A stretch of DNA of 38,076 nucleotides, from positions 1-38,076 of the IMG/VR virus record IMGVR_UViG_3300010354_000011. One strand, 5' to 3'. Below, piece after piece: positions 1 through 38,076 of the stretch; the stretch's first letter is position 1, and each line of letters begins with the position of its first letter. The notes below the pieces were generated by a model. That model was not told the DNA's origin and made no database searches. It saw only the letters and a list, made by a program, of their open reading frames with translations. The position numbers were made by a program, and so were the translations under genes. The stretch comes from a virus.

Positions 1-123
1 CGGATCAATTTCCTGCGCGTGGACGAGGCGTGCTCCCATGAGAGCAGCCAGCTCAGTCGGGTGCCGCTGATTGTTCGACGCCAAGAAAACGTCCGCGCTG
101 GCCACCGCGGCGTAATCGCCAAG
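1..123. repeat. Terminal direct repeat, copy 1
   Basis: Bases 1-123 are identical to 37954-38076. The primase-helicase reading frame continues exactly across the join, so the repeat is terminal redundancy of a circular or circularly permuted genome, or an assembly overlap, rather than two functional copies. The unique length is 37,953 bp. Confidence 0.95.
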
Positions 124-1794
124 GATAGCACCTACCGCGCCAAGGAACGTCCCTTTGCCATTGCCCCCGGAGCCGTGCGCAAACGCAAGCACATGCTCCT
201 TCACGCTACCCGTCGCCGAGTAGCCCGCGAGCCTCTGCAAATACGCCTTCAACTCCATGTCCCCGTTGCACGCCTCATTCAGAAACGCGTGCCACTGCGG
301 ACAGCCGCGATCAAAATCCACCTCGACGGCAGTCACCTTCGTGCACAGCTTCGAGCGATCATGCGGATGCAACTCGCCCGTGCGCAGATCGACGATCCCG
401 TTCTTGCAGTTAAGGATATAAATATCCCTGTCCAACTGCTCGGTCGTCACCTGCATCATCGGGTCCGTCTCGGCGATCTGCGCCACGTTGCGCATCACCG
501 GCCACGACGCCACGCGCGACGCCACCCTCTCGCCCTTCGTCGCCGGTGTCACCTTCTGCAACGCCTCGGCCGACGCCTTCGAACAAACACTACGCGTGAA
601 CGCCATGTGCCTCTTGGCCACATCACGCCCCCACTTGACCCCGTCCCAAGCAATCCAGCCCAGCCCACCGGCCACATACCGTATGTCGGACACGTGAAGG
701 CGGGCCAGCCGGCTTGCCAACGCGCTGTCCGAATACTCCACCGGCGTCTCACTATCACTCGCTAGCAAGTCCGAGTAATCATCATCGTCCGGATCAATCG
801 TATCGAACTCCGTGACCTCCGGTTTCAACCCGAACGCCCGCGCCTTGTCCTCGATCCAGTCCCAGCCCAACTCATAGGGCGGGTGCATACGGCCGAAGTC
901 CGCCTCGATATTCTCTACCGAATTGACCCCGTCCTCCCACGACAGCGCCCACTCCGTAAACAACGCCAGCGCCTCACTCTCATTGTCCGGGCCAGCCGCA
1001 GCCTTGATCGCATACCCCATCCGGATATAGTCGTCCCGATCCGGAAAATGCTCAGACGTGTTAGGGACCATTCTAAGGGCCGCTGAGAGCCTTTCCACGC
1101 TCGGAGCTACTAGGGTAGCCTGATTGACGTTCGAACGCTCCACGGCCCTCTCAGCGGCCGTGTCGGCATGAATAATCTCACACCCCGTCATCTCCAGCGT
1201 CTCGACAAGGTCCGCAAAGAACTTCTCGACCTGCTCCCTACCCACCTTGCGCAGACAGCGCGGCCCCCGCGCCGTGATATCTTGGTCAAGGGTGTAAGGT
1301 TCCTTGGTGACGGGATGCACACCGGCGATCACGTATTGCTGGCCATCGCCGAGAAGCTCGACCAGTTGCTCGACGCCCTTGCCGTCCCTAAACCGCAGCC
1401 GCATCCGGCCAATGGCGTCGTCGGTGCGGTACATGAGGAGCCGCTTGGGCGCCCGGCCGACACGCAGCGGCGCCGCGCCCAGCGCCTTTGTCGCCATGTC
1501 CGCGATGATGCGGGCCAAACTCTCGTTCACCACATCAATGTCCAGCGCCGGGTATTTCCCCGCCTTCAGGCCGATGTTGGCGTGGCTGCGGTCCCACCTC
1601 TCAATATCGTTAGGTGTCGGATCGTATGTCTGCCACGCGTAGCCACCCCACGTGCCCTGAGCGTTCTGTCGGCCGGGCGCTTTGCCCGCTTGGTCCGCTG
1701 CGATCTTCGACAACTCCGACAGCGGAGCAGCAGGCGGTATGACGCTGACTAACTCTTTGAAACCAGCCTCATAAAGCTTCTTAAATGTAAGCAT
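1..1794 (-). CDS. Prim-pol / D5-family primase-helicase, N-terminal 598 codons (continues at 37953)
   Basis: This gene starts at ATG 1794, after GAGAGG five bases upstream, and runs off the left edge. It continues in frame at 37953 and stops at 37258, giving 829 residues in all. The N-terminus matches the bifunctional primase-polymerase fold: a K-A-P-x-x-x-N segment near 38-44, NIGL at 73-76, the metal-binding pair D85/D87 in PALDID, and a later GVHP motif of the sxH type. A D5_N-like region follows, then a superfamily 3 Walker A, GSGGNGKGT, at 541-549 with catalytic K547. The family makes primers and unwinds the fork, usually as a ring helicase. It diverges from the DNA polymerase gene across a 125-bp control region and overlaps a DUF3310 gene at its stop. 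The family assignment is secure; the exact split of activities is inferred. Confidence 0.9.
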   Translation of the reverse strand, partial: MLTFKKLYEAGFKELVSVIPPAAPLSELSKIAADQAGKAPGRQNAQGTWGGYAWQTYDPTPNDIERWDRSHANIGLKAGKYPALDIDVVNESLARIIADMATKALGAAPLRVGRAPKRLLMYRTDDAIGRMRLRFRDGKGVEQLVELLGDGQQYVIAGVHPVTKEPYTLDQDITARGPRCLRKVGREQVEKFFADLVETLEMTGCEIIHADTAAERAVERSNVNQATLVAPSVERLSAALRMVPNTSEHFPDRDDYIRMGYAIKAAAGPDNESEALALFTEWALSWEDGVNSVENIEADFGRMHPPYELGWDWIEDKARAFGLKPEVTEFDTIDPDDDDYSDLLASDSETPVEYSDSALASRLARLHVSDIRYVAGGLGWIAWDGVKWGRDVAKRHMAFTRSVCSKASAEALQKVTPATKGERVASRVASWPVMRNVAQIAETDPMMQVTTEQLDRDIYILNCKNGIVDLRTGELHPHDRSKLCTKVTAVEVDFDRGCPQWHAFLNEACNGDMELKAYLQRLAGYSATGSVKEHVLAFAHGSGGNGKGTFLGAVGAILGDYAAVASADVFLASNNQRHPTELAALMGARLVHAQEIDP

Positions 1795-1919
1795 GAAGTC
1801 CTCTCGTCTTTGGAAATGCCGGGCAAACTGGCACAGAAAGCAGTCGCATGGCAACACGATTTTTTTTCTTGACTACCTGTGGATGGGTGTGCGAGCGTTA
1901 AGGGAGACGAGGAGAAAAC
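1795..1919. promoter_or_regulatory. Divergent control region between primase-helicase and DNA polymerase
   Basis: This 125-bp spacer separates two divergent replication operons. A T-run followed by TTGACT (1869-1874) is a good -35 candidate for the plus operon; no clear -10 follows, only weak matches around 1892-1900. TGTGGATGG at 1878-1886 is a 7/9 match to a DnaA box on the minus strand. AGGGAGACGAGGAG (about 1901-1914) is the ribosome binding site for the polymerase. The same TTGACTA start recurs at 34429 ahead of the second plus operon. Confidence 0.4.
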
Positions 1920-3830
1920 ATGATTGTTTCCGTTGACTTTGAAACGCGCAGCGCCGTCGATCTGCGCAAGACTGGTGTCTACATCTACGCCGACGATCCT
2001 TCCACGGACGTATGGTGCATGGCCTACGCCTTCGACGACGAAGAGCCGAAGGTCTGGACGCCGGGCGACCCCATCGACGTGCGGCTCGAAGACTACATCG
2101 TCGAGGGCGGGAAGCTGCGCGCGTGGAACGCCAACTTCGAGCGCGTGATCTGGAACAAGATCATGGTGCCGCGGCACAAGTGGCCGCGCACCGGAGCTTC
2201 GCAATGGTTCTGCACGATGGCGCAGGCCAGCGCGATGGGTCTGCCCCGCGCTCTCGGCCAAGCCGCCGACGTTCTCGGCGTGGAGCAGCAGAAGGACAAG
2301 TCCGGCCAAGCCCTGATGATGCGCATGGCCCGCCCCCGCCGCACCAACCCCGACGGATCGCACGTGTGGTGGGATACCCCGGACAAGATGGCCGCGCTCA
2401 TCAGCTATTGCGAACAGGACGTGCGCACGGAGATCGCCGTGGCCGAGCGGCTGGTGGAGATGGACCAGCAAGAACGCCAAGTCTTTCTGCTTGACCAGCG
2501 GATAAACGACCGCGGCGTGATGCTCGACCGTGACCTGCTGAACCGTGTCAGAGTATTGGCGGACAACAGCAAAGAAGAAATCGACGCGGAGATTGCGCGT
2601 CTAACTAAAGGCAAAGTCACCGGCGCAACCAAAGGCGTTGACCTTGTGAAGTGGCTCAATAGTTATGGCGTGCGCACGAAGAGCGTGGATAAGCAGCATG
2701 TCGCTGCGCTGCTGGCCCGTGACGACCTGCACCCGGTAATCCGCAAGGTGCTGGAGCTTCGCCAAGACGGGGCCAAGTCTAGCACGGCCAAGCTCGACAG
2801 CATGGAGAACGCGGCCGGGCCGGACGACAGGATGCGTGGGCTGCTGGTCTACCACGGCGCAGCCACGGGGCGGTGGAGTGGCAAGCTCGTCCAGCCGCAG
2901 AACTTCCCGCGCCCTGCGAAGAAGCAGGACGAACTTAATGAAATCATTGCGAAGTTGAAGCGAGGCGAATCTGTTGCCGACCACGGCGCCGGCACGCAGA
3001 TTGCCTCCGACTTGCTGCGCTCGATGTTAATCGCCAAGCCGGGACACCGTCTGCTCTTCGCAGATTACAGCGCCATCGAAGCGCGTGTGCTGGCGTGGCT
3101 GGCGGGGGAGACGACGTTGGTGGAGACGTTCGCAAAAGGAGGAGACGTGTACAGAGTCATGGCAAAGGATATCTACAACAAGCCGGTTGACAAGATCGAC
3201 GGCAACGAGCGCCAAGTTGGCAAGATGGCAATCTTGGGATGCGGTTACGGCATGGGCGGTAAACGCTTCGCCGAGCAGTGTGCCGCGATGGGCATCGCCG
3301 TGGACGTAGAGGAAGCCAAGCGCATCGTCTCGGTCTACCGCGAAGCCAACAGCGCGATCTCCGGTTACTGGCGCCAGCTAGAGGAAGAGTTCCTTGAGAA
3401 CTGCCGCGGGGTGATCTCTAAAAAGGGGTCGTTTGCGAGACTTCCGTTGAAGTCTGGTCGGTGCCTTACGTACCACAACCCTCGCATTGTGGAACGTGAG
3501 ACGCCGTGGGGCGAGAAGCGCGAGAGCGTCGAAGTCGATACCCTCAACAGTGTAACCCGCCAGTGGACATCGCAGATCATCTGGGGCGGACTCCTTACGG
3601 AGAACGTGGTGCAGGCTACGGCCCGTGACCTGATGGCCGGGGCGATGATGCGGCTGGAGATGGCGGGCTATCCCGTTGTCATGTCCGTGCATGACGAAAT
3701 CATCTGCGAAGTCCCGGCCGAGCGCGGCGTCCTCGCCGAGATGATTGAACTTATGGTCGAGGTTCCGGCGTGGGCCAAGGGGTGTCCGATTGCGGCAGAA
3801 GGAAAGGCGGGCCTGCGCTATGAGAAGTGA
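1920..3830 (+). CDS. Family A DNA polymerase with 3'-5' exonuclease domain
   Basis: The product (636 residues) is the phage replicative polymerase. The N-terminus is a DEDD proofreading exonuclease: D6 and E8 in VDFETRS, an NANFE motif near 73, and YCEQD near 161-165. The polymerase domain carries motif A D382-YSAIEAR, motif B with R431, K435 and Y443 in a YG context, and motif C H591-D592-E593 (VHDE). There is no 5'-3' exonuclease domain, as in the short phage Pol I enzymes found with DUF2800/DUF2815. The start has a strong GGGAGACGAGGAG just upstream. It is the first gene of the early plus operon, and the next gene starts inside its last 11 bases. Confidence 0.95.
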   Translation: MIVSVDFETRSAVDLRKTGVYIYADDPSTDVWCMAYAFDDEEPKVWTPGDPIDVRLEDYIVEGGKLRAWNANFERVIWNKIMVPRHKWPRTGASQWFCTMAQASAMGLPRALGQAADVLGVEQQKDKSGQALMMRMARPRRTNPDGSHVWWDTPDKMAALISYCEQDVRTEIAVAERLVEMDQQERQVFLLDQRINDRGVMLDRDLLNRVRVLADNSKEEIDAEIARLTKGKVTGATKGVDLVKWLNSYGVRTKSVDKQHVAALLARDDLHPVIRKVLELRQDGAKSSTAKLDSMENAAGPDDRMRGLLVYHGAATGRWSGKLVQPQNFPRPAKKQDELNEIIAKLKRGESVADHGAGTQIASDLLRSMLIAKPGHRLLFADYSAIEARVLAWLAGETTLVETFAKGGDVYRVMAKDIYNKPVDKIDGNERQVGKMAILGCGYGMGGKRFAEQCAAMGIAVDVEEAKRIVSVYREANSAISGYWRQLEEEFLENCRGVISKKGSFARLPLKSGRCLTYHNPRIVERETPWGEKRESVEVDTLNSVTRQWTSQIIWGGLLTENVVQATARDLMAGAMMRLEMAGYPVVMSVHDEIICEVPAERGVLAEMIELMVEVPAWAKGCPIAAEGKAGLRYEK

Positions 3831-4011
3831 TATAAAGATGATCGAGCGCGGCCGGATTGTAGAACACATTCGAAGCACAGGCGAACACATCTTGGCGATG
3901 GCTATGGTTAGCCCGGAGATGAACCTAGAGAGGGCCGAGATTATTTGCACGATCCTTGAGGATGTGGCGATTAGTATTGAGGAAGGCGACCACTGGTCGT
4001 ACGTTAACTGA
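3820..4011 (+). CDS. Small early protein, unknown function
   Basis: A 63-residue protein beginning MRSDIKMIERG at an ATG that overlaps the polymerase stop by 11 bases, which implies translational coupling. It looks helical and mildly acidic, with no cysteines beyond one near position 43, no membrane segment and no motif I recognise. Its position between the polymerase and a DnaA-like DNA-binding protein suggests a replication accessory role; that is inference only. Confidence 0.7.
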   Translation: MRSDIKMIERGRIVEHIRSTGEHILAMAMVSPEMNLERAEIICTILEDVAISIEEGDHWSYVN

Positions 4012-4022
4012 GGAAGACGTAG

Positions 4023-4334
4023 GTGAAGAGAGAGATTGTTAAGCTGTGCGCGGACCTGTTCGATATTTCTCCGGAGGATTTGCTCAGCAGCAAACGCCGG
4101 CAGCGGATCACGCACGCCCGCATGGCGCTCTACGCGGGGTTGCGGAAGCGGGGCTGGTCCTATCCGCGGATTGGTATGTTCTGCAACCGCGACCACTCGA
4201 CGATTATTTATGGTGTGCGCGCCGCAGAGGAATTGATGCGCCGCTACCCGGCTTACGCTGAAAAAGTTGAGAAAGTTTTTTCTTGGCAACCTTATTTTGT
4301 TGAGTTACCTCAGAGCGAGGAGATAAAGCAATGA
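4023..4334 (+). CDS. DnaA domain IV-like DNA-binding protein
   Basis: This 103-residue protein starts at GTG 4023 after GAGGAAGAC. Residues about 29-70 match the C-terminal DNA-binding domain of the replication initiator DnaA: ITHARMALY, a PRIGMFCNRDHST stretch with the diagnostic DHST at 57-60, and a following helix. The AAA+ ATPase and domains I-II of DnaA are absent. Known single-domain relatives bind DnaA-box-like DNA, so it may mark the phage origin, recruit the replisome or compete with host DnaA. A near-consensus box lies at 36660-36668. It follows the polymerase in the same operon and its stop overlaps the next start (ATGA). Confidence 0.85.
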   Translation: MKREIVKLCADLFDISPEDLLSSKRRQRITHARMALYAGLRKRGWSYPRIGMFCNRDHSTIIYGVRAAEELMRRYPAYAEKVEKVFSWQPYFVELPQSEEIKQ

Positions 4335-4591
4335 GCCGCCCCCGTGAATCGCTTCGCCTTGAGAGCAAAGCGGAAGCTATCCGCCGCGCTTTCGCCCATC
4401 CGGCGAACGCTGGCTTTGTTAAAAAGTGGGTGCGCATTTACGCTATTCAAAATTGGAAAGCGCGATACGGCAACCTTTCGGGCCGGCCGCACCCCAGCGA
4501 AAGAATGCCTTGGGCGAAGTGGAAGCGCCTGACGGCTCATCGGTACGCCAAACGTATGGCCCGGTTAACTGGCGCTTCGGAGAGGAGATAG
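4331..4591 (+). CDS. Basic early protein, unknown function
   Basis: An 86-residue protein, rich in Arg, Lys, Trp and Ala, coupled to the upstream gene by an ATGA overlap and preceded by GCGAGGAGATAAAGCA. The run of basic and aromatic residues (WKARYGN, WAKWKRLTAHRYAKRM) suggests nucleic-acid binding. I recognise no family. Confidence 0.65.
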   Translation: MSRPRESLRLESKAEAIRRAFAHPANAGFVKKWVRIYAIQNWKARYGNLSGRPHPSERMPWAKWKRLTAHRYAKRMARLTGASERR

Positions 4592-4595
4592 AGAG

Positions 4596-4706
4596 ATGAG
4601 AGAACCTTTCGACCGAGCGGCCAGCATCGCTTGGGCCGTCATTCTCTGCCTGCTGGGCGCGTATCTGATCGCGCTGGGCGCACTCATCGTATGGAGCCTG
4701 ACATGA
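4596..4706 (+). CDS. 36-residue single-span membrane peptide
   Basis: ATG 4596 follows GAGGAGATAGAG, a strong ribosome binding site, and the stop overlaps the next ATG by four bases (ATGA). The peptide has a short polar N-terminus (MREPFDRAAS) and then one hydrophobic helix (WAVILCLLGAYLIALGALI). Early phage micro-membrane proteins may act in superinfection exclusion or membrane attachment of replication, but no function can be assigned. Confidence 0.6.
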   Translation: MREPFDRAASIAWAVILCLLGAYLIALGALIVWSLT

Positions 4707-4733
4707 CCCCGACCCGAGAAGAATTGCTGGCGC
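4703..4733 (+). repeat. 31-bp direct repeat, copy 1 (leader of gene at 4703)
   Basis: Bases 4703-4733 and 5041-5071 are identical. Each begins at a start codon and encodes MTPTREELLA. It is a duplicated 5' gene end 338 bp apart. Confidence 0.9.
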
Positions 4734-5044
4734 TGGCGGAGCGCGTGGAGGCGTTGAAGGAGCCTTGCTTTGCCACAGAATGCGAGATCGAGCACGCCGT
4801 CTCGCCGCATTGGACGGGCGAAGGGCTGCCAAACCTTTACACCGCCTCCCTCGACGCGGCCATGTCGCTCCGGCCGGAAGGGTGGGAATTCACCGTTGGC
4901 CTTGATGCTGGCGAGGGGTGGGCGTGTGTCATGCCCGCAGGCGGCATCTACCCTGCGGAACTGGAAAAGGACGGTTACGCCGCCACCCCCGCACTCGCCC
5001 TGACAGCGGTAGCGTTGCGCGCCCTAGCGGAGACCGCCCGATGA
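4703..5044 (+). CDS. Small early protein with MTPTREELLA leader
   Basis: A 113-residue protein whose first ten codons are nearly identical in DNA to those of the next gene. The rest (Trp-, Gly- and Pro-containing, with MPAGGIYPAEL near the C-terminus) resembles short phage or host proteins of the type that show an image of an ingested field value, with no catalytic motif visible. Function is unknown. It is coupled at both ends by ATGA overlaps. Confidence 0.7.
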   Translation: MTPTREELLALAERVEALKEPCFATECEIEHAVSPHWTGEGLPNLYTASLDAAMSLRPEGWEFTVGLDAGEGWACVMPAGGIYPAELEKDGYAATPALALTAVALRALAETAR

Positions 5045-5071
5045 CCCCGACCCGAGAAGAATTGCTGGCGC
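5041..5071 (+). repeat. 31-bp direct repeat, copy 2 (leader of gene at 5041)
   Basis: Identical to 4703-4733. It covers the start codon and the next nine codons plus one base. Confidence 0.9.
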
Positions 5072-5595
5072 AGATCGCCGAGCGTGAAGCCGCGAACGAG
5101 CGCGACCGCGCCAAGCTGGCTGCGCTGGATGCGGAGCCGGATTGGGAAGCATGGCGACCGGCGCTAAAGGCGTTTGAAGAAAGTCGCGGCAACATCCCCC
5201 CGTCAACGCCGTTTAACGGTTATGACTTTAAGGTAATTCGCGCTCTCCAAGCCGCCCTTCCTCTCGCCCCTGCACCCCTGCCGATGGGGGAGGATGAGAT
5301 CGAGGCGTTGGCGAGCAAGATTGCGCAGGACGGAAGCCTGTGGGCTTCACAGCGTGACCTAGCCCGCCTCGCCATCCGCGAGACCCTGCGCCGCGTGCCT
5401 GCTTGGCCGGGGGACGAGGAGTTGCGGGAGATGGCGCGCGCCATTGCGAGAGAAGGGTTCTTGGGGGCCAGCTATCACGTTAAGGACGCCGCCCTCGAAA
5501 TGGCCCGCCGCCTCAAGGCCCGCATGAGCGCAGGAAGTGGGGCGAAGGCTGAGCCCTACATCGTTTACGCAGATGATGAGGGAGACCCCGCATGA
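5041..5595 (+). CDS. Early protein with MTPTREELLA leader and coiled coil
   Basis: A 184-residue protein starting at ATG 5041, which overlaps the preceding stop. Residues 5-30 form a likely coiled coil (REELLAQIAEREAANERDR), followed by Ala/Leu/Arg-rich helices. It shares its N-terminal leader with the gene before it, so the two may derive from a partial duplication or from capture of a common translation-start cassette. No enzymatic motif is visible. Confidence 0.7.
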   Translation: MTPTREELLAQIAEREAANERDRAKLAALDAEPDWEAWRPALKAFEESRGNIPPSTPFNGYDFKVIRALQAALPLAPAPLPMGEDEIEALASKIAQDGSLWASQRDLARLAIRETLRRVPAWPGDEELREMARAIAREGFLGASYHVKDAALEMARRLKARMSAGSGAKAEPYIVYADDEGDPA

Positions 5596-5936
5596 CCCCG
5601 CCGGACAAGATCACCGTGACGCAGGCGTGGCTTTACGAACACGATGAGTTCGGCAGGCAGGTGCATGGCAGCCGCTGGGGCACGGCCAATGGCGGGTCGT
5701 TTGACGACTTTGTTGGCTGGAGAGAAACGCAACTTGTGTGCCGCCGCGCAGCCACCGCTCCGCTGCTCGACCTGATTGAGGGGGCGAGGGCTGATCTTTC
5801 GGAATGCCCGAAGTGGCTGCAATGCGTCCCAAGTCATGAAGCGGGCAGCACAACCGATCTGCTGATTGATCGGATCAATACAACCCTCGCCACCCTCGCC
5901 AAGCTCCGCGACGAGATCGCTCGGGAGGAGGGGTGA
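5592..5936 (+). CDS. Early protein, unknown function
   Basis: A 114-residue protein overlapping the upstream stop (ATGA). The N-terminal half carries aromatic residues (AWLYEHDEFGR, WGTANGGSFDDFVGW) and the C-terminal half is helical with Leu/Ile heptads (TDLLIDRINTTLATLAKL). I recognise no motif. It is one of the run of short accessory genes. Confidence 0.65.
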   Translation: MTPPDKITVTQAWLYEHDEFGRQVHGSRWGTANGGSFDDFVGWRETQLVCRRAATAPLLDLIEGARADLSECPKWLQCVPSHEAGSTTDLLIDRINTTLATLAKLRDEIAREEG

Positions 5937-5937
5937 A

Positions 5938-6066
5938 ATGACCCGCCCTTACGTGCCCTCGGACGACGAGAAGCGGGTGAGACCCACGCGCACCTTCTAC
6001 AGCATCGGCGAGGTGCTGATCTGGCGCGAACAGCAAGAACGGAGAACCCACCATGCAGACCACTGA
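5938..6066 (+). CDS. 42-residue early protein, unknown
   Basis: ATG 5938 follows GGGAGGAGGGGTGAA immediately after the preceding stop. The peptide is charged (MTRPYVPSDDEKRVRPTR) and ends in HHADH. Its 3' end overlaps the next start by 14 bases. No family is recognised. Confidence 0.5.
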   Translation: MTRPYVPSDDEKRVRPTRTFYSIGEVLIWREQQERRTHHADH

Positions 6067-6271
6067 CATCGCGCAGATCGCGGAAGTGCTTTGCACCGAA
6101 AGATGCGCTCAAGTGGGCGACCCGCCTTGCAGCAAGGTTTCGCCCGATCCGCATTGTGACGAATGCGTCGGCATGGCGATGGCTGTCCGCGCCCACCTCA
6201 AATCGGATATTCGGAAACCAACCGACATTGCGACGGATAATAATCGACTTTCGCAGGAGACCCCCGCGTGA
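6053..6271 (+). CDS. Cysteine-rich early protein, possible zinc binder
   Basis: A 72-residue protein with five cysteines clustered at residues 14-38 (CTERC, PPC, HCDEC). The spacing suggests a small metal-binding knuckle, but no known zinc-finger family fits clearly. Its stop overlaps the next GTG start. Confidence 0.6.
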   Translation: MQTTDIAQIAEVLCTERCAQVGDPPCSKVSPDPHCDECVGMAMAVRAHLKSDIRKPTDIATDNNRLSQETPA

Positions 6272-6393
6272 TCCCCGACCGCTACCTCGCCAAGTGGGCC
6301 GAGAAGCAAGCCGACTACATGGCCGAGTGCCGCCGCCGCGCATGGATGCGTGAGCATATGCCAGAACTGATTGATGAGGAGAACGACTGGTGA
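6268..6393 (+). CDS. 41-residue early protein ending LIDEENDW
   Basis: GTG 6268 overlaps the previous TGA (GTGA), and the stop overlaps the next GTG. The peptide is amphipathic and Arg/Glu-rich. Its last codons, PELIDEENDW plus stop, are nearly repeated at the end of the next gene, and their DNA doubles as the next gene's ribosome binding site (GAGGAGAACGACTGGTG). Confidence 0.55.
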   Translation: MIPDRYLAKWAEKQADYMAECRRRAWMREHMPELIDEENDW

Positions 6394-6602
6394 GTGGTGA
6401 CGACAGCCTATTAGACCGCGTGGCGTGGTGGATGGTTATGGTTCCGATTTATTTTGCGTATCGACTGATCTGGCTGATGGCGAAAACGGGGCAACCTTCA
6501 GCGCGAGGCATACACCTAGCGATGTGGGAAGCTCACCTTGACATCCCGCCGATCACCGACAGCCAGAAAAAAGAATTGATTGATGAGGGAGACGACTGGT
6601 GA
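6390..6602 (+). CDS. Early membrane protein ending LIDEGDDW
   Basis: A 70-residue protein starting at GTG 6390, with one hydrophobic helix at about residues 13-31 (WWMVMVPIYFAYRLIWLM). The C-terminus, ELIDEGDDW, repeats the end of the previous gene. This again places GAGGGAGACGACTGGTG directly before the next GTG start. Confidence 0.6.
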   Translation: MSGDDSLLDRVAWWMVMVPIYFAYRLIWLMAKTGQPSARGIHLAMWEAHLDIPPITDSQKKELIDEGDDW

Positions 6603-6865
6603 GCGATATAAGTCAACTTGGGCTTGCCCGCACCAACTATTGCACGGGCTGCAAAGCCGCCGACACCATCGAAGCCCAAGCGGCTGAGATCAAGCGGCTG
6701 CGGGAGGCGTTAAAGCCGTTTGCCAAATCTGGCGACCTGCTTGTGGTGGCAGAGGACAAAGGCGACTTCTGGGCTTATCGCCCCGCTGGCGGTGATGAAT
6801 ACGGCATAACGGGCCGACATCTGCTTGCAGCCCGCGCCGCACTGGGAGAGCCGACTGGTGAGTGA
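6599..6865 (+). CDS. Early protein, unknown function
   Basis: An 88-residue protein from GTG 6599. Residues 16-20 hold a CTGC pair, followed by a short coiled coil (TIEAQAAEIKRLREAL) and a WAYRPAGGDEYGITG segment near the middle. The N-terminal layout, a cysteine pair plus a coiled coil, is common in small phage proteins of unknown role. It runs into the third copy of the GACTGGTGAG stop-start junction. Confidence 0.65.
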   Translation: MSDISQLGLARTNYCTGCKAADTIEAQAAEIKRLREALKPFAKSGDLLVVAEDKGDFWAYRPAGGDEYGITGRHLLAARAALGEPTGE

Positions 6866-7037
6866 GGAACGCACACCCCTCGAACTGGCGATGCTGGCGG
6901 CTTGGCTGAATGTCAGGCCCGACCAGATACCTGCCGAGAACAGGGCACAGGCGTGCCCGCACACGATGGCTGCGTGGAAGCGCGTCGGAGAGGCCGCGCT
7001 CGAATACCACCGCGCCACATTAGGAGAGACGAAATGA
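6858..7037 (+). CDS. 59-residue early protein, unknown
   Basis: The most likely start is GTG 6858 in the sequence GACTGGTGAGTG, overlapping the end of the preceding gene by eight bases. An upstream ATG at 6825 is in frame but buried in that gene. The protein is helical, with ERTPLELAMLAAWLNV and a PAENRAQACPHTM stretch. No family is recognised. Confidence 0.55.
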   Translation: MSEERTPLELAMLAAWLNVRPDQIPAENRAQACPHTMAAWKRVGEAALEYHRATLGETK

Positions 7038-7315
7038 CCGACAAGCAAACACCGCCCGAATGGGTGCTGATCGAAGCTGCGAACCGGAGTGGTTGGGCGT
7101 ATGCGAGCGTTGATGGCCTGCGCGATACCTACCTTGAAGGGGGCATTTACCAAGCACTCTGCGACATGATCGAACGCTACGAGGAGCCGCCCGTGGATCG
7201 CAAGCTGCTGTGTGCGCGTGAGGCTTGGCACAACTGGCTGAATAGCGATCACGACGATGAGGAGTGGATCGGCTTCCGCGCCATCGAACTTTACGAAGAG
7301 GGGTTTGGGAAATGA
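7034..7315 (+). CDS. Early acidic protein, unknown function
   Basis: A 93-residue protein from ATG 7034 (after TTAGGAGAGACGAA), overlapping the previous stop. It is Trp-rich and acidic toward the C-terminus (NSDHDDEEWIGFRAIELYEEG). No motif is recognised; a protein-interaction or DNA-mimic role is possible but unsupported. Confidence 0.65.
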   Translation: MTDKQTPPEWVLIEAANRSGWAYASVDGLRDTYLEGGIYQALCDMIERYEEPPVDRKLLCAREAWHNWLNSDHDDEEWIGFRAIELYEEGFGK

Positions 7316-7539
7316 CAACACCGAAGGTCAACTGGTCGGAGAGCGACCAATTCTACTGGGTGAAAAACGCTGACGGCGAGGTGCTGACGTTCGATAGCGT
7401 CCTCGACGCCAAGGACGCTGCCCGCCAGATCGAGATCGACATCGCCGTGAAGGCTGAAGTGAACGCCATCACCACGTGGCTCAGGAAGCACGGGATGAGG
7501 CAGGTTTCTACGTTCGTTGAAGAAGGAAGATACAAATGA
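7312..7539 (+). CDS. Small early protein, unknown function
   Basis: A 75-residue protein from ATG 7312, overlapping the previous stop (ATGA). The N-terminus reads as a short beta-rich segment (WSESDQFYWVKNADGEV) followed by a helix, like small DUF domains of mycobacterial and phage origin, but I cannot name it. Its last four bases overlap the secreted-protein start. Confidence 0.6.
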   Translation: MTTPKVNWSESDQFYWVKNADGEVLTFDSVLDAKDAARQIEIDIAVKAEVNAITTWLRKHGMRQVSTFVEEGRYK

Positions 7540-7718
7540 AGAAGATTGTTATCGCCGCCGCTCTGGCCCTGACTGCCACCTCTGCCGCAGCGCAGTACCA
7601 GATGACCCACTACCTCGTCGCGCAGTGGTTCGAGAACGGCAACCAAATGTGCCGCTATGACAATGGCACCGTGCTGAACATGGGCTACCGCCTTTGCCCG
7701 CTGAGCATCAAGGGCTGA
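7536..7718 (+). CDS. Small exported protein with Sec signal peptide
   Basis: A 60-residue product with a textbook signal peptide: MKK, then a hydrophobic core (IVIAAALALTATSAAAQ), with a likely signal peptidase I cut after AAA19. The mature part is about 41 residues with two cysteines (C39 and C54) that could form a disulfide in the periplasm. ATG 7536 follows GAAGAAGGAAGATACAA. Exported proteins in phage early operons often alter the envelope, for example to exclude other phages; here that is inference. Confidence 0.75.
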   Translation: MKKIVIAAALALTATSAAAQYQMTHYLVAQWFENGNQMCRYDNGTVLNMGYRLCPLSIKG

Positions 7719-7720
7719 TA

Positions 7721-7924
7721 ATGTTCGACCCCGATTACGAGGAATCACTTAGCAACAGGTACGCCCCGGAGGGGTGGGGGGCGGACCTCGGAACGCCAAG
7801 CCACTACCGCCCGCTTGCGGGCGGGGAATATCTTACCGCGCATATGGTCCCGAAACTCTGGGACGAAATTCGCGCGATACAAGACCGCAAGAACAGGAGA
7901 GTGAAGACATGGCTGGTGAAATAG
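7721..7924 (+). CDS. Small early protein upstream of the nuclease
   Basis: A 67-residue protein from ATG 7721, one base after the preceding TGATA. It is aromatic and acidic at the N-terminus (MFDPDYEESLSNRYAPEGWG) and basic at the end (QDRKNRRVKTW). Its last 16 bases overlap the nuclease start, so the two are probably coupled. Function is unknown. Confidence 0.6.
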   Translation: MFDPDYEESLSNRYAPEGWGADLGTPSHYRPLAGGEYLTAHMVPKLWDEIRAIQDRKNRRVKTWLVK

Positions 7925-9069
7925 CCCACGCGTCTTTCGGCGCGTCGAACTCGAAACGGCGCATGGCTTGCCCCGGCAGCCTCAAAGCCGAGGAGCGGTT
8001 TCCCGACGAGAGCAGCCCCTTCGCCGAACTCGGCACGGCCGCGCACGAATTGGGCGAGCACTGTCTTCGTGAGGGGATAGAAGACGTAGCCCTGTGCATC
8101 GGTGGCACATTCAACGATCACGTTGTTGATGACAATATGGCCGCCGCGGTGCAGACTTACGTCAACTACGTCCGCGCAGTCGAGGCCGAGGAGGCGCCGG
8201 CGCTGGTGCGCCTTGAGCAACGCTTCAGTCTTGAAGCTCTCGACCCGCCGATGCCGATGTTCGGCACGAGCGACTGCACTATCTACGGCAAGGAGACGGG
8301 CAACCTCTGGATCATCGACTACAAGCACGGCCAAGGCGTCGCTGTCGATGTCGAGGACAACGCCCAGTTAAAGTACTACGCGCTGGGTGCTGTGCTGAAG
8401 ATCGGGGCCAAAGCGCCTATCAATCAAGTTCACACCGCCATCGTGCAACCCCGCGCCCAGCACCGTGATGGTTCGATCCGCGTCTATTCCTACACGAAGG
8501 ATGAGATACTCGACTTCGGCACGGACTTGATCGACGCCGCGCACGCTGCGCTCAAGCCCGACGCCCCGCTTATTCCCGGCGACCACTGCCAGTTCTGCAA
8601 GGCGTCCGGCACGTGTTCGGCTCTGCGCCGGGGCGCGCTGGCTGTGGCGCAGGATGAGTTCGGTGCGGTGCGCGTAGCCGATGACATCACGCCGGAGGAA
8701 GTCGCGGCTTACATGGACAAGATTCCGCTCATCGAAGAGTGGATCAAATCCATCCGCCGCCACGCCAACGCGCTGCTTGAAGCGGGCGAGACTGTGCCGG
8801 GCTTCAAACTGGTGGAGCGCCGCCCGACGCGGCGCTGGAAGAACGAAGAGGAGTTGCTCGAATGGGCGGCTTCCGAAAATCTGGAGGACGAGGAGATTTT
8901 CGAGAAGAAGATCAAGTCGCCCGCTCAGATCGAGAGGATCGTGGGCAAGAAGAATGTCCCCGCTCATCTCGTCATGTCAGTGTCGTCCGGCCTTTCGATG
9001 GTCCGCGACACCGACGCCCGACCGTCGGCTGCCCTTCTGGCGTCTGACGAATTTACCGTGAACGAGTGA
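7909..9069 (+). CDS. DUF2800 family Cas4/RecB-like exonuclease
   Basis: A 386-residue PD-(D/E)XK nuclease of the DUF2800 group. Visible motifs are GTAAHELGEHCL at 42-53, D122 in FGTSD, and D137-Y-K139 in WIIDYKHG, which together form the nuclease core. A single N-terminal cysteine (C21) plus C227, C230 and C236 in HCQFCKASGTC match the iron-sulfur cluster arrangement of Cas4/AddB nucleases. ATG 7909 is preceded by GGAGAGTGAAGAC. It lies directly before the DUF2815 gene, the usual partner. It probably resects DNA ends for phage recombination and replication. Confidence 0.88.
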   Translation: MAGEIAHASFGASNSKRRMACPGSLKAEERFPDESSPFAELGTAAHELGEHCLREGIEDVALCIGGTFNDHVVDDNMAAAVQTYVNYVRAVEAEEAPALVRLEQRFSLEALDPPMPMFGTSDCTIYGKETGNLWIIDYKHGQGVAVDVEDNAQLKYYALGAVLKIGAKAPINQVHTAIVQPRAQHRDGSIRVYSYTKDEILDFGTDLIDAAHAALKPDAPLIPGDHCQFCKASGTCSALRRGALAVAQDEFGAVRVADDITPEEVAAYMDKIPLIEEWIKSIRRHANALLEAGETVPGFKLVERRPTRRWKNEEELLEWAASENLEDEEIFEKKIKSPAQIERIVGKKNVPAHLVMSVSSGLSMVRDTDARPSAALLASDEFTVNE

Positions 9070-9083
9070 ACAAGGAACTACGT

Positions 9084-9644
9084 ATGAGCAAAGTTATTAC
9101 CCCTGAAGCCGTCATCAGCTACCCCCACATCTTTGAACCGCAGACGCCTCCGGGCGCCAGTGAGCCGGTCTATAGCTGCGCCCTCGTCTTCAAGGACGAC
9201 GTGGACATTACCGACATGAAGGCCGCCGTGATGGCTGTCGCCAAGGAGAAGTGGGGCGACAAGACGCGCGACATGATTAAGGCCGGCAAAATCCGGATGC
9301 CGTTCCGCGAAGATGCCGTGGACAAGGGCTACCCGGAGGGTTCGGTCTTCGTCAATGTTAAGTCGAAGCAGGCGCCCGGCGTCGTGTCGATCTACGCTGG
9401 GCCGGACGGCAAGCCGGCCATCATCACTGATCCTAAAGAGATTTATCCGGGCGCGGTGGTGAAGGCGTCGCTGCGGGCCTACGCCTACAGCGTCAACGGC
9501 AACAACGGCGTGGCGTTCAGCCTCGGCAATCTTCAGAAGATCAAGGACGGCCCCCGTATGGACGGGCGTCTGTCTGCGGCGGACGAGTTCACTGCGGAGG
9601 CTAAGCCGACCGCAGACATCTCGGACCTCGACGATCTGCTGTAA
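9084..9644 (+). CDS. DUF2815 family single-stranded DNA-binding protein
   Basis: The 186-residue product matches the DUF2815 family, regarded as an OB-fold ssDNA-binding protein. Features seen are the YPHIFEP opening, the KWGDKTRDMIK segment near 60, and an acidic tail ending DISDLDDLL, typical of SSB-like partner binding. I chose ATG 9084, with AAGGA eight bases upstream; GTG 9066 overlaps the preceding stop and would add six residues. It is the last gene of the early operon and is followed by a strong terminator. Confidence 0.85.
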   Translation: MSKVITPEAVISYPHIFEPQTPPGASEPVYSCALVFKDDVDITDMKAAVMAVAKEKWGDKTRDMIKAGKIRMPFREDAVDKGYPEGSVFVNVKSKQAPGVVSIYAGPDGKPAIITDPKEIYPGAVVKASLRAYAYSVNGNNGVAFSLGNLQKIKDGPRMDGRLSAADEFTAEAKPTADISDLDDLL

Positions 9645-9654
9645 GTGATAGGGG

Positions 9655-9680
9655 CCGGGGGCGAGTTGGGTCGCCCTCGG
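9655..9680. terminator. Terminator between convergent DUF2815 and SNF2 genes
   Basis: CCGGGGGCGA and TCGCCCTCGG form a 10-bp stem (one G-T pair) around a 6-base loop, followed by TTTCCTT on the plus strand. It closes the early plus operon. The minus-strand transcript also ends here, but its T-run is poor. Confidence 0.75.
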
Positions 9681-9685
9681 TTTCC

Positions 9686-10969
9686 TTAATCCAAAGCCTC
9701 AGAGATCATCTGAGCTTTCCGCCCGAGTGTCCGTGCGACGATTTCGTCAACCGAATTAGCTAGGGCAAACGACCGCACGATCACTGGCTTGGACTGGCCG
9801 ATGCGATGGCATCGCTTCGACGCCTGAGCGTTCACCGCCGGCACCCAGTCCATCTCCGCAAAGACAACTTGGTTCGCAGCCGTCAGCGTGATCGCTGTCG
9901 AGCAGGCCGTGATCTGGCCGATGAAGACGCGGCACTCCGCGTCGTTCTGGAACCTATCAATCTCGGACTGGCGCTCCTGATTCCCAAGACCGCCCACAAT
10001 GTAGGCCGGGTTGAACTCGGCCAGCCCTTCGCGCAACGCTTCGAGCGCCGCGCGGTGGTAAGCGAACACCACGACTTTCTCGTAGGCGTTGTCCTTCAAC
10101 TCGGCCGCTAACTGCGCCGCTATAGGCTTCGCCTTGGCCAGCGCGGTGAGCCGGCGCATCGACGCCATGTGCGGCGCGATGTCACCCAACTTGTCGCCCA
10201 CGTCGCTCTGCGTGATGGCGCTTTGCAGGATGAGTTCGACCGCGGCCCGCTCCTGCTCGTTCTCGATGTGGGCCATGTCGTCCCAGCCATCGACCTCGAC
10301 CACGGAGTCCTGCCACCACAAGGGCGGCAGTTCCTTCAGCACGCTCTCGGTTTTGCGGCGGAGCATGATAGACTTGAGGATGGTCTTGAACTCGCCCATC
10401 CTCTCGGCCTTGTTGCCCAGCACCTTCAGCCCGAACTGCCCGTTCCACGTCTTACAGAAGTAGAGAGTGTAGTCCGTAAAGTTGAGAGGATACTGCCAGA
10501 TGGCCTTAAGATGTGTCCAGAAATCACTGACATCGTTAGGAAAGGGAGTGCCACTAAGAAGCCAAACACGATCAGCGAAACGAACAAGACCATCCCCACG
10601 GCAAAACTGACCGTAGAGATACTTAGTGCGCTTAGCTTGACGGTTCTTGAGATAGTGCGCTTCATCGAGGACGATAACGTCCGGCTCGAACTTGGCGATT
10701 TCATTGCGCACCTCCTTCGACTGAGTCATCTTGTCGTAGGAAAAGACTTTAATATCGCGCTCGACGCGACCCCACTTCTCGAACTCGCGGCGCCAGTTTA
10801 TCTTGGCGATGGCCGGGCAGATCACGACAACCTTCTTGAGTTCGAGCGCGTCACACGCCGCGATCACTTGGATGGTCTTGCCGAGCCCTTGCTCATCCGC
10901 CAGAAACGCGGCGGGATTTTCGGCGAGGAACTTTGCCCCCACCCTCTGGTAATCGAATAGATGTTTCAT
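9686..10969 (-). CDS. SNF2-family DNA helicase/translocase
   Basis: A 427-residue superfamily 2 ATPase from ATG 10969, with AGGAAGAGGCGA just upstream; an ATG 21 bases further up is less well placed. Motif I is DEQGLGKT (lysine at about 31), motif II is DEAH at about 102-105, motif III SGTP follows, and the C-terminal helicase half ends with QASKRCHRIGQ (motif VI). Phage SNF2 proteins of this size accompany DUF2800/DUF2815 and Pol I and probably remodel recombination or fork intermediates. The gene overlaps the RuvC-like gene by 77 bases, so the two resolution functions are co-expressed. Confidence 0.9.
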   Translation of the reverse strand: MKHLFDYQRVGAKFLAENPAAFLADEQGLGKTIQVIAACDALELKKVVVICPAIAKINWRREFEKWGRVERDIKVFSYDKMTQSKEVRNEIAKFEPDVIVLDEAHYLKNRQAKRTKYLYGQFCRGDGLVRFADRVWLLSGTPFPNDVSDFWTHLKAIWQYPLNFTDYTLYFCKTWNGQFGLKVLGNKAERMGEFKTILKSIMLRRKTESVLKELPPLWWQDSVVEVDGWDDMAHIENEQERAAVELILQSAITQSDVGDKLGDIAPHMASMRRLTALAKAKPIAAQLAAELKDNAYEKVVVFAYHRAALEALREGLAEFNPAYIVGGLGNQERQSEIDRFQNDAECRVFIGQITACSTAITLTAANQVVFAEMDWVPAVNAQASKRCHRIGQSKPVIVRSFALANSVDEIVARTLGRKAQMISEALD

Positions 10970-11444
10970 TCGCCTCTTCCTCTGCGGCATAGCACGCTAT
11001 CAGCGTAGCATCCGCGCGTCCATCATCTTTTTTCCGTGCGAAGAGATGGGCTTGGTCGGGGAAGAGTTCGATGGCGCGAGTGCGGCTCCCGTCCTTCCCG
11101 CCGAATAGCCGCATCTTCTTCGTCCATGTGGCTGGCGGGACGAGGGAGAAGGGAATGTCGAGCGCGGCCAAGACGCCCTCGATGATGCCGGCTGCGCGGC
11201 CGAAGCTGAAGGTGGACGCTACTCCCTGACCCGGCATGGAGTGGACCTTCTCTACGATTGCGTGGGCGCCATCGGCGTGCGGGCGCAGGAGATGCGCGAG
11301 GCGGACGGCGTCCACTTGGTTCACCGTCCGCGGCCCGCGTTTTACCTTAGTTGTCGGCATGTCGATAATGACGAGGTGCCGGCTATCCAAATCGAGGATG
11401 GCAAAGGCGCCAGTAGCGCCGGGGTCCACGCCAATAATTTTCAT
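10893..11444 (-). CDS. RuvC-like Holliday junction resolvase
   Basis: The 183-residue product has the RNase H-like RuvC core: D7 in IIGVDPGATG, E65 in AIVEKVHSM, a FSFGRAAGIIEG helix at 80-90, and the terminal acids in KKDDGRADA (D141, D145). The family cuts four-way junctions made during recombination and replication. The basic C-terminal tail (PRRKSRRVSGG) may bind DNA. It sits between the small-basic-protein cluster and the SNF2 helicase. A second, unrelated junction resolvase (endonuclease VII) lies at 31172. Confidence 0.85.
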   Translation of the reverse strand: MKIIGVDPGATGAFAILDLDSRHLVIIDMPTTKVKRGPRTVNQVDAVRLAHLLRPHADGAHAIVEKVHSMPGQGVASTFSFGRAAGIIEGVLAALDIPFSLVPPATWTKKMRLFGGKDGSRTRAIELFPDQAHLFARKKDDGRADATLIACYAAEEEANETSIRLPEGGGKVPRRKSRRVSGG

Positions 11445-11459
11445 GGCGTGAGTATATAC

Positions 11460-11720
11460 TCACCATTTAACTTTGTCAGCCCAGTAGGCGGCGGACATCT
11501 TACCTTTGGCGATATTACTTGCGTGCCTCGCCTTAAAGGCTTTGTTCCGGGCCGAGCCTTCGGGCGATCCCTTCACGCCCTGCTGGCCGAACCGGATCGT
11601 CTTTACTTGGTCGCCTTCCTTGGCCACCACGACGTGTGACTTCGTAGGATGCGAGGGGGTGCGCTTGGGTTTGTTGAACCCAGCCACACCCGCACGCGTG
11701 AGACGACTGTCTTTCTTCAC
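11460..11720 (-). CDS. Small basic phage protein (DUF6321-like)
   Basis: An 86-residue protein starting at GTG 11720, which overlaps the previous stop (GTGA). The sequence, with KPKRTPSHPTKSHVVVAKEG, TIRFGQQGVKGS and a terminal KMSAAYWADKVKW, resembles a small family common in marine podophages, which I believe is DUF6321. It is strongly basic and its role is unknown; it may be a virion or DNA-associated component. The recalled family number is less certain than the resemblance. Confidence 0.75.
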   Translation of the reverse strand: MKKDSRLTRAGVAGFNKPKRTPSHPTKSHVVVAKEGDQVKTIRFGQQGVKGSPEGSARNKAFKARHASNIAKGKMSAAYWADKVKW

Positions 11721-11839
11721 TTCTTCTTGGCTTTCTTCTTCGCCATCTTCATGGGCTTGCCCATCTTGGCCGCAGCCTTCTCCGCCATCGCCATACCCTT
11801 GGGACCGTAGCTATACTTCTTTCCACCAACCATCGGCAT
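11717..11839 (-). CDS. 40-residue Lys/Met-rich basic protein
   Basis: A tiny gene starting at ATG 11839. The peptide is MPMVGGKKYSYGPKGMAMAE followed by Ala/Lys/Met repeats, and it ends in a lysine tail. It resembles other small basic phage structural-region proteins, probably DNA-associated. The stop overlaps the next GTG. Confidence 0.6.
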   Translation of the reverse strand: MPMVGGKKYSYGPKGMAMAEKAAAKMGKPMKMAKKKAKKK

Positions 11840-11851
11840 AATCAGGTTCCT

Positions 11852-12001
11852 TTACTTCTTCTTGGCTGTCTTAGCGGATTGGCGAAAGGCCGCAGCCGTC
11901 GGCGCTCCCTTGCTTCCGGGCTTGCGCATCCGTTCGCCGGACCCGGCGGCGATGCGCTTCCGTTTGGCATTGATGTTGGCGTAGAGTCCTTTGCCCGGCA
12001 T
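11852..12001 (-). CDS. 49-residue basic protein (MPGKGLYANI type)
   Basis: ATG 12001 overlaps the previous TAA (TAATG). The peptide begins MPGKGLYANINAKRKRIAAG and ends with a KTAKKK tail. Closely similar small basic proteins occur beside phage structural genes; their function is unknown. Confidence 0.65.
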   Translation of the reverse strand: MPGKGLYANINAKRKRIAAGSGERMRKPGSKGAPTAAAFRQSAKTAKKK

Positions 12002-12123
12002 TATCGTATCCTCATGTCGCTCTTCGGCCCCAGCTTCTTACGATGCCGAAGGGCCTTGGGTTTGTGCCGGCGCTTGGCCTTGGGTTCCGGCCTCCAAGTT
12101 TTTCCTACTACAGTGCGTGCCAT
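12001..12123 (-). CDS. 40-residue Arg/Lys-rich protein
   Basis: ATG 12123 follows the large virion protein gene by 14 bases. The peptide (MARTVVGKTWRPEPKAKRRH and onward) is about 40% basic, like a nucleic-acid-binding tail. The stop overlaps the next start. No family is recognised. Confidence 0.55.
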   Translation of the reverse strand: MARTVVGKTWRPEPKAKRRHKPKALRHRKKLGPKSDMRIR

Positions 12124-12137
12124 GTTAATACTCTGGT

Positions 12138-13847
12138 CTAACGAACTTGGGCGACTTTACCGCTATCGGTGATACCCATGCCATCCCCAAAGACGGCCCT
12201 CACCGGCTCGCCGTCGATATACGCAAACTGGCCGGATGGATCGTAGGTAACTACCGGGCCGCGCTCACCTGCGGTAGCTATGGCCTCGCGCGAACTTGCT
12301 GCGCCGACTTGGGGTGCCCCACCGGGCCGCGCCGACGCGCCGCGCGCGGCGCTGGCGATGTTTTCGACTTGCCCGGCGGCCATTCGGTTGGCGGTAGCGC
12401 GCGCCCCTACGCCGCCCGCCGCCATCAAAGCCGCAAGAGCCGGATTGCCTGTGTACGCAAGCGCCGCGGGGGCGCTTCCCGCGACCATGCCTCGGAGAGA
12501 CAAACCCGGGGCCAAGTTCCCAAGCGCCTGCAACGTAGCTACGCCGCCTTTGCCCCGCACAAAATCCTTCATAAGTTTTTGCACTTCAGGATCAAACTGG
12601 CGCAGGCGTTTTGGGTTATTGACCACAGTGCGGAACTGCGAACGCAGAGACCCCGCGGTAAGTCCCGATGCTGAGTTAGTGGCGCGTTCCACCAAATCTT
12701 GGACGGCTTCGCTTTGGCGCATAAGGCGCCAAGATTTTCTGGCGTTTGTTATGGCCAGAGCCGCGGCTGCATCGTCACCAGCCACGACGGCGTTGGCAGG
12801 AGGTTGGGCGATGAAGTCGTCAATCTTGTCGATGATTAGACGGCCCAAACGCCGCTCGTCGGGGTCTGCGCTACGTCCGGCCGTGTTGGCCACCCTGCGC
12901 ATCATTTCTACTTGAGAGAATGAAATCGGTTGGCCGCTAGTGGCAACGGTGTCGATTTCGTCAAGAGCGACCGCAATCCTCGGATGCAAGCGAGGGTTGA
13001 ACTGAATATCGTCAACCGCCATCAAGTCTTGACGGATGTTCGATGCAAGATTTCCGACAGCGGCATCATCAAAACGAACGCCCGCGGATTTGGCTTCTTG
13101 ATACGCGTTATCCGCCTGCACGCGCAAATCTTCCGAGCTTTTGGCCGAAGGCTTAGGCGTAGCTGCGCGACCTGCGGCCATGCCCCCCGCGAGCGAAATC
13201 CCCGTAAGTGCGAAAGGATTTGTGACGCCCGCCTCTCTCGCAACCGCGGGCGCAAAGGACGCACCCGCGGACGCTGCGGCCTGCTGGCGCGGAGCTTGGG
13301 CCAAAGTTTCCATAATCGCGCGGGTAGTTGACGGAGCCATGCGCCCGGCCGTCGTAGCCAGCGCAGCGGGCGTGGCCACCCCACCAGCCAAACCTTCTAC
13401 TGTCTGGCCCAAGATGCGCTGCCCCGCGGTCTGCGGTGCGCGGCCGATGCCTATATCCTGATACATTTCGCGGATAGTCTGAGACGGCAACGGAACCGCC
13501 TCCCCACCGAAAGCGGGGGCGACTACGTTGTAAATGCCGGTTCCCAGATCAGACAGACCCAGCGACAGAACGCCCCCCGCAGCGCCGGGCACCGCCCCAA
13601 TCCCCGCAAGGGGCGCGCCCGCCGCAGCGCCAAGGCCGGCTACAGTGGCATAAGGCGCAAGCGCGCCAGTGATAACGCCGAGATTCTGTGATAACGAAGT
13701 ATCCGGTTCCGGCGAGGGGGGAGGCGCACCGGCCGCGTCGGGAAACTGCGCGATTACGGCCGCGATCAGTTCTTCGTCCGTCGCCCCTTCCGGCCCTTCA
13801 ATGTCGTAGGTTCGTCCATCCGGCCCCGTTATCTCGTATTTGACCAT
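12138..13847 (-). CDS. Large virion-associated protein, probable ejection protein
   Basis: A 569-residue Ala/Gly-rich protein. The first 35 residues (YEITGPDGRTYDIEGPEGAT followed by DEELIAAVIAQ) are a small module often found at the N-termini of phage virion and host-interaction proteins. Residues about 55-110 are hydrophobic and glycine-rich. Residues about 235-430 are helical and acidic/basic with few aromatics, as in internal proteins of podophages that leave the capsid with DNA. No enzymatic motif is seen. Its position after the tail genes and next to three other helical proteins supports an ejection or internal core role, but this is not proven. Confidence 0.6.
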   Translation of the reverse strand: MVKYEITGPDGRTYDIEGPEGATDEELIAAVIAQFPDAAGAPPPSPEPDTSLSQNLGVITGALAPYATVAGLGAAAGAPLAGIGAVPGAAGGVLSLGLSDLGTGIYNVVAPAFGGEAVPLPSQTIREMYQDIGIGRAPQTAGQRILGQTVEGLAGGVATPAALATTAGRMAPSTTRAIMETLAQAPRQQAAASAGASFAPAVAREAGVTNPFALTGISLAGGMAAGRAATPKPSAKSSEDLRVQADNAYQEAKSAGVRFDDAAVGNLASNIRQDLMAVDDIQFNPRLHPRIAVALDEIDTVATSGQPISFSQVEMMRRVANTAGRSADPDERRLGRLIIDKIDDFIAQPPANAVVAGDDAAAALAITNARKSWRLMRQSEAVQDLVERATNSASGLTAGSLRSQFRTVVNNPKRLRQFDPEVQKLMKDFVRGKGGVATLQALGNLAPGLSLRGMVAGSAPAALAYTGNPALAALMAAGGVGARATANRMAAGQVENIASAARGASARPGGAPQVGAASSREAIATAGERGPVVTYDPSGQFAYIDGEPVRAVFGDGMGITDSGKVAQVR

Positions 13848-13849
13848 TA

Positions 13850-14581
13850 CTAGTTCCTACGTTTTACGGTGAACCCAGAAGTTGCGGCGGGTGCGGCTTG
13901 TTTCTTCGCCGCGGTTGCCCCCGCCGCGGTGGGCGAGCCGTACCGCTTTTGAATTGTGGCAAGGGTTTCGTTCACCGTCTCCAGTGTCTGCGTTGGGTCG
14001 GTCGCAAGCTGAAGAAGGCGCTGAAGTTCAAACGAGTTATCGACTTGTTTGCTGCTCATCCCCGTCGCGCTCATGATGTCCCGCACCAAAATGTTACGGA
14101 CGTTGCGAATCGTCGCACGGGTCGATTCCGCTGGGGAAGCAGTCGGGTTGCCGATTGTTTCGCCGATATTCGCCGCAGCCCAGTTAATGGTGTTATCCAG
14201 AAGTCCCTGCTTCGCGCTGATCGCGCCGCCCTGCTTTTCCAACTGAGTGTAGTACTTCTTGAGTTCACCGATGGTTGATTCAAGACCTTTTTGGCCGCGG
14301 GCCATGACGGTTTGCTCTTGTTCGCGTTCAGCCTGTATGCGCGCAGCGGCTTCCGCTGCGGCAACGGCGGCGCGATACTCTGGCGTATCTTTTGGGCCGA
14401 TTGGAGTTGGCAGCGGGGCGCTTTTCGGACGCTTATACACGGGGGTTACTCGGCCCGGACCTGCCGCGGCGGCGCCCCCATTCGGAACAACTAGGCGCGG
14501 CACACCGCCGCGAACAACGTAGGTGTTGCCGTCGCTCCCGGCCAACATCTGACCTTCGGTGTACTGCTGTCCGTCTGCCAT
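13850..14581 (-). CDS. Virion protein, helical, unknown role
   Basis: A 243-residue protein from ATG 14581 (GGAAAG seven bases upstream). The N-terminus (GQMLAGSDGNTYVVRGGVPR) is a beta-type segment, then there is a Pro/Lys linker and a long helical region with Gln, Glu and Lys (residues about 85-215), and a Lys-rich end. The neighbours and composition suggest an internal or ejected virion protein. It has no recognised domain. Confidence 0.6.
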   Translation of the reverse strand: MADGQQYTEGQMLAGSDGNTYVVRGGVPRLVVPNGGAAAAGPGRVTPVYKRPKSAPLPTPIGPKDTPEYRAAVAAAEAAARIQAEREQEQTVMARGQKGLESTIGELKKYYTQLEKQGGAISAKQGLLDNTINWAAANIGETIGNPTASPAESTRATIRNVRNILVRDIMSATGMSSKQVDNSFELQRLLQLATDPTQTLETVNETLATIQKRYGSPTAAGATAAKKQAAPAATSGFTVKRRN

Positions 14582-14582
14582 G

Positions 14583-14879
14583 TTACTTTCCAATAACTAC
14601 ATGCCAATGGGGGCCAGTGGCGTAACGAGAAGGGTTGCGGACCTCGTCTCTGGCTTCGATAATCTTATAACCCGCAGAACGTATTGAGTCTACGTATTGC
14701 TCAAAAGTCATACCGGGGATGGGCGCCACGTCTACCGCTCCGGTTGAACGAGCGTGGAACGAGCGAGGGTTCTTCTTCGACAGCGGATGTTCTGGGCCGC
14801 GATACCCCGAAGTTATGCGAGCTTGGGGAAATAGCTGCTGAACAACGTCGGTGCCTTTAGCGAAATTGCCCCGGCGCAG
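14583..14879 (-). CDS. M15-type peptidase domain, start unclear (possible +1 frameshift fusion)
   Basis: The ORF encodes an M15A-like (zinc D-Ala-D-Ala carboxypeptidase fold) domain: an ITSGYRGPEHPLSKKNPR segment, the ligand pair in SFHARSTGAVD, and GPHWHVVIGK at the C-terminus (HxH, zinc). Family members cut peptidoglycan cross-links. The start is odd. A perfect AAGGAGG lies at 14891-14897, but no ATG, GTG or TTG follows at useful distance in this frame; only CTG 14879 does. Upstream GTG or TTG codons would read Arg-rich noise from the overlapping gene. The domain instead joins smoothly to the end of the preceding gene if one base is skipped at TTT-C (see the separate finding). Confidence 0.75.
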   Translation of the reverse strand: MRRGNFAKGTDVVQQLFPQARITSGYRGPEHPLSKKNPRSFHARSTGAVDVAPIPGMTFEQYVDSIRSAGYKIIEARDEVRNPSRYATGPHWHVVIGK

Positions 14880-15570
14880 AAGACGCCGGACCTCCTTGCG
14901 ATGGGGTGGTGGTGATCGGAGAGAACGTAACGCCGGAAGGGGCCGGGGGGCCAAGCGCCACGCCCGGCGCCAAGAAATCCGAAGCGCGAATAACTTCACC
15001 GCCTTCAGCAACAGCGATGAACTTCTCGTCTTGTGTCGCCAACCACCTATCGGCCGCTGCTTTGCCAAACTTGCGGACACGATCTTCGTATTCTTTGATC
15101 TGCGCCGATTGAGTTTGCGTTTGCGCCATCAATCGCTCTTTGGCGATCTCCTCGAATGCACTCAGCGGCAATAGGCGCGCCTCTGCGCGCTGCTCTTCGG
15201 TTGGCAGACGCTTGATAAACGCGTCGCGGGCTTCGCGCTGGGCTTTCTCCGTTGCGGCCTGCACCCGCAGTTGCTCAACCGCCATGCGGTTCTGCAACTC
15301 AGCCAGCTTTTGCTGCCGAAGATTGCCGATCACCTGCTCCGGCGTAAGTCCCGCGCGTCGTCCGCTGCGGGTTGCAGAGCGAAGAAGACCGCTCAGGGCG
15401 AGGAGCTTATCACCGCCCGTGAGCGAACCACTGAGGTCGCCGCTGAGAAGGCGCGTCATTTCAGTTAGGCGGTTTGCCTGTTCGGTATCCGCGTTAGCGG
15501 CAGTGCCCGAGGCAATGCCCGCGGAGTTCGCGGCAGCGGCTCCAGCTTGTGACAAGAAAGGAAGACGCAT
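14857..15570 (-). CDS. Coiled-coil virion protein, possible N-terminal part of a peptidase fusion
   Basis: A 237-residue protein. Residues 1-30 are Ala-rich and residues 60-170 form long charged helices (EQRAEARLLPLSAFEEIAKE). Residues 180-205 (DEKFIAVAEGGEVIRASDF) look like a beta-hairpin, and the C-terminus is a flexible linker, GGPASSAPGQFR. The last codons overlap the M15 peptidase frame in the +1 register, which suggests that the linker normally leads into the peptidase. It is probably an internal or tail-tip virion protein. Confidence 0.65.
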   Translation of the reverse strand: MRLPFLSQAGAAAANSAGIASGTAANADTEQANRLTEMTRLLSGDLSGSLTGGDKLLALSGLLRSATRSGRRAGLTPEQVIGNLRQQKLAELQNRMAVEQLRVQAATEKAQREARDAFIKRLPTEEQRAEARLLPLSAFEEIAKERLMAQTQTQSAQIKEYEDRVRKFGKAAADRWLATQDEKFIAVAEGGEVIRASDFLAPGVALGPPAPSGVTFSPITTTPSQGGPASSAPGQFR

Positions 15571-15581
15571 TTCTCTACCCC

Positions 15582-16448
15582 TTAGAACTTAATGCCGAGG
15601 TTCTTGAGTCCGCCCAAGATACCGAGAACATTGCCGGCCGTGCCGAGGAAACCGTCGCCCGGCTGCCTCGAAGTTGTCTGCGCCGAAGTGACGGCCGGCA
15701 AGCCCGACAAGCCCGACTGAAAAATACGAAGTTGCTCGACCGGATAGCCGCGCTGTTCGAGGAAGTCGCGGTAGGCGAGGTCGAGGTTCTGCTGCGCCAT
15801 CTGCCGCTGCTGCTGGCCAACACCGCCAAGCATACCCGCGAACGCCTGCTCCTGTGCCAGCGCCTGCGGCGCTAAGGCGGCAAGCTGCCCGGCCGCGCTA
15901 AGGCGCATACCCGGCAGAGCCTGCGCCATACCGGCGGCCTGAGTGAAGCCCTGCTGATACAGGTTCGCCAGCGTCTCGGCCGTGTTCCGGTCTTCGGCGC
16001 TGGCCAACTGTGCTTCAAGCACACCGCGGCGGGTGTTGCCGAACGCACGCGACGCTGCGAGTTGCGCGCGGGTGTCGGCCTCGCGGCGAGCGCGGGCGCG
16101 CTCAAGGCGCTCCATCGTGGTGTCGATCACGTTCTGCTGGAACGGCGACATGAAACCGGCGACGTTCTGCTGGAACTGTTCCGGCCCGAAAGCTGCCGCT
16201 TGCTGTGCGGCCTGCGTAGCGGCGCCAAGCTGCTGCGAACCCACGCGGTTGGCCACGGCCTGCTGCGTAATGTCAAAGGCCTGCTGCTCAACCGGACGGA
16301 ACGCCGCAACGCGCGGCCCGCTATACGGCTGGTAAGGCAGCGAGGCTACCTGCTGGGCGGCCATGACGTTGCGCTGAAGCGCCTCTTGGATAAACGGATC
16401 GAGCGTTTGCTGCTGAGTTACCGTTGACGTTTCGCCGCCTTTTGACAT
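15582..16448 (-). CDS. Gln/Ala-rich virion protein
   Basis: A 288-residue protein, strongly helical, with many Gln and Ala residues and short aromatic motifs (SLPYQPYSGPRV). A Gly-rich hydrophobic C-terminus (GFLGTAGNVLGILGGLKNLG) could insert in membranes. Similar proteins lie after the tail genes of many podophages and are often called internal or ejection proteins. No catalytic motif is visible. ATG 16448 follows the upstream stop by two bases. Confidence 0.65.
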   Translation of the reverse strand: MSKGGETSTVTQQQTLDPFIQEALQRNVMAAQQVASLPYQPYSGPRVAAFRPVEQQAFDITQQAVANRVGSQQLGAATQAAQQAAAFGPEQFQQNVAGFMSPFQQNVIDTTMERLERARARREADTRAQLAASRAFGNTRRGVLEAQLASAEDRNTAETLANLYQQGFTQAAGMAQALPGMRLSAAGQLAALAPQALAQEQAFAGMLGGVGQQQRQMAQQNLDLAYRDFLEQRGYPVEQLRIFQSGLSGLPAVTSAQTTSRQPGDGFLGTAGNVLGILGGLKNLGIKF

Positions 16449-16450
16449 GC

Positions 16451-16822
16451 CTAGAGTTCCTTAACCACCGTAGTGCATAAATATTTGGCGCCACGGCTTT
16501 CTAATGCTCGCATCCACCCCTTTCTACCCGAAACAGATAGAGATGCACACCCCGTAGCTTTAGCATAAATTTCCATAGAATCCCACATGTCTAGCAGTTC
16601 GTCTAGTTTACCGCCAGCGAGAAAGACGTGGAGCGTCTGTCTTTTTGGATACGTGTGGAACTCCGTAATAATCGCGCTCTCTTTGCCCGGCCAAAACTGG
16701 AAGCGCCCTTTTTGCACGCCCTGCCAGATATGTTCGATGTCGTGCGTGTCATCGGCGTATTCGAGGGCGTCCTCGAGCCAAGACTTACACCGTTCGAACT
16801 CTTGTTCTAACTCCATCGTCAT
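16451..16822 (-). CDS. Putative GNAT-like small protein beside the tail genes
   Basis: A 123-residue protein from ATG 16822, which overlaps the previous stop (ATGA). The layout resembles a short acetyltransferase-like fold seen in many phages: a helical start (ELEQEFERCKSWLEDALE), a GVQKGRFQFWPG strand, a HVFLAGGKLDELLDM segment and CASLSVSGRKGWMRALES. The acetyl-CoA loop is not clear, so activity is uncertain. In related phages this gene is found in the same place, beside tail and decoration proteins. Confidence 0.5.
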   Translation of the reverse strand: MTMELEQEFERCKSWLEDALEYADDTHDIEHIWQGVQKGRFQFWPGKESAIITEFHTYPKRQTLHVFLAGGKLDELLDMWDSMEIYAKATGCASLSVSGRKGWMRALESRGAKYLCTTVVKEL

Positions 16823-17439
16823 TGGTGTATCTGCTCTACGTACACCTCGCAAGACGGCGATGCCGGAGCAAAAGCCGTTGCGCTTGTCGGGGACAGCGTC
16901 ACGTCGGTGCTGCTCGCGGCCCAGTATAGTTCGAGATAATCGCCCGCCGCCAAGGAGAAAGTGTCTTCGCGCGACAAGGTTTGGTACTCAGTGTTGGCGT
17001 GCATTGTCCGGACGAACGCGCTGTTGGCGACATCCGCCCCGTTCTTCCGCCACCAGAAGTATACCGTCTTATCGCTGGCAGAACCGGAGATAAACTGGAA
17101 CTTAGAGTAACACCGATACAGCCCGGCGTAGGTCACGACGATGCGCGACGCCGGAGACCCCAGCGCCACATTCTGCGAGATCACTGTCGAGTCCAACGGG
17201 ATCGACTGCGCCGTATTCGCGGTGGTGATCGCCAGCGATGTTGTGCGCAGGAACTCGGCTCGGCCGGGGGCCTGAATATACCGCGTCGTCTCGATGTTCG
17301 TCAGGATTAGATCGGCCGGATCGTCGATACGCACGTCTTGGCCGCGCTTGTAGTTCTGGCTGTCCGCTTGTTCGATCAGCCGGTTGCGCTGGTTCTCGTG
17401 GGACGACAGATAGTCCTGCGGAGGAACGGGGAGTTTCAT
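16819..17439 (-). CDS. C1q/jelly-roll-like virion protein
   Basis: A 206-residue protein. The first 60 residues (MKLPVPPQDYLSSHENQRNR and onward) form a polar attachment region. Residues 75-200 match the phage C1q/TNF-like jelly roll: GLYRCYSKFQFISGSASD, VYFWWRKNGADVANS, and GDYLELYWAASSTDV. It is probably a trimeric receptor-binding or capsid/tail decoration protein. The start overlaps the preceding stop (ATGA), tying it to the tail gene upstream. Confidence 0.7.
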   Translation of the reverse strand: MKLPVPPQDYLSSHENQRNRLIEQADSQNYKRGQDVRIDDPADLILTNIETTRYIQAPGRAEFLRTTSLAITTANTAQSIPLDSTVISQNVALGSPASRIVVTYAGLYRCYSKFQFISGSASDKTVYFWWRKNGADVANSAFVRTMHANTEYQTLSREDTFSLAAGDYLELYWAASSTDVTLSPTSATAFAPASPSCEVYVEQIHQ

Positions 17440-18911
17440 CGGCGCCCGCCCGGCTGCGCGTTAAGTCGCATCGTCCCGACACGCCAGTCGGTGTTGGGCG
17501 AAGCCGTCAAACGCATATTGATCTGGCGCCCGTTGAAGCGCACCGACGTTGGATTCGTCATTGAGTACGGCCCGTAAGACCGCTCTGTGGCGTTCGGATA
17601 GTAGCGCGAGAAGAACGTGGCGGTCACGTCGCCTTGGTTGCGCTCATCCGGAATGAGTTCGTTTACGTAGTAGACGTTGTCGCCGTTGCCGATCTGCACC
17701 GGCCCGCTCTCGACATAGACCGTGCTGCCGGCGTGGTTGACGCCAACTTCGTGGTCGTAGAGAATACCGTCCGTCCCGACGAAGATCGGGTTCGAGAACA
17801 CGCCGCGGTCCGTCCCGGCCGAGCGCGCCATTGTCCCGACCGACCAGTAGTTGTCGGCGTAGTTCCACATGACGTAGCGGTCGTTCTCCTGCGAACTGGC
17901 TGAGGGGTAGAACCACCACACTTCGTTGAACTGCGAGTTGTTGACCGCGCAGACTTTGCTCAACTGAGCGGTATTGATGTCGGAGAACACATAGTCCGAC
18001 ACTTCGCACGCCAGCGGTTTGATGTAACCGTCGTAGGTGAAGAAGCCACGCGTGCTCATCCAGACCGCGAAGTTGTCCTGCACAGCAATCGCGTTCGGCC
18101 CCGGAATACCGCAGGCTCGGCCGACATACTCAGACTGGTAGACGAACGGCTGGCCGACATAGGACACGACGTGCGCGTCGATATCGGTGAGAACGAGGAT
18201 TTGGCCGCGGACGCGCTTGCCGACAATGATCCGCCCGCCCGTTTGCAGTTCGATGCTGCCGGCGAGGTTGGATGACGACGGCGTCCAGACCGTGTTGTTC
18301 TCAAGGTCGGACCAGCTAATCAGGCGCGGGTCGCCGCCGGCGCCCAGCGCGAATAGCGCGCGCTCGTTGGACACAAGAATCGCCGTGTTGCCGGTAGGGG
18401 CGTTGGCCACGACTGCGGCCTTGTTGGCCGGGTTGAGTTGCCACTCGTAAATCTTACCGTCGTAGTTCGAGCAGCCGACCAGATACTCGCCCCACGTATC
18501 CAGCGACCACGTCGTCGCCGGAGTGACGGAGCCAACGTCGGGGCGCGGAACGCCGTAAAAGCCGTAGCTGTAGGTGCCCGTGCCGTAGCCCCCGCCAACG
18601 GTCGCGTCGGCGTTGCCGGGGGTAAACCCCGTCGGCGTGATGTCGGTGATGACGGACGACTGAGAGATAGCGTAGAGTTTGGAGTGCGTCCCAACCGCAA
18701 GGTGGCGTGTGGCGCTGTTGTCGCGCCACGTCAGAATGGCGCGGGGCTTTCCGGTAAGAGCGGTGGAGGTGCGCTGCTGCCACCCACCAACGGGGCGCAT
18801 CATCCCTTCGACCCAGCGCACAAGGTTGCCGTCGAACCACCGGCCCGCGGCGTCGAGTTCGGTCCCGTTCTTGTACATGCCCGGCGGCAACTTAATCGGA
18901 AGAAGGGTCAT
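17436..18911 (-). CDS. Tail protein resembling P22 gp10 (packaged DNA stabilisation)
   Basis: A 491-residue, beta-rich protein with repeated W/G/Y motifs: NGTELDAAGRWFDGNLVRWV at the start, WRDNSATRHLAVGTHSKLY, a WGEYLVGC region, SNERALFALGAGGDPR, SYVGQPFVYQSEYVG and MSTRGFFTYDGYI. The pattern fits a beta-propeller like the P22 gp10 tail plug. It is typical of podophages with P22-type portals. It follows the lysis genes and overlaps the C1q-like gene. The call rests on pattern resemblance, not on a verified match. Confidence 0.65.
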   Translation of the reverse strand: MTLLPIKLPPGMYKNGTELDAAGRWFDGNLVRWVEGMMRPVGGWQQRTSTALTGKPRAILTWRDNSATRHLAVGTHSKLYAISQSSVITDITPTGFTPGNADATVGGGYGTGTYSYGFYGVPRPDVGSVTPATTWSLDTWGEYLVGCSNYDGKIYEWQLNPANKAAVVANAPTGNTAILVSNERALFALGAGGDPRLISWSDLENNTVWTPSSSNLAGSIELQTGGRIIVGKRVRGQILVLTDIDAHVVSYVGQPFVYQSEYVGRACGIPGPNAIAVQDNFAVWMSTRGFFTYDGYIKPLACEVSDYVFSDINTAQLSKVCAVNNSQFNEVWWFYPSASSQENDRYVMWNYADNYWSVGTMARSAGTDRGVFSNPIFVGTDGILYDHEVGVNHAGSTVYVESGPVQIGNGDNVYYVNELIPDERNQGDVTATFFSRYYPNATERSYGPYSMTNPTSVRFNGRQINMRLTASPNTDWRVGTMRLNAQPGGRR

Positions 18912-18950
18912 CGGCGCTACCTAGAAATGTATCCCCGCCTTATAACAGCT

Positions 18951-19211
18951 TTACTTCTGTTTGACAGCCTCTAGCCAAGCCTCGACTGTCAAGCGATGCT
19001 TTACGCTACACTCGGCGTAGCGGATGAGAAGTTCGTTCTCCCACAGTACTCGCTCAGGATCAATCAGCGGGGAAGGAACGTTCGGCAGTTCTCGGCACGG
19101 CGTCTCAAGGTTCACCGGCGGCGGCGGCATTGGCGAAATCGACACCGCTTTGGAGCAGCCCGACAACGCTATCAGGAGCAGCACAATCAGCAGCAGGTAC
19201 AGGAATCTCAC
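18951..19211 (-). CDS. Rz1: Rz1-like outer-membrane spanin lipoprotein
   Basis: An 86-residue lipoprotein inside the end of Rz, read in another frame. GTG 19211 opens a signal peptide (RFLYLLLIVLLLIALSGC) whose LSGC lipobox would be cut and lipidated at the cysteine. A Pro-rich stretch (SISPMPPPPV) follows, as in o-spanins. The C-terminal half is helical. With Rz it fuses the inner and outer membranes at lysis. Upstream in-frame ATG codons exist but lie in Rz. The lipobox makes the identity firm; the exact start is less so. Confidence 0.85.
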   Translation of the reverse strand: MRFLYLLLIVLLLIALSGCSKAVSISPMPPPPVNLETPCRELPNVPSPLIDPERVLWENELLIRYAECSVKHRLTVEAWLEAVKQK

Positions 19212-19458
19212 GGTATATCGTCCGTATTCCTGCGGCACGGGCGGCCCCCACTGCATCGGCATTATCTTTTGCGGCTTCGAAATCTCGTCCTTTTTGGTCC
19301 AGCGCATAGCGCATCTCCCGTTCTTTCTTGGCCGCTTTTTCAATAGCCTTAGCGTAGGCGGCGTCGCATTGCCAGTCGCGCACCTTGTAGCCCGCACCCG
19401 CAGCAAGAACGAGCGCAATCGCGCCGCCGTACAAGAAGATGGGGTTGGGAAAAATCAC
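19105..19458 (-). CDS. Rz: Rz-like inner-membrane spanin
   Basis: A 117-residue i-spanin starting at GTG 19458, overlapping the preceding stop (GTGA). A short N-terminal membrane anchor (IFLYGGAIALVLAAGAGYKV) is followed by a charged coiled coil (AAYAKAIEKAAKKEREMRYA) that reaches across the periplasm. Rz1 starts inside this gene in another frame, the nested arrangement of many Gram-negative phages. It acts after the holin and endolysin. Confidence 0.85.
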   Translation of the reverse strand: MIFPNPIFLYGGAIALVLAAGAGYKVRDWQCDAAYAKAIEKAAKKEREMRYALDQKGRDFEAAKDNADAVGAARAAGIRTIYREIPVPAADCAAPDSVVGLLQSGVDFANAAAAGEP

Positions 19459-19604
19459 TTGCTATTCCAGAGATCAAACAGGCTGCGCACCTTTTCCTCG
19501 ACCACGCCGAGCCGCACTTCCATCTTGGCAAGCACGATCACCAGCGTGACGAAGGCAAGCAGGATAGGCCAGATCGCCCCGATTATGGCGGCGATCTCAC
19601 TCAT
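19455..19604 (-). CDS. 49-residue membrane protein of the lysis cassette
   Basis: ATG 19604 follows the upstream stop region (an ATGATG doublet, so 19607 is also possible). One membrane helix (IGAIWPILLAFVTLVIVL) is followed by a short amphipathic coil (MEVRLGVVEEKVRSLFDL). The layout matches small holins, antiholins or XhlA-like proteins. It lies between the likely holin and Rz. Confidence 0.6.
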   Translation of the reverse strand: MSEIAAIIGAIWPILLAFVTLVIVLAKMEVRLGVVEEKVRSLFDLWNSK

Positions 19605-19764
19605 CATCCTGCCCTTCCGGCACCATGACGCCGATCACCCCGGCGAGACCGGCGAGAATATCCCACGGCCACGGCAGGGCAGAGGCGACAGTAAACGCGC
19701 CGACGATGGCAACCCATGAGCTGCGCTCCTTGAGGCGCGCCTTGAGATACTTGAGAGCATTCAT
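19597..19764 (-). CDS. Putative holin
   Basis: A 55-residue protein from ATG 19764, overlapping the endolysin stop (ATGA). Its basic N-terminus (MNALKYLKARLKERSS) is followed by a hydrophobic stretch that can form one or two membrane helices (WVAIVGAFTVASA, then ILAGLAGVIGVMV), ending in an acidic tail. Size, topology and position right after the endolysin fit a holin, which would make the membrane hole that releases it. No sequence family is assigned. Confidence 0.6.
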   Translation of the reverse strand: MNALKYLKARLKERSSWVAIVGAFTVASALPWPWDILAGLAGVIGVMVPEGQDDE

Positions 19765-20399
19765 GATCCGCTCCTATACAATGCAGCTTCCGCCTCGCGG
19801 CGGCGGGTAAGACCGCGCAACACTTTGCCGCCAGCCTTGTTCCACATCAAGAACGCCTTTTCCGCAGCAGGGAAATCTCCGGCGTTGTGCTTGCGCAGGA
19901 CAGTCGAACGGGCGAAGGCAGCGGGGCCGATGTTGTAGGTCAGACAGACCATCGCATCAAACTGTGCTTGGCTGGCGGGGTTGCCGCCGAGACCATCAAG
20001 CACAGCCCTCTCGAACTGCGCAAGATGCTGCTCGAAGCGGGTGTCGCACTGCTCTTTCGTCCAGACCGTGCCTTTGCCGATCTTACCGCCGTTGAACGGG
20101 TCGTTGCCCGTGCTGCCCCAGCCAATCGTCCAGACACCTGCCGGGCAAAGATAGGCTTCGACCTTGCCGTCAGGGCGCACCTTGGCGCAGCCCTCGAACT
20201 GGTGCATCAGGTCGATACCTGCTTTACTCGTCTTGCGGGCGGGGTGGGTCACGGGCGGCAAGACGACCTCCGGCTTGACAGAAATGTTGAGAGCCTTGTC
20301 CACCTCGGCCATAGGATCAGGCTTGGCGGGCTTGGGCTTGGGGCGAATGTCGATATTGCGCCCCACCTCTAACATCCGACTAAAGAGATGGCGCATCAT
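19761..20399 (-). CDS. Endolysin, GH24 (T4-type lysozyme) family
   Basis: A 212-residue lysozyme from ATG 20399, overlapping the previous stop (ATGA). An N-terminal extension of about 75 residues rich in Pro/Lys (IRPKPKPAKPDPMAEVDK) precedes the catalytic domain. The GH24 core shows the glutamate in HQFEGC and then YLCPAGVWTIGWGSTG, in which the usual aspartate is replaced by cysteine, as in many phage GH24 enzymes, and the threonine is kept. NIGPAAFARSTVLRKHNAGD and a terminal RRREAEAALY complete the fold. No signal peptide is seen, so release needs the holin. Confidence 0.9.
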   Translation of the reverse strand: MMRHLFSRMLEVGRNIDIRPKPKPAKPDPMAEVDKALNISVKPEVVLPPVTHPARKTSKAGIDLMHQFEGCAKVRPDGKVEAYLCPAGVWTIGWGSTGNDPFNGGKIGKGTVWTKEQCDTRFEQHLAQFERAVLDGLGGNPASQAQFDAMVCLTYNIGPAAFARSTVLRKHNAGDFPAAEKAFLMWNKAGGKVLRGLTRRREAEAALYRSGS

Positions 20400-20656
20400 T
20401 TCGTCTTGTCCTCCTTGCCCTCCAGCCGCTTGAAGATCGTGCCGAGCGTGTTGTCCAGCTTGTCGAAGCCTTTCTCCATGTCGGACTTGAGGGCCTTCAT
20501 GTCCTCGCGCCAATCGTCCTTGGTCACGTAGGTCTTGGGCATATCACGAACGTCACTGTCGAGACGCTCGATGGCCTTCGTCATAGTATTCAGCACCCAA
20601 CCGCCGAAGAAGCCAGCGGCACCGAGAACGATATTAAAGAGAAGCTGATAATCCAT
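20396..20656 (-). CDS. Membrane-anchored coiled-coil protein, lysis cassette
   Basis: An 86-residue protein: residues 4-24 form a membrane helix (LLFNIVLGAAGFFGGWVL), then there is a charged coiled coil (YVTKDDWREDMKALKSDMEK). This type of protein stands beside endolysins in many phages and is thought to be a holin, antiholin or lysis accessory. The stop overlaps the endolysin start. Confidence 0.65.
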   Translation of the reverse strand: MDYQLLFNIVLGAAGFFGGWVLNTMTKAIERLDSDVRDMPKTYVTKDDWREDMKALKSDMEKGFDKLDNTLGTIFKRLEGKEDKTK

Positions 20657-20688
20657 GACGAAGGCTACCCAATTTTAGCAGGAGACGA

Positions 20689-21015
20689 TTATGCCCAGGG
20701 CAGGGCGGGGGTCACGACCGGCGGGTTAACGAGCGCCGCGATCTGGTCCGCCACGCTCTCTTCATAAGCCGCAACCTGTTCTTCGCCCAGAGCATCCTTC
20801 ACCCAGCCGATCACCTGCGCTTCGGTCAGGTCGGCGTAGGGGGTGAAGGTCGCTTCGGGATCGAGCGTGAGTCCGGCAGCGCCGTATACGCCGGAGGCGT
20901 GTTCGCCGTCGATACCAGTAAGCGTCCAATGGACGGCGAAGACAACGTCGGTGTGGCCTTCATATTCGGGGTAAGCGTCCATCTGCACGACGGACCAAAT
21001 GTAGGTAGTGGTCAT
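20689..21015 (-). CDS. Small protein downstream of the tail fibre (DUF7936-like)
   Basis: A 108-residue protein. The N-terminal half (TYIWSVVQMDAYPEYEGHTD) is a beta-rich domain often found after phage tail-fibre genes. The C-terminal half is helical (DLTEAQVIGWVKDALGEEQV). Its role may be in fibre assembly or as a minor virion part; the DUF assignment is from memory. Confidence 0.6.
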   Translation of the reverse strand: MTTTYIWSVVQMDAYPEYEGHTDVVFAVHWTLTGIDGEHASGVYGAAGLTLDPEATFTPYADLTEAQVIGWVKDALGEEQVAAYEESVADQIAALVNPPVVTPALPWA

Positions 21016-21031
21016 AGCTTAGTTTCCTTCG

Positions 21032-22672
21032 TTAGTGCAGATCAACCCACGCCCCGGCTGCGCGGACTTGGAGTTTATCGGTGCTGGTGTTGTAGAGCAT
21101 CAAACCGTTTGGCGGACTGCTTATCGCATCGCGCTGCGCGGTAGTCATGCGCGGCGGGAGAAACCCGGAAGTGGTCGAAGACACATCCAACCGAGCCGCA
21201 GCGGACGGGCTGCTGGTGCCGATCCCGACGTTGCCGCTGCTGTCCATGCGCATACGTTCGGTGTAAGTCCCGCCGCCGGTTGCATCGTTGCTGAACAGCG
21301 TATTGCCTCCCGCAGTTTGAATGCGGAAGCCCTTGTTGCTGTCGCTGCTGTCGCGCCATGTTTGGAATGGCTGGAAACCGGTAATCCGAATAGCGTCTTG
21401 CGCGACAACATCTAGTCTACTGCCCGGCGAACTCGTCCCGATCCCGACGTTGCCGCTGGCGTCGATGCGAGCGCGTTCGACGTTAGAGGTGAAGAACTGA
21501 GTTATAGAGCTTGCGATCCGAATGGGGTAAGACGCAACGCCCGGCGCTGTGCTTTCAATCGTGCCGCCGTTCGTGGTGTCAAACGAGAAGCCGAGGTTGC
21601 CGGAGAACTGCCCCGGCGATCCGATCAACACAGACGATGCGTCCCACGCCGTGCCCAGCGTGCGCGAACCAGTTATCGCTACGCCAAGCCGCCCAGTGGG
21701 GTTGGTGGTGCCGATCCCGACGTTGCCGCTGGCGTCGATGCGCATGCGTTCTGATGCAGCAGGGTTACTGAAAACCATGTTGCCAGCAGCGGAGGCGGAG
21801 ATAGTCGCATTCCACGAGCCTTGGCTTTCGAGCGCAAAGGTCGCTGTTCCCGCCGACTGCTTCGACAGGACCATATCACCCAGCGCCGCGTTAATCGTTC
21901 CGCCGCCGATAAGTACCTTGCCGCTGCTATCAACCCGGAACCGCTCACTGCCAGCCGTCGAGAAAGCAATCGCGTCGGAGGAGGGCGACCACATGCCGGT
22001 GTTGGTGTTGGTGGTGAAGCCATAGGCTACCGCGCCCACAGTCCCCTTGCCGGTGGCGATGCTGGTCGCGGAGGCAACGCCGAGGGTCGGCGTGACGAAG
22101 GTAGGGGAGTTGCTCAGCACCACGGAGCCGGTGCCGGTCGAGGTGGTCACGCCCGTACCGCCACGCGCCACAGGCAAAGTCCCGGTCGTGCCCGCGTCAA
22201 TCGGCAAACCCGTCGCGTTTGTCAGCGTAGCAGAGGACGGCGTACCGAGGGCCGGCGTCACAAGAGTCGGCGAGGTGGACAGAACAACGCTGCCCGTGCC
22301 GGTCGAGGTGGTCACGCCCGTACCGCCGTTGGCGACAGGCAGAGTTCCGGTGACGCCCGTGGTCAAAGGCAAACCGGTCGCATTGGTAAGGGTCACGGCA
22401 GACGGCGTGCCAAGGTTCGGCGTGGTCAAGGTCGGCGAAGTCGCAAGGACGACATTGCCCGTGCCGGTCTTGCTGGTGCCGTTCACGGTTCCGCTGATAG
22501 TCAGCGTCTTGCCGCTGCCCACATTGAGGCCGACGCTCGTCCCGGTTCCGTCGCCCTTAAAGATCGCATCAACAAGGTCGAGGTCCGTGTTGAGCTTCGT
22601 ACCCCAAGTATCGGCGCTGGCACCGACTTCAGGCTTCGTAAGACCGAGGTTCGTCGTAGTAGTATCAGCCAT
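21032..22672 (-). CDS. Tail fibre / receptor-binding protein
   Basis: A 546-residue fibre. The N-terminal 40 residues ([20 protein letters not shown]) are the common phage-fibre attachment domain. Two tandem copies of a [14 protein letters not shown] type repeat with SPTL and LGTPS motifs form the shaft. The distal part carries three [15 protein letters not shown] motifs and one variant, typical of beta-helical fibres, and ends in a W-V-D-L-H tip. No S74 chaperone domain is visible. It probably contacts the host surface. Confidence 0.85.
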
Positions 22673-22680
22673 GTTTTACC

Positions 22681-23343
22681 TCATGCGGCCAGAGAGTCCG
22701 GGAATACCCTAGGCGTCCAAGTCTCGTTTGTATCAGAAATTTTAGTCCAAGTCTCGCCCGTTACAGGATTCGGCGTCCATGTTTCGGGCGTAATTGAATT
22801 AGCGGTCCACGTTATAGCAGTGCCGGACTGCGGCGTCCACGTCTCTGGTGTTACGGGAACAGGTTCCCATTTCTCTACCGCAACAATAGTTACACTTGAT
22901 ACTGCCGTAGTGGCGGCGCCTGTTGACTGCACACGATTGGCGGTCGGCGTAACGCTACTCTGGGCGGTGATCTCAACCGCAGCAAGGATAGTAATCTGCG
23001 CTTCAACACTGACCGTCGCAGTGGCGCTAGATGTGGCTTCAGCTTCACGAACACGCGTGGCGCTGACAGTCCCAGTCGCGGAAGCCGACGAGGCAATGGC
23101 CGCTTCGCGGACGCGCGTAGCAGACGCAGTTACGGTCGCAGCGGCCGAAGACGCAATCTCGGCGGTGCGTACACGCGTAGCCGAGGGCGACACAGTTGCG
23201 GCCGCGCTAACCGCGACAACGGCGTCCTTAACGATAAGTCCGGCTGCGGTAACGGACGACGTGGCGGTTACGGTAACTTGACCCTCTAAGGGGTCAATAC
23301 CGTAACTACCTATGCCGTATAAGCCGCTACCATAGCCGGACAT
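22681..23343 (-). CDS. Tandem-repeat minor tail protein
   Basis: A 220-residue protein beginning MSGYGSGLYGIGSYGIDP, a Gly/Tyr-rich opening common in phage tail proteins. Residues from about 46 hold at least three tandem 20-residue repeats (SAAATVSPSATRVRTAEIAS type). The C-terminal quarter has five roughly 10-residue WT repeats (ETWTPNPVTG type). It follows the tail adaptor genes and precedes the fibre. A structural tail or fibre-attachment role is likely; no enzymatic function is indicated. Confidence 0.65.
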   Translation of the reverse strand: MSGYGSGLYGIGSYGIDPLEGQVTVTATSSVTAAGLIVKDAVVAVSAAATVSPSATRVRTAEIASSAAATVTASATRVREAAIASSASATGTVSATRVREAEATSSATATVSVEAQITILAAVEITAQSSVTPTANRVQSTGAATTAVSSVTIVAVEKWEPVPVTPETWTPQSGTAITWTANSITPETWTPNPVTGETWTKISDTNETWTPRVFPDSLAA

Positions 23344-23346
23344 CTA

Positions 23347-23727
23347 TCAGTCCAGATTGATGTCGAAGTCGCCCGCAGGGATGCGGAACACATCGCCGTT
23401 GTCGATGGTCTTCGAAGTCGTCAGCGCGCCGTAGGCCAGAAGGTTACCGCCCGACACCGCGTCGTAGATCGCGGCGTAAGTGATCGTACCCCACGAAGCC
23501 GTCGCAGTCGGAAACTCGACCGCCGCTGTGTTCGAGGCTTGGCTGCCCGTCACGGTGAACGCGATAGTCTGCCGGGCGTAGGAACCACCCGACACTTCCG
23601 TCCCGGAACCCGTCTCGCCGGGGTTGCTGGTGAACAGCCCGACATAAAGGGTGGCCGGCGCAGTGTAGGGGGTGGCGCCGAAGACGTGGCCGAGAACCTT
23701 GTTCTCAAGAAAGTTGGAGAATGACAC
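23347..23727 (-). CDS. Minor tail/decoration protein
   Basis: A 126-residue beta-rich protein of a type widespread in phages: MSFSNFLENKVLGHVFGAT opening, PATLYVGLFTSNPGETGS, a GGSYARQ motif, and a WGTITYAAIYDAVSGG segment. It is found just after the head-tail adaptor in many genomes and is probably a virion surface or tail part. Confidence 0.65.
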   Translation of the reverse strand: MSFSNFLENKVLGHVFGATPYTAPATLYVGLFTSNPGETGSGTEVSGGSYARQTIAFTVTGSQASNTAAVEFPTATASWGTITYAAIYDAVSGGNLLAYGALTTSKTIDNGDVFRIPAGDFDINLD

Positions 23728-23738
23728 GGCGCTGTTCC

Positions 23739-24359
23739 TTAACCAAACGTGCGGATACGGGCTTTAAGTTTTGACGAGCCGATGCGGGCGCGTTCGTCGG
23801 CCAGCATCATATCATCGACGAACCTCTGATACAGCCCCGCCCAAGTGCCGACACGCTCGTCTTCCTTCAGATAGGGCGAAGACTGCACAAGCGCCCCATA
23901 CAGATAGATGTCCGGACTTTCCGTCAGCAGCCAGTTCGTCGTGTTGCTATCCGACAGGGCAGGGATTTTCGCGTAGTACAGAAGCTCCGCGCTGTAGCTT
24001 GTGTTCGGCGGGGGGATGACTTGGAACTGCTGCCCGACCATCGTGAACATCAGCGGCTGGTTGGCGACACTGTACTTAAGGCGCTCTTCCGCGGCCTGTT
24101 CCGGCGTCACGTAGAGCAACGGCGTAATCGGGTCGGTGTTCAACTGGAAACGAATGTTTTCCAGCCAATCCGCCGGCACCGCGAAATACGGGGTATCGAC
24201 AGTCGCATCGGACCGCGTCACCATCTTGCGATGACGGATCGTGCGATTGAACTGGGCCTCGGCCAGTGAGATAAAATTGGGGATGACCGCGTCGAGGTCG
24301 TCTCGGTTGAGCCAATCCCCGATGGCAGACTTAAGTTCTGCGTAGGTCGTAATAGCCAT
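23739..24359 (-). CDS. Head-tail adaptor (gp4-like tail accessory) protein
   Basis: A 206-residue protein from ATG 24359, which overlaps the previous TAA (TAATG). It opens MAITTYAELKSAIGDWLNRD and continues with LPADWLENIRFQ-like and LLYVTPEQAAEERLKY segments, then NTTNWLLTESPDIYLYGAL, a strongly conserved pattern of phage adaptor proteins. It forms the ring joining portal and tail. Confidence 0.8.
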   Translation of the reverse strand: MAITTYAELKSAIGDWLNRDDLDAVIPNFISLAEAQFNRTIRHRKMVTRSDATVDTPYFAVPADWLENIRFQLNTDPITPLLYVTPEQAAEERLKYSVANQPLMFTMVGQQFQVIPPPNTSYSAELLYYAKIPALSDSNTTNWLLTESPDIYLYGALVQSSPYLKEDERVGTWAGLYQRFVDDMMLADERARIGSSKLKARIRTFG

Positions 24360-24664
24360 TAGACGCTCCCCGGACGAACTCGCCACATTGCATTGTTAGG
24401 ATCGTTCAACCACTTAACTAGTTCCTGCTGGTCGTCGAGGATGCCCTTGGCCTTAAGCTCCATGTAGACCGTCATAGGGATGCGGCCGACATGCGCCCAT
24501 TCGCCCCACCGCTTCGGCGCGGCGTCGAACGCAGCCCTATTGGACTCGACGATGCCGGTAACGTCCTGCTCCTTGACAATCGTCGCATTGTCGTCGGTGC
24601 CGTCGTAATCAAGGTAAGTCTTGATGCCGGTTTCTTTGTCGTCGGAAATAAGGCGCTTGGCCAT
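24359..24664 (-). CDS. Small virion-region protein, unknown
   Basis: A 101-residue protein after the capsid gene, preceded by AGAGGAGTAATTT. The N-terminus (MAKRLISDDKETGIKTYLDY) and a WGEWAHVGRIPMTVYMELKA segment are typical of a conserved phage family next to capsid and adaptor genes. Function is unknown. Confidence 0.6.
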   Translation of the reverse strand: MAKRLISDDKETGIKTYLDYDGTDDNATIVKEQDVTGIVESNRAAFDAAPKRWGEWAHVGRIPMTVYMELKAKGILDDQQELVKWLNDPNNAMWRVRPGSV

Positions 24665-24683
24665 AAATTACTCCTCTTGGTTA

Positions 24684-24707
24684 GGGGGCGAGCCTAGACC
24701 CGCCCCC
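24684..24707 (-). other. GC-rich hairpin after the major capsid gene
   Basis: On the minus strand GGGGGCG(GG) pairs with (CT)CGCCCCC around a loop of about six bases, in the 56-bp gap between the capsid gene and the next gene. No U-run follows, so it is more likely an attenuator or RNA-stabilising hairpin than a full terminator. Confidence 0.5.
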
Positions 24708-24720
24708 ACCCCCAAGTCAA

Positions 24721-25671
24721 TTACGACGTGGTGAGGTCGGCCACGATGCCGTGAGCGGCTTCGTTGTTGACCTTCAGGCCGTATTCAACCAGCATCAGGC
24801 GCTTCTCGGCGTCGCCGGTCTTCGCCAGTTCCATCTGCTGGATCGGACGGAGGACGGCCATCGACGCGTACTGCGGGTCCACGACGAAGGCGTCGCGGGC
24901 GCGCTGGAAGCGGTTCGGCACGATGTTGACGGTGCCGAAGTCCGACACGTACACGTCCGCGGCGCCGACGATCTGGGCCTGCTGGCCAGCCGGAACGTCA
25001 CGGAAGCGGGTGGCGATGCCGTTGAAGCCCGAAGCAGCCTGCTTGTTGAACGAACCGACCATCAGCATCGTCGGCGTGCCGCCCGATTCCCAGACCTTGG
25101 CGATCACGCCCTTGAGCAGGGCTTCGGTGAACGCACGCTGCGTACCATCGGTACGGGCAGCGATACCAGCGGTATCAGCACCGCCGGTGCCGAAGCTGGT
25201 GTTGGTCTTGATGAACGCCGGAAGACCAGCGGTACGACGGGCGGTGGTGGTGTTACCAGCAACCGGCGACTGGTTGGCGAGCAGGGCGCTCTCCATGTCG
25301 CGCTTCAGTTCCGAACCCAGCTTGGCAAGCTGATAGGTCAGTTCCGAACGACGGCCCGCCTTGTCGAGAGCTTCGAGCGTACCCGAAATCACGACGTTCT
25401 TGGTGCTGATCTGGGTGTAGTTACCGATACGCGAGGTCGGGTTCACCGCGGTGAACGAGCTGATGTCGTCACCTTCCAGCGCAGCGTTCGAAGCCGAAGC
25501 AGCGGCGAGGCTGTCGGTCTGCCATTCGAAGTAGGTGTTCTTGACGTTCTCGCGGCCGATGTTCGAGATGAACGGGGTTTCTTCCGGCGAGATGTTGTAG
25601 ATGACGTTCGAGAGGTCTTCACGAATACCAATCGCCGAATAGCGAGTGAAGGTGTTTGCTACAATTGCCAT
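24721..25671 (-). CDS. Major capsid protein, SU10/DUF5309 family
   Basis: A 316-residue protein matching the SU10-type HK97-fold capsid family: MAIVANTFTRYSAIGIREDL opening, SPEETPFISNIG near 29-40, FEWQTDSLAAA, a KNVVISGTLEALDKAGRRSE stretch, and an acidic/hydrophobic C-terminus. It would form the icosahedral shell with the scaffold encoded just upstream. Codon use is strongly biased, as in highly expressed genes, and a hairpin follows its stop. Confidence 0.9.
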   Translation of the reverse strand: MAIVANTFTRYSAIGIREDLSNVIYNISPEETPFISNIGRENVKNTYFEWQTDSLAAASASNAALEGDDISSFTAVNPTSRIGNYTQISTKNVVISGTLEALDKAGRRSELTYQLAKLGSELKRDMESALLANQSPVAGNTTTARRTAGLPAFIKTNTSFGTGGADTAGIAARTDGTQRAFTEALLKGVIAKVWESGGTPTMLMVGSFNKQAASGFNGIATRFRDVPAGQQAQIVGAADVYVSDFGTVNIVPNRFQRARDAFVVDPQYASMAVLRPIQQMELAKTGDAEKRLMLVEYGLKVNNEAAHGIVADLTTS

Positions 25672-25682
25672 GACTTAAATCC

Positions 25683-26696
25683 TTAAATGAGTTTATCCAA
25701 GAGTGCAGCCGCATCAGCGATGCGACCAGTTTGTGCGAGACGCTTGGACGCTCTCTTTACATCAATAGAACCGGGCTTTGCAGAAGTGTTACCGGAACCG
25801 GGGCGAACAACACGGGCCTTTTGCTTGACCGGCTGCTTTGCCTTTTCCATGTTCCGCGCACCCTTATCGTACAACATAGCTTTACGGACGAGAGCGATAT
25901 GTGCGGCCTGAGTGAGAGAGTTAATGTCCTGCTCAGTCAGTCCGTTCGATGTCGCCCATTCCCGCAGTTCCTGCGCTTCCTTCATCATCGTCGCCTGATC
26001 TTTCCATTCGGGAATGACTTCAGGTAGACGAGCGCGTTCAGCTTCAACAACTGCCTGCATGTGCATTGTACGCTGCTTGGCTTCTTCCTCGGCGAGTCGC
26101 TTCTGCTCGGCCTGAATGGCAACGAGCCGCTGCGTTTGCTCTTCCTTGGTCCGACGCCAATGCCGTTCTAGTTTCGCAGCCTCAATGGGGTCTTCATCAT
26201 AAAGAGTATCCCAGTCAGGCTCCGCCGCGTTCTGCTGCTGAATCTGCTGCTGCAAGATCGGCAACATCTGCGCGTATTGAGCGCGTTCCGCACGAATGGC
26301 TTCTGCTTCGGCCTCGAACGCTTTGCGTTGTTCGGCAAGAGCAGTAGCTTTCCGCGTGTAATCCGCAGTCCGAGAATAGCCGTTCCGAAGTTCTGCGAGG
26401 GTGACTTCCATCTCTTGACCGTCAACTTTAACCTTGACGGTAAGGTCATCAGTAAGTTCCTGCGTCGCTTCTTCTTCTGTATAATCTTCTTCCGGATCGG
26501 AGTCTTCGTCGGCCTCGGTTTCTTCGTACTCTTCGTACTCTTCAACTTCTTCCGATTCATACTCCTGACCAGTTTCCTGATCTAGCGCCTCAGTCTCTTC
26601 TTGGTTGTCCTCTTCAGGGCCAAGCAATTTGCTGATGGCAAGAGTTGCTTCGTGAAGGCCGATCCCGCTTGCGGGGTTGCCGTCTTCATTCGCCAT
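25683..26696 (-). CDS. Capsid scaffolding protein
   Basis: A 337-residue protein. Residues about 27-80 are extremely acidic (EESEEVEEYEEYEETEADED type), followed by a small VKVKVDGQEMEVTLAELRNG domain and long coiled coils (EQRKAFEAEAEAIRAERAQY). The C-terminus is basic (KARVVRPGSGNTSAKPGS). This is the classic scaffold layout, and it lies directly upstream of the capsid gene. It guides shell assembly and is then removed. Confidence 0.85.
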   Translation of the reverse strand: MANEDGNPASGIGLHEATLAISKLLGPEEDNQEETEALDQETGQEYESEEVEEYEEYEETEADEDSDPEEDYTEEEATQELTDDLTVKVKVDGQEMEVTLAELRNGYSRTADYTRKATALAEQRKAFEAEAEAIRAERAQYAQMLPILQQQIQQQNAAEPDWDTLYDEDPIEAAKLERHWRRTKEEQTQRLVAIQAEQKRLAEEEAKQRTMHMQAVVEAERARLPEVIPEWKDQATMMKEAQELREWATSNGLTEQDINSLTQAAHIALVRKAMLYDKGARNMEKAKQPVKQKARVVRPGSGNTSAKPGSIDVKRASKRLAQTGRIADAAALLDKLI

Positions 26697-26719
26697 ATAT
26701 CACCTTTTCGTGTTGCAGT

Positions 26720-26956
26720 TCAACTCCTCGCCGCAATAGTTCCGTCGTCGAGGATTGCCCGGAGTCGGGCTTTCAAACGCTCAAGGCACTTAAGCGTAAG
26801 AAACAGATCGCCGCGTAGCTCATAATCATTTACGTCTGACGCGCGCCATTCTTCGAAGATGTCCTTCTCTACGAAAGCAAACGCTTCGACAAGAACTTCG
26901 TCTTCGAGAAGACGCTTGGCGTGGTTCGCCTTGGCGATAATTTGTTCTTTCGTCAT
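26720..26956 (-). CDS. Small helical protein between virion genes
   Basis: A 78-residue, mostly helical protein starting at ATG 26956, overlapping the preceding stop (ATGA). It begins MTKEQIIAKANHAKRLLEDE and includes a DIFEEWRASDVND segment, like a small family found before scaffolds in podophages. Function is unknown. Confidence 0.6.
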   Translation of the reverse strand: MTKEQIIAKANHAKRLLEDEVLVEAFAFVEKDIFEEWRASDVNDYELRGDLFLTLKCLERLKARLRAILDDGTIAARS

Positions 26957-28782
26957 ACAATCCCAAAACCCGGATTAGCTCGCGGAGGCAGGATGCCCAT
27001 ACCCGGCGCGGTCGGGGTCGGCGCAGGGGCACCCCCAAAGAAGTTGAACTCAGGGCCGAAACCGTAGGTTTCGTAGTCCCCGCCGAACGGCGTGAACGGG
27101 CCGCGGGTGAACGTCGGCATCGGACCAAGCTGCGAGGCGTAGGGCGTCATCCGCCCCGCGCCGCCGCCACCAAACGCGCTGCCGAGAAGATCGAGTCCAG
27201 TCGAGGCGAGACCGTAATACTTGATGATCTCGTCAAGCAGGCTATTCTTTTCCGGCGCGGCAGGAGAAGTCGCAACACTCGTGACGGCGGGGACGCCCGC
27301 AGCGAGGCCAGCACCCAAGGTTCCTTCCATCACTTGCGCGCTGGCAGGCTTGGTCACGACAATCTCGTTGTCGGACGGGGGCGAAGCGGGGTTCGCTATA
27401 GTCGTAACGGCCGGGAGGGCGGTGTTAAATGCCCCGCTGATCGTGTCAGCCCCGATGTTGCTCGTTGGGATACGCGATCCCGACACGACAATAGGGTTGC
27501 CCTCGGACGTGGTCGGCTGCTGGAACACACGGTCGGCGAAGTCAGCGCCTTTGCCGGGGAGCATAGAGGAGAGCGCCCCACTCGCGCCGCCGCCAAGAAC
27601 ACCCCCGACTGTCGCGCCCGTGAGCGCGCTCTTGAAACCGGGAACGATGATGTTGCCTACGGCTTCAGCGCCAGTCTGCGCGAGCTTTTGCGTGGCCGCT
27701 TCAGCGCCAGTCTGCGCGAGCTTTTGCGACGCGGCTTTACCGACCGCAGTGCCAACGGCTTCGCCGAGTGCCGCGCCGCCAGCAGCGCCCGCGCCGCTTA
27801 GGCCCGCGCGAAGTAAAGACTCCCCGAGGGGGCGTCCTTGCGCCGCGCTGGAAAGACCCGATCCGGCTGCCGCCCCGAGACCCGCGCCGAGAACTTTACT
27901 GCCGACGAGACCGAGGCCCGGCACAAGAAAGGCACCGGCCAAAGGCAGCGCAACGTCGGCGAGCTTTCCGAGATCGGATTGGCGGGGATCGACGTTGGCG
28001 ACGGTGCTATCCGTACCGGTGCTTGGGTCCGTCTTCACGACCGCCCAGTCAGCCTTGCGCCCCCCAGCACTACTCAACTGCATAGACGCAAGCTGGGCGG
28101 CCTTCATGCCTTCCGCGCCTACGCCCGTAGACACAACCTCGCCGGTGCGCTGATTGACGACGGTGTACACCGCATTCGGGTCGAGGGGCGTGAAGCGCGC
28201 GCCCTTGCCCAGCCCTTTGGTGGCGGGCATCCCACGGTTGTCGGTAAAATACACGCCCGGCACCGAGCCTTCCGGCGTGATTTCTCGGACAACGCGGCCG
28301 GTGTCGTCTAGCTCCACCGTCCGGCTCTTGTTCACCATCAGCCCGGTCGCGGGGTCGCGCAGCAAGTTGAGCGACTGCTCCGTGGGCATCCCGCCGAAGT
28401 TGGTGCCAATGAATAGGGGGTTGGGGCCGAGTGCCTGCCCCAGCGAGGCCATCTTAGCCATGAACTCTGGGTCGAAAAGCGGAGCACCCTCGGCATTCGT
28501 CGGAGCGGGGGCCGCCATAATCGGCGGGGCCGAGGGTTGGACAGACGGCGCAAGCGGCGCTTGCGCCAGCGCACGAGCCTGCTCTTCGGCTTGGGCGATC
28601 CGCTGCTGGAATTCGTCCACCGGAGGCGGGGCAGGGGTCGTGAACTCCACAGGCTCGGGCATCGCGCCGGGCGCTATGTCAACATACGCAGGGCCGCCGC
28701 CCGTGAGGATTGCGTCAAACAGCCCCGGAGTCAGAAGAGGCTCGTAGAACATATCTCGATACGTGTTCGGGGGCAAAGCCAT
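26953..28782 (-). CDS. Ala/Gly/Pro-rich virion protein between portal and scaffold
   Basis: A 609-residue protein. The first 130 residues are Pro/Ala-rich and disordered. A folded part near 140-240 includes NLLRDPATGLMVNKSRTVEL and FTPLDPNAVYTVVN. Residues about 275-420 contain glycine-zipper-like hydrophobic stretches (LPLAGAFLVPGLGLVGSKVL) and a tandem repeat with QKLAQTGAEA. The end is Gly/Phe/Pro-rich. It could be a membrane-active ejection or internal protein. ATG 28782 overlaps the portal stop (TAATG). Confidence 0.55.
   Translation of the reverse strand: MALPPNTYRDMFYEPLLTPGLFDAILTGGGPAYVDIAPGAMPEPVEFTTPAPPPVDEFQQRIAQAEEQARALAQAPLAPSVQPSAPPIMAAPAPTNAEGAPLFDPEFMAKMASLGQALGPNPLFIGTNFGGMPTEQSLNLLRDPATGLMVNKSRTVELDDTGRVVREITPEGSVPGVYFTDNRGMPATKGLGKGARFTPLDPNAVYTVVNQRTGEVVSTGVGAEGMKAAQLASMQLSSAGGRKADWAVVKTDPSTGTDSTVANVDPRQSDLGKLADVALPLAGAFLVPGLGLVGSKVLGAGLGAAAGSGLSSAAQGRPLGESLLRAGLSGAGAAGGAALGEAVGTAVGKAASQKLAQTGAEAATQKLAQTGAEAVGNIIVPGFKSALTGATVGGVLGGGASGALSSMLPGKGADFADRVFQQPTTSEGNPIVVSGSRIPTSNIGADTISGAFNTALPAVTTIANPASPPSDNEIVVTKPASAQVMEGTLGAGLAAGVPAVTSVATSPAAPEKNSLLDEIIKYYGLASTGLDLLGSAFGGGGAGRMTPYASQLGPMPTFTRGPFTPFGGDYETYGFGPEFNFFGGAPAPTPTAPGMGILPPRANPGFGIV
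27662..27728 (-). repeat. 36-bp period tandem repeat in the Ala/Gly-rich virion gene
   Basis: Two 31-bp identical copies (27662-27692 and 27698-27728), 36 bp apart, encode QKLAQTGAEA twice. The period keeps the reading frame (12 codons). Confidence 0.9.
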
Positions 28783-31046
28783 TACATCATCCCTTCAGGC
28801 GGCATGGGGACTTGGGGCTGCATCGGCTGCGGCATCGGCGTCGGGGTCGGTTCCGAAGCCGGGGCCATAGCCTGTTTCAGAAACTCGCGGTCGCGCTGCA
28901 TCATGGCTTGGATGCTGGCCGTATTGACCTGCGTGCTATACTTGGCCTCGATCTCGGCTGCGCGAAGCATCGTGTCGGCGTCCAGCTTATCGCGCTCACG
29001 GTCGTCCTTGCGCATCATTTCTTCGCGCTGGAGTTCGAGTTCCGCGGCCTTCTTCTGGATGTCGGCCTGAATGGCCTGTGCCTGCACCTGCGCCAGAATT
29101 TGCTCAGGCGACGGCGGGGGCGGTGCCGGCGGGGGCGGGGGCGGCTGCATGGCCGGGTCCTTGAAGAACATGTTCGGGTCCTTGTAGCCCGCGAGCGCCA
29201 GCATCTGCGCCAGCGTGTTGCGGTACTGCCCAAGGTCCACAAGCGGGTTATTCTGCACGCCGCCCTGCTGGATAAGCATTTCCTGCTTCTGGGCCACCTG
29301 CGCCAAGAACGCCATCTTCTCTTCGTTCGAGCCGGTGCCAAGCGCCACGTTGACGACGACATCCATGTTCGAGTCCCACACACGCGGGTCAATCGGCACG
29401 AACTGGTTGCGCAGCCGCACCATACGCGGCGCGTCCTGATAGGTCGTCAGCAGGTACAGAGCCTTCTTGAACAGCGGCTTCATACCCGTCTCGGCAAAGA
29501 TGCGGCAGATCAGTTCGATATGTTGCTGTGCCGCGGTGACTGTCGCCGCGACCGCAGCGCGGGTGGACGACTGAAGTGCGTTTGCATCAAGACCCGCAGC
29601 GGCCTTGCTGATGCCCGTGCGGTTCTCGCGCAGTTCGTCCATGTATTGCAGCATCGGGAACGCGGCTTGGCCGACAAACGGCGTCGAGAACGGCTGCACC
29701 ATACCCGGCGCGCGCATACGAATGATACCGCCAACTTCGGTATTCATCACGTCTTCGAGGTTGACTTGGCCCTCGACGACGGCCGTGCGGGGATGGATCG
29801 ACTGCGCCAAGCTGTCGAGCATGTTACGCAGGATGTTCGACTTAATAAGCTGGATGTCCATCACGACATCCGCCACCGACATACCGAAGAAGGTGTGCGG
29901 CTCCGGATCGGGGCAGAAACTCACGAACGGAATGTGGTCGCACGGCTCGTTGTGGAGGATTTTGTAGGCGCTGCCGCCGACGCACACACGACGAAGTTCG
30001 GCGATGCCGTCACCGTCCATATCTACGTAGAGATAGGTTTCGATGTACTCAATTTTGCGGCTCGCAAGGTCCGTTCGGCCCGCGCCAAGAATCGTCGCGT
30101 CCGGATTCCGGTCGAAGGCCTCGTCGTTCCCGTTAAAGTCTTCGGTTGTTTCGTAGCCAAGGTCTCCGATCTCGTCGAGTTCGTAGCCCATTCTAACAAG
30201 ATCGGAGACGGTAACATAGCGGCGATGGCCGACAAACGCCGCGTCTTCCAGAGATTTCGCTTGGCGGTCGATGAGGAACTCTTCCGGCGGGACCGAGGCC
30301 ACGGCGATGCGGCCCTTGGTAGTCGTGCGGACAGCGGTGCAGGAGTACACCGGCGGCGTGACCGACGCCATCTGTACGTCCGGCCCCTCGGCTTCCACCT
30401 CCGGCCCTTCCTCGGACAATTCGATTTCCATACCCGACATCTCGACTTCGATGTCGCGCAGTTCCACGTCGGGGTCCGACATAAGTACAGTGAACGACTG
30501 CTCATCGAGTCCGGTATAGTCGATAGTCTCGACGGTCTTGTCTTCGTCCCACCAGATTTTGACGATACCGTTCTTGCGCACCAGCGCGTCCTTGAAGGAC
30601 GAGTAGCAAACTTCGAACAAATTGTTGTCGCGAGTCAGGCAGTAATTGACATACTCTGTCGCCTGTTCGGCGCTTTGCACGTCTTCCGGGCCGTTCGGCG
30701 CGAACTCAACTACATTGGTCGCGGAGAAGAAGACGCGCATGATCGACGGCATGATGGCCTGCACGGTGTCGCGCACGTCCATCGAGACGACTTGGCTGCG
30801 GCCCTCTTCCTCGTTCCCGAACGGCTCGCCCTTGTAGTATTGGCCAGCCAGAGCGCGCTGCGGGCTGATAATGTCATCGACGTAGTCTACAGCGTCATCA
30901 ATCTCGGCCGAGACAATGCCGTGCAGGTCGTCTTCACTGACGCCCTGAAACTCTTCGTCGTCTTCCATATCTTCGGGAAGTTCGCCGTTCGCGGCGTCTT
31001 CAATCTCTTCGTCGGAGGGACGGCTGTTGTCGCGGTATTTCGCCAT
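28782..31046 (-). CDS. Portal protein, large P22-like type
   Basis: A 754-residue portal. The acidic start (SDEEIEDAANGELPEDMEDD) is followed by a conserved core: YYKGEPFGNEEEGRSQVVSM, a VRDTVQAIMPSIMRVFFSAT segment, PDPEPHTFFGMSVADVV, and SNILRNMLDSLAQSIHPRTA. The C-terminal 130 residues are Pro/Gln/Met-rich and coiled, like a barrel region. It makes the dodecameric ring through which DNA enters. The sequence patterns are those of podophage portals, and its size exceeds siphophage portals. Confidence 0.88.
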   Translation of the reverse strand: MAKYRDNSRPSDEEIEDAANGELPEDMEDDEEFQGVSEDDLHGIVSAEIDDAVDYVDDIISPQRALAGQYYKGEPFGNEEEGRSQVVSMDVRDTVQAIMPSIMRVFFSATNVVEFAPNGPEDVQSAEQATEYVNYCLTRDNNLFEVCYSSFKDALVRKNGIVKIWWDEDKTVETIDYTGLDEQSFTVLMSDPDVELRDIEVEMSGMEIELSEEGPEVEAEGPDVQMASVTPPVYSCTAVRTTTKGRIAVASVPPEEFLIDRQAKSLEDAAFVGHRRYVTVSDLVRMGYELDEIGDLGYETTEDFNGNDEAFDRNPDATILGAGRTDLASRKIEYIETYLYVDMDGDGIAELRRVCVGGSAYKILHNEPCDHIPFVSFCPDPEPHTFFGMSVADVVMDIQLIKSNILRNMLDSLAQSIHPRTAVVEGQVNLEDVMNTEVGGIIRMRAPGMVQPFSTPFVGQAAFPMLQYMDELRENRTGISKAAAGLDANALQSSTRAAVAATVTAAQQHIELICRIFAETGMKPLFKKALYLLTTYQDAPRMVRLRNQFVPIDPRVWDSNMDVVVNVALGTGSNEEKMAFLAQVAQKQEMLIQQGGVQNNPLVDLGQYRNTLAQMLALAGYKDPNMFFKDPAMQPPPPPPAPPPPSPEQILAQVQAQAIQADIQKKAAELELQREEMMRKDDRERDKLDADTMLRAAEIEAKYSTQVNTASIQAMMQRDREFLKQAMAPASEPTPTPMPQPMQPQVPMPPEGMM

Positions 31047-31056
31047 GTAGATTTTC

Positions 31057-31218
31057 CTATTTACGCTTGCGCGAAGCCTTGCGGCCCTCAGACATGGCGA
31101 TAGCCACCGCCTGCTTACGGTTCTTCACAACGGGGCCGCCCTTGCCACTATGCAAAGTCCCACGTTTGAACTCACCCATCACCTTGCCGATCTTCTTCTG
31201 CATCTTGGTGGGTTTCAT
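31057..31218 (-). CDS. Small basic protein (DUF6496-like)
   Basis: A 53-residue Lys-rich protein from ATG 31218, 47 bases inside the end of the endonuclease VII gene. The pattern KKIGKVMGEFKRGTLHSGKG followed by VVKNRKQAVAIAMSEGRKAS is a widespread phage and bacterial small domain, which I believe is DUF6496. Its function is unknown. It precedes the portal gene by 11 bases. Confidence 0.7.
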   Translation of the reverse strand: MKPTKMQKKIGKVMGEFKRGTLHSGKGGPVVKNRKQAVAIAMSEGRKASRKRK

Positions 31219-31603
31219 CTGCCGTATCCTTTTCGGGAAAATCCGCCGCGCTCTTACCCAAATACCTAATTGCCGCTTGTAACACAACTATGCGGTCTTT
31301 GGCATGGCCTAATAGCAAATTACAGTGGCGGCAGAGAAGCCCGCGGATGTTATTCGTCGTGTGGCAATGATCTACGTGGGCCGTTTCGTGCGACGAGCGC
31401 GAGTTCGAGTGTATATCTAAGGGCGTCTCGCACAACGCACACGCGCCATCTTGCGCCTCCCAAAGCGCCTTCACTTCGTCGTAGGTCGTCCTGTACCGGA
31501 GACGAAAATTATTGCAACGGTGGCAGAACAGCCGGCGTGCTGTAAACTCCGACGCGGGTCGGACTTGGCCGCAACGATTGCAAACTCGCGTGTCTACCCC
31601 CAT
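31172..31603 (-). CDS. Endonuclease VII-type recombination endonuclease (HNH)
   Basis: A 143-residue HNH nuclease. Cysteine pairs CNRCGQ at 8-13 and CHRC at 27-30 form the N-terminal zinc knuckle. The middle carries CALCETPLDIHSN, then HVDHCHTTNNIRGLLCRHCN, the endonuclease VII signature with catalytic HVDHCH. The family cuts branched DNA, clearing structures before packaging. It stands between large terminase and portal, where packaging-associated nucleases often occur. ATG 31603 follows GAGGGGGGGTCT. Confidence 0.9.
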   Translation of the reverse strand: MGVDTRVCNRCGQVRPASEFTARRLFCHRCNNFRLRYRTTYDEVKALWEAQDGACALCETPLDIHSNSRSSHETAHVDHCHTTNNIRGLLCRHCNLLLGHAKDRIVVLQAAIRYLGKSAADFPEKDTADETHQDAEEDRQGDG

Positions 31604-31663
31604 AGACCCCCCCTCTTGTCGATGCGGGACTTCCTAATACACGGTTTTCGTTTAAATAAAAAG

Positions 31664-31692
31664 GGGGGCCGGCATGTGGCGTGCCGGCCCCC
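31664..31692 (-). terminator. Rho-independent terminator after terL
   Basis: GGGGGCCGGCA and TGCCGGCCCCC form a perfect 11-bp stem around a 7-base loop. On the minus strand it is followed by TTTTTATTT (31654-31662). It would end the recombinase-terminase transcript and separate it from the virion operon. Confidence 0.85.
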
Positions 31693-31768
31693 TGAAAGCG
31701 CAGAAGGGGAGGAGAGAGGAGACAGCACCCTACTACGCCGCTCGTACCCAGAAACTGAGGAGCTATAC

Positions 31769-31788
31769 CCCGTATAATCTAATACGGG
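31769..31788. repeat. Inverted repeat CCCGTAT-N6-ATACGGG
   Basis: A perfect 7-bp inverted repeat just past the large terminase stop. It may be an operator or a small hairpin. A -10-like TATAAT lies across it on the plus strand, but no gene is read from it. Confidence 0.55.
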
Positions 31789-31792
31789 CCGC

Positions 31793-33340
31793 CTACACAA
31801 GCCCTCTTATATTTCGGCGCAGCGGCCCCTTATTGGCCGCGGACATCGAATACCCGTGGAGCGCAGTCGCTACGTCTGTCGCCAGACACAGGCACAGCGC
31901 GTCCGCCTTGTCGGGGCTGGACAGGCCGCGCTTCTTCATGCTCTCCTTACTCTCTACCTGCATCTTACCAGTGGACGTGAAGCTATACCTTGGCGCGGCC
32001 AGTTCCGCGAACAAGGTCTCGTCTTTGGGGATTTTCACGTCACGATTGGCCAGCCACGCCTTGGCCTTGAACCAGAGTTCGGCGCGCAGGTTCGCATACG
32101 TCCCCTTCATCGCCGGGCTTTCGGCCACGTTAATCCCCCTCGCCGGCAGGCCCAGTTCGCGCAAACGGTCAAGCACGCCCGCCCCCAGACCGATAGAGTC
32201 TACGAGGATTTCGACGGGCTGCTTGCTGGGTGGCAGGGCCTCGTATTCAGCAACGACGGCCCCGGTCAACTGCATCAAGTCGAGACCCTTCCAAGTCTGT
32301 ATCTCCTCGACAACCGAACCGCGGCGCTTGGCGAGGGCGCTGGCGTCGCTGCCCATACGCGCCACGTCCAGACCCCATACGCCCAGTGCAGTCTCGCTGG
32401 CCTTCATCTCGCGGTTCATCGCGGCGTCGATGAGTTCGACCGGGATCACCGTATCTTCTTCACGCGGCGGGAAGTTACCCAGAACGCGCACATGGTAGGC
32501 CGGGCTGTCCTCGCCGTACCGCAGTTGCATCTCCTTGACGAAGGCGTCGGACACACGCGGGCTGTCGAGGCACGACACATGGAACGTCTTCCATTCGCCC
32601 TTGAGGCGGTTGTGCGTGTCGTAGAAGAGGCCAGTGTTTCTGGTAGGGTTACCTAGCAAAAGCGTGGTGGCGCTGTGACCCGACATGGAACCAGACGCCG
32701 CTTCGAAAACGCTTTCCGGAATACCTGACGCTTCGTCGGCCACCAGCAGAACGTGGTCGGAGTGGATACCCTGCAAGGCTTCCGGCGTTTCAGCACGCGA
32801 TGTACGCGCAGAGATAAAGGCTTCTGTGGGGGCCGCTTTGAGTTCGATGCGGTCACTTTTCACCTCGACCAGCGTTTTCAGCACGTCAGGTAGTTCGTTG
32901 ACCCATCGCTTCAGTTCGGCGAACATAGCGTCAAACAACTGGCTAGAGGTTGGCGCAGTCACGACCACCTTCACCGGATAGCGGGTGAGGAAGTAGTGCA
33001 ACATCGCCCACGACGCGGCCGTGGACTTACCGACACCGTGGCCTGAGCGCACGGAGATGCGCCGGTGGCCTGCACTGATGGCTTCAAGGAATTTGATTTG
33101 CCACGGGTCGGGCTTCACGCGGAGGACATCCCGGACAAAACCGACAGGGTCGTCACGATACTTCTTCAGGAACATCAGGAAGAAGTTCGGCTGCTGCTGG
33201 CTGCTCTGGGACATCAGGTCAGCAGCCTCCTTCGCGGCCTTGGCGGCGCGGGACGGGTTGTCTGTCTTCAGCTTCGGCTCGGCCGACTTAGGAGCAGCCG
33301 TGCGCCGGCGGCGCGGCTTAGGGCTGGTGGACGAAGTCAT
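31793..33340 (-). CDS. terL: Terminase large subunit
   Basis: A 515-residue packaging motor from ATG 33340, with AGGAGAG six bases upstream, starting 23 bases inside the recombinase gene. The ATPase has Walker A SGHGVGKST (99-107, K105), Walker B VLLVADEAS with D202/E203, and an NPTRN coupling segment near 231. The nuclease part shows GLDVARMGSDAS with D325, D381 in EILVDSIGLGAG, and a C-terminal PDKADALCLC. The first 50 residues are Lys/Arg/Pro-rich. The small subunit is encoded on the other strand at 35766. The type fits headful packaging relatives. Confidence 0.92.
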   Translation of the reverse strand: MTSSTSPKPRRRRTAAPKSAEPKLKTDNPSRAAKAAKEAADLMSQSSQQQPNFFLMFLKKYRDDPVGFVRDVLRVKPDPWQIKFLEAISAGHRRISVRSGHGVGKSTAASWAMLHYFLTRYPVKVVVTAPTSSQLFDAMFAELKRWVNELPDVLKTLVEVKSDRIELKAAPTEAFISARTSRAETPEALQGIHSDHVLLVADEASGIPESVFEAASGSMSGHSATTLLLGNPTRNTGLFYDTHNRLKGEWKTFHVSCLDSPRVSDAFVKEMQLRYGEDSPAYHVRVLGNFPPREEDTVIPVELIDAAMNREMKASETALGVWGLDVARMGSDASALAKRRGSVVEEIQTWKGLDLMQLTGAVVAEYEALPPSKQPVEILVDSIGLGAGVLDRLRELGLPARGINVAESPAMKGTYANLRAELWFKAKAWLANRDVKIPKDETLFAELAAPRYSFTSTGKMQVESKESMKKRGLSSPDKADALCLCLATDVATALHGYSMSAANKGPLRRNIRGLV

Positions 33341-34007
33341 AGTGCTCTCCTGTGATGATCTTGCGGACCGTGACGTGGCTGATGTCGATGCCGTGCTTCT
33401 TGGCCACAATCTTCACTATGTCCCGATAACTGTGGCCCTTCAAGCGGGCCGCCTTCATCGTGATGATCGCGTCCTGCTCCTCCGGGTTCTCCCGCAGCCG
33501 CGAATTGCGACCATTCCCAGATCGTGAATAACCGAATGGCGGCTCGCCCCCGAGGAACCCACCGGCCTGCTGCTTGGCGCGGCGCCCGGCCAGAACGCGC
33601 TCCCGAATCCGGCGGCGCTCTTCGCCGCTGAACACGGCCATGATCTCAAGCATGAACCGGCCGTTCGGGTTGCTCTTGTCCATCACGTTCCCGTAGCCGT
33701 TGATGATGAGGTTGATCCCAGCCTCTTCCCAGTCCCCGATCACATTTAAGGCATCGCGGGCGTCGCGGAACATACGGTCGAGCTTCGATACAATGACGGT
33801 ATCGCCGGCCCGGAGGAACGCCAGCTTGCACCCTTCTTCTCGGCGCAGGAGGGGGACGGCGCCGGACACGCCCCGCTCTTCATAGATGTGCTCAAGCTCC
33901 AGATTGTGCGTGATCGCTATGCCTTTGATTTGGCGGGCCTGATCTTCAAGGCTGGTATTCTCGACCTGATCTTCGGTCGAGACGCGGGTGTATCCGTAGA
34001 CTGCCAC
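33318..34007 (-). CDS. Small serine recombinase (resolvase/invertase family)
   Basis: A 229-residue serine recombinase from GTG 34007, preceded by GAGGAGAAGCACA. The N-terminus YGYTRVSTEDQ places the catalytic serine at S10. VSKLDRMFRDARDAL and NGRFMLEIMAVFSGEERRRI are the usual catalytic-domain signatures. The C-terminal 80 residues carry an HTH (HSYRDIVKIVAKKHG). It is too short for a large serine integrase. It could resolve concatemers, invert a segment or act in lysogeny, but no clear target pair was seen. It leads directly into terL. Confidence 0.85.
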   Translation of the reverse strand: MAVYGYTRVSTEDQVENTSLEDQARQIKGIAITHNLELEHIYEERGVSGAVPLLRREEGCKLAFLRAGDTVIVSKLDRMFRDARDALNVIGDWEEAGINLIINGYGNVMDKSNPNGRFMLEIMAVFSGEERRRIRERVLAGRRAKQQAGGFLGGEPPFGYSRSGNGRNSRLRENPEEQDAIITMKAARLKGHSYRDIVKIVAKKHGIDISHVTVRKIITGEHYDFVHQP

Positions 34008-34021
34008 TGTGCTTCTCCTCA

Positions 34022-34063
34022 GTTGGTAAGGCGATACGTAACGAACGCCTTAACACTCTGCAA
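34022..34063 (-). promoter_or_regulatory. Recombinase promoter with GTTAAGGCG palindrome
   Basis: On the minus strand TTGCAG (34058-34063) and TACGTA (34035-34040) are 17 bp apart, a plausible -35/-10 pair 28 bp upstream of the GTG. A GTTAAGGCG-type inverted repeat (arms near 34024-34033 and 34045-34054) surrounds the -10, as expected for a repressor site. Confidence 0.45.
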
Positions 34064-34428
34064 GCACAAAATTGCAGAATTTTTGGAAGGGGCAGTCTGT
34101 TCGGCGAAGGGCCCGGGTAGGGGGGTTTCCGCCAAAAATCGGTATCTGTCAGGTTATACGCACGCCGCCCCCCGCGACTGGCAGGGGCGGGGGGGGTCAA
34201 AAACGAATGGCCCTCCCGGCTAGGCGCGAAAATCAGCAGGCAACACTCATAGATTACAGCAACTTAGGAGGCACGTAGCCTGTTAAGGCGTTTTACGGCG
34301 CTTCCAAATCGGGTCAGAGGCGGGTCGGAAGGGCAAGCTGTTCGCTGTCTCTCTCCCTCGGTAGATAAAAAATATCCAAGCGTTTCCAGTGTGATGCAAG
34401 AAAAATGCAGGGGATGCGAAAAAACTTG

Positions 34429-34457
34429 TTGACTAGGTGCAATGCTTGCCCCATCCT
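34429..34457 (+). promoter_or_regulatory. Candidate promoter of the right plus-strand operon
   Basis: TTGACT at 34429-34434 is a good -35. The -10 is weak (CATCCT at 34452-34457, spacing 17). The extended TTGACTA-N2-TG matches the element at 1869 upstream of the polymerase operon. Confidence 0.4.
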
Positions 34458-34484
34458 CAAGGCGTCAACAGCGGAGACACACAA

Positions 34485-34556
34485 ATGCCCTTTGAACTTT
34501 TCATGTTCTGCGTATTCGCCGCGATGATTTTCGTCGTCTGCTATCGCAACAAGTAA
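34485..34556 (+). CDS. 23-residue membrane peptide
   Basis: ATG 34485 follows AGCGGAGACACACAA. The peptide (MPFELFMFCVFAAMIFVVCY followed by RNK) is one hydrophobic helix with a basic end. It is the first gene of the operon. It is real only if its ribosome site is used; function unknown. Confidence 0.5.
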   Translation: MPFELFMFCVFAAMIFVVCYRNK

Positions 34557-34570
34557 GAGAGGAGATAGAA

Positions 34571-34894
34571 ATGTCAGACCTTAAAGCACATTGCGAAATG
34601 ATCGCCCGCCAGATTGAGACTGGCGAATATGATTTCAACGCTGATAGCGGCGATGATGAAAGCCCCAACGCTTATGACTATTTGAGCGGCGCGCTCGACA
34701 TTGAGTATGTCAAAGATAGCTCCGGCGACTATCGCGGCGCGATTGTTCTAGTCGCTTTTGGCGGGCCAAACATCTGGATCGACACGCGATGGAAAGAGGT
34801 TCGCGGCGCATGGTGGGGCGAAAGCTGCACTGTTCCCTATAACCGCGACGAGTTGGGCCTCGACGAGTGCCTGCAGGACCTGTGCTACTGCTAA
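34571..34894 (+). CDS. Conserved phage protein, unknown function
   Basis: A 107-residue protein from ATG 34571 after GAGAGGAGATAGAA. It is acidic, with aromatic-rich motifs: SGALDIEYVKDSSGDYRGA, VLVAFGGPNIWIDTRWKEV and WWGESCTVPYNRDELG. It resembles a family seen in several phages, but I cannot name it. It has four cysteines, three of them in the second half. Confidence 0.65.
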   Translation: MSDLKAHCEMIARQIETGEYDFNADSGDDESPNAYDYLSGALDIEYVKDSSGDYRGAIVLVAFGGPNIWIDTRWKEVRGAWWGESCTVPYNRDELGLDECLQDLCYC

Positions 34895-34911
34895 AGATGG
34901 AGACTAAACCA

Positions 34912-35097
34912 ATGCAAACTTACATCGTGACCCTATGGAACCCCGAAGACGGCGAGGTATTTCTCGCCGCCGAGGGACAGACAACACCGCATGAAGCGCA
35001 AGCGGCGCGGTTCACCGACATTCATCATGCCGAAGCGGCCGCGTCGCGTATCATCGGCGACGGCTGGGCATACGCAATCGAGGAGGACGAGCTGTGA
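34912..35097 (+). CDS. Small protein, unknown
   Basis: A 61-residue protein from ATG 34912 (GGAG nine bases upstream); an in-frame ATG further up would read through the previous gene's end. It opens MQTYIVTLWNPEDGEVFLAA and ends in an acidic tail. No family is recognised. Confidence 0.55.
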   Translation: MQTYIVTLWNPEDGEVFLAAEGQTTPHEAQAARFTDIHHAEAAASRIIGDGWAYAIEEDEL

Positions 35098-35252
35098 AAC
35101 CGACAACGCAAGACCGCACATACTGGCGTGCGGAACGCGCCGTCCGGCTTATCGAGGCCGGGAAGGCAAGCGGACACGAATTGACTATCGCTCTGGCGGA
35201 ACGTCTTGAAGACGAGCGCGAGCGGCGCAAGGCACTAGAGGATGAGGGCTGA
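35094..35252 (+). CDS. 52-residue helical protein
   Basis: GTG 35094 overlaps the previous TGA (GTGA) after GAGGAGGACGAGCT. The peptide is charged and helical: TYWRAERAVRLIEAGKASGH, then LAERLEDERERRKALEDEG. Function is unknown. Confidence 0.55.
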   Translation: MKPTTQDRTYWRAERAVRLIEAGKASGHELTIALAERLEDERERRKALEDEG

Positions 35253-35255
35253 GAC

Positions 35256-35462
35256 ATGGACATTCTGAAGATCGAAACCGATACAATTTGCTCCGATGCG
35301 GCGCTGCTATTCCGCCGCCGCCAGAAGCTGCAACGCGATCTTGCCGAGGTCGAGTCGATGCTGGCTGGCAAGCGCAACGAATACCGCGACAAGATGCGTG
35401 TCTATGGAATGGGCCTCAACCATTTCGAGCAAGCCTGCAAGGCGCGCGGGTTCCTACTGTGA
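35256..35462 (+). CDS. Small coiled-coil protein upstream of the HTH gene
   Basis: A 68-residue protein from ATG 35256. It includes an LLFRRRQKLQRDLAEVESML helix. Its stop overlaps the HTH gene's GTG (GTGA), so the two are coupled. Function is unknown. Confidence 0.55.
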   Translation: MDILKIETDTICSDAALLFRRRQKLQRDLAEVESMLAGKRNEYRDKMRVYGMGLNHFEQACKARGFLL

Positions 35463-35626
35463 CCGGCGCAGAGTTTAAGGAGACACGGGCACGCCTCGGC
35501 TGGTCGCAACAAGAGATCGCAGACAAGCTCGGAGTCAGCGTGCGAACCATTAAATACTATGAAGCCGGGCGCGTCCCTATCTCTAGCCCCGCTGCAAAGC
35601 TTCTAGGTTTGCTGGCAAGTGGATAA
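35459..35626 (+). CDS. Cro/CI-type HTH regulator
   Basis: A 55-residue DNA-binding protein. GTG 35459 is the best start because it overlaps the previous stop; longer readings would use upstream sequence coding for another protein. Residues about 5-34 form the HTH_3 domain: TRARLGWSQQEIADKLGVSV followed by RTIKYYEAGRVPIS. It probably controls a promoter in this region, perhaps through the GTTAAGGCG motifs nearby; that link is inference. Its 3' end is overlapped by a small membrane peptide. Confidence 0.75.
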   Translation: MTGAEFKETRARLGWSQQEIADKLGVSVRTIKYYEAGRVPISSPAAKLLGLLASG

Positions 35627-35693
35627 GGCGACACGGGACGCGCGCATTGCCCTACTAGTATATCTCGGCCTCTGGCTGATCTATCTGCTCTAA
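35619..35693 (+). CDS. 24-residue membrane peptide
   Basis: GTG 35619 lies inside the end of the HTH gene (GTGGATAA). The peptide, VDKATRDARIALLVYLGLWL followed by IYLL, has one hydrophobic helix. It ends four bases before a terminator. Coupled translation is plausible but unproven. Confidence 0.4.
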   Translation: MDKATRDARIALLVYLGLWLIYLL

Positions 35694-35697
35694 CCTC

Positions 35698-35725
35698 GAC
35701 GGGCTGGCCTATTGGTCGGCCCGTC
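35698..35725 (+). terminator. Terminator of the regulatory operon
   Basis: GACGGGCTGGCC and GGTCGGCCCGTC form a 12-bp stem with two G-T pairs around a TATT loop, followed by TTTAT. It separates the HTH operon from the small terminase gene. Confidence 0.75.
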
Positions 35726-35765
35726 TTTATATTGTCCGCCGTTCAACAACCCTCAGAGGAATGAC

Positions 35766-36281
35766 ATGGCCGGACATATCAAGCGGCGCACTATCGCCAG
35801 CAATCTCGACAAGGTCGGCGAGCACACGCTGCTAGAGAAGATTGCCAGCGGCATGACGATGGCGGGCCTCGCCCGTGAGCTACGCATCAGCAACCTCTCG
35901 CTCTATCATTGGATCAAGCAAGACCCCGACAGGCAGGAACGCTTCCGGCAGGCCCGCGCGCTTGCGGCCGATGCGTGGGCGGAAGAGTGCCTCGACATCG
36001 CAGATCAAGCCGACGGTGTCACGGCCAACGCTGACAGGCTGCGCGTGGAAACTAGGAAGTGGCTGGCCGGTGTCACCAACCCCGACAAATACAAGTCGGC
36101 CCCTGTCCAAGCGGCCGTGCAAGTGAACGTCAACCAGATGCACCTCGATGCCCTCAAGCAGCTCAGCCTTGGCAACGAAGGCACCACCGTTGAGGTCTCT
36201 GTACCGATCAAGCAAGTCGCCTCATCAAACCTCGATGTGGACGACTTGCCCGATCCGAACAGCGACGACATCTGGGATTAG
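35766..36281 (+). CDS. terS: Terminase small subunit
   Basis: A 171-residue protein from ATG 35766 (CAGAGGAATGAC upstream). It matches the Sf6-type small terminase: an HTH with TMAGLARELRISNLSLYHWI near 30-49, then DRQERFRQARALAADAWAEE, LDIADQADGVTANADRLRVE and TRKWLAGVTNPDKY. The C-terminus is acidic with DLPDPNSDD. It recognises the packaging site and feeds DNA to the large subunit. Unusually it is on the opposite strand from terL, 2.4 kb away, and next to the repeat array. A terminator lies just before it, so it likely has its own promoter. Confidence 0.88.
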   Translation: MAGHIKRRTIASNLDKVGEHTLLEKIASGMTMAGLARELRISNLSLYHWIKQDPDRQERFRQARALAADAWAEECLDIADQADGVTANADRLRVETRKWLAGVTNPDKYKSAPVQAAVQVNVNQMHLDALKQLSLGNEGTTVEVSVPIKQVASSNLDVDDLPDPNSDDIWD

Positions 36282-36369
36282 AGGCATCTGTTAAGTCGCC
36301 GGACGCCTTAACTGCCATCGCCTTAACACTTAACACTTCTCGGCCGAAAGCAATATTATTACCCAGTTT

Positions 36370-36652
36370 CGGGACGCTTATCTCGGCCTTCGGGACGCTT
36401 ACGGGACGCCAAGCCTCAAAAAAATCCCTATATATTTCAATACTCCGGGACGGCCGGGACGCTAGGGACGCTATTTTCTGAGTTTAGACCCCCCAAAAAA
36501 CTGGTAAGGCGTTCTAAGACGCGCTAACAGAAACGTAGAGGGGTATTAACTCAGATTTATGTGTCCCGGGCGTCCCGAGGGGCCAAAATCAAACACTTAT
36601 GGTGTCCCGGAGGCGTCCCGTAAGCGTCCCGAGCACCTCTCTAAGCGTCCCG
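36370..36652. repeat. Mirror-symmetric CGGGACGCTTA iteron array
   Basis: Plus-strand copies lie at 36370, 36391 and 36402, and shorter ones at 36446, 36455 and 36465. Inverted copies end at 36652, 36631 and 36620, with further ones at 36577 and 36568 and a partial copy ending at 36609. The first three copies in each arm have the same spacing (21 and 11 bp) and mirror around 36511; the inner pairs (spacing 9) mirror to within one base. Confidence 0.9.
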
Positions 36653-36659
36653 CCCGTTT

Positions 36660-36668
36660 TCATCCACA
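36660..36668 (+). other. Near-consensus DnaA box
   Basis: TCATCCACA differs by one base from TTATCCACA and sits 8 bp past the last repeat of the array. Confidence 0.4.
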
Positions 36669-36688
36669 TTTCTCACGGCCAAGATGAG

Positions 36689-36718
36689 TTTACATTGTGT
36701 CCACAACAGTGCTACATA
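36689..36718 (+). promoter_or_regulatory. Promoter of the AP2 gene with palindrome in the spacer
   Basis: TTTACA (36689-36694) and TACATA (36713-36718) are 18 bp apart. A TTGTG-TC-CACAA palindrome lies in the spacer and could be an operator. Confidence 0.55.
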
Positions 36719-36748
36719 TTCCCCGCCACAAGCAAAGGAGTTTAGCGC

Positions 36749-37015
36749 ATGGCCCTCAAGTATGACTACACCAGCCCCTATCCAAGTTCGACAAGCGGCA
36801 TCCGCGGCGTGTCCTACGTCCCCGACCGGGACAAGTGGGACGCCAAGATAAGTTACAGAGGCCGCAGGGTGCGCCTCGGCCGCTTTGCCACGAAAGAGGA
36901 AGCCGCTGCCGCTTACGCTGTCGCAGCCGAAGAGATCAGGAAGCGCCTTGAGTCCGATCCCAACTTCCCGCGCCCGAAGACAATGGATCAGCGCATCCAA
37001 TCTCTCTTCGACTAA
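36749..37015 (+). CDS. AP2-domain DNA-binding protein
   Basis: An 88-residue protein from ATG 36749 (AAAGGAG upstream). Residues 16-62 match the AP2 DNA-binding fold: GIRGVSYVPDRDKWDAKISY, RGRRVRLGRFATKEEAAAAY, AVAAEEI. Standalone AP2 domains are known in phages, often inside homing endonucleases; here no nuclease part exists. It lies next to the symmetric repeat array, which makes it a candidate binding partner, but that is inference. Confidence 0.85.
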   Translation: MALKYDYTSPYPSSTSGIRGVSYVPDRDKWDAKISYRGRRVRLGRFATKEEAAAAYAVAAEEIRKRLESDPNFPRPKTMDQRIQSLFD

Positions 37016-37020
37016 TAAAA

Positions 37021-37044
37021 AAAGGGGGCCGATTGGCCCCCTTT
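37021..37044. terminator. Bidirectional terminator between AP2 and DUF3310 genes
   Basis: AAAGGGGGCC and GGCCCCCTTT form a perfect 10-bp stem with a GATT loop, with A-rich sequence before it and TTTCTC after. It serves both convergent transcripts. Confidence 0.9.
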
Positions 37045-37045
37045 C

Positions 37046-37261
37046 TCATTCCTCCAACGCCGAGATTAGCCTGTCGAGATACCACCGAGCTTTGTGGAGG
37101 TCCTGCACCCCGTTCTTGTATCGGTAGCGCCAGACATACTTCTCGATGTTACCTTTCAGGTAGCCTTGGAACTCTTCGCGGCTCATTGAACTCTCAATCG
37201 CCTCGATGCACTCCACGCCCCCTTGCCGGTAATGCTCCGGCCGGTTGACCATATCCGTCAC
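37046..37261 (-). CDS. DUF3310 family protein
   Basis: A 71-residue protein from GTG 37261, which overlaps the primase-helicase stop (GTGA) and has AAGGAG eight bases upstream. VNRPEHYRQGGVECIEAIES and a GNIEKYVWRYRYKNGVQDLH segment are the DUF3310 signature, common in phage replication modules and sometimes called a nucleotide kinase without proof. Residues DLHKARWYLDRLI end the domain. Its role is unknown; the coupling ties it to replication. Confidence 0.85.
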   Translation of the reverse strand: MTDMVNRPEHYRQGGVECIEAIESSMSREEFQGYLKGNIEKYVWRYRYKNGVQDLHKARWYLDRLISALEE

Positions 37262-38076
37262 AGAAAATCTCCTTCCTCGTCACCATCATCAAACACCACG
37301 CGCACGCCGAAGAACTCGGACGCAGCCTCTTGCCGCAGCGCGTCGATCACCATCTCATCCTCGTCGCCAATGAGAAGCTCCAAACCACGGAACACACGCT
37401 TCGTACGTGACGCCCGGTCCTTGGCGATCTCATAGCCCTTGGCTCTCATCTCCGCCGAGAACTTGCGCTGGCTCCAGTCCTTGCCCTTGGCCTCGTTGCT
37501 CTGCCGCGCCCAGTCCCGGAAGTCATTGAACGCATCGGTCGTCCCCATTTCGCTGTTGGGGTTGACGACGCACCGCTCCTCGATCCACCGGCCGAGAGCA
37601 TCCTCACCTTCGAGATACTCCTGCGTCGCTCGGACAACCACCTCGGGCGGGTTCAACCCCTCGGCCAGCCAGAGCTTGGCCCCTTCCACCACCCACGCAA
37701 GGATGGCCGGGTATTCCTCCTTCAACTTATCCGGCAAGTCTACATCCTTCCTTGCCGGCTTCGTCTCGAACGGGATGAGGTGCATACGCCGCCGCATTGC
37801 ATCATCCACATTAGTAATCTCCGGCTTCGTATTCCCGGCGATGACGAGCGTGAACTGCGGGTCGAACGTAAACAAGTCCTGCCGCATGAAGCGCGCGCTG
37901 ATCTTGTCCCCGCCAGTGAGGCTCTTGACCTTGGCCTCGTCCCACTTCCTGCTCGGATCAATTTCCTGCGCGTGGACGAGGCGTGCTCCCATGAGAGCAG
38001 CCAGCTCAGTCGGGTGCCGCTGATTGTTCGACGCCAAGAAAACGTCCGCGCTGGCCACCGCGGCGTAATCGCCAAG
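37258..38076 (-). CDS. Primase-helicase, C-terminal part (continues from the gene at 1-1794)
   Basis: These bases encode the C-terminal part of the 829-residue prim-pol/D5/SF3 helicase; bases 37954-38076 repeat 1-123, so the non-redundant part starts at 37953. The Walker B region is GARLVHAQEID, shortly after Walker A. Further on are DKISARFMRQDLFTF and a TLVIAGNTKPEITNVDDAMR sensor-like segment, then RRMHLIPFETKP, typical of the poxvirus D5-like/P4 helicases. The C-terminal winged-helix-like region (RWIEERCVVNPNSEMGTTDA) binds DNA. Reading through the joint gives one intact protein. Confidence 0.9.
   Translation of the reverse strand, partial: LGDYAAVASADVFLASNNQRHPTELAALMGARLVHAQEIDPSRKWDEAKVKSLTGGDKISARFMRQDLFTFDPQFTLVIAGNTKPEITNVDDAMRRRMHLIPFETKPARKDVDLPDKLKEEYPAILAWVVEGAKLWLAEGLNPPEVVVRATQEYLEGEDALGRWIEERCVVNPNSEMGTTDAFNDFRDWARQSNEAKGKDWSQRKFSAEMRAKGYEIAKDRASRTKRVFRGLELLIGDEDEMVIDALRQEAASEFFGVRVVFDDGDEEGDFL
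37954..38076. repeat. Terminal direct repeat, copy 2
   Basis: Identical to bases 1-123. It marks the end of the circular unit. Confidence 0.95.

Follow-up and report, generated by a model that had tools for sequence, protein, structure and literature searches.

In bacteriophage P4, the functions of initiator, helicase and primase are united in one protein, α, which acts with the ori and crr repeats, and two separate sites are used. SV40 large T antigen and papillomavirus E1 are SF3-type helicases that load in the form of opposed hexamers onto pentamer boxes of opposite orientation. In SaPIs, the C-terminal domain of Rep reads iterons located just downstream of its own gene, apparently as two hexamers, and the isolated C-terminal domain of SCCmec Cch2 binds 5-nt AAGTG iterons, also just downstream of its own gene (PMC7581432). 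The analogy between SaPI-type systems and SV40/E1 has already been drawn in the same work. Little is known about the way in which hexameric helicases come to lie head to head at the origins of bacterial viruses.

The locus considered here lies in a viral record of 38,076 nucleotides (IMGVR_UViG_3300010354_000011), analysed at full length and hereafter called the window. It shares with SaPIs the presence of short iterons just downstream of a helicase gene, here after a helicase–DUF3310 gene pair in related loci, and its primase-helicase belongs to the same helicase family as SaPI5 Rep/PriRep (PDB 7OLA; hmmsearch E-value 2e-9). With Cch2 it has in common a Primase_Cterm/D5-type helicase, and with P4 α the membership of the P4-family primases (TIGR01613). 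However, the SaPI parallel concerns a satellite, whereas a complete phage is involved here, with a near-invariant mirror, about six boxes per arm and a repeated natural two-residue switch. The Cch2 site has only three direct repeats, and opposed arms are not described there; P4 has its two sites where a single mirrored array is found here; and in SV40/E1 the DNA-binding domain is N-terminal, the boxes are fewer and the origins are not homologous. A preliminary description of this DNA, made from the sequence alone, knew of no element with such a layout. This holds for the mirrored array, no account of which in phages was found in a literature search of partial coverage, but not for iteron origins just downstream of self-loading helicase genes, of which SaPI and SCC elements provide examples (PMC7581432). 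In other words, the type of origin proposed below is known; what looks new, in a phage family of lytic appearance, is how little the mirror varies and how repeatedly the two residues have switched in nature.

The mirrored array and its genomic setting

Bases 1–123 of the window are identical to bases 37,954–38,076, and the record therefore represents a phage genome that is circular and complete, opened within the helicase gene. This genome encodes a portal, terminases and further structural proteins of its own, and the satellite trait of borrowing a helper capsid, as in SaPI, was not found. A serine recombinase gene lies beside the terminase gene (33,318–34,007) and is kept in complete relatives. 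A stand-alone DnaA domain IV protein is encoded at 4,023–4,334. The relevant features are as follows; the names TerS and AP2, already given in the preliminary description, are confirmed by Pfam.

1..1857, minus strand: primase-helicase, N-terminal part, same gene split by the record ends
35766..36281, plus strand: small terminase subunit (TerS, Sf6 type), 3′ end toward the array (Pfam)
36370..36469, plus strand: left arm, six GGGAC boxes at 36371, 36392, 36403, 36447, 36456 and 36465
36470..36562, no strand: inter-arm spacer with an imperfect dyad at about 36502–36528 (GGTAAGGCGTTCTAAGACGCGCTAAC)
36563..36651, minus strand: right arm, six minus-strand boxes (GTCCC) at 36563, 36572, 36604, 36615, 36626 and 36647
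36660..36668, plus strand: DnaA-like box TCATCCACA, one mismatch
36749..37015, plus strand: AP2-domain gene, 88 aa, optional neighbour (Pfam)
37046..37261, minus strand: DUF3310 gene, between helicase and array
37258..38076, minus strand: P4-family primase-helicase, C-terminal part, proposed initiator and box reader (DUF5906 above cut-off)
37369..37596, minus strand: helicase C-terminal winged-helix domain (approximate limits)
37420..37422, minus strand: codon of reader residue x2 (Lys in the window)
37456..37458, minus strand: codon of reader residue x1 (Ser in the window)

The 11-bp unit CGGGACGCTTA occurs exactly at 36370 and 36391 on the plus strand and at 36621 and 36642 on the minus strand, with no other copy in the 38-kb record. 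Its core pentamer appears as six GGGAC copies on the plus strand followed by six on the minus strand, centred on 36511. The three outer box pairs, with steps of 21 and 11 bp, mirror each other exactly about 36511, and the inner 9-bp pair (36447/36456 versus 36572/36563) mirrors about 36511.5, i.e. half a base off, so that the opposed arms and their symmetry are as first described. The left partner of the right-arm box at 36604, due at 36414, has been lost, but a third inner box at 36465 is additional to the left arm, so both arms still hold six. In the whole window, no pentamer other than GGGAC gives six forward and then six reverse copies within 300 bp, and only 3–5 copies per arm were reached in 20 first-order Markov shuffles of the window. 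When a spacing template derived from relatives was applied to the window locus, it scored 60/72, against 42–43 for shuffled loci.

The central palindrome noticed earlier is present as the imperfect dyad, and the near-consensus DnaA box lies at the place given for it. The AT-rich segment is so only in part, since the spacer has an AT content of about 50–60% against 40% for the genome, a moderate richness between the two opposed box sets. The spacer sequence is lineage-specific, with a 67-bp piece 98.5% conserved where both arms differ, and the spacer is the probable duplex-opening region. GC skew follows gene strand along the genome and gives no pointer to an origin position. A search of the locus for promoters and terminators yielded nothing convincing, with two weak promoter-like matches at 36330–36359.

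Conservation among relatives and covariation with the helicase

The first set of relatives comprised 80 viral contigs with a related helicase, all of metagenomic origin; except for contigs added later, the same collection served both discovery and counting. In these relatives the array lies, as in the window, between the primase-helicase/DUF3310 genes and terS, and terS adjoins it in all loci reaching both. A scan with a template based on spacing only indicates that most contigs reaching terS share the mirrored geometry (54–68/72, versus 42–43 after shuffling), the commonest box offsets from each outer end being 0, 21, 32, 43/44, 75 and 84; a second geometry, with inner triplets, is found in other contigs. 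Simple-pattern counts gave exactly 6+6 boxes in 52 of the 93 typed loci and 7+6 in 10. Many of the remaining loci are truncated, either by the contig end or by the limits of the search, or contain degenerate boxes, and among complete arrays 6+6 is the majority arrangement. Six boxes per arm are thus usual across loci, with exceptions. A comparison with related genomes had been suggested as a check in the preliminary description; the outcome is that the mirrored spacing is kept and the box sequence varies. Judged from such sequence comparisons, the array appears to be a constrained element, in line with the protein-binding platform first suspected. A scan of genomes for possible hosts returned a single match (L194, CP070811.1), a piece of phage helicase joined by Ns into the chromosome of an Anaerolineales MAG; it is a probable contamination and gives no host information.

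Two main box types can be distinguished, namely A boxes, GGGAC(G/A), and B boxes, GTGCAC, GTGCCG or GGGCCG, and the spacing persists despite this difference. The arrays of L026 and L027 are mixtures of CGGAC and GGCC. Box type is related to two residues of the helicase, which are found in the motif WSQRKF[x1]-11-[x2]D. With A boxes (GGGAC), x1 is S, T, I or V and x2 is K, while with B boxes (GTGC/GGGCC), x1 is N and x2 is R; two contigs with the S+R combination have mixed boxes. This rule holds in 90 of the 91 typed contigs (36 A and 54 B). It was formed on the first set, and agreement was then found in 7 contigs with partial arrays and in 17/17 new contigs of a second scan. Another locus, L024 (5043–5203), is ambiguous for the rule, having C-type residues and a collapsed array with only two B-like boxes, a near-loss that is possibly an assembly collapse. 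Gain or loss of other phage genes was also considered, and none switches with box type.

The sole misfit is L011/L117 (G007, 16600–17400), where a B-type helicase stands beside A boxes. The helicase was at first dismissed as reader on these grounds, given that L117 and the B-type L119 share an identical helicase and differ in their boxes. However, L117 is identical to L119 through helicase and DUF3310 but follows the window phage from AP2 through the array, a pattern suggestive of recombination or of chimeric assembly, the junction falling between DUF3310 and array. As no other contig misfitted and the alignment of L117 changes between DUF3310 and array, the helicase was reconsidered as reader.

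Kinship was taken into account with a tree built from the helicase minus its C-terminal domain. On this tree, at least 18 changes of box type are required, 11 of them on well-supported branches. In 10 of the 11 independent pairs both residues change the same way as the box, and never in the opposite way (p = 0.002); L011 may well be part of the remaining pair.

The assignment of the protein itself relies on the full-length homologue L006, 99% identical to the helicase fragment of the window, which matches TIGR01613 with an E-value of 2e-89 (299 bits, for a cut-off of 108.7); by sequence, it is classed as a P4-family (SF3-type) primase-helicase. AlphaFold2 was applied to the last 150 residues of an A-type relative (L138), with an alignment of 57 sequences, and the model reaches a pLDDT of about 90 over the winged-helix domain; the model of the full-length helicase had a pLDDT of 44 and was left unused. 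Modelled helices span residues 57–70, 74–77 and 81–90, and strands 95–97 and 105–112, which places x1 (model residue 85) in the predicted recognition helix and x2 (model residue 97) in the wing strand. Among solved structures, the fold is best matched by the RFX DNA-binding domain and by a D5-type primase in its C-terminal domain, with Z-scores of 8.7–9.2, although the Foldseek E-values are weak, none being better than 0.005. The helicase is thus predicted to have a C-terminal DNA-binding domain suited to reading iterons, and its covariation with the boxes points the same way.

A putative self-loading origin and competing readings

Since the helicase is of the P4 family, like the SaPI and P4 initiators, the array can be read as an origin. 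Taken together, the data make it highly probable that the array serves as a replication origin of the type with a self-loading initiator helicase, its boxes bound by the helicase C-terminal winged helix. The preliminary description had listed an origin among its readings, and this is the best-supported one, with a binder, the helicase, that it had not named. Place, mirror spacing, box types and two-residue covariation were computed; from them we infer binding, hexamer loading, melting and origin activity. The C-terminal winged helix of the primase-helicase would bind the boxes and, given the opposed arms around a dyad-containing middle, each arm would collect one hexamer. Placed head to head, these hexamers would melt the middle of about 100 bp, two forks would leave in opposite directions, and the primase domain and PolA would then begin synthesis. 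That an arm usually holds about six boxes hints at one box for each subunit of a hexamer. A more ambitious proposal, put forward tentatively, is that the 6+6 array is a stoichiometric template, with one box per subunit, on which two hexamers of the SF3 type face each other head to head in a fixed helical phase, and that the two-residue code (S/T+K for GGGAC, N+R for GTGC/GGGCC, S+R for both) lets phages switch origin specificity repeatedly as a module, possibly escaping parasites or cross-talk between co-infecting phages. The phage family amounts to a natural experiment, in which dozens of members share the spacing but fall into two box types, with two residues that differ to match. Initiator–origin specificity and the idea of one box per subunit become directly testable, and the helicase gene alone could point to origins in uncultured phages.

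Among competing readings, that of a pac site bound by TerS, raised in the preliminary description, draws on the terS gene ending beside the array in all loci that reach both. Pac sites can contain repeated boxes. However, no TerS residue tracks box type (best column 0.71), whereas helicase residues do, and TerS is 97–100% identical between the window and the B-type L009 and L012–L014 despite their different boxes, which leaves this reading very unlikely. Plasmid iterons also serve control, and covariation identifies only the reader; the helicase might thus read the boxes at a copy-control or handcuffing site that is not the start site. This too has little probability, as the array is the only one of its kind in the complete genome and its position, conserved in relatives, is the one typical of SaPI-type origins (PMC7581432).

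It is also conceivable that box type and helicase residues simply co-travel as neighbours on one recombining segment, the reader being another protein. Residues and array are indeed about 1 kb or less apart, and the window phage and L119 differ locally in both. Yet DUF3310, which lies in between, has no residues that track box type (at most 0.70), and third codon positions predict it with a median accuracy of 0.56 (95th percentile 0.69), those near the two codons included in the failure to track it. As neither synonymous sites nor the intervening DUF3310 follow box type, mere co-transfer is no explanation; with a similar link in the distant AcaML1-like family (see below), this reading is highly improbable.

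Least credible of all is an operator or control region bound by the AP2 or the DnaA-domain-IV protein: the AP2 gene does start about 100 bp from the array with the near-DnaA box in between, and AP2-like matches are confined to A-type loci (9 versus 0), but most A-type arrays lack an AP2 match, intact arrays without AP2 exist (e.g. L005), the DnaA-domain-IV gene was found in only 12 of 45 related records, many of which are fragmentary, and is kept in A- and B-type sisters alike, and the DnaA-like box, absent beside B-type sister arrays, is found only in window-like A-type relatives. Neither protein is supported as an essential binder of the boxes. In loci that lack an inserted AP2 or HNH gene, the array is flanked by two convergent genes whose 3′ ends face it, and the control region evoked earlier, or a promoter region, is therefore unlikely. 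A DnaA-type origin is not indicated either, with one near-consensus box in the window and near boxes in 25 of the 93 loci. AP2 was likewise rejected as reader, being an optional gene that an HNH/AP2-type homing-endonuclease-like gene seems to replace in some relatives. Such genes occur between DUF3310 and array in many relatives (L046, L048, L069 and others).

The self-loading origin proposed here may have distant counterparts. In phages and prophages resembling Acidithiobacillus phage AcaML1 (L200–L279), opposed boxes lie right after a homologous primase gene, with the difference that there are two to three boxes per arm, of sequence TGACGG, TGACGC or TGAAGG; no description of an origin of this type was found in a literature search of partial coverage. 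In the 80 loci, the recognition-helix residue before a conserved RF is K with TGACGG (29:2), R with TGACGC (28:0) and IK with TGAAGG (5), these being raw counts with kinship ignored. In mycobacteriophage MacnCheese (L199:3774–4016), opposed GGCACAGAT repeats are found right after the primase gene.
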